A DNA stretch of 64,000 nt. Origin: Micromonospora inyonensis. GTDB taxonomy: Bacteria; Actinomycetota; Actinomycetes; Mycobacteriales; Micromonosporaceae. The notes beneath the pieces are model-generated. The model was not told the origin of the DNA, searched no databases, and worked only from the letters and a program-made list of their open reading frames with translations. Position numbers and translations under genes: made by a program. Shown piece after piece: positions 1-64,000 of this stretch; position 1 is the first letter of the stretch; every line of letters begins with the position of its first letter. The stretch spans positions 868,001 to 932,000 of the forward strand of contig NZ_FMHU01000002.1 in the NCBI RefSeq assembly GCF_900091415.1, in the 5' to 3' direction.

Positions 1-299
1 ACCACAGCGCGAGCACGGTCAAGTGCGACGCCCTGCTGGTCGACACCATCTCCCGCTCGGACACCTACCCCTACGTCGACATCCGCGAGGACGACGTGTC
101 GATGGGGCACGAGGCGACCGTCTCCAAGGTCAGCGAGGACCAGCTCTTCTACCTGATGAGCCGGGGCATGAGCGAGGACGAGGCGATGGCGATGATCGTG
201 CGCGGCTTCATCGAGCCGATCGCCAAGGAGCTTCCGATGGAGTACGCCCTGGAGCTCAACCGCCTGATCGAGCTGCAGATGGAGGGCGCGGTCGGCTGA
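1..299 (+). CDS. sufB: SufB, Fe-S cluster scaffold subunit (3' end only)
   Basis: Only the last ~98 codons are in the window (reading frame from base 3, TGA at 297-299). SufB forms the SufBC2D scaffold on which Fe-S clusters are built in the cytoplasm. The visible part has the SufB C-terminal core, including [20 protein letters not shown], followed by a helical tail ending LQMEGAVG. The [10 protein letters not shown] segment is mirrored in the C-terminus of the next gene product, SufD (EQLFYLMARG), as expected of these paralogues. It is the first visible gene of an operon reading sufB-D-Rieske-C-S-U-T. The gene is cut by the window edge, not truncated biologically as far as can be seen. Confidence 0.95.
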
Positions 300-315
300 C
301 GCCGTCCCGTCCCAC

Positions 316-343
316 GGGCGGGCCGGTCCACACCGGCCCGTCC
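316..343 (+). promoter_or_regulatory. Intercistronic stem-loop between sufB and sufD
   Basis: A 12-bp GC-rich stem (316-327 with 332-343, one G-U pair) closes a four-base loop 17 bases after the sufB stop. It has no T-tract and lies inside an operon, so it is more likely an RNA-processing, stability or partial attenuation element than a full terminator. Its sequence is seen; its role is inference. Confidence 0.55.
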
Positions 344-391
344 GCCATCTCACACCGGACCCCGCTGACGCGAGAACTGATCAAGGAAGAA

Positions 392-1543
392 ATGACTACC
401 CAGGCTTCCGCGCCACCGCCGAGCACCAAGTCGCAGGCGCTGCGCTCGTACGACGTCGCCGACTTCCCGGCCCTCACCGGCCTCGAGGAGGAGTGGCGCT
501 TCACCCCGCTCAAGCGGTTGCGGGGGCTGCTGGACGGGACTGTCACCGACGAGTCCGCGCACTGGCCCGCGGTCGACGTCGGCCCGCTGCCGGACGGGGT
601 CACCGTCGGCACGCTGGCCGAGGACGACCCGCGCCGGGGCAGCGTGCTGACCCCGTTCGACCGGGTGAGTGCCCGCGCCTACGGTGAGGCGGGCCCCGGC
701 CGGTTGATCCGCATCGCCCCGCAGGCCGTGGTCGGCGAGCCGGTGACCGTCACCGTGCAGGGCGGCCCCCACGACCTGCTCTCCTTCGCGCACACCTTCG
801 TCGAGGCGGGCGCGCTCTCCGAGTCGGTCGTCGTGGTGGAGCAGGTGGGCAGCGGCACGCTCGGCGAGAACGTCGAGGTGTCCGTCGGTGACGGCGCGAG
901 GCTCACCCTGGTCACCGTCGCCGACTGGGCCGACGACGCGGTGCAGGCCCAGCACCTCAGGATCCGGCTGGGGCGTGACGCCCGGGTGACGCACGTGCAG
1001 GTCACCCTCGGCGGCGACCTGGTCCGGCAGTTCACCAGCGTGGAGTACGCCGGCCGGGGCGGGGAGGCCGAGCTGTACGGCGTCTACTTCGCCGACTCCG
1101 GGCAGCACCTGGAGCACCGGCAACTGGTCGACCACAGCATCCCGGACTGTCGCAGCCACGTCGGCTACCGGGGCGCGTTGCAGGGCGCCAGCGCCCGTAC
1201 GGTCTGGGTGGGTGACGTGCTCATCCGCGCCGAGGCGACCGGCACCGACACGTACGAGATCAACCGGAACCTGCTGTTGACCGACGGCGCGCGCGCCGAC
1301 TCCGTACCCAACCTGGAGATCGAGACCGGCGAGATCGCCGGCGCGGGCCACGCCAGCGCGACCGGTCGTTTCGACGACGAGCAGCTGTTCTACCTGATGG
1401 CCCGGGGCATCCCGGAGGCCGAGGCCCGCCGCCTGGTGGTCCGGGGCTTCTTCGCCGAGATCCTCAACAAGATCCCGGTAGAGTCGCTGCGGGAGCGGCT
1501 CGGCGAGGCGATCGAGGCGCGACTGACCAAGGCCGGCGCCTGA
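392..1543 (+). CDS. sufD: SufD, Fe-S cluster assembly scaffold subunit
   Basis: 383 residues, normal for SufD. It pairs with SufB and SufC in the cytoplasmic SufBC2D complex and is needed for iron acquisition during cluster assembly. The start is set at ATG 392 because an AAGGAAG ribosome site lies 3-9 bases upstream and the protein then begins MTTQASAPPPSTKSQ; the open frame extends further upstream but overlaps sufB. The central right-handed beta-helix region is followed by the conserved C-terminal core (GYRGALQGASARTVWVGD, then EINRNLLLTDGARADSVPNL). The C-terminal EQLFYLMARGIPEAEA segment parallels SufB. The 92-base gap from sufB holds a stem-loop. Confidence 0.95.
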   Translation: MTTQASAPPPSTKSQALRSYDVADFPALTGLEEEWRFTPLKRLRGLLDGTVTDESAHWPAVDVGPLPDGVTVGTLAEDDPRRGSVLTPFDRVSARAYGEAGPGRLIRIAPQAVVGEPVTVTVQGGPHDLLSFAHTFVEAGALSESVVVVEQVGSGTLGENVEVSVGDGARLTLVTVADWADDAVQAQHLRIRLGRDARVTHVQVTLGGDLVRQFTSVEYAGRGGEAELYGVYFADSGQHLEHRQLVDHSIPDCRSHVGYRGALQGASARTVWVGDVLIRAEATGTDTYEINRNLLLTDGARADSVPNLEIETGEIAGAGHASATGRFDDEQLFYLMARGIPEAEARRLVVRGFFAEILNKIPVESLRERLGEAIEARLTKAGA

Positions 1544-1869
1544 TGATCAAGATCTGCTCGACCGAGGACGTGCCGAAGGGCACCGTGATCAGCGCGAACG
1601 TCGACGGCACCCCGCTCGCCGTCGTGCACGGCGAGGACGACGTCTTCTACGCCGTGTACGACGAGTGCTCGCACGCCGCCGTGGCCCTCTCCGAGGGAGA
1701 GGTGTCCGGCTGCACGCTGGAATGCTGGCTGCACGGCTCGCGTTTCGATCTGCGTACCGGTGAGCCGAGCGGACTGCCCGCCACCGAACCCGTACCCGTC
1801 TATCCCGTCGAAGTCCGCGACGGCGACATCTACGTCAGTCTCACGCCGAGCAATGGAGTGACCCGATAA
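1543..1869 (+). CDS. Rieske-type [2Fe-2S] ferredoxin of the SUF operon
   Basis: 108 residues. Cys42-x-His44 and Cys61-x2-His64 are the two halves of a Rieske 2Fe-2S site, so the protein should carry a cluster and move electrons. It matches the small non-haem dioxygenase ferredoxin subunit family, and such a gene is a regular member of actinobacterial suf operons. The ATG overlaps the sufD TGA by one base (TGATG), implying translational coupling; its own stop overlaps the sufC start in the same way. A role as electron donor or as cluster recipient in Fe-S assembly is inferred from position only. Confidence 0.9.
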   Translation: MIKICSTEDVPKGTVISANVDGTPLAVVHGEDDVFYAVYDECSHAAVALSEGEVSGCTLECWLHGSRFDLRTGEPSGLPATEPVPVYPVEVRDGDIYVSLTPSNGVTR

Positions 1870-2642
1870 TGAGCACCCTGGAGATCCGCGACCTGAAGGT
1901 GTCGGTCAAGCTGCCCGAGGGTGAGCTCAAGCCGATCCTGGACGGCGTCGACCTGACCGTGAAGTCGGGCGAGACGCACGCCATCATGGGCCCGAACGGC
2001 TCCGGCAAGTCGACCCTGGCGTACTCGATCGCCGGTCACCCGAAGTACGAGATCACCAGCGGCACGGTGACCCTCGACGGTGTCGACGTACTGGCGATGA
2101 GCGTCGACGAGCGGGCCCGCGCCGGTCTCTTCCTGGCCATGCAGTACCCGGTGGAGATCCCCGGCGTCTCGGTGGCGAACTTCCTGCGCACCGCCAAGAC
2201 CGCCATCGACGGCACGGCCCCGAAGCTGCGCACCTGGGGCGGCGAGCTGCGCGGCGCGATGGAGCGGCTCCAGATGGACCCGGCCTTCGCCCAGCGCAAC
2301 GTCAACGAGGGCTTCTCCGGCGGTGAGAAGAAGCGGCACGAGATCGTGCAGCTCGAACTGCTCAAGCCGAAGATCGCGATCCTCGACGAGACCGACTCCG
2401 GCCTCGACGTCGACGCGCTGCGCGTGGTCAGCGAGGGGGTCAACCGGGTCCGTGACACCGGCGACACCGGCCTGCTGCTGATCACCCACTACACCCGCAT
2501 CCTGCGCTACATCAAGCCGGACCACGTGCACGTCTTCGTCGCCGGGCGGATCGTCGAGCAGGGCGGCCCGGAGCTGGCCGACAAGCTCGAGGACGAGGGC
2601 TACGAGCGGTACGTCGCCGGAGCCGGCGCGGCGCGGGTCTGA
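1869..2642 (+). CDS. sufC: SufC, Fe-S assembly ATPase
   Basis: 257 residues, full length. This ABC-type ATPase drives conformational change in SufBC2D. Walker A GPNGSGKST is at residues 41-49, the ABC signature FSGGEKKRHE at 149-158 and Walker B IAILDETDSGLD around 169-180; the extra Asp after the Walker B Glu and the KKRHE extension of the signature are typical of SufC. There is no membrane segment, consistent with a soluble cytoplasmic ATPase and not a transporter. The start overlaps the preceding stop by one base (TAATG). Confidence 0.96.
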   Translation: MSTLEIRDLKVSVKLPEGELKPILDGVDLTVKSGETHAIMGPNGSGKSTLAYSIAGHPKYEITSGTVTLDGVDVLAMSVDERARAGLFLAMQYPVEIPGVSVANFLRTAKTAIDGTAPKLRTWGGELRGAMERLQMDPAFAQRNVNEGFSGGEKKRHEIVQLELLKPKIAILDETDSGLDVDALRVVSEGVNRVRDTGDTGLLLITHYTRILRYIKPDHVHVFVAGRIVEQGGPELADKLEDEGYERYVAGAGAARV

Positions 2643-2649
2643 GGCACCG

Positions 2650-3954
2650 ATGACCTCCCTGACGATCCCGGCGGGCATGCCGCAGTACGACGACGTGCCC
2701 CGCTTCGACGTCGCGGCGGTGCGCGCGGACTTCCCGATCCTCGACCGGGAGGTCAACGGGCACCCGCTGGTCTACCTCGACAGCGCGAACACCTCGCACA
2801 AGCCGCGCCAGGTGCTCGACGTCCTCGCCGAGCACTACGCGATGCACAACGCCAACGTGTCCCGCTCGGTGCACACCCTGGGCACGGAGGCGACCGAGGC
2901 GTACGAGGGGGCGCGGGCGAAGATCGCCGGGTTCGTCAACGCGCCCAGCGTGGACGAGGTGGTCTTCACCAAGAACTCCACCGAGGCGATCAACCTGGTG
3001 GCGTACGCCTTCTCCAACGCCTCGCTGCGCGCCGACGCCGATCCGCGCTTCCGGCTGGGCCCCGGTGACGAGGTGGTCATCTCCGAGATGGAGCACCACT
3101 CGAACATCGTCCCGTGGCAGCTGCTCTGTGAGCGCACCGGCGCGACCCTGCGCTGGTTCCCGGTCACCGAGCACGGCCGGCTCGACGACTCCGGCCTGGC
3201 GGACCTGGTCACCGAACGGACGAAGATCGTCTCGCTGGTGCACGTGTCGAACATCCTCGGTACGGTCAACCCCACCTCCCGGATCACCCAGCGGGTCCGC
3301 GAGGTCGGGGCGCTGCTGCTCTGGGACTGCTCGCAGTCGGTGCCGCACATGCCGGTCGACGTGGTCGACCTCGACGCGGACTTCATCGTCTTCACCGGGC
3401 ACAAGATGTGTGGCCCGACCGGCATCGGCGTGCTTTGGGGCCGGTCGGAACTGCTGGCGGCGATGCCGCCCGTGCTCGGCGGTGGTTCGATGATCGAGAC
3501 CGTGACGATGGCCCGGTCGACGTTCGCCGCGCCGCCGGCCCGGTTCGAGGCGGGCACCCCGCCGATCGCCGAGGCGGTGGCACTCGGCGCGGCCGTGGAC
3601 TACCTCAGCGGCGTCGGCATGCGGGCCATCCAGTGGCACGAGAAGGAACTGACCGCGTACGCGCTGGACGCCCTGGCGACCGTGCCGGGGCTGCGGATCT
3701 TCGGTCCGGCCGTGCCGGTGGGCCGGGGCGGCACCATCTCGTTCGCCCTCGGCGACGTGCACCCGCACGACGTCGGGCAGGTGCTCGACTCGCTCGGCGT
3801 GCAGGTGCGGGTGGGCCACCACTGCGCCCGCCCGGTGTGCACCCGGTTCGGGGTGCCGGCGATGACCCGGGCCTCGTTCTACCTCTACACCACCACCGGG
3901 GAGATCGACGCCCTGGTGGCGGGACTGGAGCAGGCACGGAAGGTGTTCGCCTGA
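2650..3954 (+). CDS. sufS: SufS, cysteine desulfurase
   Basis: 434 residues, class V aminotransferase fold, group II cysteine desulfurase. It removes sulfur from L-cysteine with PLP and passes persulfide sulfur to SufU. The PLP lysine is Lys252 in FTGHKMCGPTG, and the persulfide-carrying cysteine is Cys392 in VGHHCARPVCTRFG. It starts seven bases after sufC and its TGA overlaps the sufU ATG. The immediate sufU neighbour fits a SufS-SufU sulfur relay, as in Bacillus and mycobacteria, where no SufE is used. Confidence 0.96.
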   Translation: MTSLTIPAGMPQYDDVPRFDVAAVRADFPILDREVNGHPLVYLDSANTSHKPRQVLDVLAEHYAMHNANVSRSVHTLGTEATEAYEGARAKIAGFVNAPSVDEVVFTKNSTEAINLVAYAFSNASLRADADPRFRLGPGDEVVISEMEHHSNIVPWQLLCERTGATLRWFPVTEHGRLDDSGLADLVTERTKIVSLVHVSNILGTVNPTSRITQRVREVGALLLWDCSQSVPHMPVDVVDLDADFIVFTGHKMCGPTGIGVLWGRSELLAAMPPVLGGGSMIETVTMARSTFAAPPARFEAGTPPIAEAVALGAAVDYLSGVGMRAIQWHEKELTAYALDALATVPGLRIFGPAVPVGRGGTISFALGDVHPHDVGQVLDSLGVQVRVGHHCARPVCTRFGVPAMTRASFYLYTTTGEIDALVAGLEQARKVFA

Positions 3955-4427
3955 TGCAGCTCGACCAGCTCTACCAGGAGATCATCCTGGACCACTACAA
4001 ACACCCGCAGGGTCGCGGCCTGCGCGACCCGGCCGAGCCGGGGGACCGGGTCGCCGAGGCGCACCACGTCAACCCCACCTGCGGGGACGAGGTGACCGTC
4101 CGGGTCGCGACCGACGGCACGGTGCTGCGCGACATCTCGTACGACGGCATGGGCTGCTCGATCAGCCAGGCGTCCGCGAGCGTGCTGTACGAGCTGCTGA
4201 CGAGTCGCCCGGCCGACGAGGCGTTCGCCGTGCACGAGGCGTTCGTCGAGCTGTTGTCCGGTCGTGGCCAGGTCACGCCGGACGAGGACGTGCTCGGTGA
4301 CGGGGTAGCGTTCGCGGGTGTCGCCCGCTACCCCGCCCGGGTCAAGTGCGCGCTGCTGCCGTGGATGGCGTTCAAGGACGCCGCGGCACGCGCGGGGGTG
4401 GGCGCGAGCCCGGAGGTGAAGGCATGA
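3954..4427 (+). CDS. sufU: SufU, sulfur-transfer partner of SufS
   Basis: 157 residues, IscU/NifU N-terminal fold. Conserved Cys43 with Asp45 (NPTCGDEV), Cys68 (GMGCSISQAS) and Cys132 (VKCALLPW) give the Zn-binding, sulfur-accepting site of SufU. The spacer between the second and third Cys is longer than in IscU, which is the SufU hallmark. The start is ATG 3954, sharing a base with the sufS stop; an upstream extension of the frame is only antisense or overlap noise. The 3' end overlaps sufT by four bases (ATGA). Confidence 0.94.
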   Translation: MQLDQLYQEIILDHYKHPQGRGLRDPAEPGDRVAEAHHVNPTCGDEVTVRVATDGTVLRDISYDGMGCSISQASASVLYELLTSRPADEAFAVHEAFVELLSGRGQVTPDEDVLGDGVAFAGVARYPARVKCALLPWMAFKDAAARAGVGASPEVKA

Positions 4428-4915
4428 GTTCCGAAGACACCGCGACGGCCCCCACGCCGTCGCCCGAGGCGGCCGTGACGCCGCCCGACAGCGCCGCGAC
4501 GGCGTCGGCCGAGGGGGTTGCGGGTTCGTCGGCCGAGGACGCCACCACGGCGTCGGCCGGAGAGGTCACGACCGCCGGGGCTACCGGCGGCAAGGCCGCC
4601 CTCGCCGACATCGAGGAGGCGATGAAGGACGTCGTCGACCCCGAGCTGGGCATCAACGTGGTCGACCTCGGCCTGGTGTACGGGGTGCACGTCGACGACG
4701 ACAACATCGCCACCATCGACATGACCCTGACCTCGGCGGCCTGCCCGTTGACCGACGAGATCGAGGCCCAGTGCCGCCAGGCGCTGACCACCGGGCCCGG
4801 TGGGGGACTGGTCAACGACTTCCGGATCAACTGGGTGTGGATTCCGCCATGGGGCCCCGACAAGATCACTGATGACGGCCGGGAGCAGCTCCGCGCACTC
4901 GGTTTCAACGTCTGA
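4424..4915 (+). CDS. sufT: SufT-like MIP18/DUF59 Fe-S maturation factor
   Basis: 163 residues. Residues 1 to about 55 are a low-complexity Ala/Thr/Pro/Ser-rich leader built from imperfect repeats; the MIP18 (DUF59) domain follows, with DPELGINVVDLGLVYGV and the conserved TSAACPLTDEIEAQC cysteine region. This family helps mature Fe-S proteins under iron demand. The ATGA overlap with sufU and the strong hairpin after it mark it as the last gene of the operon. The disordered leader is longer than in most homologues I know; its function is unknown. Confidence 0.9.
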   Translation: MSSEDTATAPTPSPEAAVTPPDSAATASAEGVAGSSAEDATTASAGEVTTAGATGGKAALADIEEAMKDVVDPELGINVVDLGLVYGVHVDDDNIATIDMTLTSAACPLTDEIEAQCRQALTTGPGGGLVNDFRINWVWIPPWGPDKITDDGREQLRALGFNV

Positions 4916-4927
4916 CCGACCACTCGT

Positions 4928-4968
4928 CGTCGAGGGTGTCGCCCCGCACCGGGGCGGCACCCTCGACG
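4928..4968 (+). terminator. Terminator hairpin of the suf operon
   Basis: A 19-bp near-perfect stem (4928-4946 with 4950-4968, one G-T pair) with a three-base loop starts 12 bases after the sufT stop. There is no T-tract, which is usual for actinobacterial intrinsic terminators. Confidence 0.85.
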
Positions 4969-5093
4969 ATTCTGGCGTAAAAGCGGTCGCGGGGACGGCA
5001 CTCCGGGGCCGACGATGACCGGATGCACGAGTCGTACCGCAGCAGTGCCCCTGTCGCTCCGGCGCTCGCCGCCGGCCGACAGCGCACGCCGCT

Positions 5094-5738
5094 GTGCTCC
5101 GGCCCGTGTCCCCACCTGCCGTCGTGACCGCCTTCCTCGCCGGCCTGGTCGCCGGCTACGGCGTGGCCGTACCGGTCGGCGCGATCGCGGTGCTGGTCGT
5201 CGGCCTGACCGCGCGTACCTCGTTCCGGGTGGGAGCCGCCGCCGCGCTCGGTGTCGCCACCGCCGACGGGCTCTACGCAGCCGTCGCCACGCTGGGCGGG
5301 ACCGTGGTCGCCGGGCTGGTCACTCCGGTCGCCGGCCCGTTGCGGCTGGTCGCCGCCGGGGTCCTGCTCGCCCTCGCCGTCCACGGCGCGTGGCGGGCAC
5401 TGCGCCGGCGCGCGCCGGCCACCACGGCACCGGCCCGGCGCGGACTGGACACCCCGTCGCGGGCCTTCCTCGGCGTCCTGGCGCTGACCCTGCTCAACCC
5501 GGCGACGATCGTCTACTTCGCGGCGCTCGTCCTCGGCCGCTCCGACGCCGCCGAACCGCTGGCCGCCGGACTCTTCGTGCTCGGCGCGTTCCTCGCCTCG
5601 GCGAGCTGGCAACTCCTCGTCGCCGCCGGTGGCAGCCTCGTCGGCCGCGCGCTGACCGGCCCCCGTGGCCGGCTGGTCACCGCCCTCGCGTCGAGCACGA
5701 TCATCGCCGTCCTCGCCGTCGTGATGCTGCTCGGCTGA
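5094..5738 (+). CDS. LysE-family exporter
   Basis: 214 residues with about six hydrophobic segments, the LysE/RhtB layout. The early GYGVAVPVGAIAVLVV segment and the later LTLLNPATIVYFAAL segment (NPxTI motif) are the two conserved LysE signatures. Members export amino acids such as Lys, Arg, Thr or homoserine lactones; the substrate here cannot be told. The start is uncertain: GTG 5094, 5106 or 5124 all fit, and none has a clear ribosome site; the shortest begins VTAFLAGLVAGYG. It is probably monocistronic, since it follows the suf terminator. Confidence 0.8.
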   Translation: MLRPVSPPAVVTAFLAGLVAGYGVAVPVGAIAVLVVGLTARTSFRVGAAAALGVATADGLYAAVATLGGTVVAGLVTPVAGPLRLVAAGVLLALAVHGAWRALRRRAPATTAPARRGLDTPSRAFLGVLALTLLNPATIVYFAALVLGRSDAAEPLAAGLFVLGAFLASASWQLLVAAGGSLVGRALTGPRGRLVTALASSTIIAVLAVVMLLG

Positions 5739-5830
5739 GAGCGGGGCGATGGGCGGTGCCGCGGGCGTGCTTAGGTGGTCTCCTGGGGGAGCCCGGTCGA
5801 CGGGACGGACGCGAGCGGAGGGACGGCGGC

Positions 5831-6487
5831 ATGCGCAGTTGGCCGGCAGCGGGTGGGGGACGCTGGGTCGAGGTCGAACCGGCCCGGATCACCCGCTGGG
5901 TCGACGGGTTCACCACCCGGCACGGCACACCGGATGTCAGCCCCCAGCCGTACGGCCTCCTGCTCACCGCGCCCGACGGCGCCACCGCCGAACTGCACGC
6001 CCCGCCCGGCGCGCCCCCCACCCCGGACGTGCCGGGCTTCGCGGCGGCGGCCACCACGTCCCGCCGGGTCGGCCTGCTGCTGGTGCGCAAGGGCGGGGTG
6101 GCGATCGGGGTGGCCGACGGCGACACGTTGACCGCCTCGAAGGTCGACACGCGCTACGTGCAGGGGCGTACCGCCGCCGGGGGCTGGTCGCAGCAGCGCT
6201 TCGCCCGTCGCCGCGACAACCAGGCCAAGGCGGTCCTGGACGAGGCCGCCGACCTGGCCGTCCGCCTTCTGCTCCCGGAGGCGTCGAGACTCACCGCCCT
6301 GGTGACCGGCGGCGACCGGCGGGCGATCGACACCGTCCTCGCCGACCGTCGCCTCGCCCCGCTGGCGGCGCTGCGCGCCGAGCGCCTGCTCGACGTCCCC
6401 GAACCCCGGCACGCCGTCCTGCTCGCCGCGATCCCCGCCGCCCACGCCGTCCACGTCCTCGTCCGCGACCCTGACTCCGGAACCTAG
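5831..6487 (+). CDS. acVLRF1, actinobacterial Vms1-like peptidyl-tRNA hydrolase
   Basis: 218 residues, start ATG 5831 with GGAGGG nine bases upstream. It resembles the acVLRF1 family, bacterial relatives of Vms1/ANKZF1 that release nascent chains from stalled ribosomes. The catalytic loop GRTAAGGWSQQRFARRR is at about 112-128, with the GxxQ pattern (GWSQ) in place of the GGQ of classical release factors, and the basic stretch after it fits contact with rRNA or tRNA. The family assignment is from sequence pattern; ribosome rescue is known for the family, not shown here. Its TAG stop shares the tetranucleotide CTAG with the stop of the convergent gene. Confidence 0.8.
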   Translation: MRSWPAAGGGRWVEVEPARITRWVDGFTTRHGTPDVSPQPYGLLLTAPDGATAELHAPPGAPPTPDVPGFAAAATTSRRVGLLLVRKGGVAIGVADGDTLTASKVDTRYVQGRTAAGGWSQQRFARRRDNQAKAVLDEAADLAVRLLLPEASRLTALVTGGDRRAIDTVLADRRLAPLAALRAERLLDVPEPRHAVLLAAIPAAHAVHVLVRDPDSGT

Positions 6488-7794
6488 AAGCCGCCCCGGT
6501 TCCGGACGAAGATGTCGGTCACGCCGTTGGTGTCGTCAGGTACGAGGTTGGTCGCCGGAGACTGGTAGCTGATGTAGCGGCCGTCGGCGCTGATTGCCGG
6601 GAATTCGCTGTGCTGGTTGGCCTGGTTGCCGCTGGTGGAGACGCTGACGCGGCGGGTGGTGCCGGTGATCCGGTCCTGGACGAGGATGTCGGTGACACCG
6701 TTGGTGTCGTCGGGTACGAGGTTGGTCGCCAGGGACTGGTAGGTGACGTAGCGGCCGCTCGCGCTGATCGCCGGGCTTCGGCTGACGTTGTCGCCCTGGT
6801 TGCCGGTGGTGGAGACGCTGATCCTGCGGGTGGTGCCGGTGGCCCGGTTCCAGACGAAGATGTCGGTGGCGTCGTTGCTGTCGTCGGCGACGAGGTTCGA
6901 GGCGTCCGAGGCGTAGCTGACATAGCCGCCGTCGGCGCTGAGTACCGAGGTGAAGCTGCTGTTGTCGCCCTGGTTGCCGGTGGTGGAGACGCTGATCCTG
7001 CGGGTGGTGCCCGTGGTGCGGTCCCAGACGAAGACGTCGGTGAGGTCGCCGTTGGTGTCGTCCGGGACGAGGTTCGAGGCACCCGAGGTGTAGCTGACAT
7101 AACGGCCGTCGGCGCTGATCGCCGGATCGAAGCTGTCTCCGTCGCCCTGGTCGCCGGCGGTCGACACGCTGACACGGCGGGTGGTGCCGTTGATCTGGTC
7201 CCGGACGAAGACGTCGTAGGCGCTGTTCGTGTCGTTGGGTACGAGGTTGGTCGCCAGGGAGTGGTAGGTGATGTAGCGGCCGTCGGCGCTCATCGCCGGG
7301 AGTTCGCTGTAGTGGTTGGCCTGGTATTCGTTGGTGGAGACGCTGACGCGACTGGTGGTGCCGGTGGCGCGGTCCCGGACGAAGACGTCGATCTCGTCGT
7401 TGGTGTCGTCGGGTACGAGGTTGGTCGCCAGGGACTGGTAGGTGACGTACCGGCCGTCGGCGCTGATCGCCGAAGCCCGGCTGAACTGGTTGGCCTGGTC
7501 GCCGGTGGTGGAGACGCTGACGCGGGTGGTGGTGCCGGTGATCCGGTCCCGAACGAAGATGTCGCTGACGCCGTTGGTGTCGTCGGGTACAAGGTTGGAG
7601 GCGTCCGAGTCGAAGGTGACGTAGCGGCCGTCGGCGCTGATCGCCGGGTCGTCGCTACGGTCATTGCTCTGGAAGCCGGTGGTGGAGACGCTGACCCGGG
7701 TGGTGGTGGCCCACTTCGCGGCGGCCGGTGGGGCGGCTGCGAGGACCACTGCCGCGGTGACTGTCGTGGTGAGCAAAATTCGCATAGCTCTCAT
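6484..7794 (-). CDS. Secreted seven-bladed TolB-like beta-propeller protein
   Basis: 436 residues. The N-terminus MRAMRILLTTTVTAAVVL ending at APPAAA is a signal peptide. The rest is seven tandem repeats of 56-59 residues, each with RVSVSTxGxQ, then AISADGRYVTYxS, then NLVPDDTNGxxDIFVRD. Seven units predict a closed seven-bladed propeller of the TolB/WD40-like class; the acidic DDTNxxxDxF loops could bind calcium. The DNA repeats keep the opposite strand open for long stretches, which is only a shadow. It ends tail to tail with acVLRF1. No enzyme motif was seen, so the role (binding or surface scaffold) is unknown. Confidence 0.85.
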   Translation of the reverse strand: MRAMRILLTTTVTAAVVLAAAPPAAAKWATTTRVSVSTTGFQSNDRSDDPAISADGRYVTFDSDASNLVPDDTNGVSDIFVRDRITGTTTRVSVSTTGDQANQFSRASAISADGRYVTYQSLATNLVPDDTNDEIDVFVRDRATGTTSRVSVSTNEYQANHYSELPAMSADGRYITYHSLATNLVPNDTNSAYDVFVRDQINGTTRRVSVSTAGDQGDGDSFDPAISADGRYVSYTSGASNLVPDDTNGDLTDVFVWDRTTGTTRRISVSTTGNQGDNSSFTSVLSADGGYVSYASDASNLVADDSNDATDIFVWNRATGTTRRISVSTTGNQGDNVSRSPAISASGRYVTYQSLATNLVPDDTNGVTDILVQDRITGTTRRVSVSTSGNQANQHSEFPAISADGRYISYQSPATNLVPDDTNGVTDIFVRNRGGF

Positions 7795-8001
7795 GCCGGT
7801 GGTATCCCCTCAAGTCGGGCAAAGTGTGGCTCCAGCGTCGTCCGGTGGAATGAGCAGGGGCAAGGGCGGGAACGGGGGAAGACGTTCGGCTGTCCTCGAT
7901 CGGACACGCGCGCCGGAGCCGCCGCCACCCCACTTCCTGACAGCTCAGCCACACGCGGTGGTTGGTTGCACCGTGCCGCACGAGTCAGCAGGGTCGACGG
8001 C

Positions 8002-8943
8002 GTGAACGAGGTGCTGCGGGACCTGGTGGAGCGGAGCGGCGGACTGGTCACCCGCGCAGTGGCGACGCAGGTGGTGCCGCCGTGGACGCTCCAGTACGCG
8101 TGCGCCACCGGACACCTGGTACGGGTGCTGCCCGAGGTTTTCGCCGCAGCGCACCTGCTGGGCCCGCACCCCGGGCTTCCCACCCTCAGCCGCCTCCACC
8201 CCGCACTCGGGCACCGGGCGGTCTGCGCCTGGGCCGGCGGCAGGGCCGCGCTCAGCCACCTCAGCGCGCTCCACGTGTGGGGCCTGCGTCAGCAGACGAC
8301 CGGCGACGTCCTGCACCTGAGCGCAGCACTGAACCCCACCATCCGCACCCGTGCCGGCGTACGCGTGCACCGACGGCACGGCTTTGTCGTCGAGTCGCCT
8401 CAGGTGGTGCAAAGGAACGGCCTGCCGGTCACCCGCCTCGACCAGACCCTGGTCGACTCGTGGCCCCTGTTGCCGACGGACGACCGACGGGCACCGGTGA
8501 TCCGAGCGGTCAACGACCGCCACACCACCCCGGAACGGCTGCGCCACGCCTTGGACAGCACACCGAAACTGACCGACCGGGCCGCCCTCCGGACCCTGCT
8601 GACCCGGCTCGCCGAGGGCTGCCGCAGCCCGCTGGAGATCTGGGGACACGAGCACGTCTTCACGGTCCCCGGAATGCCACCCTTCCAGCGGCAGGTCCGC
8701 ATCACCGTCGGGCAGCGCACCATGTACCTCGACATGTTCGCGGAGCGGGAACGCGTCAACATCGAACTCGACGGCGCGACCACGCACGGCGACCCGCGAC
8801 AGCGGGAGGTCGACCTGCGCCGGGACGCCCTGCTGGCGACCATCGGCATCCTGGTGGTCCGCTTCGCCCACCGCCGCCTCGTGCACGAGGTCGACCAGGT
8901 ACGCCGGGAAACCCTGGCCATCCTTGCCAGCCGCGCGACCTGA
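8002..8943 (+). CDS. AbiEi-like antitoxin-domain protein with DUF559 nuclease-fold C-terminus
   Basis: 313 residues from GTG 8002. The N-terminal ~100 residues resemble the winged-helix AbiEi-type antitoxin domain (LVTRAVATQVVPPWTLQYAC...HLVRVLPEVF). The last ~90 residues match DUF559, a Vsr/restriction-endonuclease-like domain (VNIELDGATTHGDPRQREVD, then LRRDALLATIGILVVRF). The combination is very common and multicopy in actinobacteria. No AbiEii toxin gene is next to it, so a working toxin-antitoxin pair is not supported. The 207-base gap from the divergent propeller gene should hold both promoters. Confidence 0.75.
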   Translation: MNEVLRDLVERSGGLVTRAVATQVVPPWTLQYACATGHLVRVLPEVFAAAHLLGPHPGLPTLSRLHPALGHRAVCAWAGGRAALSHLSALHVWGLRQQTTGDVLHLSAALNPTIRTRAGVRVHRRHGFVVESPQVVQRNGLPVTRLDQTLVDSWPLLPTDDRRAPVIRAVNDRHTTPERLRHALDSTPKLTDRAALRTLLTRLAEGCRSPLEIWGHEHVFTVPGMPPFQRQVRITVGQRTMYLDMFAERERVNIELDGATTHGDPRQREVDLRRDALLATIGILVVRFAHRRLVHEVDQVRRETLAILASRAT

Positions 8944-9063
8944 CCGGCATCGCGCCCCTTGGATGACGCCTTTGGACCGGGCGCACCCCACACGGCCCAG
9001 GATCGCGACCTGACCGTCATACTCGGTCGCGGGTGACATCGTGGGCTCGGAGGGTGGTTGACC

Positions 9064-9411
9064 ATGGCAGCACGAGGATTACCCGAGGCAGCGGTGGCTC
9101 AGGTGCGCCGTTGGTGCGCGGAGCGGGTGCCCGAGCATGTCCGTGACCAGGTGCGCATCGAGTGCGAGGAGGCGCCCCGCCACCTGACCGTGGTGGAGTG
9201 CCGACCGCCCTGGGACGCGGATCCGGAAGCCGAGTGGACGAGGCTGCCGGTGGCCCGCTTCCACTACACCCGAAGCACCGACACCTGGGCGCTGTACCAC
9301 CGCGACCGCGATCTCCGTTTCCACCGCTACTCTCCGGCCCCGCCGAGCGGCGACATCGGCACCCTGCTCACCGAGGTGGAGCGGGACCCCACCGCGATTT
9401 TCTGGGGCTGA
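9064..9411 (+). CDS. DUF3024 protein
   Basis: 115 residues; ATG 9064 is preferred over the in-frame TTG two codons earlier because GGAGGG sits nine bases upstream of it. The protein matches DUF3024 (RRWCAERVPEHVRDQVRIE, VECRPPWD, and the C-terminal DPTAIFWG). Function is unknown for the family. It is soluble, with no membrane segment. It stands alone, convergent with the next gene 20 bases away. Confidence 0.8.
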   Translation: MAARGLPEAAVAQVRRWCAERVPEHVRDQVRIECEEAPRHLTVVECRPPWDADPEAEWTRLPVARFHYTRSTDTWALYHRDRDLRFHRYSPAPPSGDIGTLLTEVERDPTAIFWG

Positions 9412-9430
9412 GAGGCCCCAGGACGGCTGG

Positions 9431-9982
9431 TCAGCCGGGCGCCGGTGACGCCTGGCGGGCGAAGAGGGAGAGCAGGGCCGCCTGCTCGGGCGACAGGAGC
9501 AGCGGGCCGGCCGGGTTGGTGGCGGGAAAGACCTGTGCCGCGTGGAGGTCGGCGAGCCGGATGCTCGTCGCGGTGCCGATCTTGACGCCCCGATCGGTCA
9601 ACGTCTCGCGCAGTTGGTGGGCGTCGAAGAGGTACACCGCCGCGATCCCCCAACGGTGGTGCCGCGTGTTGCCCAGCGGCTGGGGCCGGCTGCTCAGCAC
9701 CAGGTAGTAATCGCACGGGTGGGAGCTGATGTCCAGGCCGGAGAGGGCGTCGCCGTAGTTCTTTACGTTCACCGTCTGACCGGCGAGCGGACCGGAGCGG
9801 AAGACGCCGTCGTAGCCGGCCTGCACCGCGTTGCTGGCGAGATCGATGTCGAACACCCGCGCGGCGATGAACTCGCCGATGTTGCCGGGGTGGGCGGGAC
9901 GCCCGATCAGTGCCGTGATCTGGTCGTCCAGCTCCTCGCGGGCCCGCAGCAACTCCGCCAGCTGGCGCAGACTCTCAGCCAT
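9431..9982 (-). CDS. Conserved hypothetical, possible DUF6998-like nuclease-fold protein
   Basis: 183 residues if it starts at ATG 9982 (GGAAAG at proper spacing); an ATG three codons earlier is possible, and a longer reading would lack a ribosome site. A helical N-terminus is followed by HPGNIGEFIAARVF, then GYDGVF and QTVNVKNYG. This E...D...VxVK arrangement resembles the restriction-endonuclease-like fold seen in DUF6998-type proteins, but I am not certain. No partner methylase is near. Function unknown. Confidence 0.55.
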   Translation of the reverse strand: MAESLRQLAELLRAREELDDQITALIGRPAHPGNIGEFIAARVFDIDLASNAVQAGYDGVFRSGPLAGQTVNVKNYGDALSGLDISSHPCDYYLVLSSRPQPLGNTRHHRWGIAAVYLFDAHQLRETLTDRGVKIGTATSIRLADLHAAQVFPATNPAGPLLLSPEQAALLSLFARQASPAPG

Positions 9983-10225
9983 GACGTCCATCTTTCCACT
10001 AAGGACAGATCCTCGTGGCGCAGGGGACCGGTACGGAGACAGCGCGGTCCGGGGTCGGGGCAGGCACGGGCAGCCAACCCCGACCAGCGGAAACCCCTCC
10101 TTCCTCGTTGCCACGCAAGGGGAGAGGCACGAGCCAACTTAGCTGTCCCAGTCGCCTGAGTCAAACCCAGAGTTGTCGAGGCGTGTCCATGCGTGATCGA
10201 ATTGGTGTGCCGCGCAGGGGGAGTC

Positions 10226-10465
10226 ATGCCGATCACCGCCGACTACATCCGTATCGCCGACGACATCGTCGCCGACATTCGAGCCCAGAAGCTCAAGCCG
10301 GGCGAGAAGCTGCCCTCGATCACGCAGCTCGCGGCGACGTACAAGGTCAGTCCGTCGACGGTCAAGCAGGTCTACGTGCGGCTCGAAGCTCTACGGGTGA
10401 TCTGGCGACACCAGGGCAAGGGTGTGTTCGTCAACGATCCTGCGTTCTGGATGCGGGAACCGTGA
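10226..10465 (+). CDS. Short GntR-family DNA-binding protein (YtrA-like, domain only)
   Basis: 79 residues, start ATG 10226 right after AGGGGGAG. It is almost only the GntR winged helix: YIRIADDIVADIRAQKLKPG, then EKLPSITQLAATYKVS and STVKQVYVRLE, then HQGKGVFV. There is no effector domain, unlike HutC/FadR members, so it resembles the small GntR proteins found beside integrative elements and signalling genes in actinomycetes. It may regulate the small membrane protein gene 146 bases downstream. No operator was identified. Confidence 0.75.
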   Translation: MPITADYIRIADDIVADIRAQKLKPGEKLPSITQLAATYKVSPSTVKQVYVRLEALRVIWRHQGKGVFVNDPAFWMREP

Positions 10466-10611
10466 GCCTGGTGGTTCCTGATGTCTGGTAGGCGTGGCGA
10501 AGGCCGCGAGGAGCCGGGCGGTCGTTTGGTGCTGCACGAATCTGCTGAGGAGATTGGCGTGTTCGACCCGCACGTCTCTGTCCAGAGTGATTGCATCGGA
10601 GCCGGAGGCGC

Positions 10612-11091
10612 ATGCTCAGGGATCTGGTAGCCGTAGCCTCAGTGGCGGTGTCGTTGGTTGCCTTGGGCGTCTCTCTCGTGGTGCAGTGGGGCCAGCGCCG
10701 CCGGGAGGACTTCGAACTGGCCCGCTCCCTGCACCAGGATCTCACCAGCGGTGAAGTGGCGCAGGCTCGCGACATCCTTGGCGGTCTGGTGCGTAGTGAC
10801 AGGGCTCTTGACGCCACGTCCAGCGTGGAGGCTACTCGGGCCTACTTCACCCTGCTGTGGTGTTTCGAGCGGATAGAGGTCGGGCTGCAGATCTCGAGCG
10901 GTCGCCCGCGGCAGTTCCTGACCCGCGCGATCCGGTGGCACGTGCTGGAGTGGGAGCGGGACATCGTCGTAGCCAAGCGCAAGATCGAGAAATGCCGAGG
11001 GGCGGGAATCGATGATGAACGGTCCCAGGCCGCCCCTCGCCCGTCTTGTCAACGCGCTATGACATGGCGTCCGTCGGCCGCTGTCCGGTGA
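10612..11091 (+). CDS. Small single-pass membrane protein, unknown function
   Basis: 159 residues, start ATG 10612 with GGAGG seven bases upstream. Residues ~5-28 are a hydrophobic helix (LVAVASVAVSLVALGVSLVV) followed by a charged cytoplasmic region with RRREDFELAR and an aromatic segment AYFTLLWCFERIEVGL. The last ~25 residues are of low-quality composition and the true end is uncertain. The layout resembles DUF4760-like or phage-defence-associated one-TM proteins, but no family is claimed. Confidence 0.55.
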   Translation: MLRDLVAVASVAVSLVALGVSLVVQWGQRRREDFELARSLHQDLTSGEVAQARDILGGLVRSDRALDATSSVEATRAYFTLLWCFERIEVGLQISSGRPRQFLTRAIRWHVLEWERDIVVAKRKIEKCRGAGIDDERSQAAPRPSCQRAMTWRPSAAVR

Positions 11092-11184
11092 GCAGTTCCG
11101 GGTCCCGTTCGACGGCATTCGGCCCATGTCCGGCTGACGTGACATGGGCCGACGAATTACCTGATACAGGTCCGACACCCCGCG

Positions 11185-11201
11185 CGGCGACAGTGTCGCC
11201 G
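11185..11201. repeat. 17-bp perfect inverted repeat
   Basis: CGGCGACAGTGTCGCCG is self-complementary around a central G, in the gap between the small membrane protein gene and the convergent zinc peptidase. It could be a short terminator stem or a protein-binding site; nothing decides between them. Confidence 0.4.
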
Positions 11202-11262
11202 AGTGTTCACGCCGCTACGGTACGGACGACGGGCAGGATGACCGGTTGCCGACCGGCGTGGA

Positions 11263-12180
11263 TCACACGCTGCCGCTGAAGGTGTCGCACTGCTTCGGGT
11301 CGCCGGACTCGTACCCCCGGGTGAACCACTCGCGGCGCTGCTCCGACGTGCCGTGGGTGAACTCGTCCGGGTTCACCGGCCGGTTCGCCCGCTTCGAGAT
11401 GGCGTCGTCGCCGATCTTCTCGGCGGCGTCGATGGCCTGGCTGATGTCCTGCTCACTGATGCTGGTGAAGATCTTCTGGCCGCTCGCGTCGGCGGTGCCG
11501 GTGGCGTTCTTCGCCCAGGCCCCGGCGTAGCAGTCGGCCTGGAGTTCCATCTTCACCGAGAGCGCGTTGGCGTTGTTCGGGTCGCGCTGCTGCTGGCGGC
11601 GCACCTGCTGCTCGGTGCCGAGCAGGGTCTGCACGTGGTGGCCGTACTCGTGGGCCAGCACGTACGGCTGGGCGAACTCGCCGGAGGCGCCGAGCTGGTC
11701 GGCGAGGACCTGGTAGAAGGTGAGGTCGATGTAGACCTGCTTGTCGGCGGGGCAGTAGAACGGGCCGACGCCGGAGTCGGCGTTGCCGCAGCCGGTGGAG
11801 ACGGCCTGGCTGAAGAAGACCGTGTCGGCCGCCTGGTACCGCTCGCCGAACCGCTCCGGCAGCGCCGTCTGCCAGTACGCCTGGATCGAGTTGACGTAGA
11901 GCGTGTTGCGGCAGTCGAGCTGGTCGAGGGCGTTCTCGGTGGAGCACTTCTGCTCCAGCGACGAGTTGTCACCCTGCTCCGACCCGCCGCCGTCGATGGC
12001 CGCGTTCAGCCCGAAGCCGCCACCCACCAGGGCCACCACCACCGCGATGATCATGCCGACCAGCCCGCCCCTGCCCCCGCCGCCGACCGGGATGGGGATG
12101 CCGAGGCCGCCTCCGCCGCCGGACCCTCGCCGGTCGTCGACCTGACTGGTGTCGATGCGCGCGTTCTCGTTCAGCTCCAT
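11263..12180 (-). CDS. Membrane-anchored neutral zinc metallopeptidase (YpfJ family)
   Basis: 305 residues from ATG 12180. Gly-rich N-terminus, one membrane helix at ~40-62, then an extracytoplasmic peptidase domain. The HEYGH zinc site is at 177-181 with the further acidic ligand region MELQADCYAGAW at ~211-222, matching the putative neutral zinc metallopeptidase family (YpfJ). Cysteines at 79, 90, 131 and 143 could form disulfides, consistent with an external location. The open frame continues upstream, but that part overlaps the ABC-F promoter region and is not homologous. Substrate unknown. Confidence 0.88.
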   Translation of the reverse strand: MELNENARIDTSQVDDRRGSGGGGGLGIPIPVGGGGRGGLVGMIIAVVVALVGGGFGLNAAIDGGGSEQGDNSSLEQKCSTENALDQLDCRNTLYVNSIQAYWQTALPERFGERYQAADTVFFSQAVSTGCGNADSGVGPFYCPADKQVYIDLTFYQVLADQLGASGEFAQPYVLAHEYGHHVQTLLGTEQQVRRQQQRDPNNANALSVKMELQADCYAGAWAKNATGTADASGQKIFTSISEQDISQAIDAAEKIGDDAISKRANRPVNPDEFTHGTSEQRREWFTRGYESGDPKQCDTFSGSV

Positions 12181-12282
12181 GGTGACCCCGATCTCTGCCA
12201 GCTCCGGGATGAGGTGACGGACGAGGTTCCGGTACCCGATGATCTTGTGAGGTAATCCGGGCCGGGCCGAACGGGCCGCCCG

Positions 12283-12288
12283 GTACAA
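12283..12288 (+). promoter_or_regulatory. Possible -10 box upstream of the ABC-F gene
   Basis: TACAAT lies 119 bases before the ABC-F ATG in a region with no other plus-strand gene. No good -35 hexamer is seen at 17-18 bases, so the promoter and the implied ~110-base leader are tentative. Confidence 0.3.
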
Positions 12289-12406
12289 TCGGATCGTGCT
12301 GCTCTGCGAAGGCTGAACCGCCCCGCGCCGACGGGTGAATCGATCCCGCCGGCGCTTTCGCGTGCCCTGAGTCAGCCCTTTGGCCCCTGAGAGCGAGTTC
12401 GCCACA

Positions 12407-14011
<1,605 letters not shown>

Positions 14012-14177
14012 GCGACGACCTGCTCGAACTGGTCGAGCTGGCCTGAGCGACGACCTGCTCGAACTGGTCGAGCTGGCCTGAGCGACGACCTGCTCGAACT
14101 GGTCGAGCTGGCCTGAGCGACGACCTGCTCGAACTGGTCGAGCTGGCCTGAGCGGGCGGCTGGTCGAGCTGCCCTGG

Positions 14178-14215
14178 CCGGCGGCCGGGCCCGGAGTACG
14201 GGCTCCGGCCGCCGG
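14178..14215. terminator. Bidirectional terminator between ABC-F and GNAT genes
   Basis: An 11-bp perfect stem (14178-14188 with 14205-14215) is extended by five inner pairs around one bulged base, with a five-base loop. It sits between convergent genes and after the tandem repeat. Confidence 0.75.
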
Positions 14216-14224
14216 TGTGCGCGG

Positions 14225-14848
14225 TCAGGCGGGCGTGGGCTCCGCCGGGTCACGCTCGGCGGGTACGCGTACGTCCTCGGGGCTTATCGCGCCGGCTGCC
14301 GTCGGCTTTTTCGGCCACTCGTCGGCGAGCACCGACCAGACCTGGTTGTCGTGCCGCTGGCCCCGGTAGGGGAACGCCGAGCGCAGCACGCCGTCGAGGT
14401 GCATGCCGAGCCGCTGGGCGACGGCGGCGCTGCGGACGTTGTGCGCCGCGTTGACCCACTGCACCCGGTGCAGGCCGCGCTCGTGGAACGCCCAGTCGAT
14501 CATGTGGCGGATCGCCCGGGTGACCAGTCCGTGCCCCTCGGCGGAGCGTTCCAGCCAGCAGCCCACCTCGCAGGTGCCGCTGTGGGCGTCGAGGCTGACG
14601 AAGAGCGTCCCGCCGACCAGGACGCCGTCGCGCCAGATGCCGTAGATCCCGCCGGTGTCGGCGGCCCGACGGTCGGCGTGTCGCTGGAGCACCGCGCGGG
14701 CCGACTCCAGGTCGGTGCTCAGCCCGGCGAACGGGACCCACGGGTCGACGTACTCCCGGGCCCGGTCCATGTGCGCGAGGAACTCGACCGCCTGCCATGG
14801 TTCCAGCGGGCGGAGTTGGGCGTCCTCGGTGAGCGGGACGGCGAACAC
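14225..14848 (-). CDS. RimJ/RimL-type GNAT acetyltransferase
   Basis: 207 residues from GTG 14848, with AGGAGAG upstream. GNAT fold of the ribosomal-protein acetyltransferase group: GIYGIWRDGVLVGGTLFVSLD, then EVGCWLERSAEGHGLVTRA (acetyl-CoA loop, with EGHG in place of Q/RxxGxG/A) and NVRSAAVAQRLGM. The acceptor may be a protein N-terminus or a small molecule. It lies 12 bases downstream of the CadD-like gene and is likely co-transcribed with it. Confidence 0.8.
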   Translation of the reverse strand: MFAVPLTEDAQLRPLEPWQAVEFLAHMDRAREYVDPWVPFAGLSTDLESARAVLQRHADRRAADTGGIYGIWRDGVLVGGTLFVSLDAHSGTCEVGCWLERSAEGHGLVTRAIRHMIDWAFHERGLHRVQWVNAAHNVRSAAVAQRLGMHLDGVLRSAFPYRGQRHDNQVWSVLADEWPKKPTAAGAISPEDVRVPAERDPAEPTPA

Positions 14849-14860
14849 GTTTCTCTCCTC

Positions 14861-15460
14861 TCACCCGAGCCGGTCGACCAGGTGGCCGACCACCCCGGAA
14901 CCGGCCAGGATCACCACACCGATGACCACGAAGATCACCGGCACCAGCCAGTGTCCGGCCCGTTCCACCAGCCGGACCACCCGGGGGTGCCCGCCGAGCC
15001 GGGCCCCGGCCAGGCACCACAGCCCGACCCCGGCCGCGAAGACCAGCAGGAACACCAGGGCCTCGGCGGGTGCGAGGGTACGGAACACCGGCACGTACAC
15101 GGCGATGTTGTCGGCGCCGTTGGCGATGGTCACGCCGGCCACCCCCGCCGCGCCGCCGACCACCGCCGGAGCCTCGTCGGAGTCCCGGCGCAGCAGCGCC
15201 CGCACGCCGAGCGCGACCGGGAGCAGGCCGAGCAGGCCGGTCCAGGGCTCGGGCAGCACCAGCAGGCCGGCGGCGACGACCACGGCGACCGCGACCAGCG
15301 CGGCGATGCCGGCGTACTGGCCGGCGACGATCTGCCACCGGCGGGGGCGACCGGTGGCGCGGGCCGCGGCGAAGAGCACGGTGAGTACCACGATGTCGTC
15401 GACGTTGGTCGCGGCGAACACCACGGCCGCGCCGGCCGCGGTGCCGAGGGGGTCGGTCAC
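14861..15460 (-). CDS. CadD-family cation transporter
   Basis: 199 residues from GTG 15460; an upstream extension lacks conservation. Five to six hydrophobic segments. The two family motifs are FAATNVDDIVVLTVLFA near the N-terminus and ANGADNIAVYVPVF in the middle, with buried acidic residues as in cadmium-resistance transporters of the LysE superfamily. Cadmium is the known substrate for some members; the real substrate is not proven. It forms a likely operon with the GNAT gene. Confidence 0.8.
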   Translation of the reverse strand: MTDPLGTAAGAAVVFAATNVDDIVVLTVLFAAARATGRPRRWQIVAGQYAGIAALVAVAVVVAAGLLVLPEPWTGLLGLLPVALGVRALLRRDSDEAPAVVGGAAGVAGVTIANGADNIAVYVPVFRTLAPAEALVFLLVFAAGVGLWCLAGARLGGHPRVVRLVERAGHWLVPVIFVVIGVVILAGSGVVGHLVDRLG

Positions 15461-15700
15461 GGGGGCAGGGTACGCGCTCCGTCCCGCTTCCGGTGCGCAC
15501 CGACATCCACCCTGGTCAGCGTGGGTGGGCGTTCGCGGTAGACGTGCGGTCACCCGGCCGTGTCATGACTCTATCGGGAACCTGACACTGCATAGCGTGT
15601 CGATTGGCGAAGAGTTGATATCTGGCGCATGATCGTTCGAGGCGGTCTAATAGGTTGGACCGTTATCCGAACCGCACAGTCTGCGACGTGAGGAATCAGC

Positions 15701-15928
15701 ATGGCAGCCACTGGCACAGCCACCAGCACTGAGAAGGGTCGCCGGATCGTCGGAGCCGAGCGTCAGACACTCGCGAAGGACCTCGTAAAGCGGTACACCG
15801 GGGGCGAGAGCATCCGCGCCCTCGCGGCCTCGACCGGCCGTTCCTACGGGTTCATCCACCGCGTGCTCACCGAGTCCGGGGTGCAGCTCCGGCAGCGCGG
15901 CGGCGCCCGTCGCCGCAAGAAGGCGTGA
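15701..15928 (+). CDS. Small helix-turn-helix DNA-binding protein (actinobacterial)
   Basis: 75 residues, ATG 15701 with GAGGA upstream. The core ESIRALAASTGRSYGFIHRV is a resolvase/MarR-like HTH and the C-terminus is strongly basic (RQRGGARRRKKA). It matches a small, highly conserved actinobacterial putative regulator; M. tuberculosis has Rv1473A, described as a possible regulator, at the same place relative to its ABC-F gene. It lies 46 bases before the enoyl-CoA hydratase gene, with no terminator between. Targets unknown. Confidence 0.8.
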   Translation: MAATGTATSTEKGRRIVGAERQTLAKDLVKRYTGGESIRALAASTGRSYGFIHRVLTESGVQLRQRGGARRRKKA

Positions 15929-15974
15929 TCCGCCCGCCAACGTCGTTCCGTCCCGCCAAGCCCCGGACCGCCCG

Positions 15975-16739
15975 GTGACGACCGGGCCCGGGGTACGGCT
16001 GGAGTGCGCCGGCCCGGTGGCCACCGTGACGTTGTGTCGTCCCGACGTGCTCAACGCCCAGACACCGGCCATGTGGCGTGCCATGAGCGACTTCTCCCGA
16101 AGCCTCCCCGGCGACGTCCGGGTGGTCGTCGTGCGCGGCGAGGGCCGGGCGTTCTCCGCCGGGCTGGACCTGTCGGTCGCCAACGCGACCGGGCCGGGTT
16201 CCTTCGCCGAGCTGGCCACCCTGCCCGAGCCGGAGTGCGCCGACCGGATCGCCGAGTTCCAGTCGGCGTTCACCTGGCTGCACCGGCCGGACGTCGTCTC
16301 CATCGCGGCGGTGCAGGGGCACGCCATCGGTGCGGGCTTCCAGCTCGCGCTCGCCTGCGACCTGCGGGTGCTCGCCGAGGACGCGCGACTGTCGATGGCC
16401 GAGGTCACCCTCGGGCTGGTGCCCGACCTGGCCGGCACCGGTCGTCTGGTCGACCTGGTCGGCTACTCCCGGGCCCTGGAGATCTGTGCCACCGGTCGCC
16501 GGATCGACGCCGCCGAGGCCGACCGGATCGGCCTGGCCACCGTGGTGGTGCCGACCGCCGAGCTGGCGGACGCGACGAGTGACCTGACCGCCGCTCTGCT
16601 GACCGGCAACCGGGACGCGGTGGTCGAGATCAAGGCCCTGCTCGCCGGCGCGGCGCGCCGAACCCCGGCGGACCAGCAGCGTGCCGAGCGCGAGGCACAG
16701 GTCCGGCGGCTGCGGGACCTGGCGGGGCGCGGGGAATGA
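15975..16739 (+). CDS. Enoyl-CoA hydratase/isomerase family protein
   Basis: 254 residues from GTG 15975, crotonase fold. The oxyanion-hole segments are GRAFSAGLDLS and VQGHAIGAGFQLALACDLRV, followed by MAEVTLGLVPDLAGTGRLV. It could hydrate enoyl-CoA in fatty-acid breakdown, but one of the usual catalytic Glu pair is not obvious, so an isomerase or related crotonase activity is possible. Position suggests it is the counterpart of mycobacterial echA12. Possibly co-transcribed with the small HTH gene. Confidence 0.85.
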   Translation: MTTGPGVRLECAGPVATVTLCRPDVLNAQTPAMWRAMSDFSRSLPGDVRVVVVRGEGRAFSAGLDLSVANATGPGSFAELATLPEPECADRIAEFQSAFTWLHRPDVVSIAAVQGHAIGAGFQLALACDLRVLAEDARLSMAEVTLGLVPDLAGTGRLVDLVGYSRALEICATGRRIDAAEADRIGLATVVVPTAELADATSDLTAALLTGNRDAVVEIKALLAGAARRTPADQQRAEREAQVRRLRDLAGRGE

Positions 16740-16870
16740 TGTCCAGGACCGGACGCGGAGCATGATGTAAGGACCCGTCGGGAAGAATCGGATTACCGCC
16801 GAGGTTGTCGTAGGCGTCGGGAGAATCGACCTGACAGCGCGGACGGTCCCGCGCGACCCGGAGGTGACGC

Positions 16871-18865
16871 GTGAATCCCAGTGGTGGCATGGGTGGCATG
16901 GGCGGCTGGAGCATGCTCCGGTCGATGCGCAACTCCGACGACGTCTCCGCCCACCGGCTCAACCGGGGCACCGGGCGGCGGATCGTCGCGTTCGCCCGGC
17001 CGTACCGCCGGGACATCACGGTCTTCCTGGTCACCGTGGTCCTCGCCGCGATCATCGGGGTCGCCACACCGGTGCTCGCCGGTGACGTCATCAACGCGAT
17101 CACCGGGAGCGGAACCGGGGCCGGCGCGACCGTGGTCCGCCTGGCCCTGTTCATCGCCGGCCTGGCCGTCGCCGACGCGCTGCTCTCCCTGGCCCAGCGC
17201 TGGTACTCCGCCCGGATCGGCGAGGGCATCATCCTCGACCTGCGCACCCGGGTCTACGACCACGTCCAGCGCATGCCGTTGCAGTTCTTCAGCCGTACCC
17301 AGACCGGAGCACTGGTCAGCCGGCTCAACAACGACGTGATGGGCGCCCAGCGGGCGTTCACGTCGACCCTGTCCGGCGTGGTCAGCAACGTCATCCAGCT
17401 GGTCCTCACCGCCGCGGTGATGTTCACCCTCTCCTGGCAGATCACCGCCCTGTCACTGGTTCTGCTCCCGATCTTCATCATCCCGGCCCGCCGGGTCGGT
17501 AAGCGGCTGGCCGAGATCACCCGTGAGTCGTACAACCTCGACGCCCAGATGAACGCCACCATGACCGAGCGGTTCGGGGTGGCCGGGGCGATGCTGGTCA
17601 AACTCTTCGGCGCGCCCGAGGTCGAGGCCCGGCGCTTCGCCGGCCGGGCCGAGCGGGTGCGCGACATCGGCATCCAGTCGGCGATGTACTCGCGGACCTT
17701 CTTCGTGGCGATGCTGCTGGTCGCCTCGCTGGCCCAGGCGCTCACCTACGGCCTCGGCGGGTGGCTCGCGGTCACCGGCGCGGTCAGCGCCGGCACCGTG
17801 GTCACCCTGGCCCTGCTGCTCACCCGCCTCTACGGGCCGCTGACCGCGCTCTCCAACGTCCGGGTCGACGTGATGAGCGCGCTGGTCTCCTTCGACCGGG
17901 TCTTCGAGGTGCTCGACCTGAAGCCGGGCATCGAGGAGAAGCCGGACGCGGTGGCCGTGCCGCGCGACAACGGGCGGGTCGAGTTCCGCGACGTGCGGTT
18001 CCGCTACCCGAGCGCGGCCGAGGTGTCACTGGCCTCCCTCGAGGAGGTCGCCGCGCTGGACCGCCGGGCCAACGAGCCGGTGCTGCGGGGCGTCTCGTTC
18101 ACCGTCGAGCCGGGTCAGATGGTCGCCCTGGTCGGGCCCTCCGGTGCCGGGAAGTCCACCCTGTCGATGCTGATGTCCCGGATCTACGACGTCACCGAGG
18201 GGCAGGTGCTGGTCGGTGGCGTGGACGTCCGCGACGCCACGCTCGCCTCGCTGCGCGACGAGATCGGGGTGGTGACCCAGGACTCCCACCTGTTCCACGA
18301 GACGATCGCCGAGAACCTGCGCTACGCCAAGCCGGACGCCACCGACGACGAACTCTGGAACGCGCTGGCCGGCGCGCAGGTGGCCGACCTGGTGCGCGCC
18401 CTGCCCGACGGGCTGGAGACCATGGTCGGGGAGCGGGGCTACCGCTTCTCGGGCGGCGAGAAGCAGCGCATCGCCATCGCCCGGTTGCTGCTGAAGGCCC
18501 CGTCGATCGTGATCCTCGACGAGGCCACCGCCCACCTCGACTCGGAGAGCGAGGCGGCGGTGCAGCGGGCGCTGTCGGTGGCGCTGGCCGGGCGTACCGC
18601 GCTGGTGATCGCCCACCGACTCTCCACCGTGCGGGACGCCGACCAGATCCTCGTCCTCGACGAGGGGCGGATCGTCGAGCGTGGCCGCCACGACGAGCTG
18701 GTCGCGGTGGGCGGTCTCTACGCCGAGCTGTACCGCACGCAGTTCGCGGTGGCCGACTCGCCCAGCCCGTACGTCGACGCGACCGGCCCGGAGCCGGTGG
18801 TCACCACGGTGCCGATGGCCGCGTACGTCGCCGAGCAGGCCCTGCCGCCGTCCGCCGCCAACTGA
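16871..18865 (+). CDS. ABC exporter half-transporter (MsbA/MDR type)
   Basis: 664 residues from GTG 16871, with GGAGG eight bases upstream. Met/Gly-rich start, then six membrane helices (~45-340), then a nucleotide-binding domain with Walker A GPSGAGKST, signature FSGGEKQRIAIARLLL, Walker B IVILDEATAHLD and the H-loop AHRLST. The NBD start carries an insert (SLASLEEVAALDRRANEP) between the A-loop strand and the core. It should work as a homodimer in the cytoplasmic membrane exporting lipid or drug-like substrates. It is monocistronic as far as visible. Confidence 0.9.
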   Translation: MNPSGGMGGMGGWSMLRSMRNSDDVSAHRLNRGTGRRIVAFARPYRRDITVFLVTVVLAAIIGVATPVLAGDVINAITGSGTGAGATVVRLALFIAGLAVADALLSLAQRWYSARIGEGIILDLRTRVYDHVQRMPLQFFSRTQTGALVSRLNNDVMGAQRAFTSTLSGVVSNVIQLVLTAAVMFTLSWQITALSLVLLPIFIIPARRVGKRLAEITRESYNLDAQMNATMTERFGVAGAMLVKLFGAPEVEARRFAGRAERVRDIGIQSAMYSRTFFVAMLLVASLAQALTYGLGGWLAVTGAVSAGTVVTLALLLTRLYGPLTALSNVRVDVMSALVSFDRVFEVLDLKPGIEEKPDAVAVPRDNGRVEFRDVRFRYPSAAEVSLASLEEVAALDRRANEPVLRGVSFTVEPGQMVALVGPSGAGKSTLSMLMSRIYDVTEGQVLVGGVDVRDATLASLRDEIGVVTQDSHLFHETIAENLRYAKPDATDDELWNALAGAQVADLVRALPDGLETMVGERGYRFSGGEKQRIAIARLLLKAPSIVILDEATAHLDSESEAAVQRALSVALAGRTALVIAHRLSTVRDADQILVLDEGRIVERGRHDELVAVGGLYAELYRTQFAVADSPSPYVDATGPEPVVTTVPMAAYVAEQALPPSAAN

Positions 18866-18968
18866 ATCAGGCGGGTACGTCGCCGGTCAGGCCGGAGGGA
18901 CCCCACCGGTCGGGCCGATCGGCTGCCCGTCGGTGGTTCCGCCGCTGGTCCGGCCGGTCCGCCGTCGG

Positions 18969-19601
18969 TCAGGCCGATTCGCGTACCGCGGCCCGCAGTT
19001 CGCCGAAGGCGGCGCCGAGCGTCTCGGCGGTGAAGTGGGCGTTCAGGCCGCTCGGGTTCGGCAGCACCCAGAGCCGCGCGCTGCCGAGGGGTTCCGGCTG
19101 CGGACCGAAGGTGGCCTTCGGCCGGGCGAAACCGGTCCGGTACGCGGTCACCCCGACCACCGCGACCCACCGGGGCCGATGCCGGACGACCTTGTCGGTG
19201 AGGATCCGTGCCCCCGCCAGCAGCTCGGCGGCGGTCAGCTCGTCGGCGCGGGCGCTGGCCCGGGCCACCATGTTGGTGATGCCGAGACCGAGGGCGGGCA
19301 GCTCGTCCTGCTCGCTGGGGTGCAGTTGGCGCGGGGTGAACCCACCCCGGTGCAGGGCGGGCCAGAACCGGTTGCCGGGGCGGGCGAAGTGCCAGCCGGT
19401 CGCCGCCGACCACAGGCCCGGGTTGATGCCGACGAAGAGCACGTCCAACCCGTCGGCGAGAACGTCGGGGATGGTCAGGTCCGCCGCGGCGGCGAGCTGC
19501 TCCCGGGTCGGACGGGGGGACGGCACCGGCGGTGCGGTCACCGGGCCACCGCTCCGGGACGACCGGAAACCGCGTCGGTCGCCGTTGCGCGCGCCGGTCA
19601 C
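18969..19601 (-). CDS. mug: Mug-type mismatch-specific uracil/thymine-DNA glycosylase
   Basis: 210 residues if it starts at ATG 19601; a start ~20 codons later (VTAPPVPSPRP) is also possible. The active-site motif VGINPGLWSA and the substrate-binding NPSGLN identify the Mug/TDG family, which removes uracil and ethenocytosine opposite guanine, relevant in a very GC-rich genome. The start overlaps the upstream SDR stop by four bases (ATGA), so the two are co-transcribed. Confidence 0.88.
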   Translation of the reverse strand: MTGARNGDRRGFRSSRSGGPVTAPPVPSPRPTREQLAAAADLTIPDVLADGLDVLFVGINPGLWSAATGWHFARPGNRFWPALHRGGFTPRQLHPSEQDELPALGLGITNMVARASARADELTAAELLAGARILTDKVVRHRPRWVAVVGVTAYRTGFARPKATFGPQPEPLGSARLWVLPNPSGLNAHFTAETLGAAFGELRAAVRESA

Positions 19602-20359
19602 AGGTCGCGGGTCGCGCCGCCGTCGACCGGGACGGTCACCCCGGTCAGGTAGCCGGCGGCGGGGGAGAGGACGAACGCGGCGACCCGGCCGAACTCCGCC
19701 GGATCACCGAAGCGGCGCAGCGGGATGCCCGCCTCCGCCTCGGCGCGGGCCCGTTCGGCGTCGCCGCTCGCGGCGAGGAGCTGGCGGCTGCGGTCCGTCA
19801 TGATCCGTCCCGGCAGCAGCCCGACCACCCGGACGCCCCGGGGACCGTACTCGTCGGCGACGTCCTTGGCCACACCGGCGAGGCCGGGGCGCAGCCCGTT
19901 GGAGATGCCGAGGCCGGCGATGGGATACCGCGCCGAGGTGGAGAGCACCAGCCCGATCGCGCCGCCGGCCGGCAGCGCGGCGGCGACCGTCCGGACCGCA
20001 CGGACCGTGCCGAGGAACACCGTCTCGAAGGACTCCCGCCACTGCTCGTCGCGGACGCTCGCGGCGGTGCCCGGGGGCGGTCCGCCGACGGAGACCAGCG
20101 CGCCGTCCAGTCGGCCGAAGCGCTCCCGGGCGGTGTCGACCAACCGCTGCGGCAGGGCCGGGTCGGCCAGGTCACCGGCGATCCCCACAGCGTACGCCGG
20201 GCCACCGAGCCGGGTGGCGGCGGCAAAGACCGCCTCGGCGTCCCGGGCGGAGAGCACCACCTTCGCCCCGTCCGCGACGAGACACTCGGCGGTGGCGTAG
20301 CCGAGCCCACGGGAGGCGCCGGTCAGCACGTACACCCGGTCGGTGAGTCCGAGATCCAT
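19598..20359 (-). CDS. Short-chain dehydrogenase-like protein lacking the YxxxK motif
   Basis: 253 residues from ATG 20359. The Rossmann start LTGASRGLGYA (NADP-type) and the C-terminal YLTGVTVPVDGG are clearly SDR. Where SDRs have Tyr-xxx-Lys, this protein reads LGISNGLRPGLAG, so the usual catalytic Tyr and Lys are absent; a Ser in STSARYP remains. It may bind a nucleotide without classic dehydrogenase chemistry, or use other residues. Its operon is SDR-mug; it lies 182 bases downstream of the DUF692 operon, same strand. Confidence 0.8.
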   Translation of the reverse strand: MDLGLTDRVYVLTGASRGLGYATAECLVADGAKVVLSARDAEAVFAAATRLGGPAYAVGIAGDLADPALPQRLVDTARERFGRLDGALVSVGGPPPGTAASVRDEQWRESFETVFLGTVRAVRTVAAALPAGGAIGLVLSTSARYPIAGLGISNGLRPGLAGVAKDVADEYGPRGVRVVGLLPGRIMTDRSRQLLAASGDAERARAEAEAGIPLRRFGDPAEFGRVAAFVLSPAAGYLTGVTVPVDGGATRDL

Positions 20360-20444
20360 GCCGTCGATCCTGCCGCAGCCGGCGAGGACCGCTGCGCCGG
20401 GTGCCGTCACCACCGCCGGCCGCTGCTGTCGTGGGGGCTGCTAC

Positions 20445-20484
20445 CGCCGGTGTTGCTGTCCTGTCGCCGGTGCTGCTGTCCTGT
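20445..20484. repeat. Two 20-bp near-identical direct repeats in low-complexity spacer
   Basis: Copies at 20445-20464 and 20465-20484 differ at one base; related CTGCTGTC and GCCGGTGC fragments extend over 20420-20540. The spacer separates the SDR gene from the SCO6045-like gene. No promoter or terminator was recognised in it. Confidence 0.7.
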
Positions 20485-20541
20485 CGCTGGGGCCGGTGCC
20501 GCCGGTGCCGCCGGTGCTGTTGTCGCTGTCGCCGGGCGTCG

Positions 20542-21132
20542 TCACCGCCGGGCGTCGCGCAGGTGTACCCGGCCGGCGATCTGCACCGCGACGGCGTCGC
20601 CGATCCGGACGACCGCCGGCAGTCGGCGCGGACGCGGGGACCGCTCACCGTCGTAGCGGTTCGCGGCCTCGCGGGCGGCGAGTTCCCCGGCGGCCATCGG
20701 CGGCAGCCCACCCTCGGTTCGCAGCTCGCGGGCGAGGTCCCAGCCGTCGCGCAACCCGCCCCGGGTGGGACGGGTCGCCGCCCAGTGGACGAAGGCCGCC
20801 GGCCAGTCGCCGCCGAGTCCGGCGGCGAGCAGGGGCCAGTGCCGGGCGACCTCTCCGGCGCGCTTGCGCAGCAACGCCGCCCGGGCCGCACCGAGCCGGC
20901 GGGCGTCGAAGCCGGGCGGCGGGTCGGCACCGGCGACCAGGGCCGCGACCAGCGCTGCCTGCCGGGCGGCCAGGTCCCCGCGTACGCCCGTCCGGGCCAC
21001 CTCGCCCGCACCGTCGTGTGGAAGCAGGGGACCCCTGCTACACAAAAAGCGGTAACAGGGGTCCCCTGCTTCCACCTCAGCGGCGGCCGGAGCGTGCTCG
21101 GCACCGGACGGTGCGGCGGCGTCCCGGCTCAC
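20542..21132 (-). CDS. SCO6045-like C-terminal domain protein, third gene of DUF692 operon
   Basis: 196 residues from GTG 21132, which overlaps the DUF692 stop (GTGA). The conserved part starts at ~45: DLAARQAALVAALVAGADPP, then RAALLRKRAGEVARHWPLLA and ALVHW-like FVHWAATRP, then GLRDGWDLARELR. This matches what I know as the SCO6045-like C-terminal domain. Homologues sit beside DUF692 genes, so a substrate-recruiting partner role is plausible by analogy with other MNIO partner proteins; it is not proven. Residues 20-39 are encoded by a palindromic repeat element kept in frame. The last ~50 residues are Arg/Pro-rich and strand-forming. Confidence 0.75.
   Translation of the reverse strand: MSRDAAAPSGAEHAPAAAEVEAGDPCYRFLCSRGPLLPHDGAGEVARTGVRGDLAARQAALVAALVAGADPPPGFDARRLGAARAALLRKRAGEVARHWPLLAAGLGGDWPAAFVHWAATRPTRGGLRDGWDLARELRTEGGLPPMAAGELAAREAANRYDGERSPRPRRLPAVVRIGDAVAVQIAGRVHLRDARR
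21018..21075. repeat. 58-bp palindromic element with 20-bp perfect arms, inside a gene
   Basis: Arms 21018-21037 and 21056-21075 are exact inverted copies (outer end GTGGAAGCAGGGGACCCCTG) around an 18-base A-rich loop. It is read through without a stop by the minus-strand gene it interrupts. It is related to the element at 35380-35427: both carry GCAGGGG-N-CCC in their arms. This is a REP/MITE-like dispersed palindrome. Confidence 0.9.
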
Positions 21133-21992
21133 GTGACCACCGGCCAGCCGGCCGCCGTGGACAGGGCGTCCAACTCGGCGCGCAGCGCCGCTGCCGGGGG
21201 ATACCGCCCATCCCGTTCGAGCAGCAGCGCGGGCGGGCGGTGCCGGGCGCAGAGCGCGCCGACCAGGTCGAGGACCTCCGGCGGTACCGGGTCGGTGTGC
21301 GTGTCGTGGTAGAGCCCGTCGTGCTCCGCGCCCCCGGCGACGTGCACGTACGCGATCCGTTCGAGTGGGAGCCGGTCGAGCAGCGCGACCGGGTCGGTGC
21401 CCCGGTTGCGGGCATTGGCGTACACATTGGCGATGTCGAGCAGCAGCAGGGCGTCGGTGCGTTCGAGGATCTCGGTGACGAACGCCCCCTCGTCCAGTTC
21501 GTCGTCGGGCCAGTCGAACAGGGCGGCGATCGGCTCCAGCGCGATCGGCACCGGCAGGTCCTCCTGCGCCCGCCGGACGTTGGTCGCCACCGCCTCGACC
21601 GCCTCCCGGGTGCGTGGCAGCGGTAGCAGGTGACCGGCCTCCACCCCGCCGGCCCGGACGAAGGCGATGTGCTCGCTGACCAGTGGGGCGTCGAGCAGGT
21701 CGGCGACCGCAGCCAGGTGGGCCACCCGGGTCGGCTCGACCGGGTCCGCGCCGCCGAGGGAGAGCCGCACCCCGTGCGGTACGACGGTGACGCCGGCCGC
21801 CCGCAACTCGGCGAGCCCGGCCGGCGGTGGCCCGGCCGGGGCGACACCCTCCGCGATCACCTCGACGAAGCGCAGGCCGGGCAGGCCGGCGACGAAGCCG
21901 GCGATCTCCGGCCGCCACCCGATGCCGACACCGGCCGGGTCCGCCGCCCGGCTCGTGCCGGTGCGTCCGGACGCGCGGGGTGGTGCGGTCAT
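21129..21992 (-). CDS. DUF692 (MNIO) family multinuclear non-haem iron oxidative enzyme
   Basis: 287 residues from ATG 21992. A TIM-barrel DUF692 protein, the family of MbnB, TglH, ChrH and BufB, which use two or three iron ions and oxygen to rebuild cysteine side chains in peptides. Likely metal ligands are in VVPHGVRLSLGG, LVSEHIAFV, IALEPIAALFDW, LLLDIANVYANARN, the His-rich HDGLYHDTHTDPV and LLLERDGRYP. It overlaps the gene upstream (ATGA) and the gene downstream (GTGA), so all three are translationally coupled. The family is clear; the substrate is inferred from the neighbouring Cys-rich protein. Confidence 0.9.
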   Translation of the reverse strand: MTAPPRASGRTGTSRAADPAGVGIGWRPEIAGFVAGLPGLRFVEVIAEGVAPAGPPPAGLAELRAAGVTVVPHGVRLSLGGADPVEPTRVAHLAAVADLLDAPLVSEHIAFVRAGGVEAGHLLPLPRTREAVEAVATNVRRAQEDLPVPIALEPIAALFDWPDDELDEGAFVTEILERTDALLLLDIANVYANARNRGTDPVALLDRLPLERIAYVHVAGGAEHDGLYHDTHTDPVPPEVLDLVGALCARHRPPALLLERDGRYPPAAALRAELDALSTAAGWPVVT

Positions 21993-22909
21993 CCCCCGCA
22001 CCCGCCCCCGCACCCGCCACCGCCACCGCAGCTGCTCCCACCACCGCAGCTGCTGCCACCGCTGTCCCCGCCGCCGCTGTCCCCGCCCCCGGCGCTGGTG
22101 CCGCTGCTGGCGGCCTGCCGCTGGATCGCGGCGGCGTCGGCGAAGTCGGGGTCGAACGCCCAGAGCGTGGCTGCGCCGAACAGCGCCACGCCCATCGCCG
22201 CCCCGGCCGCGCCGTAGGTGGCGTACGCGGGCGAGGCGGAGGGCGTCAGGTACCGGTAGTGGGCCCGCAGGTTGCTCAGGGCGGTCCGACCGGCGCGGGT
22301 CCGGTACGGCACCCGGGCGGCCTGCACCACGAAGATCACCGCGAGCACGACCATGGCGGCGACGAGGAAGCCCACCGGCCGGTCGTTCCGAATCCCGGCG
22401 AACAGGCGCAGGACGCCAACGAGGAGCAGCAGGAACAGCAGCGCCGGACCGAACCGTGCGGCACGACGCCGGTCGGCGTCGAGGGCCAGCCCCCGGTTCT
22501 CCAGGTCCCGGCGCAGTTGGCCGAGCGCGGTGGCCACCCAGTGGTCCTGTGGCAGGTCGCCGGTGCGGATGCCCCGCCCGGCCGCGTGGTGCACCGCCTG
22601 GTCCAGCGCGGTGGCACCGGCGGGCAGCGGACCGGTGGCCCGTAGCAGTTTGCGCCGGTCCGCCCCGACCGCGCCGACGCTGCGCAGCGCGCCGATGGAG
22701 CTGTAGACGGCCAGCCGCGCGCCGCCGTTGAGGTATGCCGCCTGCTCCGGGCGGAGGTGGTCGAAGCCGGGCGGCCGGCGACCGTCGAAGAGCCAGGCGC
22801 GGTGGAGGGCCGAGCCGAGCACCACCAGCGCGGCGACCAGGAGGTAGCCGGCGAGGAAGGTGGGGCCGGAGATACCCCAGGTGTCGCCCGGTGCCGCCAG
22901 TAGGGTCAT
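21989..22909 (-). CDS. TIGR04222-type membrane protein with Gly/Ser/Cys-rich C-terminal tail
   Basis: 306 residues from ATG 22909, with GGAG upstream. An N-terminal membrane helix (FLAGYLLVAALVVLGSALH), a soluble domain with RPEQAAYLNGGARLAVYSSI and DHWVATALGQLRRDLE, two further helices (~165-215), another hydrophobic segment (AAGAAMGVALFGAATLW), then a tail of ~40 residues made of Gly, Ser and four Cys (two SSC and two GGGC units). It matches actinobacterial TIGR04222-domain proteins. As first gene of a coupled operon with a DUF692 enzyme, its tail is a good candidate for cysteine modification, with the protein acting as a membrane-tethered precursor; this is inference. Confidence 0.8.
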   Translation of the reverse strand: MTLLAAPGDTWGISGPTFLAGYLLVAALVVLGSALHRAWLFDGRRPPGFDHLRPEQAAYLNGGARLAVYSSIGALRSVGAVGADRRKLLRATGPLPAGATALDQAVHHAAGRGIRTGDLPQDHWVATALGQLRRDLENRGLALDADRRRAARFGPALLFLLLLVGVLRLFAGIRNDRPVGFLVAAMVVLAVIFVVQAARVPYRTRAGRTALSNLRAHYRYLTPSASPAYATYGAAGAAMGVALFGAATLWAFDPDFADAAAIQRQAASSGTSAGGGDSGGGDSGGSSCGGGSSCGGGGGCGGGCGG

Positions 22910-23044
22910 CGTCTCTGCTCCTGTCCGCGAGGGGTGGCGGCCCCATTGTGGAGTAGGCCCGCCAGCGAGGGAACCGCCGGTGAGCTGCCGTCATGCGCCG
23001 ATCCGGCGATGCCGACGCTCCGGTCGCGACGGGTACGCCGGGGC

Positions 23045-23081
23045 GGGTCGTCGGGGTGGGTCGTCGGGGTGGGTCGTCGGG
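23045..23081. repeat. 13-bp tandem repeat, nearly three units
   Basis: GGGTCGTCGGGGT is repeated at 23045 and 23058, with an 11-base third copy from 23071, between the TIGR04222-type gene start and the AcnR-like gene stop. No function is evident. Confidence 0.8.
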
Positions 23082-23106
23082 TAGCGGCGGAGCGCGCCGG
23101 AGCCGG

Positions 23107-23679
23107 TCAGCGGCGACGCACCGCCTCCTCGACCAGGTCGAGAACCGGACCGAGGTCACCGGCGGGGCGCCCCATCGCCAGGTGCAGCACCAGGCCGTCG
23201 TAGGCCAGTTCGAGGAAGCGGGCGAGTACGTCGATCGACACGTCCTCGCGGAGCACGCCGGCCTCGCGCTGGCGGGCCAGCCGCTCCCGGGTCGCCTCGG
23301 CGATCGCGGCGGAGCGCTCGGCCCAGCGGCGGGCGAAGGACGGGTCGGTCCGCAGGCGGCGGGAGACCTCCAGCTGGCTGCCGAGCCATCCGGCGGTGTC
23401 CGGGGACATCGCGCGGGCGAGCAGGTCCCGCATGACCTGCACCAGGCCGTTGCGGGCCACGGTCTCCACCATCGCCGCCGCGTCGTCCTCGGCGACGGCG
23501 AGGAAGAGGGAGTCCTTGTCCCGGAAGTGGTGGAAGATCGCCCCCCGGGAGAGACCGGTGGCCTCCTCCAGCCGGCGGACGGTGGCTCCCTCGTAGCCGT
23601 GCCGGGCGAAGCAGGCCCGCGCGGCGGCGAGGATCTCCTGGCGGCGCGCGTCGAGCTGGTCCTGGCTTACTCTGGGCAC
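23107..23679 (-). CDS. acnR: AcnR-like TetR-family repressor
   Basis: 190 residues from GTG 23679. The N-terminal HTH (ARACFARHGYEGATVRRLEE, then ATGLSRGAIFHHFRDKDSLF) and the following FLAVAEDDAAAMVETVARNG closely follow AcnR of corynebacteria and mycobacteria, the repressor of aconitase. In those genomes acnR lies directly after acn; here they are ~12 kb apart, both on the minus strand. A palindrome 33 bases upstream of its start recurs in the acnA upstream region, so it probably represses both itself and acnA. Alternative: another TetR of the same subfamily. Confidence 0.82.
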   Translation of the reverse strand: MPRVSQDQLDARRQEILAAARACFARHGYEGATVRRLEEATGLSRGAIFHHFRDKDSLFLAVAEDDAAAMVETVARNGLVQVMRDLLARAMSPDTAGWLGSQLEVSRRLRTDPSFARRWAERSAAIAEATRERLARQREAGVLREDVSIDVLARFLELAYDGLVLHLAMGRPAGDLGPVLDLVEEAVRRR

Positions 23680-23711
23680 GTCCCGATCGTTCCAGGTGCC
23701 CCGCCCTGATG

Positions 23712-23731
23712 CAAACCGTACGTACGGCTTG
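23712..23731. promoter_or_regulatory. Candidate AcnR operator upstream of acnR
   Basis: CAAACCGTACGTACGGCTTG is a 20-bp palindrome with one mismatched pair, 33 bases before the acnR start. The 19 bases from 23713 match 38399-38417 upstream of acnA at 17 positions. Confidence 0.7.
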
Positions 23732-23772
23732 AGACCCTGTCCGGCCGCCGGAGCGCCGCCTACGATCGCGGG

Positions 23773-24036
23773 ATGACGTCCCTGCCCTCCGCCACGTTGA
23801 CCGTGGCCGCCGTCCAGGCCGACCCCGTGCCGGGTGACGTGGCCGGCAACGCGTCGAGCGCCGCCCGGCTGGTGCGTCGGGCGGTCGACTCCGCCGCCCG
23901 GCTCGTGGTCCTGCCCGAGCTTTTCCTGCCGGCGACGCTCGATCCGGAGCAGTTGGCCCGGACCCGCGCCGACCACCCGATGCTGGTCGACCGGTTGCCC
24001 GACCAGGGACCCGAGCGGAACCTGGTCGCCGGCTGA
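23773..24036 (+). pseudogene. Truncated carbon-nitrogen hydrolase (nitrilase-like) remnant
   Basis: An 87-codon frame from ATG 23773 begins like a CN-hydrolase: LTVAAVQADPVPGDVAGN and the first catalytic motif ARLVVLPELFLPA with its Glu. Family members are ~250 residues or more, with later Lys and Cys catalytic motifs; neither is present, and the frame ends soon after DRLPDQGPERN. It is probably a 5' remnant left by a deletion or insertion at the edge of the region that separates acnR from acnA. Confidence 0.7.
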
Positions 24037-24228
24037 GCCCACGACCGTCAAACCGCCCGCAATCCGGCGGCGGTAAATCGGTTGCCATCCGGGCGCACGG
24101 TGGCGAGCATGGTCCGCGCAGAACGCACTCCGGGCGTCGCCCGGTCGAGGAGGGGGGTCGGTCATGGCCGTCTTTGCAGGGTCCATCCACCTGCCTCAAT
24201 CAGCCTCGATCAAGGGATCACCGACCCA

Positions 24229-25173
24229 GTGCGTGAACACGACATCGACCCGTCGGCGCGCGAGCGCCGACCGCGCGGCAAACGCCGCTTCGACGACGAC
24301 GAGACACCGTTCCTGAAGCACGGCCGGCAACCCCGGCCGGCACCCGTCTCCGACGACGGGGACCCCGACCATCCGCTGGTCGGTGACCGCTGGTCGACCT
24401 GGGACCAGGCGGTCCACGGCCCCGAGCCGTACCCGGACTGGGTGGTCACCGAACTCGCCGCCCAGGACACCGAACTCGGGGTGCTCAAGACGGGCAAGGA
24501 GGCGGACGTCCACCTCGTCCGACGTGCGGTGCCCGACACCGACCGCTCCTGCCTGCTGGCGGTCAAGCGTTACCGTGCTCCGGAGCACCGGCTCTTCCAC
24601 CGGGACGCCGGTTACCTGGAGGGCCGCCGGGTGCGGCGCTCGCGGGAGACCAGGGCGATGGCCGGCCGTACCAGCTTCGGGCGGCAGATGATCGCCGGGC
24701 AGTGGGCGGCAGCCGAGTTCGCCGTGCTCTCCCGGCTCTGGGAGATCGGGGTCTCCCTGGGCACGGTCGCCGTGCCGTACCCGGTGCAACTGATCGGCAC
24801 CGAGCTGATGCTGGAGTTCATCGGCGACGTCGACGAGGGGCAGGCCGCTCCCCGGCTCGCCCAGCTGCGGCCCGAGCCGGACGAGCTGCGCGGGCTCTGG
24901 GAGCAGCTGGTGGACGTGCTGGTCGTGCTGGCCCGCACCGGTCACGCCCACGGCGACCTGTCGCCGTACAACCTCCTGGTGCACGACGGCCGGCTGGTCC
25001 TCATCGACCTGCCGCAGGCCGTCGACGTGGTGGCGAATCCGCAGGGGGCGGAGTTCCTGGCCCGGGACGTCCGCGTGGTGAGCACCTGGTTCGCAGCCCG
25101 GGGACTCCCGGCCGAGCTGGCCGATCCGGCCACGCTGACCGGGCAGTTGTTACGGGAGGCCGGACTGCGCTGA
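24229..25173 (+). CDS. RIO1-type serine/threonine kinase
   Basis: 314 residues from GTG 24229, with AAGGGA upstream; the open frame extends further but without conserved sequence. A basic N-terminus (RRPRGKRRFDDDETPFL) precedes a RIO kinase domain: STGKE-like KTGKEADVHLV, catalytic HGDLSPYNLL (His241, Asp243) and metal-binding LIDLPQAVD (Asp260). RIO kinases are atypical protein kinases; the bacterial ones are little studied, and ribosome or tRNA-linked roles are only suggested. The strong hairpin 45 bases after the stop ends the transcript. Confidence 0.88.
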   Translation: MREHDIDPSARERRPRGKRRFDDDETPFLKHGRQPRPAPVSDDGDPDHPLVGDRWSTWDQAVHGPEPYPDWVVTELAAQDTELGVLKTGKEADVHLVRRAVPDTDRSCLLAVKRYRAPEHRLFHRDAGYLEGRRVRRSRETRAMAGRTSFGRQMIAGQWAAAEFAVLSRLWEIGVSLGTVAVPYPVQLIGTELMLEFIGDVDEGQAAPRLAQLRPEPDELRGLWEQLVDVLVVLARTGHAHGDLSPYNLLVHDGRLVLIDLPQAVDVVANPQGAEFLARDVRVVSTWFAARGLPAELADPATLTGQLLREAGLR

Positions 25174-25217
25174 CCGGGCAGTCGTCACGTGCTGCCGGAC
25201 CGCGCCGACCGGTGCAC

Positions 25218-25250
25218 GGGCCGGCCCCGCCGACCGGGCGGGGCCGGCCC
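25218..25250. terminator. Bidirectional terminator between RIO kinase and DUF2630 genes
   Basis: A perfect 14-bp GC stem (25218-25231 with 25237-25250) with a five-base loop lies between two convergent genes. Confidence 0.85.
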
Positions 25251-25258
25251 ACACCGGG

Positions 25259-25507
25259 TCACTGGAGGTAACGTTCGACCTCCGGCACGGGCCGGACGCC
25301 CTGGCTCTCCGGGTCGTTGTGGGTCTGCCGGGCCGCCCGGCGGCGACGGAGCAGGTCCCAGCACTGGTCCAGTCCCTCCTCCAGTTCGCGCAGCCGCGCG
25401 CGGGCGTCGTCGTCGGTGCCGGCCTGCGCGGACTGCGCGTCCGCCCGGAGCCGGTGCTCCTCGTCGACCAGCTCGGCGATGCGGTTCAGGATGGTCTTGT
25501 CGTCCAT
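25259..25507 (-). CDS. DUF2630 family protein
   Basis: 82 residues from ATG 25507. Matches DUF2630: MDDKTILNRIAELVDEEHRL, then ELEEGLDQCWDLLRRRRAAR and the C-terminal VRPVPEVERYLQ. It is an all-helical, highly charged small protein of unknown role, widespread in actinobacteria. Divergent from the GNAT gene, 78 bases away. Confidence 0.85.
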   Translation of the reverse strand: MDDKTILNRIAELVDEEHRLRADAQSAQAGTDDDARARLRELEEGLDQCWDLLRRRRAARQTHNDPESQGVRPVPEVERYLQ

Positions 25508-25585
25508 GTGTCGAGCCTGGCACAGGCCGCCGGGCCGCGCCCGGCTTCCCACGCGTCGGCGACGGTTCGGGTAGGTTGCCAGCCG

Positions 25586-26506
25586 ATGACCGTCACCATC
25601 CGCCGGTTCCGGCCCGAGGACACCACCGATGTGGCCGCGGTGCTCCGGGTCGCCGCGCCGTACTGGGTGTTCAGCGCGGCGGCGCTGCGCTGGCAGGCGG
25701 CCAACGGGGCGCCGGCGGCGCGGCACCGGATGCTGCTCGCCGAGGTCGGCGGCGAGGTGGTCGGGGTCGCCCGGACCGGACTGCTGCACGAGAGCGCCGA
25801 GCCGGGACTGGGTTACGCCAACCTGAACGTGCTGCCGCAGCGGCGGGGCGGGGGAGTGGGCTCGGCCCTGCTCGCCGCCGCCGAGGAACGACTGCGGGCG
25901 ATCGGCGCGCGGGTGGCGTACGCCAAGGTGACCGACGACCCGGCGGCGGTGGGCTTCGCCGAGCGGCACGGCTACCGGCGCGGGCGGGCCACCACCCACC
26001 TGCGGCTGGACCTGACCACCGGGGCGCTGCCCGCACCGCCGGCCCGGCCCGGGGTACGGATTGCCAGCGCGGCCACGCTGGCCGGGGACCCACGTCCGTT
26101 GTACGAGGCCGACCTGGACGCCTCCCGGGACGAGCCGGGTGACGTGGGCATGGACGCGGCCGGCTATGCCGACTGGCGGACCGCCTACTGGGACCGTCCG
26201 GACCTGGACCGGACACTGACGACGGTGGCGATCTGCGGCGGGGTGGTGGCGGCGTTCACCTTTGCGCTGACTGATGGCTCAAACCGCTTCCAGTCGGGGA
26301 TGACCGGGACACGGCGGGCGTACCGGGGGCGCGGGCTGGCCGGCGCGGTGAAGCGCGCCGCCCTGCGCCGCGCTGCCGAGGCGGGCCTTGCGACCGCTCT
26401 GACCAGCAACGATGCGGGAAACGAGGCGATGCTGGCGATCAATCGCCGGCTCGGGTACGTCCCCGTGGCCGCCGAGTGGCGGTACCGGCGGACGCTGTTC
26501 CGCTGA
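25586..26506 (+). CDS. Tandem-domain GNAT acetyltransferase
   Basis: 306 residues from ATG 25586. Two GNAT domains: the first with NLNVLPQRRGGGVGSALLAA (acetyl-CoA loop RRGGGVG), the second with GTRRAYRGRGLAGAVKRAAL and NDAGNEAMLAINRRLGYVPV. The tandem layout resembles mycothiol synthase and other small-molecule acetyltransferases, but MshD-specific motifs are not evident. It is the last clearly housekeeping-type gene before the diterpene-type cluster. Confidence 0.82.
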   Translation: MTVTIRRFRPEDTTDVAAVLRVAAPYWVFSAAALRWQAANGAPAARHRMLLAEVGGEVVGVARTGLLHESAEPGLGYANLNVLPQRRGGGVGSALLAAAEERLRAIGARVAYAKVTDDPAAVGFAERHGYRRGRATTHLRLDLTTGALPAPPARPGVRIASAATLAGDPRPLYEADLDASRDEPGDVGMDAAGYADWRTAYWDRPDLDRTLTTVAICGGVVAAFTFALTDGSNRFQSGMTGTRRAYRGRGLAGAVKRAALRRAAEAGLATALTSNDAGNEAMLAINRRLGYVPVAAEWRYRRTLFR

Positions 26507-26668
26507 GGACCTGCGTAATTGTCCTTTATGGATGCCGCAATTGTTGTCAACGAAAATTTCTCGCCCCCGCTCTGGTGAATCGGACATCGTGATGGCATGC
26601 TCAGCGGGTCCTGTGACTCGGAATGACGGTTCCGCGACTCAGTGGTGATACCGGGAGGAGCCCCTAAG
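26507..26668 (+). promoter_or_regulatory. AT-rich upstream region of the diterpene cluster with inverted repeat
   Basis: 26515-26565 is markedly AT-rich against its surroundings (GTAATTG, CAATTG, GTTGTCAAC, GAAAATTTC). CGGAA-N6-TTCCG at 26619-26634 is a perfect inverted repeat flanked by GACTC on each side, 35 bases before the P450 start, and GGGAGGAG at 26653-26660 is the ribosome site. This is probably the cluster promoter and an operator; no exact -35/-10 pair could be fixed. Confidence 0.5.
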
Positions 26669-28054
26669 GTGGGAACACCGCATCCCTCCCCGGCGCATGT
26701 CAGTCGTCCCGCGAGGGTCCCCCTGCGCCGGATGCTGCCCGCTCTGGTCCGCGATCCGGCCCGCGCGCTCATCGACGCGGGTAACCGGACCGGGGGCAAC
26801 CTCGCCCGCATCAACCTCGGCTCGTTCCGCCCTTATCTGGTCACCCATCCCGAACACGTGCAGCACGTGCTGCGGGAACGGGCGGAGAACTACGAGCGGG
26901 CCGGTGACGGGCTGTTCTGGCGACCGGTCAAGCGGCTCTTCGGCGAGGGGATCCTCGGCGAGGGGCAGATCTGGTCGGCCAGCCGCCGGATGCTCCAGCC
27001 GATGTTCACCGCCAAGCGGGTCGAGTCGATGATCGACGGGATGGCCGAGGCGATCTCCGACGCCGTCGACGAGCTGGGCACCCCGTCCCGCGTCGGACGA
27101 CCGGTCGACATCGGTGCCGAGCAGGCCCGGATCGTCTGCCGGGCGATCATGAAGGTGCTCTTCGCCGACAAGATCTCGGTGGCCGACGCCATGCGGGTCG
27201 TCGACGCGCAGGACGCCATCGCCAGCGCGGTGATCCCCCGGATCGTGGTGCCCTTCGCGCCGCTGTCGCTGCCCATGCCCGGCGACCGGACCTTCCGCCG
27301 GGCCGTCCGGGTCGTCGACGACGTCCTCGTGCCCATCGTGCGGGAATCCCGGGCCACGGCGGGGGAGGGCGACGACGTCATCTCCACCCTGTGGCGGGCG
27401 CGTACCGACGACGGCCGGCAGCTCGACGAGCGGCAGGTCCGCAACGACACGGTGGCGATGTTCGCGGCCACCACGGAAACCACCATCAACGTGTTGACCT
27501 GGCTCTGGCCGCACCTGGACGAGCACCCCGAGGTCGCCGACCAACTTTACGAGGAGATCAACCGGGTGGTGGGCGACGAACCGGTCCGCCGCGAGCACCT
27601 CGGCGAACTGCGCTACACCCGGATGGTCCTCGACGAACTGCTGCGCCTGTACCCGATCGGGTGGCTGATTCCCCGCCGCGCGGTCGCCGCCGACGTGGTC
27701 GGCGGCGTGCGGATCGAGGCCGGCGCGACGGTGGTGGCGAGCCCGCTGATCACCCAACGGATGTCGGCGTTCTGGGACCGGCCCGACGAGTTCGACCCGG
27801 AGCGGTTCCGCCCCGAGCGCGTCCGGGCCCGGCACCGCTACGCCCACTTCCCCTTCGGCGGTGGCCCGCACCAGTGCCTCGGCATGTACCTGTTCTACCT
27901 GGAGGCGCAGCTCATCGTCGCCACGATGCTGAGCCGGTACCGGTTCCGGCTCGCGCAGCCCGGGGTGCCCGGGCTGCGGCTGGCGGCCGCGCTGCGTCCC
28001 CGCCGCCGGGTGGAACTGACCCTCACCGGCGCGGCGCCCTCGGCCGCCGCCTGA
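26669..28054 (+). CDS. Cytochrome P450 of the diterpene cluster
   Basis: 461 residues from GTG 26669 (GGGAGGAG eight bases upstream; earlier in-frame GTGs lack one). Haem-binding FGGGPHQCLG with Cys403, the ExxR helix (LDELLRL), and the oxygen-binding I-helix MFAATTETT. It is bacterial class I-like, soluble, needing a ferredoxin partner not encoded nearby. It lies 14 bases before the class I terpene synthase gene, so it most likely oxidises the cluster's hydrocarbon. P450s are also regular partners of conservons, which follow 4 kb later. Confidence 0.9.
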   Translation: MGTPHPSPAHVSRPARVPLRRMLPALVRDPARALIDAGNRTGGNLARINLGSFRPYLVTHPEHVQHVLRERAENYERAGDGLFWRPVKRLFGEGILGEGQIWSASRRMLQPMFTAKRVESMIDGMAEAISDAVDELGTPSRVGRPVDIGAEQARIVCRAIMKVLFADKISVADAMRVVDAQDAIASAVIPRIVVPFAPLSLPMPGDRTFRRAVRVVDDVLVPIVRESRATAGEGDDVISTLWRARTDDGRQLDERQVRNDTVAMFAATTETTINVLTWLWPHLDEHPEVADQLYEEINRVVGDEPVRREHLGELRYTRMVLDELLRLYPIGWLIPRRAVAADVVGGVRIEAGATVVASPLITQRMSAFWDRPDEFDPERFRPERVRARHRYAHFPFGGGPHQCLGMYLFYLEAQLIVATMLSRYRFRLAQPGVPGLRLAAALRPRRRVELTLTGAAPSAAA

Positions 28055-28068
28055 GCGGAGCGGACAGA

Positions 28069-28959
28069 ATGGACCTCACCACCCAGGCCGCGGAGGCCGT
28101 CGAGCAGGGCCGGATCTGTGCCCTCGCCGCCCGGGGGCAGCGCGATCTGCAGAAGCTCGCGGCCGGGTACCCGGAGCTGTTCTCCGGTGCGCCCTTCGAC
28201 GCCGCCCTGTTCGGCAACATCGCCATGGCCATGGCGTTCAGCGCGCCCTGGTGCAGCCTGGAGGAACTGCGGGTCACCAACCGTGCCGTGCTGTGGGGGT
28301 TCGCCCTCGACTGGCAGGTGGACTACCTGGCTAAGTCCCGGACGGAGATCGACCGTCTGACCGAGACCAGCCTCGCGGTGGTCGACGGTGCCACCCCGGC
28401 ATCGGACGACCCGTTCGCCCGGTTCCTCGCCGAACTCTGCGCCGACCTGGCCGCCGCGCCGGCCTACCCGCGCCTGCGTGACGCGTGGCGGGCCGCGGTG
28501 CACCGGACGCTGGCCGCGATGGCGGTCGAGTGGGAGTGGCGGTCGGCCCGGCGGGACCTCACCGGCACGCTGCCGACCTTCGAGGAGTACCTCGCCAACG
28601 CCGACAACCTGGCCTGCACGGTGGTCAACGTCGCACACTGGATCCACACCGGCGACGACGGGACCCACCGTTCGCTACCCCGCCTGGTCGAGGCCAGCGA
28701 CGAGGTGCAGCGGGTGCTGCGGCTGGTCAACGACCTCGGTACGTACCAGCGGGACCTGGAGTGGGGCGACCTCAACGCGATCATGCTGGTGGCCGACCGG
28801 GCGGAGGTCGAGCAGCGGGTCGAGGTTCTTACCGGAGGATGCCACGAGCTGCTGGCCCCCCTGACGGAGGAGTGCCCCCGGCAGGCGACGTACCTCGCCC
28901 GGCAGCTCGGCTTCACCAGCGGCTTCTACGGTTCCACGGACTTCTGGGGGGCTCGGTGA
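28069..28959 (+). CDS. Class I terpene synthase (probable diterpene synthase)
   Basis: 296 residues from ATG 28069. The metal motifs are Asp81-WQV-Asp85 (a DxxxD form of the Asp-rich motif) and the NSE-type motif NDLGTYQRD at 221-229, where the usual Ser and Glu are Thr and Asp. The short alpha-domain-only size is normal for bacterial class I enzymes. Beside a class II cyclase it is expected to ionise a copalyl-type diphosphate instead of a linear prenyl diphosphate. Its TGA lies at the start of a 46-bp direct repeat that separates it from the class II gene. No GGPP synthase gene is in the window. Confidence 0.8.
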   Translation: MDLTTQAAEAVEQGRICALAARGQRDLQKLAAGYPELFSGAPFDAALFGNIAMAMAFSAPWCSLEELRVTNRAVLWGFALDWQVDYLAKSRTEIDRLTETSLAVVDGATPASDDPFARFLAELCADLAAAPAYPRLRDAWRAAVHRTLAAMAVEWEWRSARRDLTGTLPTFEEYLANADNLACTVVNVAHWIHTGDDGTHRSLPRLVEASDEVQRVLRLVNDLGTYQRDLEWGDLNAIMLVADRAEVEQRVEVLTGGCHELLAPLTEECPRQATYLARQLGFTSGFYGSTDFWGAR

Positions 28960-29057
28960 GCGCGAGGAGTGCAGCGGAGCGGAGCCCCGCAGTCGCGAAC
29001 AGTGGTGGTGTGGTGAGCGCGAGGAGTGCAGCGGAGCGGAGCCCCGCAGTCGCGAAC
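28955..29057 (+). repeat. 46-bp direct repeat pair between the two cyclase genes
   Basis: Exact copies at 28955-29000 and 29012-29057, 11 bases apart. The unit begins GGTGAGCGCGAGGAGTGCAG and ends CCCCGCAGTCGCGAAC. The first copy contains the class I synthase stop codon; the second ends one base before the ribosome site of the class II gene (GGAGGGGAGG). The GGTGAGC that opens each copy recurs at the class II GTG start, suggesting duplication at a start-codon sequence or a dispersed repeat family. Confidence 0.95.
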
Positions 29058-29071
29058 GGAGGGGAGGCTCG

Positions 29072-30691
29072 GTGAGCATCCTCGCCGCCGTTGGGGACCT
29101 GCTCGGCGAGATGACGGCGACACCGACGGGACAGTCCTCGGTGTCGGTGTACGAGACCGGGCGCCTGGTCAGCCTGTCGCCGTGGTTGACGCTGCACGCC
29201 GCGCGGATCCGCTACCTGCTCGACGCGGAACACCCGACCGGCGGCTGGGGAGGCCCCGGCGGCTACGGGCTGGCACCGACGCTCAGCGCCACCGAGGGAC
29301 TGCTCGCCGCGCTGCGCCGAGGTGACCTGGCCGGGACGTCGGATCCGCTCCACCGGGGCGCGGTCGCCGCAGTGGACCGGGGACTGGCCGTCCTCGGTGA
29401 GCGGCTCGCCGCCGTTCCCGCGTCGGCCCTGCCGGACATGCCGGCGATCGACCTGATCGTACCGGCCCTGGTGGAGGCGCTCACCGTCCACCTGGACGCG
29501 ATGCGGGACGACCCGGTGAACGGACTGGAGCGGTGGCGCACCGCGCCCCGGTTGCCGTTGCCGCCGGGTATGACGCCCACCCGGTTGGCCCGGGTCCGCG
29601 CGGCTCTGACGTCGGGCCACCCGCTGCCGGAGAAGCTGATGCACGCGCTGGAGGTCGCCGGTCCGGCGGCCCGCCGGGCCGCCGGGGTCGTCCCGGTCGG
29701 GCCGGGCACGGTCGGCGCCTCACCAGCGGCGACGGCCGCCTGGCTCGGCGTCCCCGACGCCACCACCTCGGCCGCGCGGGCGTACCTGGAGGGGGTCGTC
29801 CGCCAGCACGGCGGGCCGGTGCCGTGCACCAGCCCGATCAGCGTCTTCGAACGGTCGTGGGTGCTCAGTGCGCTGTCGAGGGCCGGGGTGCCGTTGAGCG
29901 CCCCGCCGCCGGTGCTGGCCAGCCTGCGGGACGCGCTCGGCCCGGCCGGCACGGCCACCGCCCCCGGTCTGCCGGTGGACGCCGACACCACCTCGGTGAC
30001 CCTCTACGCGCTCGCCCGCGCCGGTCAGCCGGTCGACCCGTCGAGTCTCCGGTCCTTCGACACCGGGGAGCACTTCTGCACCTGGCCGAAGGAGGACGGC
30101 GCCTCCATCACCACCAACGCGCACGTGCTGGACGCCGTCGGCTGGCACCTGCGACACGGCGGTGCGCGGGCGGACCACCTCGCCCCGGTGGTGCGCCGGC
30201 TGACCACCTGGCTCGCCGAACGGCAGGCACCGGAAGGCTCGTGGAGTTCCGACCGCTGGCACGCGTCGCCGTACTACGCCACGAGTTGCGCGGTGCTCGC
30301 CCTGTACGGGTACGGCGTCGGCGCGTCGGTGGGACCGGTGGTACGGCGGGCGGTGCGCTGGGTGCTCGCCGGTCAGCACCCCGACGGCTCCTGGGGGCGG
30401 TGGGGCGGTACGGCCGAGGAGACCTCGTACGCCCTCCAGGTGCTGCTCGCGGCCGGGCAGACCTCGTCCGACCAGTGTGCCCAGGCGATCGCACGGGGCT
30501 GGCGGTGGCTGGTCACGATGGACGGTTCCGACGGTGGACCGGCGCTCTGGCACGACAAGGATCTGTATCGTCCGTCACTGATCGTCCGCGCGGCTGCGCT
30601 CGCGGTGACCTGGTGGGGACGCGCGTCGGCTGGTCCGGATCCGGTCGAGGCGGGCCCGTCTTCCCGTAGCGCCATGATCAGGATCGCTTGA
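29072..30691 (+). CDS. Class II diterpene cyclase (copalyl diphosphate synthase-like)
   Basis: 539 residues from GTG 29072, typical of bacterial two-domain (beta-gamma) class II cyclases. QW-like repeats include PTGGWGGPGGYGLAP, APEGSWSSDRW and HPDGSWGRWGGTAEETSYA. The catalytic DxDD motif appears as Asp303-Ala-Asp305-Thr-Thr: the central Asp that acts as general acid is kept, the fourth position is Thr. It should protonate and cyclise geranylgeranyl diphosphate to a bicyclic diphosphate for the class I enzyme. P450 plus class I plus class II is also the make-up of the known Salinispora isopimaradiene-type operon, from memory. It overlaps the conservon promoter. Confidence 0.85.
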   Translation: MSILAAVGDLLGEMTATPTGQSSVSVYETGRLVSLSPWLTLHAARIRYLLDAEHPTGGWGGPGGYGLAPTLSATEGLLAALRRGDLAGTSDPLHRGAVAAVDRGLAVLGERLAAVPASALPDMPAIDLIVPALVEALTVHLDAMRDDPVNGLERWRTAPRLPLPPGMTPTRLARVRAALTSGHPLPEKLMHALEVAGPAARRAAGVVPVGPGTVGASPAATAAWLGVPDATTSAARAYLEGVVRQHGGPVPCTSPISVFERSWVLSALSRAGVPLSAPPPVLASLRDALGPAGTATAPGLPVDADTTSVTLYALARAGQPVDPSSLRSFDTGEHFCTWPKEDGASITTNAHVLDAVGWHLRHGGARADHLAPVVRRLTTWLAERQAPEGSWSSDRWHASPYYATSCAVLALYGYGVGASVGPVVRRAVRWVLAGQHPDGSWGRWGGTAEETSYALQVLLAAGQTSSDQCAQAIARGWRWLVTMDGSDGGPALWHDKDLYRPSLIVRAAALAVTWWGRASAGPDPVEAGPSSRSAMIRIA

Positions 30692-30716
30692 GTGAACCTT
30701 CCGACGCTGCTAGCGT
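30688..30716 (+). promoter_or_regulatory. Putative conservon promoter
   Basis: TTGAGT (30688-30693) and TAGCGT (30711-30716) are spaced by 17 bases, a good sigma-70-like match for actinobacteria, ending 73 bases before the cvnA ATG. The -35 overlaps the stop codon of the class II cyclase. The same TAGCGT -10 is seen before the amylase-pullulanase gene. Confidence 0.6.
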
Positions 30717-30789
30717 GCGCCGGGGTCGATCGGTGCGTCGACCGCCCACGCTCGGGCACGTCAATCGAATACCCGGCCAGGACGGTGTA

Positions 30790-33321
30790 ATGGGTTCCCG
30801 CAGTACGAATCTCCGTACGAAAGTCGTCGCACTGCTCGCGTCGCTCGTCGCGCTCTGGGCCTTCGCGGCGTGGGTGACCGTCGGGGACGGCTTCAACCTG
30901 CTCGGGGTCCAGACCCTCAACGCCCGGGTCTTCGCGCCCAGCGAACCGCTACTGCTGCAGTTGCAGAAGGAACGTCGTCTCTCCCTGGCGTACCTGGGAC
31001 GGCCGGAGGCCGGGCAGTTGGAGGCGTTGCGCGCGGAGCGGGACCGCACCGACGAACTGGCCCGCGCGTTCGAGGCGTCCGCGGTGAACTGGCGTACCGA
31101 GATCCCGGCGAGCACCGAGGTCGAGCGGGCGGTCGACAACGTGCTCACCGGCCTGGACGAACTCTCCCGGACCCGGACGGCGATCGACGACAAGAGCATC
31201 GACCGGGCAACGGCCCTGACCTCCTACGTGGAGGTGGTCGACGCGATGTTCCGGCTCTACGACGAGCTGGGTGGTCTCGACGACCAGCAGGTCGCCCACG
31301 ACACCGCTGCCCTGATCGAGCTCAACCGCGCCCGGGAACTGCTGTCCCAGGAGGACGCGCTGCTGCACGGCGCCCTCGCCGCAGGTCGGGTCACGTCCGC
31401 CGAGCAGGCGCGGTTCGCGCAGATGGTGGGCGCTCAGCGGTACATCGCCGCCAGCACCATCAGCGCCCTGCCCGTGGCGGACCGCAACCGCTACCAGCAG
31501 ATGTCCCAGGGGGAGGCGCACCAGCGCCTGCGCACCCTGGAGGACCGGGTCATCGGGGCCCGCAACACCGAGTCGCGCGCCCCGGTCGAGCTGGAGGCGT
31601 GGCGGGGTGCGGTCGACCCGGCGTTGCAGCAGCTCAACGACGTCGTGGGTGCCGGCGGCGACGATGTGGTGGACCGGGCCACGCCGGTGGCCGTCGGGGT
31701 CATCACCCGGCTGGTGCTGGCCACCGGTCTGGGTCTGCTCGCCGTCGTCGCCTCGATCATCGTCTCGATCACCACCGCGCGGGCGCTGCTGCGGCAGTTG
31801 GAGCGCCTGCGGGAGGCCGCGTTCCAGCTCGCCCGGGAGCGGCTGCCGAACGTGGTCGAGCGGCTCGGCCGGGGCGAGGAGGTCGACGTGGCCGCCGAGG
31901 CGCCTCCGCTGGAGTTCGGCGACGACGAGATCGGGCAGGTGGGCCAGGCCTTCAACGTCGTGCAGGAGACCGCGATCCGGACCGCCGTCGAGCAGGCCGA
32001 GCTGCGGCGCAACGTCCGCGACGTCTTCCTCAGCCTGGCCCGGCGGACCCAGGCCCTGGTCCACCGGCAGCTCACCCTGCTCGACGCGATGGAGCGGCGG
32101 GAGAACGACGCCGAGGAGCTGGAGGACCTGTTCCGGGTCGACCACCTGGCCACCCGGATGCGGCGTAACGCGGAGAACCTCATCGTCCTCTCCGGCTCCA
32201 CGCCCGGCCGGGCGTGGCGACGCAACGTCCCGATGGTCGACGTGGTCCGGGGCGCGGTCGCCGAGGTGGAGGACTACACGCGGGTCAACGTGCTGCCGCT
32301 GGGGCAGGTCTCGCTGGCCGGTCGCGCGGTGGGTGACATCATCCACCTCCTCGCCGAGCTGATCGAGAACGGTCTGTCGTTCTCGCCGCCGCACACCACG
32401 GTGGAGGTGCGCGGGCAGTTGGTGGCCAACGGTTTCGCCCTCGAGGTCGAGGACCGTGGCCTGGGCATGAGCGAGGAGGACCTGGCCGCCGCCAACGAGC
32501 GCATCGTCGACCGGTCGGAGCTGAACCTCGCCAACGCCACCCGGCTCGGCCTCTACGTGGTCAGCCGGCTGACCGAACGACACGGGATCCGGGTGCACCT
32601 GAAGGAGTCCCCGTACGGCGGCACCACGGCGGTCGTGCTGATCCCGCTGGCGCTGGTCACCGCCGACGAGGAGGAGCCCGGTGGGCCGGGCACCCCCCAC
32701 GCCGGTGCCGTCGAGCCGCCGGTCGGGCCCGCCCTGACCGGGACCGAGCCGTCCGGTCCGCGTCCGGCCCTGCCGGCGGCGCTGGCCGAGCCGGGGTCGC
32801 CGCGCCGGGTGCCCGAGGGCACCGGCGACGAGCCCGACCAGCTCCCCACCCGGGTACGGACGACGCTGGAGCGCCCCCTGGCACGGCAGGACACGCCGGC
32901 CGAGAGCGGGACCGGCCTGCCGACCCGCTCCCGACTCTGGTCGGAGCAGTCCGCGCTGGACGGTCCCACCTTCCCGACCGGCCTGCCGATGGCCGTCCCG
33001 CGTACCGAGCCCGCGCGGAAGGCGGAGCACGGTGGTCCGACCCCGTGCCCGGCGGCGGAACCGCCTCGCACGGAGTCCGGTTTGCCGATGCGGGTCCGCC
33101 AGGCGAACCTCGCACCCGAGTTGCGGGACGAGACGCCCGTCGTGGACACCCCGGAGGACGACGAGGCGGTTCGCCCGCCCGAGCAGGTCCGGCGGATGAT
33201 GAGTTCGTACCAGACCGGTACCCGGCGCGGCCGTACCGACGCGGCCCGGCTGCTGGGTGGTCCGGCCCGCGGTCCGGAGCCGGCGGACGCGCCGGACGAC
33301 GAGGACCGGCAAGCGACGTGA
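30790..33321 (+). CDS. cvnA: CvnA-type conservon sensor with histidine-kinase-like ATPase domain
   Basis: 843 residues from ATG 30790; an in-frame TTG at 30688 overlaps the cyclase stop but extends the protein without conserved sequence. Membrane helix at ~13-32, a helical sensor domain of ~270 residues like nitrate/sulfonate-type sensors, a second helix (~315-340), a HAMP-like linker, then an HATPase_c domain with the N box ELIENGLSFSPPHT and G boxes DRGLGMS and GLYVVSRL. A long Pro/Gly-rich tail of ~200 residues with repeated GLPTR and GLPMR-like motifs follows. It heads a cvnA-B-C-D operon, a G-protein-like signalling complex at the membrane in Streptomyces. Confidence 0.88.
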   Translation: MGSRSTNLRTKVVALLASLVALWAFAAWVTVGDGFNLLGVQTLNARVFAPSEPLLLQLQKERRLSLAYLGRPEAGQLEALRAERDRTDELARAFEASAVNWRTEIPASTEVERAVDNVLTGLDELSRTRTAIDDKSIDRATALTSYVEVVDAMFRLYDELGGLDDQQVAHDTAALIELNRARELLSQEDALLHGALAAGRVTSAEQARFAQMVGAQRYIAASTISALPVADRNRYQQMSQGEAHQRLRTLEDRVIGARNTESRAPVELEAWRGAVDPALQQLNDVVGAGGDDVVDRATPVAVGVITRLVLATGLGLLAVVASIIVSITTARALLRQLERLREAAFQLARERLPNVVERLGRGEEVDVAAEAPPLEFGDDEIGQVGQAFNVVQETAIRTAVEQAELRRNVRDVFLSLARRTQALVHRQLTLLDAMERRENDAEELEDLFRVDHLATRMRRNAENLIVLSGSTPGRAWRRNVPMVDVVRGAVAEVEDYTRVNVLPLGQVSLAGRAVGDIIHLLAELIENGLSFSPPHTTVEVRGQLVANGFALEVEDRGLGMSEEDLAAANERIVDRSELNLANATRLGLYVVSRLTERHGIRVHLKESPYGGTTAVVLIPLALVTADEEEPGGPGTPHAGAVEPPVGPALTGTEPSGPRPALPAALAEPGSPRRVPEGTGDEPDQLPTRVRTTLERPLARQDTPAESGTGLPTRSRLWSEQSALDGPTFPTGLPMAVPRTEPARKAEHGGPTPCPAAEPPRTESGLPMRVRQANLAPELRDETPVVDTPEDDEAVRPPEQVRRMMSSYQTGTRRGRTDAARLLGGPARGPEPADAPDDEDRQAT

Positions 33322-33412
33322 GCGGGGCGCGGTGGCGGGCGAACCCGTCCACCGGCCCTGGAGTGAGCCCAGACGAGCACGGCGACCAGCCGGGTTGAGA
33401 AGAGGACGACGA

Positions 33413-33838
33413 GTGGCGCAGAAGACGGCTTCGAGTGCCGACCTGACGTGGTTGTTGGATGATCTGGTCGGCCGGGTGAAGCAGGCCGAACACGCTATCG
33501 CTCTCTCCACGGACGGCCTGATGATGGCCTCGTCCCGGGGGCTGAGCCGGGACGACGGCGAGCACCTGGCGGCGATGGCGGCCGGCATCCAGAGCCTGGC
33601 CCGTGGGGCGGGCAAGCGGTTCGGTGGCGGGCAGGTGCAGCAGACCATCATCGAGATGCAGTCGGCGTTCCTGTTCGTCACGGCGGCCGGTCGTAACGCC
33701 TGTCTCGCCGTGCTCGCCTCGGAGGACGCCGACGTGGGGCTGATCGCGTACGAGATGGCGATGCTGGTGACCCGGGTCGGCAAGTACGTCGCCTCGCCGT
33801 CCCGATTGTCCGAGCAGTCGGCCACCGTCGAGAAGTAG
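33413..33838 (+). CDS. cvnB: CvnB, roadblock/LC7 domain protein
   Basis: 141 residues from GTG 33413 (AGAGGA upstream). Roadblock/LC7 fold: LTWLLDDLVGRVKQAEHAIA, LSTDGLMMASSRGLSRDDGE, and GLIAYEMAMLVTRVGKY. In conservons and in MglA/MglB-type pairs this protein regulates the small GTPase, often as a GAP-like partner. It is second in the operon, six bases before cvnC. Confidence 0.9.
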   Translation: MAQKTASSADLTWLLDDLVGRVKQAEHAIALSTDGLMMASSRGLSRDDGEHLAAMAAGIQSLARGAGKRFGGGQVQQTIIEMQSAFLFVTAAGRNACLAVLASEDADVGLIAYEMAMLVTRVGKYVASPSRLSEQSATVEK

Positions 33839-33844
33839 CCCGTC

Positions 33845-34231
33845 ATGACCGTTACCGGGGGGCCGATGGAAGAGCAGTGGGTGGACGATCATGCGGGACC
33901 GGTGGTGCGCCCGTACGCGGTGACTCGCGGACGGGCCCGGCCGGTCACCGGCACGTTCGACCTGATCTCCCTCGTGACGGCGATCCAGTCGGATGTCACG
34001 CCGGAGGCGGGTCTCGGGCCGGAGCACCTCGCGATCGTGGGGCTCTGTCAACGGATGCAGTCCGTCGCGGAGATAGCGGCGCATCTCGACCTGCCGGTGG
34101 GCACCATCCGGGTGCTCCTGGGTGACCTGGTGGCCCGCAACCTGGTGCAGGTCCGTGAGCCGCGGGCCACCGGCGGCCTTCCCGACGACAGCATTTTCGA
34201 GGCGGTTATCAATGGACTACGGGCACTCTGA
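33845..34231 (+). CDS. cvnC: CvnC, DUF742 protein
   Basis: 128 residues from ATG 33845. DUF742: VVRPYAVTRGRARP, then DLISLVTAIQ and a winged-helix-like QRMQSVAEIAAHLDLPVGTI with VLLGDLVARNLV. Found almost only in conservons; known to bridge the sensor and GTPase parts. It overlaps cvnD by 20 bases. Confidence 0.9.
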   Translation: MTVTGGPMEEQWVDDHAGPVVRPYAVTRGRARPVTGTFDLISLVTAIQSDVTPEAGLGPEHLAIVGLCQRMQSVAEIAAHLDLPVGTIRVLLGDLVARNLVQVREPRATGGLPDDSIFEAVINGLRAL

Positions 34232-34826
34232 GCAGCCGGTGGAGACGGTGCCCACCGCTATCAAGATCTTGATCGCGGGTGGTTTCGGCGTGGGCAAGAC
34301 GACCATGGTCGGCGCGGTGAGCGAGACCCGGCCGCTGCGTACCGAGGAGGTCCTCACCGAGTCGGGGGTCGGCATCGACGACCTGTCCGGGGTGGAGGAC
34401 AAGGCGACCACGACCGTGGCGATGGACTTCGGCCGGATCACCATCAGCGACGACCTGGTGCTCTACCTCTTCGGTACGCCGGGCCAGGACCGGTTCTGGT
34501 TCGTCTGGGACGAGCTGGCGCTCGGCGCGCTCGGCGCGGTGGTCCTCGCCGACACCCGTCGCCTGGCCGACTGCTTCCCCTCGATCGACTACTTCGAGGG
34601 ACGGGGCACCCCGTTCGTGGTGGCGGTGAACTGCTTCGAGGAGGCCCGGCGGTACCGGCTCGACGAGGTGCAGGCGGCGCTCAACCTGGACCCGGACGTG
34701 CCGGTGCTGCTCTGCGACGCCCGGCAGCGGCAGTCCAGCAAGGAGGTGCTCATCACCCTGCTGGAGCACGCCATGAAGGTCCGGGCCGCGCGCAGCGCCG
34801 CCGGGGGGCTGACCGCAGGCCGCTGA
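34212..34826 (+). CDS. cvnD: CvnD, Ras-like/MglA-type small GTPase
   Basis: 204 residues from ATG 34212. P-loop GGFGVGKTT at 23-31, a switch region LTESGVGIDDLSG, and the G3-like DxxG position replaced by LFGTPGQDRFW, as in other conservon GTPases; CDARQRQSSKE follows. It is the effector switch of the conservon. In Streptomyces the next gene is often a P450; here none follows, but the diterpene P450 lies just upstream of the operon. Confidence 0.9.
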   Translation: MDYGHSEQPVETVPTAIKILIAGGFGVGKTTMVGAVSETRPLRTEEVLTESGVGIDDLSGVEDKATTTVAMDFGRITISDDLVLYLFGTPGQDRFWFVWDELALGALGAVVLADTRRLADCFPSIDYFEGRGTPFVVAVNCFEEARRYRLDEVQAALNLDPDVPVLLCDARQRQSSKEVLITLLEHAMKVRAARSAAGGLTAGR

Positions 34827-35025
34827 CCGGGAACAGGGGTGCCGTGACGGGGACCGGAACCGGGGTTCACGGGGCGGCTACCGCGCCCATCACGGCGGTG
34901 CCCACCACCGGGCGCACCTGCATCGACGTTGGCCTGGTGGTGGGCGACGGAGGTCAACTCCGGTCGTCCGGTGGTGCCGCCGCTGGACCTCACCGCCGCG
35001 CCGCCGTCGGCGGTGAGGTGCCGTG
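34827..35025. other. Spacer after the conservon, no gene recognised
   Basis: About 200 bases between cvnD and the pectate lyase remnant. Short frames exist, but none has a ribosome site, a plausible length or a recognised family, and no hairpin was found close to the cvnD stop. Confidence 0.5.
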
Positions 35026-35329
35026 ACACCGCGAGGATCTCGGCCGGGCCGGTGACGGCGAGCTGCACGGGATCGCCTCCACCGAGAACGCCGGGGTCGT
35101 CGTGGAGGGCACCTACTCCCGCGACGTACCGCACCCGATGTACTCGGCCAGCGGCTACGCCGACAGCGGTCCGGGCCGCGCGGTGCAGCGCAGCAACGTC
35201 TTCGCCAACTCGGGTACCCCGGAGACCGCCGGTACGGTGACCGAGCCGCGGACGTACCCGTACACCCTCGACTCTGCGGCGAACGTGCCCGCCCTGGTGA
35301 CCGTCGGCGCCGCTGTGGGCCGGATCTGA
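35026..35329 (+). pseudogene. Pectate lyase C-terminal remnant
   Basis: From an in-frame stop at ~35023 the frame reads ...ELHGIASTENAGVVVEGTY, then HPMYSASGYADSGPGR, NVFANSGTPETAGTV and ends YTLDSAANVPALVTVGAAVG. This is the conserved C-terminal part of secreted family-1 pectate lyases (about 90 of 350-450 residues). No signal peptide, start or catalytic region precedes it, so it is a 3' remnant. It marks the right edge of the block that lies between acnR and acnA. Confidence 0.75.
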
Positions 35330-35379
35330 CCTTCAGGCGACCGCCACCCGTCCGCCTCCGGGCACCGCGCCCCGGACAC

Positions 35380-35427
35380 TGCAGGGGCCCCTTGTTCACC
35401 AAACACGATGAACAAGGGGCCCCTGCA
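35380..35427. repeat. 48-bp palindromic element, also a likely terminator
   Basis: 19-bp perfect arms, 35380-35398 (TGCAGGGGCCCCTTGTTCA) and 35409-35427, with a 10-base loop. It is 21 bases from the acnA stop and can serve as terminator for both directions. It is related in arm sequence to the element inside the SCO6045-like gene. Confidence 0.9.
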
Positions 35428-35448
35428 ACCACGAAGAGCGGGTACGAG

Positions 35449-38289
<2,841 letters not shown>

Positions 38290-38398
38290 GTCGTACTCCT
38301 TCACACCAGCGACCGTGAGTAGTCCTGAGCAGTCTGTCGCACCGGTCGGGGTGCCGCCCCGGTTAGGCGACACTAACCAGCGATTCCGCAGTCCTACA

Positions 38399-38417
38399 AA
38401 ACCGTACGTCCGTCTTG
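38399..38417. promoter_or_regulatory. Candidate AcnR operator upstream of acnA
   Basis: AAACCGTACGTCCGTCTTG, 110 bases before the acnA start, matches the acnR upstream site at 17 of 19 positions and in the same orientation relative to its gene. Its palindrome is less perfect than at acnR. Confidence 0.68.
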
Positions 38418-38591
38418 CTATTCGTGCAACCGGGTGTCAGGCTCTGGGACGGGAGGTCACCCATGATCCACGACCGGGGGCCGTCGGGCTCACGCGGGTC
38501 GCGGAACCGGGGGTGAGCAGGCGGCCCGCGCTCCGCCGGGGTGCGGGGGCCAGCGGCCGACGGGCCGCCCGCGGCCTCCGACGGAAACGCG

Positions 38592-38631
38592 ACGACGGGC
38601 CGGTCCCCTGGTGTGGGGGCCGGCCCGTCGT
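38592..38631 (-). terminator. Terminator of the C39-like peptidase gene
   Basis: A 17-bp stem (38592-38608 with 38615-38631, one G-T pair) and a six-base loop lie ~25 bases beyond the stop codon of the minus-strand peptidase gene. Confidence 0.85.
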
Positions 38632-38656
38632 GGTGTGGGTGGGTGTTCGGTGTGGG

Positions 38657-39490
38657 TCAGGCGGAGTAGCCGCGGGTGGCGGTCCAGTCGGCGAGGGCCT
38701 CGGTGGTGATCCAGTAGGAGGCCTGGGCGGGGTTGGCGGAGTCGGCGATCTTGACGGTGTCGCCGTTGTCGCGGTAGCCGACGACGCTGATGTAGTGGCC
38801 GCCCTCGAAGGAGTGGGGGGTGCCGTCGGTGTCGGTGGCGGTGCCGGCGATGTTGACGACGATGGCGCGGCCGTTGTCGATGGCGGTGACGATGTCCCGG
38901 CGCATCTGGTCGGTCTGCTTGTCGTCAGCGGTCGGAGTGGGCAGTTCGATGGTGCGGTAGGTGCCGCTGCTGGTCTTGGCGTTGAGGGCCTTGGTGATCA
39001 GGTGGGCGGAGTCGGTGCCGTTCTCGGTGGTGCCCATCTCCTTGGCCAGGTCGTCCTGGGAGAGGTTCCGGTCCATGGTGGACAGGGCGTTCCGGGCGGC
39101 GGCGGGGCCGCAGTAGTAGAAGTTCGGCTGCGCCTCGTAGCGCACGCGCAGTTCCCGCTCGCTACGGCCGTTCCCACGGTCGCCACGCTCGTCACGACGC
39201 TCGTCACGACGCTCGTCGCGGCGGTCGTCACGACGGTCGTCGCGGTGGTCGTCACGACGGTCGTCTCGGCGGTCGTCACGACGCTCGTCACGGCGGTCGT
39301 TGCGCTCGTCGCGGCGGTCGTCGTCGCGGTTGCCGCGGTCGTTGTCGCGGTCGGCGGTGACGGAGACGGCCGAGGTGGGTGTGGCCGCCGAGGCGGGATC
39401 GGCGAAGACGGTGGCGGGGCCGGCGAGGGCGCCCGCGGTCAGGGTGGCGCCGGCGATGGTCAGGGCGGCCTTACGGATCAGCGTGGTCAT
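38657..39490 (-). CDS. Secreted C39-like papain-fold peptidase with Arg/Asp-rich linker
   Basis: 277 residues from ATG 39490. Signal peptide 1 to ~36 (AALTIAGATLTAGALAG, cleavage near ADPASAA). Residues ~47-110 are an almost pure Arg/Asp/Glu mixed-charge stretch of RRDDRRDE-like repeats. The rest is a peptidase C39-like domain: Cys127 in NFYYCGPAAARNAL, His232 in GGHYISVVGY and Asp250 in VKIADSANP complete a catalytic triad; a Gln occurs in EAQPNF. It could process an exported peptide or act on the cell wall. Closest type: C39 family peptidases of actinobacteria annotated as hypothetical; substrate unknown. Confidence 0.82.
   Translation of the reverse strand: MTTLIRKAALTIAGATLTAGALAGPATVFADPASAATPTSAVSVTADRDNDRGNRDDDRRDERNDRRDERRDDRRDDRRDDHRDDRRDDRRDERRDERRDERGDRGNGRSERELRVRYEAQPNFYYCGPAAARNALSTMDRNLSQDDLAKEMGTTENGTDSAHLITKALNAKTSSGTYRTIELPTPTADDKQTDQMRRDIVTAIDNGRAIVVNIAGTATDTDGTPHSFEGGHYISVVGYRDNGDTVKIADSANPAQASYWITTEALADWTATRGYSA
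39161..39352 (-). repeat. Degenerate CGTCGTCACGACG-type tandem repeat encoding RD-rich linker
   Basis: About 190 bases of short imperfect repeats based on CGTCACGACG, CGTCGCGGCG and CGTCACGACGGT encode ~64 residues with nearly equal numbers of Arg and acidic residues. The unit length is mostly 12 or a multiple of 3, so changes in number keep the frame. Confidence 0.85.
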
Positions 39491-39998
39491 GGGGGTGTCC
39501 TGCCTTTCCGTTCGGGGGATGCGCGGCGCGGGGGCGCCACGGCGGGGGAGGGTCCACCGGGTGGGGCGCGGGGGTTCCGTCGCGTGGCACGGGGGTGGCA
39601 CGGGCGGCAAAGTGTGGGGCGGACCCGGGGCTCGGCCCTTGCGGGTGCGCCAGCCATGTACAACGCCGCCGACCCGGCCCGCATTCCGGATCCGGTGGGC
39701 CCGGCCCCGGGGGCGAAGCGGTGGTGCTCGGGGGTGAGCCGGGTCCAACGCCACCGACCCCCACCCGATTCCCGGCGGCAGGCCGCACCGGCAGAGCGCA
39801 CCGGGCAGGCCGCACCGCACGCCACGGGCCGGTGCCCGCGCGTGCATCCGGACGCCGGGGATCCCCCGGGCGAAACCGGACAGGCGTCGCTGCCGGCGAC
39901 GACGCGGGCGGCACGGACGGACCGGTCGCATGCCCGCTCGCCGTCGCTCGGCGGGTTTCCCCGACCCACCGCGTCGAGGTCGGATTCCGACCGCTATC
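39491..39998. other. Intergenic region, no gene recognised
   Basis: About 500 bases between the divergent peptidase and TetR genes. Long GC-rich frames cross it on both strands but none has a recognised family or proper start. The peptidase promoter should be within its left part; no clear -35/-10 was found. Confidence 0.5.
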
Positions 39999-40011
39999 CT
40001 AGGGGTCCTAG
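39999..40011. promoter_or_regulatory. CTAGG-N3-CCTAG operator candidate of the TetR gene
   Basis: A perfect inverted repeat (39999-40003 and 40007-40011), rare in sequence for this genome because it contains two CTAG tetramers, 29 bases before the TetR start. Likely the autoregulatory site. Confidence 0.6.
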
Positions 40012-40040
40012 CATTCAGCCGATACGCCAAAGGATGCGCC

Positions 40041-40625
40041 GTGCCACGACAGGGTTTGACGACCGCTCGCGTCGTGGCGGCCGCAGCCGAGCTGGCCGAC
40101 TCGCTCGGGTTGGAACGGCTCACGGTCGCGGCCGTCGCCCGCCACTTCGGGGTCGCCGACGCCAGCGTCTACGGGCACGTCCGCAGCCGGGAGGCGTTGC
40201 TGCACCAGGTCGCGGTCCGGGCCGCGGCGACGTTCGCCGACCGTCTCGGGCTCGCGGTGGCCGGCTGCTCCGGACGCCAGGCACTGATCGGCTTCGCCGA
40301 CGCATACCGGGCGTTCGCGGTCACCCACCCCGGGCAGTACGCCGCGACCCAGCTCCAACTCCCGCCCGACGTGGGCAGGAACTCGGCGGGGCACCTGCGC
40401 CTGATCGAGCTGAGCTACGCGACGCTGCGTGGGTACGGGCTCGACGAGCCCGTCCTGACCGATGCGATCCGGTTCGTGCGGAGCACGCTCCACGGGTTCG
40501 CGACGCTCGAGACGGCCGAGGGGCTCGGGCATCCCCGCGACCTCGACGCGTCCTGGCGCTGCGTCATCGACGCCGTCCACAGGGCACTCGACAACTGGCC
40601 CACGACCGAGGGGGAGCAACGTTGA
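40041..40625 (+). CDS. TetR-family repressor with TetR_C_33/WHG-type C-terminus
   Basis: 194 residues from GTG 40041 (AAAGGA upstream). HTH: TTARVVAAAAELADSLGLER, LTVAAVARHFGVADASVYGH. The C-terminal part (GFADAYRAFAVTHPGQYAAT, RFVRSTLHGFATLE) resembles the WHG-domain TetR subgroup. It overlaps the downstream hydrolase gene by four bases (TTGA), so it most likely controls that hydrolase and itself through the CTAGG palindrome. Confidence 0.85.
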   Translation: MPRQGLTTARVVAAAAELADSLGLERLTVAAVARHFGVADASVYGHVRSREALLHQVAVRAAATFADRLGLAVAGCSGRQALIGFADAYRAFAVTHPGQYAATQLQLPPDVGRNSAGHLRLIELSYATLRGYGLDEPVLTDAIRFVRSTLHGFATLETAEGLGHPRDLDASWRCVIDAVHRALDNWPTTEGEQR

Positions 40626-41455
40626 ACAGCACCGATCAGGAGATCCGGTCGGCGGACGGCACCCGGTTGGTGGTTCGGCGGGTGGGTGCGGGCGACCCCG
40701 TCGTCCTTCTGCACGGCTCGGGCGGCGGCCTGCACTCCTGGGCTCCGGTCGCCGAGCGGCTCGCGGGGTCGTACGAGCTGTGGATGCCAGCCCGGCGTGG
40801 GTACGGCCCCAGCGGTGTCTCGCCCGGCCGTAAGTCGTTCAAGGACGACGTCGCCGACGTGGTCGCCGTGATCGAGGCGGTGGGGCAGCCGGTGCACCTG
40901 GTCGGCGGCTCCTACGGCGCGACGCTGGCGCTGCACACTGCGGCAGCCGAGCCGGGCCGGCTGCGCTCGTTGGCCGTCTTCGAGCCGCCGCTCTACGCGG
41001 CCGGGGAGTCGATTGGGCCGCTGCTCGACCGCTACCGGGCGGCCTTCGAGCGGGACGACGCGGGCGAGATGTTCGCCGTGCTCAACGAGGTCACCCGGGT
41101 GCCACCCCCGGTCGTCGCGGCGTTCGTGGCCGCGGCGGGCGACCGACGGCCCGACCCGGCCGAGGCCCGGCGCGCGGCGATCGGCTGGCTGCACGACCTG
41201 GAGGCGCTGGCCGACGACGGCACCGACCCGGCCCGCTGGTCGTCTGTCACCGTCCCGACGCTGCTGATGCAGGGCGCCGACACCTGGGAGCCGATGCCGA
41301 CCACGATGGATGCCCTGGCTGCGGCTCTTCCCGCCGTACGCCGGGTGATCTGGCCGGGCCAGTCGCACTTCGCGACGACGAGTGCCCCCGACCTGGCAGC
41401 CGACGCACTGCGCGCGTTCTTCGCCGAGGTGCGCCCCGGGCGGCGAGGTGGCTGA
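40622..41455 (+). CDS. Alpha/beta hydrolase
   Basis: 277 residues from TTG 40622 with GGGGGAG upstream; the TTG overlaps the TetR stop. Oxyanion HGSGGG at 31-36, nucleophile Ser97 in GGSYGA, acid in MQGADTWEP and His in GQSHFATT. It fits an esterase, haloperoxidase-like or detoxifying hydrolase whose gene is under control of the adjacent TetR. Substrate unknown. Confidence 0.85.
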   Translation: MNSTDQEIRSADGTRLVVRRVGAGDPVVLLHGSGGGLHSWAPVAERLAGSYELWMPARRGYGPSGVSPGRKSFKDDVADVVAVIEAVGQPVHLVGGSYGATLALHTAAAEPGRLRSLAVFEPPLYAAGESIGPLLDRYRAAFERDDAGEMFAVLNEVTRVPPPVVAAFVAAAGDRRPDPAEARRAAIGWLHDLEALADDGTDPARWSSVTVPTLLMQGADTWEPMPTTMDALAAALPAVRRVIWPGQSHFATTSAPDLAADALRAFFAEVRPGRRGG

Positions 41456-41522
41456 GGCACCGGTGGCGAGTGCGTGCGGGGGTACCGCCGAAGCAGGGCG
41501 GTCGCATGTCACCATTCCGGGC

Positions 41523-41897
41523 ATGGAGATGTGGCACAACCCGTCCTGCTCGAAGTGCGCCGGTGCGCGCCAGAGCCTGGACGCCGCCCGGGTGCCCTAC
41601 CGGCTGCGGGCGTACCTGGAGCAGCCGCCGAGCGCGGAGGAGCTGGCCGAGGTGCTGCGCCGGCTGGACGCCCGGCCCTGGGACGTCTGCCGGCTCGGCG
41701 AGCGCGCCGCCGTCGAGCGGGGCATGGCCGACTGGCCGCGCGACGAGGCGTCCGTACCTCGCTGGATCGAGGCGATGGTGGCCGCGCCGGAGCTGATCCA
41801 GCGTCCGATCCTGCTGCTCGACGACGGTGGGGCGGTGGTCGGCCGTACCCCGGAGGCGCTGACCGACGCGGTACGGCGCGCCGCCACGACGGACTGA
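41523..41897 (+). CDS. ArsC/Spx-fold thioredoxin-like protein (arsenate reductase family)
   Basis: 124 residues from ATG 41523; a second ATG is two codons later. Start EMWHNPSCSKCAGARQSL has Cys9 and Cys12, and LIQRPILLLDDGGAVVGRTP has the Arg-Pro pair typical of ArsC. Because no arsenic genes are near and the CxxC is Spx-like, arsenate reduction is only one option; a redox sensor or general reductase is also possible. Confidence 0.78.
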   Translation: MEMWHNPSCSKCAGARQSLDAARVPYRLRAYLEQPPSAEELAEVLRRLDARPWDVCRLGERAAVERGMADWPRDEASVPRWIEAMVAAPELIQRPILLLDDGGAVVGRTPEALTDAVRRAATTD

Positions 41898-41917
41898 CGG
41901 ACTGACGGATCCGGACC

Positions 41918-41945
41918 GGCGGACGGCCGGCCGGCCGGGTCCGCC
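41918..41945. terminator. Weak bidirectional terminator hairpin
   Basis: GGCGGAC at 41918-41924 pairs with GTCCGCC at 41939-41945, enclosing a GGCCGG/CCGGCC-rich interior, between convergent genes. The interior pairing is imperfect. Confidence 0.4.
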
Positions 41946-42134
41946 TCAGCTCTCCGCGTCGGCCGGCGGAGTCGTGGCCGCCTCCGCGTGCCGGTCACGC
42001 AGCCGGGCCCGGATCTCCTCCGGGGTGTACGCCCGGCGTCGCCGTTCCGCGCGGGCGACGACCACCCCGGTCGCCGCGACCCCCACCACACCGGCCAGCC
42101 CGAGGAGCTTCCACCACTGCATCCGTTGCCGCAT
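41946..42134 (-). CDS. Small single-pass membrane protein
   Basis: 62 residues from ATG 42134 (or the ATG four codons later). One helix (WWKLLGLAGVVGVAATGVVVA), then RAERRRRAYTPEEIRARLRDR, a charged cytoplasmic tail. Similar small proteins are common in actinobacteria without assigned role. Divergent from the next gene by 19 bases, so promoters must overlap. Confidence 0.65.
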   Translation of the reverse strand: MRQRMQWWKLLGLAGVVGVAATGVVVARAERRRRAYTPEEIRARLRDRHAEAATTPPADAES

Positions 42135-42153
42135 GGGCCTAGGGTAGTGCCAC

Positions 42154-42846
42154 ATGAGCATCAGCCTGGACGAGGCGGTCGAGCTGACCCGCACCGGCGA
42201 CGTGTGGGTGTTCCGGGGACGCAGCGTGCCGGACCGGGCCATCCAACTCACCACCAACAGTCCGGTCAACCACGTCGGCATGGCGGTGGTGCTGGACGAC
42301 CTGCCCCCGCTGATGTGGCACGCGGAGCTGGGGCGCTCGCTGCCGGACCTGTGGACCGGCACCCACCAGCGGGGCGTGCAGCTGCACGACCTGCGGGACG
42401 CGGTCTGCGTCTGGGCCAACCGGTACGGCCAGCGGGGCTGGCTGCGGCAGCTCGAACCGCCCGCCGACGCGGCGATGGAGGACGCCGTGCTGCGCACCGT
42501 CGCCCGGCTCGACGGCACGCCCTTCCCGTCCACCGCGCAGCTGGCCTGGCGTTGGCTGCGCGGCCGGGTGCCGGCGATCCCCCGCCCGGCGCTGCCCGGT
42601 CGGCGTGGACCCGCGCCCGTGCCCGCCGGCCCACCGGACCAGCCGGCGGGCGTCACGGACCGGTCCCTGGAGACCGCGTACTGCGCGGAGGTGGTCGCCG
42701 TGACCTACGAGGCGATGGGGCTGCTCCCGCCGGGACGGCGGCCGAACTGGTACGACCCGGGCCGGTTCTGGAGCGGCGACGACCTCGGCCTCGAGGCCGG
42801 TGCCACGCTCGGCGCCGAGATCGAGGTGCGGATCCCGTCCCGCTGA
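42154..42846 (+). CDS. Permuted papain-fold (YiiX/NlpC-like) cysteine hydrolase
   Basis: 230 residues from ATG 42154. His40 in SPVNHVGMAVV comes before Cys177 in ETAYCAEVVAVTYEAMGLL, the circularly permuted order of YiiX/YebB-type NlpC/P60 proteins. GDVWVFRGRS near the N-terminus fits the same family. There is no signal peptide, suggesting a cytoplasmic hydrolase on lipids or peptides. A Pro/Gly/Arg-rich insert lies at ~145-170. Confidence 0.72.
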   Translation: MSISLDEAVELTRTGDVWVFRGRSVPDRAIQLTTNSPVNHVGMAVVLDDLPPLMWHAELGRSLPDLWTGTHQRGVQLHDLRDAVCVWANRYGQRGWLRQLEPPADAAMEDAVLRTVARLDGTPFPSTAQLAWRWLRGRVPAIPRPALPGRRGPAPVPAGPPDQPAGVTDRSLETAYCAEVVAVTYEAMGLLPPGRRPNWYDPGRFWSGDDLGLEAGATLGAEIEVRIPSR

Positions 42847-42883
42847 GGTTTGCTCGGACGTCCGGGCGGCAACTCCTGACGCC

Positions 42884-43273
42884 GTGACAGCCTCCACCGA
42901 CCTCGGCACGCTCAGCGACTTCTTCGACCGGTACGGCGTGGCGCTGACCACCGGCGACGTCTCCGCCATCGCCGGCTGCTATGCCCTGCCCGGCCTGGTG
43001 GTGGCCGACACCTACAGCTTCTCGTTCAGCTCGCCGGCCGCGGTGGCACTGTCCTTCGTGGGTGCCGCCCCCGACTACCGGGAGCGTGAGCTGGTCGCCG
43101 CGAACGCGGTGATCCTCCAGGTGGAACCGCTCTCCCCGCTGTTGACCCTGGTGGCGGTGCAGTGGGAGTTCCTGGACAGCCTGGGGCGGGCGGTGCCGGG
43201 TGAGCGGTACCGCTACCTGCTCCGCGCCACCGATGACGGACTGGTGATCTGCACGGTCGTCCGGGCCGGTTGA
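42884..43273 (+). CDS. NTF2/SnoaL-like small protein
   Basis: 129 residues from GTG 42884. LSDFFDRYGVALTTGDVSAI, AGCYALPGLVVAD and the late QWEFLDSLGRAVPGERYRYLL give the cone-shaped NTF2-like fold seen in SnoaL and DUF4440 proteins. No catalytic set could be assigned. A strong hairpin 17 bases after the stop ends the transcript. Confidence 0.65.
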   Translation: MTASTDLGTLSDFFDRYGVALTTGDVSAIAGCYALPGLVVADTYSFSFSSPAAVALSFVGAAPDYRERELVAANAVILQVEPLSPLLTLVAVQWEFLDSLGRAVPGERYRYLLRATDDGLVICTVVRAG

Positions 43274-43289
43274 CCCGTCGGCGGCCGGA

Positions 43290-43318
43290 CCGGTCGGACG
43301 GTCCAACCGTCGGACCGG
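43290..43318 (+). terminator. Terminator after the NTF2-like gene
   Basis: A 13-position stem (43290-43302 with 43306-43318) with one mismatch and a three-base loop. Confidence 0.7.
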
Positions 43319-43498
43319 GTGACCCCGGCCGGAGAACCAGCAGCCCTCGCCGGCGCGGGTGACGGGGACCTACCGGCCGGTGGAGACCTACGACGCGGAG
43401 CGTTCATCGGCGAGGTGCGGTTGACCAACCTTCACCAGCGGTGCGGGCCTGGCCTCCGGTGCCTCCGCGTCGCTGCGGTCGACTGTGGGGGACCGTGG

Positions 43499-43570
43499 TT
43501 CTGCAAGGTGACCGCAATATTTCGACGTGGTTTGCAAGGTATTGCAGAACGTTTCGGCAAGGACTAGCGT
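43499..43570 (+). promoter_or_regulatory. Promoter and repeated TGCAAGG operators of the amylase-pullulanase gene
   Basis: -35 TTGCAG (43542-43547) and -10 TAGCGT (43565-43570) have 17-base spacing. Over and around them lie TTCTGCAAGG (43499-43508), TTTGCAAGG (43531-43539), ATTGCAGAAC (43541-43550) and TTCGGCAAGG (43553-43562). On the other strand these read CCTTGCAGAA-like, resembling the CTTGCAG repeats at Streptomyces amylase promoters bound by a LacI-type maltose regulator. So maltodextrin control is likely; the regulator gene is not in the window. Confidence 0.65.
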
Positions 43571-43603
43571 GCGGGCCAATCTACGACCACGGAAAGGCCG
43601 TCG

Positions 43604-46600
43604 ATGAAACCCCCGCCAACATCCCGCAAGGCCCGGTTCGGCCTGCTCTCCCTGCTCGCCCTGGCTCTCGTCGGCACCCCCGTCGTCGTCGACCAGCTCG
43701 GGGCCGACGCCACCGCGCGTCCCGACCCTCTCGCCGCGGCCGGCGCGCCACAGTGGCGCAGCGAGCCCTCCGCCGAGGCGATGCTCCGCGCCGGTGCCGA
43801 CTCCACCCGCGCCGAGCAGTTCTACTTCGTCCTGCCGGACCGGTTCGCCAACGGCGATCCGCGCAACGACCGTGGCGGCCTGACCGGGGACCGGCTGAAC
43901 ACCGGCCTCGACCCGGCCGACAAGGGCTTCTACCACGGCGGCGACCTCAAGGGCCTGATCGACAAGCTTGAGTACATCCAGGGGCTCGGCACCACCGCCA
44001 TCTGGCTGGCCCCGATCTTCGAGAACCGTCCCGTGCAGGGCACCGGCGACGACGTCTCCGCCGGCTACCACGGCTACTGGATCACCGACTTCACCCAGGT
44101 CGACCCGCACTTCGGCACCAACGAGGAACTGCGGAGGCTGGTCCGCCTCGCCCACCAGCGGGGGATCCGGGTCTTCCTGGACATCATCGTGAACCACACC
44201 GCCGACGTCATCAAGTACGCCGAGGACAAGTACGCGTACGTCGACAAGAAGACCAGCCCGTACACGGACGCGCGGGGGCGTGCCTTCGAGGACCGCAACT
44301 ACGCCGACGGGACCCGTGACTTCCCGACGGTGAACGCGGACGCGGGCCCGTACACCCCGACCTTCGCCAGCGGGGCGGACCGGACCGTCAAGGTCCCGGC
44401 CTGGCTGAACGACGTGACCATGTACCACAACCGGGGCGACTCCACCTTCGCCGGCGAGAACAGCGAGTACGGTGACTTCTACGGCCTCGACGATCTGTGG
44501 ACCGAGCGTCCCGAGGTGGTGCGCGGGCTGACCAAGGTCTACGGCGACTGGATCGCCGGCACCGGGGTGGACGGGTTCCGGCTGGACACCGTCAAGCACG
44601 TCAACCTCGACTTCTGGCCGCAGTTCAGCCGGGGCGTGGAGCGCGCCGCCGAGCAGGCCGGCAAGAAGGACTTCTTCATGTTCGGTGAGGTCTACAGCGC
44701 CGACCCGGAGATCACCTCCGGCTACGTCCGGCAGGGCGGCCTGCCGGCCACCCTGGACTTCGCCTTCCAGGAGGCGGCCCGGGGCTACACCGCCGGCAAC
44801 GGGTCGGCGAAGGCCCTCGCCGACGTGTACGCCCGCGACGACCTCTATTCCTCCCGGGACACCGACGCCGACCGGCTGCCCACCTTCCTCGGCAACCACG
44901 ACATGGGTCGGATCGGCTCGTTCATCGCGGGCGCCGGCACCGACCCGGGCACGCACCTGCGCCGCGACCAGCTCGCCCACCAGCTGATGTTCCTCACCCG
45001 GGGACAGCCGGTGGTCTACTCCGGTGACGAGCAGGGCTTCACCGGCCCCGGCGGCGACAAGGACGCCCGGCAGGACATGTTCGCCTCGAAGACCCCCGAC
45101 TACCTCGACGACGACCTGATCGGCACCGACCGCACGCACGCCGCCGACCAGTACGACCGCGACCACCCGCTCTACCGCACCATCGCGGAGCTGGGCGCGC
45201 TGCGGAAGGCGCACCCCGCACTGCGCGACGGCATCCAGGTCACCCGGCACGCCGCCGACGGCCCGGGGGTCTTCGCGTTCTCCCGGATCGACCCGAAGCA
45301 GCGTGTCGAGTACGTCGTCGCGGTCAACAACGCGGCCACGCCGCAGACCGTCATCGTGGACACCTGGTCGGCGAACGCCACCTTCACCGGCGTCCACGGT
45401 GCCACCGGCACCACCACCGCCACCGGGGACGGCAAGCTGACCCTCACCGTGCCGCCGCTGTCGGCGGTGGTGCACCGGGCCGGCACGCCGATCCCCCAGC
45501 CGGCCGCCGCCCCGGGCATCACCATCACCGCCCCGGCCGACGACGCCGCCGTGGTCACCCGCGCCGCGGTCAGCGCCGCGGTCACCGGGGACCCGCTCGC
45601 CACCGTCGCGGTGGCCGCCCGGGTCGACGGCGGGAAGTGGACGCTGCTGGGCACCGCCGAGCAGGCCCCGTACACGCTGCACCACGACCTGACCGGGCTG
45701 CCCGGCGGCACGCGGATCGAGTACAAGGCCGTGGTCCGCGACAGCAGGGGCCGTACCGCGAGCACCCGCTCCACCGCCACCGTGGGCACCCCCGACCAGG
45801 GAGCCTCCCGGGACTGGGCGATCGTGCACTACCAGCGCCCCGACGGTGACTACGCCGACTGGGGGATCTACGCCTGGGGCGACATCGACCCGGCGTACGT
45901 CACCGAGTGGCCCAAAGGGCAGCCGTTCGCCGGCCAGGATGCCTACGGCCGGTTCGCCTGGGTGAAGCTCAAGCCGGGCGCGAAGTCCGTCGGCTTCCTG
46001 GTGGTCGACTCCGACGGCAACAAGGACGTCGCCCAGGACCGGACCATCGACGTCACCCGGACCGGGGAGATCTGGATCAAACAGGGCGACCCGACGGTCC
46101 ACACCAGCTACTCCGACGCCACCGGGCAGCCCGCCCCGCCGGTCGAGGAGGGCGTCGCGGTCCTCCACTACCGTCGCGCCGACAACAACTACGGCGGTTG
46201 GGGCCTGCACCTCTGGGACGGCGCGGCCAACCCGACCGACTGGGCGTCGCCGCTCGCCCCGACGACGGTCGACGCGTTCGGCGCGGTGTTCCGGGTGCCG
46301 CTGGCGGCCGGAGCCACCGGGCTGAGCTACATCATCCACTCCGGAGACGAGAAGGACCTCCCGCAGGACCAGCGGCTCGACTTCGCCAGCGCCGGACGGG
46401 AGGTGTGGCTGCTCGCCGCCACCCCGGGCCGGCTGCTCCCGGCGACCACCAGCGGCACCGCGAAGGACGTCGACATCACGAAGCAGAAGGCGCACTGGAT
46501 CGACCGGTCGACCGTCGCGTGGTCGACCGGCCCGACCGACGGGAAGACGTACGCCCTGGTCACCGCTGCGGCTGGCGGCGTGACCGTGGTCGACGGCGAG

Positions 46601-49096
46601 CTGTCCGGGACGTACACCTCACTGCCGCTGACCGCGGCGCGTAACGGGCTCACCGAGGCCCAGCGGGCGCGGTTCCCGCACCTGTGGGCCCACCGGGCGT
46701 TCACCCTCGCCGACCGTGACCTGGCGAAGGTGCCGGCCGCGCTGCGCGGCCAGCTCCTGGTGACCGAACGGGACCACGAGGGCACCCTGCTCGGCGCGAC
46801 CGGCGTGCAGATCCCCGGTGTCCTCGACGACGTCTACGCCCGCGCCACGTCTGCGAAGCTCGGCCCGACCTTCGACGGCACCCGCCCGTCCCTGGCGGTC
46901 TGGGCACCCACCGCCCACACCGTCGCGCTCGAACTGTCCGACTCGCCGACCGCGCAGCCCACCACGGTGGCGATGCGCCGGGACGACCGCACCGGCGTCT
47001 GGTCGGTGCGCGGGGCGCGGGAGTGGACCGGGAAGTACTACCGCTACCGGGTCCGGACCTGGCAGCCGGCGGCACAGAAACTGGTCACCGCGTCGGTCAC
47101 CGACCCGTACTCGGTGGCGCTGGCGCCGAACTCCACGCACAGCCAGATCGTCGACCTGACCGACCCGGCGCTCGCCCCGGCCGGGTGGGCGACGCTGCGC
47201 AAGCCGGCGGCGGTGCCGTCGTCGAAGGTGCAGATCACCGAGCTGTCGGTGCGGGACTTCTCGATCGCCGACACCACCGTGCCGGCCGAGCGGCGCGGCA
47301 CCTTCCTCGCCTTCACCGACCCGGCCACCGCCGGGATGACCCACCTGCGCAAGCTCGGTGCCGCCGGGGTCACCCACCTGCACCTGCTCCCCGCCTTCGA
47401 CTTCGCCACCATCCCCGAGCGGCGCGGCGAGCAGAAGCAGCCCGCCTGCGACCTGGCGAAGCTGCCGCCGGACTCCGACCAGCAGCAGAAGTGCGTCGCG
47501 GCGGTCGCCGACACCGACGGCTACAACTGGGGGTACGACCCGCTGCACTACACCGTCCCGGAGGGCGGGTACGCCGTCGACCCGACCGGGGCGAAGCGGA
47601 CCACCGAGTTCCGGCAGATGGTCGCCGGGGCCAACGCCGCCGGCCTGCGGGTGGTGATGGACGTGGTCTACAACCACACCTCGGCCGCCGGCACCGACCC
47701 GAAGTCGGTGCTCGACCAGGTGGTGCCCGGCTACTACCACCGGCTGCTGGACGACGGCACGGTCGCCAACTCCACCTGCTGCGCCAACACCGCCCCCGAG
47801 CACGCCATGATGGGCAAGCTCGTGGTCGACTCCGTGGTCACCTGGGCGAGGGCCTACAAGGTGGACGGCTTCCGGTTCGACCTGATGGGTCACCACCCGA
47901 AGGCGAACATGCTCGCCGTCCGGGCGGCGCTGGACAAGCTCACCGTCGCCCGGGACGGGGTGGACGGGCGCTCGATCCTGCTCTACGGCGAGGGCTGGAA
48001 CTTCGGCGAGGTGGCGAACGACGCCCGGTTCGTCCAGGCGACCCAGGCCAACATGGCCGGCACCGGCATCGGCACCTTCAACGACCGGCTCCGCGACGCG
48101 GTGCGCGGCGGCGGCCCGTTCGACGCCAACCCGCGCGTGCAGGGCTTCGCCTCCGGGCTGTTCACCGACCCGAACGGCGACCCGGTCAACGGCACCGCCG
48201 AGCAGCAGTGCGCCCGGCTGCTGCACGCCCACGACCAGATCAAGGTCGGCCTGGTCGGCAACCTCGCCGGCTACCGGTTCACCGACACCTCGGGCCGGAC
48301 GGTGACCGGCGCGCAGGTCGACTACAACGGCTCGCCCGCCGGCTACACCGCCGCGCCGGGGGAGGCGGTCACCTACGTCGACGCGCACGACAACGAGATC
48401 CTGTACGACGCGCTGGCGTACAAGCTGCCGCAGGGCACCGGCATGACGGACCGGGCCCGGATGCAGGTGCTCGCCCTCTCCACCGTGGTCCTCGGGCAGG
48501 GGAGCGGCTTCGTCACCACCGGCACCGAGCGGCTGCGGTCGAAGTCGCTGGACCGTAACTCGTACAACTCCGGTGACTGGTTCAACCAGATCCGGTGGGA
48601 CTGCGCCCAGGGCAACGGGTTCGGTGCCGGCCTGCCCCCGGCACAGGACAACCAGGACAAGTGGTCGTACGCCAAGCCGCTGCTGGCGGACGCGACGCTG
48701 GTGCCGGACTGCGCGGCGGTGAACCTGACCGACACCCGGTACGCCGAGCTGCTGCGGGTGCGGGCCTCCTCGCCGGTGTTCGGGCTGACCGACGCCAGTG
48801 AGGTGCAGAAGCGGGTCGCCTTCCCGCTCTCCGGCCCGCGGGAGACCCCCGGTGTGCTCACCATGACGCTGGACGGTCGCGGCCTGGACCGACAGTGGAC
48901 GTCGGTGACGGTGGTCTTCAACACCACACCGAAGGCGGCGAAGCAGCAGGTCACCGGCCTGCGTGGGGCGGACGTGTCGCTGCACCCGGTGCTGCGTGAC
49001 TCGGCGGACCCGGCGCTGCGCACCGCGGCCTTCGACCCGGCCGACGGGACGTTCACCGTCCCGGCCCGCAGTGTGGCGGTCTTCGTCCAGAAGTGA
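43604..49096 (+). CDS. Secreted two-headed alpha-amylase/pullulanase
   Basis: 1830 residues from ATG 43604. Signal peptide 1 to ~40. First GH13 domain ~65-480: DIIVNHT, nucleophile Asp328 in GFRLDTVKH, acid/base Glu362 in MFGEVY, Asp433 in GNHDMGR. An Ig-like segment (~640-730), two CBM41-like repeats (~737-835, ~850-945), a pullulanase N2/CBM48 region, then a second GH13 (GH13_14) with YNWGYDP (1307-1313), Asp1426 in [10 protein letters not shown], Glu1463 in [10 protein letters not shown] and Asp1596 in VDAHDNE, and a DUF3372-type end. It should cut alpha-1,4 and alpha-1,6 links in starch, glycogen and pullulan outside the cell. Both active sites look intact. Confidence 0.93.
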
Positions 49097-49104
49097 GACG
49101 ACGT

Positions 49105-49145
49105 GAACCGGCCCCCTCCCGCGTCTCGCGAAAGGGGGCCGGTTC
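49105..49145. terminator. Terminator after the amylase-pullulanase gene
   Basis: A perfect 13-bp stem (49105-49117 with 49133-49145) with a 15-base loop, nine bases after the stop and before the convergent beta-helix gene. Confidence 0.85.
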
Positions 49146-49195
49146 CGGTTTCGCCCCGTCGTGCCGCCGGTGCCGGCCGTACGGCGCAGACCGCC

Positions 49196-50851
49196 TCAGC
49201 CGAAGCAGTTCGGCACGGGAGAGCCCGCGCAGTTGTTCGGACGGTTGGCGGTGATCGCCGACTCCTCGTCCACCTCCACGCCGTTCGGGAAGGTGAAGAT
49301 CCCGCCGCCGGTGAGCCGGGCGAAGTTGTGGGTGACCTTCGACGAGTCCAGCGTCACCCGGCCGAAGATGTTGAAGATTCCGCCGCCGACACCGAACGGC
49401 CCGACGGCCTCGTTGCCGGTGATGTGGCTGTGCCGGATGGTGACGACGCTCAGCGTGTTGAAGATGCCGCCGCCAAAGAATCCGGCCTTGTTCTCCTTGA
49501 CCGCGACGTTGTCCAGCGTGACCGCGCTGTCGAACGCCACGGCCAGGCCGCCGCCGACACCGGCGGTGCTGTTCTTGTCCACCGTGGTGTGGCTCAGGGT
49601 CACCTGGGCGTCGATCGCGGCCACGCCGCCACCGGCCAGCAGCGCCGAGTTGCCACTGAACTGCGTGTAGTGGGCGTTGGTGGTGCCCCCGATGTCGAGC
49701 AGGCCGCCGCCGAAGCCGAGCGTCTCGTTCTCAGTGATCTTGGTCTTCTCGAGCAGGATGGTCCCGGCGTCGATGTCCTCGTCGAAGATGCGCGGCGCGC
49801 CGTTGGCGATACCGGCACCGCCGATGATCGCGCTGTTGTCCGAGACCTTCGAGTCGGTGACCTTCAGCAGGCCGGCGTTGAGGATGCCGCCGCCGAAGAA
49901 GAAGGCGCTGTTGTGGGCGACGGTGCTGTGGCTGAGCTTCGTGGTCCCGAAGTTGGCCAGGCCACCACCGTTGCCACCCGAGTGGTTGTGGACGATCGCG
50001 GTGTCCACGATGTCGGCGCTGCCGCCCGGCTGGACCAGGATGCCGGCACCGTCGGCGACGCCCGGCTCCTCCACCAGCGGCCGGGCCACACCGGCGCGCG
50101 GGGTGGCCTTGACCACGGCCTTCTTCGTGGTCCTGACCTTGTCCGCGCCGACGGCCGCCTGCTCGACCGGCTTCCCGGCGGCGGCAGCCCTGGTCATCTC
50201 GACCGAGTTCGAGTACAGCGACCAGACCGCCTCGGGTGTCGGAGCGGTCAGGTACTGCGAGGTCTGCCCACCCTTGATGGTCAGGCCCTTCAGGGTGAGG
50301 TGACCGCCGGCGCCGACGTTGAGGATCCGGAAGTAGTCGGCCGTGGCCTCGCGGCTGATCGTGGTGTGGTCACCCTTGAGGGTGATGTCCTCCGTGATCA
50401 CCGGCAGACCGTTGCCGTCCTGGTTGCGGGACAGGTCGTAGGTGCACCCCTTGGCGAGCTTCAGCAGGCCACCGTCGCTGCTGTTGGCGTGGACGATCGC
50501 CTGGATCAGCTTGTCGGTGTCGCAGGGCACCTCCTTCCCGCGTTCGTGGTCCCGCCCGGACCCCTTCTTGTCGTCCTTGCCGCTCTTGTCGTCCTTGCCG
50601 TTCCTGCCCTCCGGGCTCTCCTTGCTGCCCTTGCCGGGCTGGCCCTGGTCGCCCCCGGTGATGGCCTGCTGCGCGGCGGACCAGCTCAGCCCACCCGCTC
50701 CGACCGCCCCGGCGGTGGCGGCGACGCCCACCGCGGCGATGCTGACCACACCCGTCAACCCCGCCACACCACTGGCGAGCCAGAGCCGGCGGCGGCGCCG
50801 GGCCACCGCCGCCCGGTCGGAGGCTTCGTTGTTCGATAGGTAGTTGGACAT
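49196..50851 (-). CDS. Secreted right-handed beta-helix protein with GGG-repeat turns
   Basis: 551 residues from ATG 50851. A basic region then a membrane/signal segment (LWLASGVAGLTGVVSIAAVG, residues ~24-50), a Lys/Asp/Gly-rich linker (~70-105), then beta-helix coils with repeating HSTVAHNSAFFFGGGI, SDNSAIIGGAGI, TKITENETLGFGGGL and HSHITGNEAVGPFGVGGG patterns as in polymorphic outer-membrane/parallel beta-helix repeats. It ends NNCAGSPVPNCFG, with a likely terminal disulfide. The arginine-rich MSNYLSNNEASDRAAVARRR start is unusual for a signal peptide but the n-region is followed by a clear h-region. Carbohydrate binding or surface adhesion is plausible; no lyase motif was seen. Confidence 0.8.
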   Translation of the reverse strand: MSNYLSNNEASDRAAVARRRRRLWLASGVAGLTGVVSIAAVGVAATAGAVGAGGLSWSAAQQAITGGDQGQPGKGSKESPEGRNGKDDKSGKDDKKGSGRDHERGKEVPCDTDKLIQAIVHANSSDGGLLKLAKGCTYDLSRNQDGNGLPVITEDITLKGDHTTISREATADYFRILNVGAGGHLTLKGLTIKGGQTSQYLTAPTPEAVWSLYSNSVEMTRAAAAGKPVEQAAVGADKVRTTKKAVVKATPRAGVARPLVEEPGVADGAGILVQPGGSADIVDTAIVHNHSGGNGGGLANFGTTKLSHSTVAHNSAFFFGGGILNAGLLKVTDSKVSDNSAIIGGAGIANGAPRIFDEDIDAGTILLEKTKITENETLGFGGGLLDIGGTTNAHYTQFSGNSALLAGGGVAAIDAQVTLSHTTVDKNSTAGVGGGLAVAFDSAVTLDNVAVKENKAGFFGGGIFNTLSVVTIRHSHITGNEAVGPFGVGGGIFNIFGRVTLDSSKVTHNFARLTGGGIFTFPNGVEVDEESAITANRPNNCAGSPVPNCFG

Positions 50852-50940
50852 CGGAGCTCTCTGCCCTCTCCTCGTACCAGACAAGGTCGCTCCGCCATGC
50901 GAGGCGCCCTTCGCTACAAATCGGTTGTAGCTGCTGAACC

Positions 50941-51242
50941 ACACCGTATGAGAAGTTTCCTCGCTCTGAGGCGAAATCTGAAACTTGCCCGTATTAGCGC
51001 GATTTCCGGTGACGAGGGGACGTCCGACCCAACCGGCGCGAAACGGCCCGAGCGGCGGACGGCCCCTCCCCGCCGATCGGGGAAGGGGCCGTCGTCATCT
51101 ATGTGGATCAGCCGGTCTGCCGGCGGAGGACCCGCGCGGACGCGCCGACACGGGATGGACCGGGACGGTCGGGACGCCTCGCGGGCGAAGCCTCCGGACC
51201 GCCACGAAGGGGAAGAAGTTTCCGAACACACCGTAGGAGAAG
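50941..51242 (-). repeat. Two similar ~25-bp motifs upstream of the beta-helix gene
   Basis: ACACCGTATGAGAAG (50941-50955) and ACACCGTAGGAGAAG (51228-51242) differ at one base, and similarity continues on both sides (GAAC before, TCC after). On the minus strand each reads CTTCTC-N-TACGGTGTG. They lie 90 and 377 bases before the beta-helix start and could be regulator or promoter sites. The rest of 50852-51329 contains a terminator hairpin and no supported gene. Confidence 0.45.
51058..51093. terminator. Hairpin between peptidase and beta-helix genes
   Basis: A 14-bp stem (51058-51071 with 51079-51093, one bulged A) and a seven-base loop. It most likely ends minus-strand transcription arriving from the aminopeptidase P gene. 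Confidence 0.7.
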
Positions 51243-51329
51243 GATCCCCCCGGCACGCCCCTTTTCCGGGGAAAGTCCACAGGACGGGGAGTTCCCGGAC
51301 AGGCGAACCGGGCAGGTCGTACGGGGCGG

Positions 51330-52811
51330 TCAGCCCGGCAGGCGCGGACCCGCCTCGCGCTGCTCGGCCAGCCAGGTCTCCACCTCGTCCGCCCGGCGGG
51401 GCAGACCCGCGGAGAGGTTCACCGCGCCGGTGGCGGTCACCAGGACGTCGTCCTCGATCCGGATGCCGATGCCGCGCAGTTCCTCCGGGACCAGGTCGTC
51501 CTCGGGCTGGAAGTAGAGCCCCGGCTCGACGGTGAGCACGTACCCCTCGCCGAGGGTGCCGTCCCGGTACATCTCCTTGCGGGCGTTGGCGCAGTCGTGC
51601 ACGTCGATGCCGAGCATGTGCCCGAACCCGTGCAGCGTCCAGCGCCGGTAGACCGTCGACTTCTCGTCCATCGCCTCGTCCACGCTCACCGGCAACAGGC
51701 CCAGGTCGGCCAGCCCCTCGGCGAGGACCCGCATGCAGGTCCGGTGGACGTCCTTGAACGTCACGCCCGGTCGGATGGCGTCGATGCCCGCCTGCTGGGA
51801 GGCGTACACGACGTCGTAGACCTGACGCTGGAGGGCGCTGAACCGGCCGCCCACCGGCAGGACCCGGGTGACGTCGGCGGTGTAGAGGTGGCGGTTCTCC
51901 ACCCCCATGTCCATCAGCAGCAGCTCACCCGGTCGGGTGGTGCCGTGGTTGTGCACCCAGTGCAGGATCGTGGCGTGCTCGCCGGCCCCGACGATCGAGC
52001 CGTACCCCACGTCGTTGCCGTCGTGGCGGGCCCGCAACGCGAAGATCCCCTCCAGCAGTCGCTCGGACACGCCCCGGTCGGCCGGGAGCGCCCGCGCGAC
52101 GTCCTCGAAGCCCCGCACGGTGGCGTCGACCGCGTCCTGGAGCTGCGCGATCTCCCACTCGTCCTTGACCAGCTTCAGCTCCGAGATGGCGATGGCCAGC
52201 TCCCGGTCCCGCGCCGGCTGCCCCTCGGCGCGCGCGCCGTCCCACTGCCGGACCGCCGCGTCCACCCGGGCGTCGAAGCCCCGCAGCACCCGGGTACGCC
52301 CCGGCGCGAGGTCGGCCAGCACCGCGTCCAGTTCGGTCAGGTCGGCGGTGGGCAGGCCGAGTTCGGTCGACTTCTCGGCCAGGGTGTGCCGCCGGCCCAC
52401 CCACAGCTCGCCGTGCCGGCTGCGGAAGAACTCGTCGTTCTCCCGAGAGGAGCGGGGCCGCATGTAGAGGACGGCGTCGTGGCCGGACCCGTTCGGCCGC
52501 AGCACCAGCACACTGTCCGGGTCGTGGTCGCCGGTGAGGTAGGCGAAGTCGCTGCCGGCGCGGAAGCGGTACTCGGTGTCGTTGGCGCGTACCTTCTCGC
52601 CACCGGTCGGGATGACCAGCGTCTCGCCGGCGAAGGCCGCGGAGAGCGCGGCCCGCCGCTTGGCGTAGTTGGGTACCTCGGGGCGCGGACCCACCGGCAG
52701 GGTGGTGTCCCGCCAGCCCTGGCGCATGAAGGCCAGGAAGGCCTCCGGGAAATCCGGGTCGTGCGATTCGGTGCCGTCCGTCGGCTTCGTGTCGGTCCGC
52801 TTCTCAGCCAT
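51330..52811 (-). CDS. Xaa-Pro aminopeptidase (aminopeptidase P family, M24B)
   Basis: 493 residues from ATG 52811 (GGAGGGAG upstream). N-terminal AMP_N domain (YRFRAGSDFAYLTGDHDPDS) and C-terminal pita-bread M24 domain. Metal ligands: the Asp residues in LLMDMGVENRHLYTADVTR, His in HGFGHMLGIDVHD, Glu in LTVEPGLYF and Glu in IRIEDDVLVT. It removes N-terminal residues preceding proline in the cytoplasm. Divergent from the asparagine synthetase gene by 112 bases. Confidence 0.93.
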   Translation of the reverse strand: MAEKRTDTKPTDGTESHDPDFPEAFLAFMRQGWRDTTLPVGPRPEVPNYAKRRAALSAAFAGETLVIPTGGEKVRANDTEYRFRAGSDFAYLTGDHDPDSVLVLRPNGSGHDAVLYMRPRSSRENDEFFRSRHGELWVGRRHTLAEKSTELGLPTADLTELDAVLADLAPGRTRVLRGFDARVDAAVRQWDGARAEGQPARDRELAIAISELKLVKDEWEIAQLQDAVDATVRGFEDVARALPADRGVSERLLEGIFALRARHDGNDVGYGSIVGAGEHATILHWVHNHGTTRPGELLLMDMGVENRHLYTADVTRVLPVGGRFSALQRQVYDVVYASQQAGIDAIRPGVTFKDVHRTCMRVLAEGLADLGLLPVSVDEAMDEKSTVYRRWTLHGFGHMLGIDVHDCANARKEMYRDGTLGEGYVLTVEPGLYFQPEDDLVPEELRGIGIRIEDDVLVTATGAVNLSAGLPRRADEVETWLAEQREAGPRLPG

Positions 52812-52923
52812 GATCCGCTCCCTCCGGTGGCGTCGCTGGTGCAGACGGTACCGCGCGGGGGTGGCGCGGCGAGAGCCCGTGGTGCCGCGACGGAGCGTTC
52901 GGGCGCGTGGAAAGATGGCCAAC

Positions 52924-54885
52924 ATGTGCGGACTCCTGGCCTTTTTCAGCGCGCGCGGCGATGCCGGCGCGCACCGCGATGCCATCGCCGGAGCGTTGGA
53001 ATGCCTGCACCACCGCGGGCCGGACGAGACCGGTGTCGAGCTGGTCGGTGACGCCACCGGCCGGTACGCGGACGGGGTGTTCGCCCACAAGCGGCTCGCC
53101 ATCATCGACGTGGCCTCCAGCCACGAACCGCTGCCGTACGCGGGCGGCCGGTACCTGCTCACCTTCAACGGCGAGATCTACAACTACATCGAGCTGCGCG
53201 AGGAGCTGATCCGCAACTTCGGCGCCCAGTTCGCCACCGCCGGTGACGGTGAGGTGATCGTCGCCGGCTACCACTACTGGGGCGAGCAGGTGCTCACCCG
53301 GCTGCGCGGCATGTTCGCCTTCGTCATCTGGGACCGGCAGGAGCGGCGGGCCTTCGGCGCGCGCGACCACTTCGGCATCAAGCCGCTGCACTACCTGGAG
53401 ACCATGGACGGCCTCTACCTGGCCTCCGAGAAGAAGGCGCTGCTGCCCTTCGCGCAGTCCGCGTACGCCGGGGACGCCGGGGTGGACACCGCCAACCTCT
53501 CGCACTACCTGACGTTGCAGTACGTGCCGGAGCCCGGCACCCTGCACCAGGGCATCAGCCGGATCGGCTCCGGTGAGTACCTCAGCTGGACCCCGGGCGG
53601 CCGGATCGACGTGCGCCGGTGGTACCGGCCGGTGTTCCGGCCCGCCCCGGTCTCCGACGAGCAGCGCCTCTACCACCAGATCCGGGAGACGCTGCGGGAG
53701 AGCGTCCGGATGCACATGCGGTCGGACGTGCCGGTCGGCTCCTTCCTGTCCAGCGGCATCGACTCCACCGCCGTGGTGGCCCTGGCCCGCGAGTTCAACC
53801 CGAACATCCTGACCTTCACCGTCGGGTACGACGTCCCCGGCTACTCGGAGATCGATGTCGCCCAGGAGTCGGCCCGGCACCTCGGGGTGACCACCATCCC
53901 GACCAAGATCGGGCCGCAGGACATGATCGAGGCGCTGCCGAAGATCGTCTGGCACCTGGACGACCCGGTCGCCGACCCGGCGCTGGTGCCGCTCTACTTC
54001 GTCGCCAAGAAGGCCGCCGAGCACGTCACCGTGGTCCTCTCCGGCGAGGGCGCCGACGAGTTCTTCGGTGGGTACACCATCTACCGGGAGCCGCTGTCCC
54101 TGAGCAGCGTCAACGGACTGCCGGACGGGGTGCAGAAGGGCCTGAGGGCGGTCTCCAAGGCCATCCCGCAGGGCGTCAAGGGCAAGAGCTTCCTGGAACG
54201 CGGCACCACCCCGATCGAGCAGCGTTACTACGGCAACGCCCGGATGTTCACCGAGGAGGAGAAGCAGCACCTGCTGCGCCGGTACGACCCCTCGGTGCGC
54301 TACACCGACGTCACCGCGCCGATCTACGCCGAGTGCACCGAGCTGGACGACGTCACCAAGATGCAGTACGTCGACCTCTACACCTGGCTGCGCGGCGACA
54401 TCCTGGTCAAGGCGGACCGGATCTCGATGGCGCACTCGCTGGAGGTCCGGGTGCCCTTCCTGGACCGCGACGTCTTCGAGGTGGCCGCCGGCATCCCGGT
54501 CGACCTGAAGCTGCCACCCCGCTCGGACGCCACCAAGTACGCCATGCGCCAGGCGTTGCAGGGCGTGGTGCCCCCGGCCATCGTCAACCGGCGCAAGCTC
54601 GGCTTCCCGACGCCCACCCGGGTCTGGCTGCGCGGCGAGATGTACGAGTGGGCGCGCTGGGTGCTCTCCACCTCCGGCGCGGGTGAGCTGCTCGACCTGT
54701 CGTACGCGATGCGGCTGCTGGAGGAGCACAAGCGCGAGGAGGCGGACCACTCCCGCAAGGTGTGGACGGTGCTGATCTTCTGCATCTGGCACGCCATCTT
54801 CGTCGCCAAGACCCTCGACCCGGGCATCCAGCGCAACCAGTCGGCGCTGCTGACCAAGCCCGTGGTCGGTTCCATGGTGCGCTGA
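52924..54885 (+). CDS. asnB: Asparagine synthetase, glutamine-hydrolysing
   Basis: 653 residues from ATG 52924. The start is fixed by the sequence MCGLLAFFS: Cys2 becomes the N-terminal nucleophile of the glutaminase domain. RGPDETG, FNGEIYNYIELR and DHFGIKPLHY complete that domain; the synthetase domain has the PP-loop SSGIDSTAVVALA at ~274 and SGEGADEFFGGY. It makes asparagine from aspartate, glutamine and ATP. The frame runs on upstream without homology. A homologous role in modifying cell-wall meso-diaminopimelate (LtsA-type amidation) is also possible for actinobacterial members. Confidence 0.93.
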   Translation: MCGLLAFFSARGDAGAHRDAIAGALECLHHRGPDETGVELVGDATGRYADGVFAHKRLAIIDVASSHEPLPYAGGRYLLTFNGEIYNYIELREELIRNFGAQFATAGDGEVIVAGYHYWGEQVLTRLRGMFAFVIWDRQERRAFGARDHFGIKPLHYLETMDGLYLASEKKALLPFAQSAYAGDAGVDTANLSHYLTLQYVPEPGTLHQGISRIGSGEYLSWTPGGRIDVRRWYRPVFRPAPVSDEQRLYHQIRETLRESVRMHMRSDVPVGSFLSSGIDSTAVVALAREFNPNILTFTVGYDVPGYSEIDVAQESARHLGVTTIPTKIGPQDMIEALPKIVWHLDDPVADPALVPLYFVAKKAAEHVTVVLSGEGADEFFGGYTIYREPLSLSSVNGLPDGVQKGLRAVSKAIPQGVKGKSFLERGTTPIEQRYYGNARMFTEEEKQHLLRRYDPSVRYTDVTAPIYAECTELDDVTKMQYVDLYTWLRGDILVKADRISMAHSLEVRVPFLDRDVFEVAAGIPVDLKLPPRSDATKYAMRQALQGVVPPAIVNRRKLGFPTPTRVWLRGEMYEWARWVLSTSGAGELLDLSYAMRLLEEHKREEADHSRKVWTVLIFCIWHAIFVAKTLDPGIQRNQSALLTKPVVGSMVR

Positions 54886-54931
54886 CCACGGTCGAGGCAC
54901 CTCCCGACGGTGCGGAGAGGGATGAGGGGGC

Positions 54932-55864
54932 GTGGGGTACGCGGTGGTGCTCGGTGAGGCGTTGGTCGACCTGCTCGACGCCGAGTGTGCCGGCGAGCCG
55001 GTCTTCCGGCAGGCGATCGGCGGCGGGCCGCTCAACGTCGCGGTCGGGGTGGCCCGCCTCGGCGGGGACGCCCGGTTCGTCGGCTCCCTCGGCGACGACG
55101 TGCTCGCCGACCGGATCCGGGAGTTCCTCACCGCGGCCGGGGTCGACGTCAGCGGAACGGTCACCGTGCCCGCGCCGACCGCGCTCGCCGTGGCCACCTT
55201 CGCCGGGGCGGAACCGGACTTCCGCTTCTACGGTGAACCGCCCTCCTACGGGCAGCTCACCGCCGACGCCCTCGACGTCGCGCTGGTCGAGGGCGCGGAC
55301 GTGCTCTACTGCGGGTCGATCGTGCTGCTCTGCCCGGCGACCCTCGCCGCCGCCCGCCGGGCCTGGCGTCTGGCCACCGGCGTGCGGGTGTTCGACCCGA
55401 ACATCCGCCCCCGGCTGCTGTCCGGGCCGGACGCGCTCGACGCGGTCCGCCACACGACCGCCGAGTTCGCCGCCACCGCGCACCTGGTCAAGCTCAGCGC
55501 CGCCGACGCCGACGTGCTCTACCCCGGCGAACCGGTCGAGCGGGTCGCCGCCCGGTTGCGCGAGCTGGGTGCCGGCACCGTCGTGGTCACTCTCGGCCCG
55601 CGCGGTGCGCTGGTGGCGGCCGGTGCCGAGCCGGTACGCGTACCCGCTCCCACCATCCGCGCGGTCGACGCCACCGGTGCCGGTGACTCGGTGATGGCGG
55701 CCCTCGTCGCCGGCCTGCTGGTCGACGGCCCGCCCACCGAACCGGCCGGCTGGACCGACCGGGCCGCCTTCGCGCTCCAGGTGGCCGGTCTGGCCTGCGA
55801 ATCGTCCGGCGGTGCGGTCGCCATGCCCACCCGGGCCGAGGTCGCCCGCCGTTTTCCCGCCTGA
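54932..55864 (+). CDS. PfkB-family sugar kinase (fructokinase-like)
   Basis: 310 residues from GTG 54932 (GAGGGGG upstream). Ribokinase fold: GGGPLNVAVGVARLGG (signature 1) and DATGAGDSVMAAL (signature 2) with catalytic Asp252. FRFYGEPPSYGQL fits the fructokinase/carbohydrate kinase subgroup. It phosphorylates a sugar with ATP in the cytoplasm; the exact sugar is not shown. It lies 46 bases after asnB and may be co-transcribed. Confidence 0.85.
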   Translation: MGYAVVLGEALVDLLDAECAGEPVFRQAIGGGPLNVAVGVARLGGDARFVGSLGDDVLADRIREFLTAAGVDVSGTVTVPAPTALAVATFAGAEPDFRFYGEPPSYGQLTADALDVALVEGADVLYCGSIVLLCPATLAAARRAWRLATGVRVFDPNIRPRLLSGPDALDAVRHTTAEFAATAHLVKLSAADADVLYPGEPVERVAARLRELGAGTVVVTLGPRGALVAAGAEPVRVPAPTIRAVDATGAGDSVMAALVAGLLVDGPPTEPAGWTDRAAFALQVAGLACESSGGAVAMPTRAEVARRFPA

Positions 55865-55920
55865 CGGGCTCCTGCCCCTGGCGGCGCTGCCGCCAGGCCG
55901 GCCCGGTCGACCTGCTCCGC

Positions 55921-56012
55921 TCTCCGTGCGGTGGGTCCGTCCTTCGCGCGGCTGGTCCGTCCTCTGCGCGGCTGGTCCGTCCTCCGCGCGGCTGGTCCGT
56001 CCTCCGCGCGGC
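55921..56012. repeat. 20-bp minisatellite, four full units
   Basis: CCTCCGCGCGGCTGGTCCGT-type units at 55921, 55941, 55961 and 55981 (the first diverged), followed by a 12-base partial copy, just after the PfkB gene. No coding function. Confidence 0.9.
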
Positions 56013-56057
56013 GGCAGCCCGGTGGCGGTGGCAGGGCGGGGCATGGCGGCCCGGCCC

Positions 56058-56128
56058 GGTTGCGGTGGGAGGACGGCCGGGCGGCCGGTGGCGGTGGGAG
56101 GACGGCCGGTGGCGGTGGGAGGACGGCG
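56058..56128. repeat. 21-bp repeat, three copies
   Basis: GGTGGCGGTGGGAGGACGGCC-type units at 56058-56078, 56087-56107 and 56108-56128, the last two in tandem. Together with the 20-bp repeat they fill the 340-base space between the PfkB and MBL genes. Confidence 0.9.
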
Positions 56129-56204
56129 CGGGGCCGCCCGGTGACGCAGGCCACCGCGCGCCAGGACGCGACCGGCGCCGGTCGCGGGCCTGTCGGTCCG
56201 CCGG

Positions 56205-57035
56205 TCAGGCGGTGCCGTCGAGTTCGGCGTACCCACGCCGGGTGGCGACCAGCGCGGCGCGCGCTCCGAACGGCGCCTCGGCGGCGACCCGCTCCGGGGG
56301 CGCACCGCCGGTGTGCCCGGCCCGGATCAGCCACGCCAGGTCGGCGAGCTGCCCGTGCTGGGCCCGGACGAACGTGACGTCCACCGGGTCGCCGTGGCCG
56401 GGCACGATCGTCGTGGCCGGCGTGGTGAGGCGCAGCAGGGCCGCCACCGCCTCCGGCCACTGCAACGGGTACGACTCCTCGAAGGCCGGCGGACCGCTCT
56501 GCTCCACCAGGTCCCCGGCGACCAGGACGTCGGCGTCCGGCACGTACACCACCAGGTCACCGGCGGTGTGTCCCCGGCCGGGGTGGCGCAGCAGCACCCG
56601 GCGACCGCCCACGTCCAGCACCGTCTCGGTGTGCACGGTGTGGGTCGGTGCCAGCAGCGGCGTCCGGGCCAACGCGGCGGCGAGCGCCGGCTGCTCCGCG
56701 CGCATCTCCTCGTACGCGAGGTGCCGCAGCTCGTCGGGACGGTCGCGGAGCCACCTGGCGGTCAGCTCGTGCGCGTAGACCGGGCGGGGTGGGTCCTCGG
56801 CGAGCGTGGCGTTGCCGAAACAGTGGTCGAAGTGGTGGTGGGTGTTCACCAGCGTCCACGGGTGCGGGGTGACCGCCCGGACGGCGGCGGCCAGCGCGGT
56901 GGCCTGCGCCGCCGTGGAGAGCGTGTCCACGAGCAGCGCCGCCCCGTCGCCGACGACCAGCGTGACGTTGACGTCGAGCAGCGGCTCGCGCAGCACGTGC
57001 ACGCCCGTGCCGATCTCGACGAATCGACTGGTCAT
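56205..57035 (-). CDS. MBL-fold metallo-hydrolase
   Basis: 276 residues from ATG 57035. Metal site THHHFDH (66-71), further ligands in RHPGRGHTAGDLVVYVPDAD and VAGDLVE, and the last His in IVPGHGDPV. Resembles the subfamily related to QuiP/glyoxalase-II or B1-like beta-lactamase-fold hydrolases with broad thioester or lactone substrates. The ATG overlaps the upstream thioesterase stop (ATGA), so the pair probably act together, perhaps on acyl-CoA or thioester detoxification. Confidence 0.85.
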   Translation of the reverse strand: MTSRFVEIGTGVHVLREPLLDVNVTLVVGDGAALLVDTLSTAAQATALAAAVRAVTPHPWTLVNTHHHFDHCFGNATLAEDPPRPVYAHELTARWLRDRPDELRHLAYEEMRAEQPALAAALARTPLLAPTHTVHTETVLDVGGRRVLLRHPGRGHTAGDLVVYVPDADVLVAGDLVEQSGPPAFEESYPLQWPEAVAALLRLTTPATTIVPGHGDPVDVTFVRAQHGQLADLAWLIRAGHTGGAPPERVAAEAPFGARAALVATRRGYAELDGTA

Positions 57036-57427
57036 GACGCCCCGGCGGCGCGTTCCACGAAGCGCTGCCGGTCCAGCAGCACCCGCTCGACGCGCCCCTG
57101 GGCCACCGTCTCGGCACCGTCGGTGACGGTGACGGTGAAGAGCAGCCGCCGGCCGTCCACCTCGTCCAGCCGTGCCTCGGCGGCGACGGTCCGGCCCACC
57201 GGGGTGGGTGCCCGGTGCTCCAGCTCCACCCGGACGCCGACGGTGGTCGACCCCGGCGGCAGGTGCCGCGCGGTGGCCGCGACGGTGGCCGCCTCGGCCA
57301 GCGCGAGGACCCGGGGCGTGCCCAGCACCGGCACGTCACCGGAGCCGCCCGCCTGGGCGGTGTCGGCGTCGGTCACGGTGAGTTCGACCCGGGCCTTGAG
57401 CCCGGGCGTGACAGTCTGCTCCGGCAT
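57032..57427 (-). CDS. FlK-like acyl-CoA thioesterase (hot-dog fold)
   Basis: 131 residues from ATG 57427. VLGTPRVLALAEAATVAATA has the catalytic-helix Glu, and GSTTVGVRVELEHRAPTPVG the His of the fluoroacetyl-CoA-specific (FlK) thioesterase subfamily. It should hydrolyse a small acyl-CoA. Fluoroacetate specificity is not implied. First gene of a two-gene operon with the MBL hydrolase. Confidence 0.8.
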   Translation of the reverse strand: MPEQTVTPGLKARVELTVTDADTAQAGGSGDVPVLGTPRVLALAEAATVAATARHLPPGSTTVGVRVELEHRAPTPVGRTVAAEARLDEVDGRRLLFTVTVTDGAETVAQGRVERVLLDRQRFVERAAGAS

Positions 57428-57503
57428 GGCGACAGCCTACGCCGACCACCGGAGCGCCGGTCGGCGTTCGTCGATGCGCCGGCCGCCGTTAACCTGAACG
57501 GTG

Positions 57504-58571
57504 ATGGCCGTTGTCACTGACCCCCAGCCCCCTGCCCCGTCCGGTCCGCCGGTGTCGTCACCCGAGGGCGGACGCCCCCGCGTGGTCGCCATGTCGATCT
57601 GGAGCGCCCTGTTCGTCGCCGGTTGGTTGACGATCGGCCTGCCGACAGACCCGGCGTACGCCTTCGTCTGGATCTGGTCCGCCGTCATCGCCTGGAACTG
57701 GGGTCGCCCGTGGCGCAGCCACCTGGGCTTCGCCCGGGACTGGCTGCCGGTGGTGCTGCTCCTCGCCGCCTACAACCTCTCCCGGGGCTTCGCCGACAAC
57801 GGCGCAATTCCGTACTCCTACGACCTGATCGTCGCCGACCGGTTCCTGGTCGGCTGGGCGACCGGGGGCGAGGTCCCCACCATCTGGTTGCAGGAGCGGC
57901 TATACCGGCCGCAGGTGCAGTGGTGGGACGTGGTGGCGGCGTGGGTCTACTTCTCGCACTTCGTGGTGACGCTGGCGGCGGCGGTGGTGCTCTGGATGCG
58001 TGACCGCGCCCGCTGGGGGGCCTACATGCGGCGGTGGGGTTTCCTCTGCGCCGCCGGCCTGGCCACCTACTTCCTCTATCCGGCCGCCCCGCCGTGGTGG
58101 GCGGCGCAGAACGGGCTGCTCGGCGAGGTCGCCCGGATCTCCACCCGGGGGTGGAAGGAGTTCGGCATGCACGGCGCGGGCAACATGCTCAACGCCGGGC
58201 AGATCGCCTCGAACCCGGTGGCCGCGATGCCCTCCCTGCACACTGCCTGGGCGCTGTTCGTGGTGCTGTTCTTCCTCACCTCGACCCGCCGCCGCTGGTG
58301 GCCGCTGCTGCTGTCGTACCCGCTGGCGATGACCTTCACCCTGGTCTACTCCGGCGAGCACTACATCATCGACGTGCTGGTCGGCTGGGCGTACGTGGGG
58401 ATGACCTTCCTGGTGGTCGGCCTGGCCGAGCGGCGGTGGGCGGCCCGGCGGGCCCGTCGCGCCCCGACCGGGCCGGCGCCCGCCGGCCCCGGGACCGGGG
58501 CGGACGCCGGAGTGGCCGGGACCACCGGGCCGTCCCCGACCGAGGAGCCGACGGCTCCGGTCAGCCGCTGA
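57504..58571 (+). CDS. PAP2/AUR1-like integral membrane phosphatase
   Basis: 355 residues from ATG 57504 (GTG 57501 is also possible). Six or so membrane helices; the active-site motifs AAMPSLHTAWALF (His) and YSGEHYIIDVLVGW (His-Asp) are the C2/C3 motifs of PAP2 enzymes and of inositol phosphorylceramide synthase-like proteins. The low-complexity Pro/Gly/Ala tail is cytoplasmic. It may dephosphorylate or transfer head groups in phospholipid or mycothiol-linked inositol lipid metabolism. Convergent with, and overlapping by 11 bases, the PH-domain gene. Confidence 0.85.
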   Translation: MAVVTDPQPPAPSGPPVSSPEGGRPRVVAMSIWSALFVAGWLTIGLPTDPAYAFVWIWSAVIAWNWGRPWRSHLGFARDWLPVVLLLAAYNLSRGFADNGAIPYSYDLIVADRFLVGWATGGEVPTIWLQERLYRPQVQWWDVVAAWVYFSHFVVTLAAAVVLWMRDRARWGAYMRRWGFLCAAGLATYFLYPAAPPWWAAQNGLLGEVARISTRGWKEFGMHGAGNMLNAGQIASNPVAAMPSLHTAWALFVVLFFLTSTRRRWWPLLLSYPLAMTFTLVYSGEHYIIDVLVGWAYVGMTFLVVGLAERRWAARRARRAPTGPAPAGPGTGADAGVAGTTGPSPTEEPTAPVSR

Positions 58572-59940
58572 GCCGGGCGGCGCGGGCCCGCGAGGTCAGC
58601 TCGTCGGCGAGGGCCCACGCCTCGGCCAGGTCCCGGTGCACCGCCGCCGCGCCGGCACCGCCCGCGGTGTCGGCGTGCACGGTGGCCAGGCCCAGCCGCC
58701 GTTGCAGCGGCCCCTGGACCACCCGGACACTCTGGATCCGGGCGTACGGCACGATGGCGAGCTGTCGGGTGACCAGGCCGGAGCGGACCACGAAGACCCG
58801 CTCGGCCAGGCCGGCGCCGAGGACGCGCCGACTCAGCGGCCGCAGCCAGCGGGCCGGCGGCGGCGGTGCGGTCAGCGGCAGCGCGGAGACGACCACGCCG
58901 GGCAGCACCTCCGCGGTGATCATCTCGCCGGTCGCCAGGTCACCCACGGGCAGGAGCCGGTCCGGGCGGTTGCGGTCGTCCGGCTCGGCCGCCGAGTAGC
59001 CGGCGACCTCCAGCCGCAGCCGCAGCCAGCCCTTGGCCCGCCACAGCAGCGGCCAGGTCACCCCGACCGCCTGCACCCGGTTGAGCGGGACGGTCTGCGC
59101 CCGGGTCTCCAGCAGTCCGTTGCCGATCCGCAGCCGGTCGCCGTCCCGGTCGAGCCGGAAGTTCCAGTCGTCGAGTACCCGCCGGATCGGTTGCAGCAGC
59201 ACGCCGGCCATCGCAGTGATCGTGCTCGCCACCGCGATGAACGACCAGGAACCCTCGGAGAGGAACTGTGCCACCACGAACGCCACGCCCACCGGCAGCA
59301 TGAACGCCTGCGGGGTGAGCAGCTGGCTGACCAGCAGGTCGCGGTTGCCGACGGTGTGCAGTGGCCGGCCGGGCGGCACCGGTAACGCGGCCGTCGCGGT
59401 CTCCGGCGCGGGCACGTCACGCGGGGCGTGGCCGGTCAGGTCGAGCAGGCGGGTCCGCAGGACCGTCGCGTCGGCCACGCTCAGGAACGCCAGCGGCGCC
59501 TCGGTCTTGCCACCGCCGACCACCTCCAGCCGTAGTTCGGCCAGACCGGTGAGCTGGGCGAGCAGCGGACGGACCACCTCCACGGCCTGCAACCGCTCCA
59601 GCGGGATGGCCCGGGTGCGCCGCCACAGCAGACCCTCGTGGACCCGCAGTTCGCGACCGACCACGTGGTAGCCGGTGTTGTACCAGCTGACCACCGAGAG
59701 CACCGTCGCGCCGAGGGCGAGCACCGCGACCATCGCCGTGAAGGTGCCGAGACCGACCCGGGACAGGGTCGACCAGGAGAGCCCGGCGATCACCACCACC
59801 AGGGACTTCGCCCCGTGCAGGACGGGGCTCAACGGGTGCAGGCGCTGCCGGGGCTCGACGTGTTCCGGCACCGGGGCGGCCGGGACGGGCCAGGGGTGCG
59901 CTGCGTCCGGCCCGGACTCCTCGGCCGGGCCGCCGGTCAC
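58561..59940 (-). CDS. YdbT-like membrane protein with tandem bacterial PH domains
   Basis: 459 residues from ATG 59940. Membrane helices at ~45-85 and ~205-250; bPH2 domains each start with a strand-turn of the GYHVVGRELRVHEGLLWRRTRA type, then RAIPLERLQAVEVVRPLLAQ. The second copy has LRIGNGLLETRAQTVPLNRV and the third VFVVRSGLVTRQLAIVPYAR. It overlaps the upstream gene by four bases (ATGA). In Bacillus, YdbS and YdbT work as a pair that protects the membrane from amisulbrom-like or lipid-targeting compounds; I take that only as a family hint. Confidence 0.83.
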   Translation of the reverse strand: MTGGPAEESGPDAAHPWPVPAAPVPEHVEPRQRLHPLSPVLHGAKSLVVVIAGLSWSTLSRVGLGTFTAMVAVLALGATVLSVVSWYNTGYHVVGRELRVHEGLLWRRTRAIPLERLQAVEVVRPLLAQLTGLAELRLEVVGGGKTEAPLAFLSVADATVLRTRLLDLTGHAPRDVPAPETATAALPVPPGRPLHTVGNRDLLVSQLLTPQAFMLPVGVAFVVAQFLSEGSWSFIAVASTITAMAGVLLQPIRRVLDDWNFRLDRDGDRLRIGNGLLETRAQTVPLNRVQAVGVTWPLLWRAKGWLRLRLEVAGYSAAEPDDRNRPDRLLPVGDLATGEMITAEVLPGVVVSALPLTAPPPPARWLRPLSRRVLGAGLAERVFVVRSGLVTRQLAIVPYARIQSVRVVQGPLQRRLGLATVHADTAGGAGAAAVHRDLAEAWALADELTSRARAARLSG

Positions 59941-60464
59941 AGCCCCTCCGCGCGGTCTTCGCCCAGCGCGGTGAGCCGGTCGCGCAGTCGGGACGCCTCC
60001 GCCGGACGCAGCCCGGGCACCCGGGCGTCACTCGCGGCGGCGGCGGTGTGCAACTGCACGGTGGCCAGCCCGAAGGCCCGCTCCAGCGGGCCGGCGGTGA
60101 CGTCGACGAACTGCATCCGGGCGTACGGCACGATCGACAGCCGGCGTACCAGCAGCCCGTGCCGGACCAGCAGGTCGTCGTCGCGTTCGGCGTACCCCCA
60201 GGCGTGGACGGCCCGCACGATCGCCACCGACCGCCAGAGGCTCAGCAGCACGACCAGCGCCAGTCCGGCCCCGAACAGCCAGTGTCCGCTCAAGCCCCAG
60301 GCCACCGCGAGCCCGACCACCACGACGAGGACACCGATGCCCAGCCGGACCAGTTCCACCCGGATCAGGTCGGTGGAGACCCGCTGCCAGGCGACTGTCT
60401 CCGGCCATGGTTCGAGCGGGTCGGCCGGGGTGGGGACGGGCCCGTCGGCGTTCTCCGTGTTCAC
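59937..60464 (-). CDS. YdbS-like membrane protein with bacterial PH domain
   Basis: 175 residues from ATG 60464. Two membrane helices (RLGIGVLVVVVGLAVAWGLS and GAGLALVVLLSLWR) then one PH domain: HAWGYAERDDDLLVRHGLLV, RRLSIVPYARMQFVDVTAG. Partner of the next gene in a YdbS/YdbT pair, with overlapping stop and start. The two may form a membrane heterocomplex. Confidence 0.85.
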   Translation of the reverse strand: MNTENADGPVPTPADPLEPWPETVAWQRVSTDLIRVELVRLGIGVLVVVVGLAVAWGLSGHWLFGAGLALVVLLSLWRSVAIVRAVHAWGYAERDDDLLVRHGLLVRRLSIVPYARMQFVDVTAGPLERAFGLATVQLHTAAAASDARVPGLRPAEASRLRDRLTALGEDRAEGL

Positions 60465-60482
60465 CGGTCTGCCCCGCTGCGA

Positions 60483-60716
60483 TCACTCACCCCACGAGCG
60501 TAACGATCCGGGCAGCGGTTCGACCTCCCGGAGAAAGCTCCGCGCGGTGAGAAAGTCACCGAGGGTGCTCCGGTGCTCGGCGCACGCGAGCCAGGTCTTG
60601 CGTCGGTCGGGGTCGTGCAACCGGGGATTGTTCCACCGCAGGGCCCAAACCGCCGGCGCCCGGCAGCCGCGCGCCGAACAGACGGGTGGATCGGTGGGAG
60701 CGGGGGAGTCGGTCAC
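60483..60716 (-). CDS. Small Cys/His-containing protein (zinc-ribbon-like)
   Basis: 77 residues from GTG 60716; the frame runs further upstream without homology. CSARGCRAPAVWALRWNNP and RRKTWLACAEHRSTLGDFL give four Cys/His that may bind zinc. Close relatives in actinobacteria are often annotated as acetone carboxylase, which the size does not support. It is conserved next to PH-domain genes, function unknown. Confidence 0.7.
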   Translation of the reverse strand: MTDSPAPTDPPVCSARGCRAPAVWALRWNNPRLHDPDRRKTWLACAEHRSTLGDFLTARSFLREVEPLPGSLRSWGE

Positions 60717-60753
60717 CGGTGCCAGTCTAGGCGGCGCGCACCGGGAGAATGAG

Positions 60754-60785
60754 CGCCGGGCGGCCACGGGGGGAGCCGCCCGGCG
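60754..60785. promoter_or_regulatory. Hairpin in the divergent spacer before moxR
   Basis: An 11-bp perfect stem (60754-60764 with 60775-60785) and a 10-base loop. It is upstream of both diverging genes, so it is not a plain terminator for either; it may be a leader structure for one of them. No riboswitch class was recognised. Confidence 0.45.
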
Positions 60786-60956
60786 ACGGCGCAATCGTAC
60801 ACGCGGTGGCGGTGTTCGGACACCCCTGGCCGGCGATTCGGTGGCCGGACGCGGCGTGGTGACAATCGGCTTCTCGCCCGGTTGACGTTCAGCCGGGCAT
60901 GCGAGGCTTGACCCGCACCACGTCGCCCGAGATCACGAGCACGCTGTGGAGGACCG

Positions 60957-62078
60957 GTGGCCCAGCCGACCACGCCCGAACCGACCGCGACCGACGCCGC
61001 CCCGGCGCCACCGAGCACACCCGCCGAGGACGCGACCCTGCTGGAGCGGGCGTTGTTCGAGATCAAGCGGGTCATCGTCGGGCAGGACCGGATGGTCGAG
61101 CGGATGTTCGTCGCCCTGCTCGCCCGGGGCCACTGCCTGCTGGAGGGAGTGCCCGGGGTGGCCAAGACCCTGGCCGTGGAGACCCTGGCCAAGGTCGTCG
61201 GCGGCTCCTTCGCCCGGGTCCAGTTCACCCCCGACCTGGTGCCCGCCGACATCATGGGCACCCGCATCTACCGGCAGTCCAGCGAGAAGTTCGATGTGGA
61301 GCTGGGACCGGTCTTCGTCAACTTCCTGCTCGCCGACGAGATCAACCGCGCCCCGGCGAAGGTGCAGTCGGCGCTGCTGGAGGTGATGAGCGAGCGCCAG
61401 GTGTCGATCGGTGGGGAGAGCCACCGGGTGCCGGACCCGTTCCTGGTGATGGCCACCCAGAACCCGATCGAGCAGGAGGGCGTCTACCCGCTGCCCGAGG
61501 CGCAACGGGACCGCTTCCTGATGAAGATCGTCGTCGGCTACCCGACGGACGCCGAGGAGCGGGAGATCGTCTATCGGATGGGGGTGGCGCCGCCCGTACC
61601 GGCGCCGGTGTTCACCACCACCGACCTGCTCACCCTCCAGCGCAAGGCCGACCAGGTGTTCGTGCACAACGCGCTGGTCGACTACGCGGTCCGGCTGGTG
61701 CTGGCCACCCGTACCCCGGCCGAGCACGGGATGCCGGACGTCGCCCAGCTCATCCAGTACGGCGCGAGCCCCCGCGCGTCGCTCGGCCTGGTCCGGGCCA
61801 CCCGTGCGCTGGCCCTGCTGCGGGGCCGGGACTACGCGCTGCCCCAGGACGTGCAGGACATCGCCCCGGACATCCTCCGCCACCGGCTGGTGCTCAGCTA
61901 CGACGCCCTCGCCGACGACGTCCCCGCCGACCACATCGTGCACCGGGTGATGTCGACCATCCCGCTGCCGTCGGTGGCGCCCCGGCAGCAGGCCACGCCG
62001 CCGGCAGGTCCTCCGCCGGGCGCGCAGTCGCCCGCCGGCCCGGCGCCGGGCGCGGGCTGGCCCGGGCAGCGGCCGTGA
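60957..62078 (+). CDS. MoxR-type AAA+ ATPase
   Basis: 373 residues from GTG 60957 (GGAGGA four bases upstream). Walker A LLEGVPGVAKT at 62-72, Walker B FLLADEINRAPAKVQSA, sensor region MATQNPIEQEG and ALPQDVQDIAPDILRHR. MoxR ATPases act as chaperones for VWA proteins, remodelling metal or envelope complexes. Its GTGA overlap with the DUF58 gene, then VWA, is the standard moxR operon, as in mycobacterial moxR1 (Rv1479-Rv1481). Confidence 0.92.
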   Translation: MAQPTTPEPTATDAAPAPPSTPAEDATLLERALFEIKRVIVGQDRMVERMFVALLARGHCLLEGVPGVAKTLAVETLAKVVGGSFARVQFTPDLVPADIMGTRIYRQSSEKFDVELGPVFVNFLLADEINRAPAKVQSALLEVMSERQVSIGGESHRVPDPFLVMATQNPIEQEGVYPLPEAQRDRFLMKIVVGYPTDAEEREIVYRMGVAPPVPAPVFTTTDLLTLQRKADQVFVHNALVDYAVRLVLATRTPAEHGMPDVAQLIQYGASPRASLGLVRATRALALLRGRDYALPQDVQDIAPDILRHRLVLSYDALADDVPADHIVHRVMSTIPLPSVAPRQQATPPAGPPPGAQSPAGPAPGAGWPGQRP

Positions 62079-63052
62079 CCCCACCCGCCCGCCGGTCGAC
62101 CGGCGCCACCCCCGGACGGAGCGAGGCGGTCCTCTCCCGGCTCCAGCTCCTGGTCACCCGCAAACTCGACGGTCTGCTCCAGGGCGACTACGCCGGGCTG
62201 CTGCCCGGGCCGGGCAGCGAGGCGGGGGAGTCCCGCGAGTACCGCCCCGGTGACGATGTCCGTCGGATGGACTGGCCGGTGACCGCGCGGACGACGACGC
62301 CGCACGTGCGGCGTACGGTGGCCGACCGGGAGCTGGAGACGTGGCTCGCGGTGGACCTCTCGGCGAGCCTGGACTTCGGCACCGGGCAGTGGCTCAAGCG
62401 CGAGGTGGTGATCGCGGCGGTGGCGGCCCTGGCACACCTGACCGTCCGGGGCGGCAACCGGATCGGCGCGGTGGTCGGCACCGGCGGCGCGCCCTCCGCG
62501 CCCCGGCGGTGGGGCCGGACGCCCGACGCCGTCCCGGTCGTGCGGCGGCTGCCGGCCCGCAGCGGGCGGAAGGAGGCCCAGGGTCTGGTACGCGCCGTCG
62601 CCGGGATCGAGATCGGGCCGGGCCGCGCCGACCTCGGTGCCCTGGTCGACGTGCTCAACCGGCCGCCCCGGCGGCGGGGCGTGGCGGTGGTGATCTCCGA
62701 CTTCCTCGCACCGCCGGAGCAGTGGGGACGACCGATCCGTAAGCTGCGGGTCCGGCATGACGTGCTGGCGATCGAGGTGGTCGACCCGCGTGAGCTGGAC
62801 CTGCCGGACGTGGGGGTGCTGCCGGTGGTGGACCCGGAGACCGGGGAGCTGCACGAGGTGCAGACCGCCGATCCCCGGCTGCGCCGCCGGTACGCCGAGG
62901 CGGCCGCCGCCCAGCGCGCGGCGATCGCCCGGGAGCTGCGGGCGGCTGGTGCCGCCCACCTGCGTCTGCGTACCGACACCGACTGGCTGCTGGACATGGT
63001 GCGTTTCGTGGCCGCGCAGCGGCACGCCCGCACCCGGGGGACGACTCGATGA
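62075..63052 (+). CDS. DUF58 protein of the moxR operon
   Basis: 325 residues from GTG 62075. The hallmark REYRPGDDVRRMDWP is at ~55-69, followed by a VWA-like fold with WLAVDLSASLDFGTG (MIDAS-like DxSxS) and GVAVVISDFLAPP. It is the partner between MoxR and the VWA membrane protein. Overlaps both neighbours by four bases. Confidence 0.9.
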   Translation: MTPPARRSTGATPGRSEAVLSRLQLLVTRKLDGLLQGDYAGLLPGPGSEAGESREYRPGDDVRRMDWPVTARTTTPHVRRTVADRELETWLAVDLSASLDFGTGQWLKREVVIAAVAALAHLTVRGGNRIGAVVGTGGAPSAPRRWGRTPDAVPVVRRLPARSGRKEAQGLVRAVAGIEIGPGRADLGALVDVLNRPPRRRGVAVVISDFLAPPEQWGRPIRKLRVRHDVLAIEVVDPRELDLPDVGVLPVVDPETGELHEVQTADPRLRRRYAEAAAAQRAAIARELRAAGAAHLRLRTDTDWLLDMVRFVAAQRHARTRGTTR

Positions 63053-63999
63053 TCCGTTTGTTGCAACCGTGGTGGCTGCTGACCCTGCTGCCCGTGTTCG
63101 CGCTCGCCGCGCTGTACGTCTGGCGGCAACGCCACCGCCGGGCGTACGCGATGCGGTTCACCAACGTGGACCTGCTGCGTACCCTCGCCCCCCGGGGGCT
63201 GGGCTGGCGGCGGCACGTCGGGGCGGTCGCGCTGCTGCTCTGCCTGCTGACCCTGGCCACCGCCACCGCCCGGCCGGCGATCGACACCCGGGAGCCGCTG
63301 GAGCGGGCGACCGTCATGCTCGCCATCGACGTGTCGCTGTCCATGCAGGCCGACGACGTGACCCCGAACCGGTTGCAGGCGGCCCAGGAGGCGGCGAAGC
63401 AGTTCGTCAGCGAACTGCCCGAGACGTACAACCTGGGGCTGGTCTCGTTCGCCAAGTCGGCGAACGTGCTGGTGCCGCCGACGAAGGACCGGTCGGCGGT
63501 GACCGCCGCCATCGACGGGCTGGTGCTGGCCGAGGCGACCGCCACCGGGGAGGCGGTCTTCACCTGTCTGGAGGCGATCCGCTCGGTGCCGGCCGACGGT
63601 GCGGCGGGCATCCCGCCGGCCCGGATCGTGCTGCTCTCCGACGGTTTCCGGACCGCCGGCCGGTCCGTGGAGGAGGCCGCGGCGGCGGCGCAGGCGGCGA
63701 ACGTGCCGGTCTCCACGATCGCCTTCGGCACCGACTCCGGGCAGGTGGACATCGGCGGCCAGGTGCAGCGGGTGCCGGTGGACCGGCTGGCCCTGGCGGA
63801 CCTCGCGGAGACCACCGAGGGGTACTTCTACGAGGCGGCGTCGGTGACCGAGCTGAAGCAGGTGTACCAGGACATGGGCAGCTCGATCGGCTTCCGGACC
63901 GAACCCCGGGAGATCACCCAGTGGTACGCGGGAGTGGCGTTGCTGCTCGCCCTCGTGGCGGCCGGGGCGAGTCTGCTCTGGACCTCCCGCATCTTCTGA
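63049..63999 (+). CDS. VWA-domain membrane protein of the moxR operon (BatA-like)
   Basis: 316 residues from ATG 63049, complete. N-terminal membrane helices (WLLTLLPVFALAALYVW and GAVALLLCLLTLATATA), VWA domain with MIDAS DVSLS at 94-98 and RIVLLSDGFRTAG, and a C-terminal helix (YAGVALLLALVAAGASLLW) near the end. Probable periplasm-facing or cytoplasmic target of the MoxR chaperone, linked in mycobacteria to envelope stress. The operon may continue past the window. Confidence 0.9.
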   Translation: MIRLLQPWWLLTLLPVFALAALYVWRQRHRRAYAMRFTNVDLLRTLAPRGLGWRRHVGAVALLLCLLTLATATARPAIDTREPLERATVMLAIDVSLSMQADDVTPNRLQAAQEAAKQFVSELPETYNLGLVSFAKSANVLVPPTKDRSAVTAAIDGLVLAEATATGEAVFTCLEAIRSVPADGAAGIPPARIVLLSDGFRTAGRSVEEAAAAAQAANVPVSTIAFGTDSGQVDIGGQVQRVPVDRLALADLAETTEGYFYEAASVTELKQVYQDMGSSIGFRTEPREITQWYAGVALLLALVAAGASLLWTSRIF

Positions 64000-64000
64000 A

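Follow-up and report, generated by a model that had tools for sequence, protein, structure and literature searches.

Three minus-strand genes of Micromonospora inyonensis, lying between positions 20542 and 22909 of the window (the whole 64,000-nucleotide stretch of DNA that was analysed), constitute a real and conserved module that is probably functional. We think it likely that the MNIO (DUF692) enzyme encoded by the second gene, together with an MbnC-like partner encoded by the third, oxidises cysteines in the tail of the co-translated TIGR04222 protein encoded by the first, and that the tail stays attached to the membrane, where it probably forms an array that binds metal (copper-type) or gives redox protection. 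MNIO proteins are iron enzymes and form a growing class of peptide-modifying enzymes, and oxidation of cysteine is established for MbnB, TglH, ChrH and BufB. The features discussed below are as follows.

21989..22909, minus strand: gene 1, TIGR04222 membrane protein and proposed MNIO substrate (306 aa, ATG start; 147.4 bits)
22787..22867, minus strand: first membrane helix (TM1) of gene 1, residues 15-41, the first long helix, with the N-terminus predicted to be outside (prediction and structure model)
22463..22705, minus strand: winged-helix region of gene 1, residues 69-149 (the family profile aligns with GPP34/GOLPH3)
22316..22453, minus strand: TM2-TM3 hairpin of gene 1, residues 153-198 (prediction and structure model)
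21989..22108, minus strand: Gly/Ser tail of gene 1, residues 268-306 plus stop, with cysteines 288, 294, 300 and 304 and a terminal CGG (sequence; comparison of tails in the genus)
21129..21992, minus strand: gene 2, MNIO (DUF692) enzyme (287 aa, ATG start; PF05114, 269.1 bits)
20542..21132, minus strand: gene 3, partner protein (196 aa, GTG start; similar in its model to MbnC from the MbnABC complex)
21017-21076, minus strand: dispersed palindromic element that keeps the reading frame of gene 3, in its 5' part (repeat search; partner alignment)
16871-18865, plus strand: ABC transporter (Pfam domains PF00664 and PF00005)
23773-24036, plus strand: 87-aa frame matching CN_hydrolase (nitrilase) over the first 46 model positions only

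The earlier note on this DNA described three minus-strand genes with stop/start overlaps, and the coordinates bear this out, with four bases shared at each junction (ATGA between genes 1 and 2, GTGA between genes 2 and 3). These overlaps are more than chance, given that the first, with its start in the MNIO frame, is present in all 68 of the fetched MNIO-linked loci of the same genus, and the second, with its start in the partner frame, in all 66 of the genus loci that have a partner match. A profile search of the genome shows a single MNIO gene and a single TIGR04222 gene; in four other genomes of the genus (L205, L206, L207 and L208) there is a second MNIO gene for which no adjoining TIGR04222 or partner gene was found. 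We envisage the three genes as a minimal post-translational modification module in which the enzyme and its partner, taken to be cytosolic, would capture the tail after coupled translation; the MNIO would then oxidise the captured cysteines, and the modified tail, carried on a membrane-held body, may bind metal or react with oxidants. By analogy with other MNIO products, the module may serve in the response to metal or redox stress.

The proposal that the tail is the substrate, as made in the earlier note, is not new, because Antoine et al. (2025, PMC12452194) propose that subsets of the TIGR04222 proteins are probably MNIO substrates. They describe these proteins as often encoded beside an MNIO, chiefly in Actinomycetota, and as having Ser/Gly regions at the C-terminus through which cysteines are scattered, although more than a quarter have no C-proximal cysteines. 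They model a Micromonospora member whose tail is like the one here, and assign the partners to PME-type 2, naming a Micromonospora one. The clusters that they report contain the same gene families as this module; this member differs in the palindromic insertion in its partner gene.

Assignment of gene 2 to the MNIO family is firm, with a PF05114 score far above the cut-off of 25 bits, and the His/Asp/Glu set attributed to it in the earlier note is present, together with an Asn: H73, H108, E153, D186, N189, H217, D230, H232 and E259 are among 26 columns that are invariant in 21 sequences. The protein matches five NCBIfam MNIO models but reaches the cut-off of none, and among solved sequences only 3bww (E 4e-28) and the group 8hci/8hi7/8hi8 (E 2e-23) match it at E<=0.01. 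The system is similar to the bufferins (BufA/BufB) in having a cysteine-rich proposed substrate and in that MNIO_BufB is the best NCBIfam model for gene 2, but the score of 185 bits is below the NF050167 cut-off of 310, the module has no DUF2063 partner, and its proposed substrate spans the membrane several times. It resembles methanobactin MbnABC in combining an MNIO with a partner whose modelled fold looks similar to MbnC, but the MbnB score is weak (28.6 against a cut-off of 325) and its proposed substrate is something other than a short leader peptide.

The gene 3 protein has no Pfam or NCBIfam match at E<=1, including PF09836 (DUF2063, PME-type 1), and the label 'SCO6045-like' given to it previously arose in none of the searches made. 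Searching its profile against PDB sequences returned nothing below E 1; the resemblance to MbnC is in the structure model, and the position of the gene, directly after the MNIO and overlapping it, is that expected of an MbnC-like or PME-type 2 partner. The palindromic element within it, which the earlier note does not mention, is a 60-bp near-perfect palindrome that adds about 20 residues absent from the other 38 aligned partners. The palindrome arm occurs 59 and 43 times in the genome (no more than two mismatches; 0 for the reversed control), and the element is an interspersed repeat.

The gene 1 protein exceeds the TIGR04222 cut-off of 43 bits, and ends in SSCGGGSSCGGGGGCGGGCGG, the four cysteines having a 6-6-4 spacing. 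The Gly/Ser tail of about 40 residues that the earlier note placed at the end of a multi-helix protein proves to be the last 39 residues, chiefly glycine and serine, and its pLDDT in the structure model is mostly below 50. Residues 132-222, comprising the TM2-TM3 hairpin and its flanks, weakly match the DUF2207 C-terminal domain (PF20990; E 2.5e-5), with a score of 24.5 bits that is under the cut-off of 33.

Within the genus, a TIGR04222 match over the cut-off is present in 75 of 81 genomes and an MNIO match in 72, and in 70 genomes the MNIO lies just downstream of the TIGR04222 gene on the same strand, with a domain gap of 156-312 bases (this pairing used 96 places in 74 genomes, with the split G014 matches and below-cut-off matches excluded). 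In one of the two MNIO-containing genomes without a pair (G076), contig ends truncate both genes; in G009 the TIGR04222 gene found is an unlinked paralogue and the gene upstream of the MNIO cannot be seen because the MNIO begins at a contig end. Eight of the nine genomes in which MNIO is absent are drafts of at least 420 contigs. No more than 30 TIGR04222 candidates per genome were scored in the genus survey, and at most 7, 9 and 21 in the other searches, so that absences of TIGR04222 are weak evidence, and the survey counts ignore relatedness.

The linked and unlinked copies are sharply different. We examined one linked gene from each of 68 genomes, of which 53 belong to the 81-genome sample and 15 are additional members of the genus, measuring the tails from the end of an iterated profile built in this study rather than from the NCBIfam model. 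All 68 have a cysteine tail, with two, three, four, five or six tail cysteines in 6, 14, 15, 26 and 7 genes respectively; the commonest spacing is six residues (119 of 218), and 67 of the 68 tails terminate in CGG although their length varies. There is not a single tail cysteine in the unlinked paralogues, all 23 of which in the sample were fetched, and which stop shortly after the domain, most of them in ...ARR.

A wider survey covered 228 TIGR04222 genes from 168 genomes. In taxa belonging neither to this genus nor to a second genus discussed below, a tail with at least two cysteines is present in 60 of the 67 MNIO-adjacent TIGR04222 genes, in 11 of 14 with an MNIO elsewhere in the genome, and in none of five from genomes where MNIO was not found; a strict rule that a cysteine tail means an adjacent MNIO is ruled out by the 11 MNIO-distant copies. 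Among the 120 loci with both genes (the genus included, the second genus excluded), 119 have at least one cysteine tail, the exception being L047, with a single tail cysteine. The tails are repetitive and variable in length, the number of cysteines ranging from 2 to 10. At L190, L191, L180 and L308, between two and four TIGR04222 genes lie in tandem, several of them Cys-tailed; an MNIO adjoins three of these arrays, L180 being without one.

The side of the membrane on which the tail lies is a separate matter. Membrane tethering, as claimed in the earlier note, is supported by three clear helices, but the cell-surface location also suggested there is left near even, since a fourth hydrophobic segment (residues 234-252), ahead of the tail, is marginal; because three helices are clear and the fourth is not, the tail may face the cytosol. 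Antoine et al. (PMC12452194) place the large domains and tail of TIGR04222 proteins outside the membrane, and it is an evenly balanced question whether, as they propose, the tail is exported, having been modified before translocation, to give a cell-surface array. Consistent with export, the fourth segment is present at a hydropathy of 1.25 in 47 of 68 Cys-tailed proteins of the genus and 51 of 71 from other taxa, and it contains no lysine or arginine in any of the 67 aligned Cys-tailed genus proteins, as if a membrane span were needed there, while all 20 tail-less paralogues have such residues. However, the segment is weak, with a hydropathy of 1.63 in the gene 1 protein and a mean of 1.29 in 67 genus members, compared to 2.0-2.5 for TM1-3; the structure model breaks it into three helices (229-244, 247-252 and 254-259), and 14 of 19 Cys-tailed proteins of the second genus are without it at 1.25.

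A cytosolic tail would also follow from a resemblance of the TIGR04222 body to GOLPH3/GPP34, a reading that we regard as tentative and less likely than not. The TIGR04222 proteins may be membrane-anchored GOLPH3 relatives, whose body, a tandem winged helix in the cytosol, is attached through TM1 and a two-helix hairpin. This hairpin would be grafted into the wing of the second winged helix, at roughly the place of the membrane-inserting hairpin of GOLPH3; the fourth segment would be a core helix and not a span, so that the tail stays cytosolic, is oxidised there and is never exported, the array lying on the inner membrane face and the body serving as its own recognition element. The TIGR04222 profile aligns with that of GOLPH3/GPP34 over about 80 residues and a structural alignment spans 137-152 residues, but the gene 1 protein adds three membrane helices and the cysteine tail, and has no match to PF05719 (GPP34) at E<=1 in a Pfam scan. 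The C-terminal part of the TIGR04222 profile alone gives no GPP34 match, and with the hairpin columns removed the profile also matches MarR (71.5% over 46 columns; 13.9% and 21.4% with the other two versions of the profile), GPP34 itself scoring 21.1%, and part of the GPP34 signal is therefore that of a general winged helix. Against PDB sequences, the profile finds only a designed protein (E 0.011), regulators of winged-helix type (E 0.07-0.6) and two weak rows. Neither the gene 1 model nor the partner model had a Foldseek match at E<=0.001, and in VIA-align most of the 50 matches listed for the gene 1 model are ferritins and other helical proteins with similar Z, the ferritin alignments spanning only 93-106 residues. 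GOLPH3/GPP34 is not mentioned in the main text of Antoine et al. (PMC12452194). It is possible that the fold is new.

The second genus (g7), which has large genomes, provides the main departure from the pattern. We fetched 45 MNIO loci, consisting of eight matches from a phylum search, 33 taken in handle order (without G746 and G760), and four picked for having an MNIO but no TIGR04222; 11 genomes of this genus have an MNIO with no TIGR04222 match, and six of these are in the set. In 42 of the 45 loci, a single open frame encodes both enzyme and partner, a fusion that links the third gene to the enzyme. A Cys-tailed TIGR04222 protein is present in 17 loci, 22 have only a TIGR04222 protein with zero or one tail cysteine, and six have none in the stretch, of which four were picked for that and one (L301) ends early. 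The enzyme can thus be kept without the tail, and in these 22 and six loci must either act on something else or be a relic; a strict rule that MNIO means a cysteine tail is ruled out by this genus. The pairing of enzyme, tail and partner is not universal, but the outcome that the earlier note named as refuting it (genes rarely together, tail cysteines not conserved) was not seen in the window's genus or in most of the other fetched loci of the order. Other genes recur here: downstream of the fusion there is often a gene for a DUF4142 protein and one for a TAP-like hydrolase (L293, L304-L307, L274 and L280, from gene maps only; the identities are from a Pfam scan of example loci L192, L198 and L202), and then by genes that we take to be HemQ and HemG.

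Such loci raise the possibility, which we consider unlikely though deserving some weight, that the MNIO and its partner modify another protein or peptide and that the cysteine tail remains unmodified, as a thiol array on a protein that takes part in the same stress response. We count against the tail as substrate these 28 MNIO loci without a Cys-tailed TIGR04222 protein (including the four chosen for lacking TIGR04222) and the variable number of cysteines. Of three g7 genomes with TIGR04222 and no MNIO found, two have no tail cysteines, but G829, a 1,420-contig draft, has a three-cysteine tail, which counts likewise. In addition, Antoine et al. (PMC12452194) report no MNIO in about a third (490/1372) of the genomes that carry TIGR04222 genes. 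However, tail cysteines track the MNIO completely within the window's genus (68/68 linked and 0/23 unlinked), and no convincing small Cys-rich gene that might supply another substrate was seen in a listing of small ORFs at eight second-genus loci (six without and two with a cysteine tail) or in gene maps of 10 loci.

Cleavage and release of the modified tail as a methanobactin-like free peptide is improbable, although other MNIO products are free peptides and an ABC transporter gene is present in the window. Of 24 diverse loci, chosen for the presence of MNIO or TIGR04222, 16 contain the partner, but the next neighbour family, a looser ABC transporter group, is in only five, close relatives of the window's transporter being near the module only in L152 and L153, and no other family is in more than four. 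This sparse conservation makes release less likely, and the tail is part of a protein with a conserved membrane body. On the other side of the module, the 87-aa frame is apparently a truncated CN_hydrolase gene.

It is very improbable that the cysteines are a functionless by-product of GC-rich low-complexity DNA in a glycine tail; the tails are repetitive and vary in length and cysteine number, but chance is ruled out by the conserved CGG end and by the Gly-rich tails free of cysteine at L184 and L187, in genomes where MNIO was not found.

The preferred interpretation remains oxidation of a membrane-attached tail. The kind of system was published in 2025; new here are the fold lead, the contrast within a single genus and the doubt about tail location. 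The tight coupling of the genes and the possibly new fold make such systems easier to test, and the presence in the same genus of linked Cys-tailed and unlinked Cys-free copies, together with the three-gene set, makes the substrate question directly testable. If our interpretation is correct, the reach of MNIO chemistry would be extended to a tail carried by a folded membrane protein, and topology would decide whether the product acts on the outside of the cell or within the cytosol.
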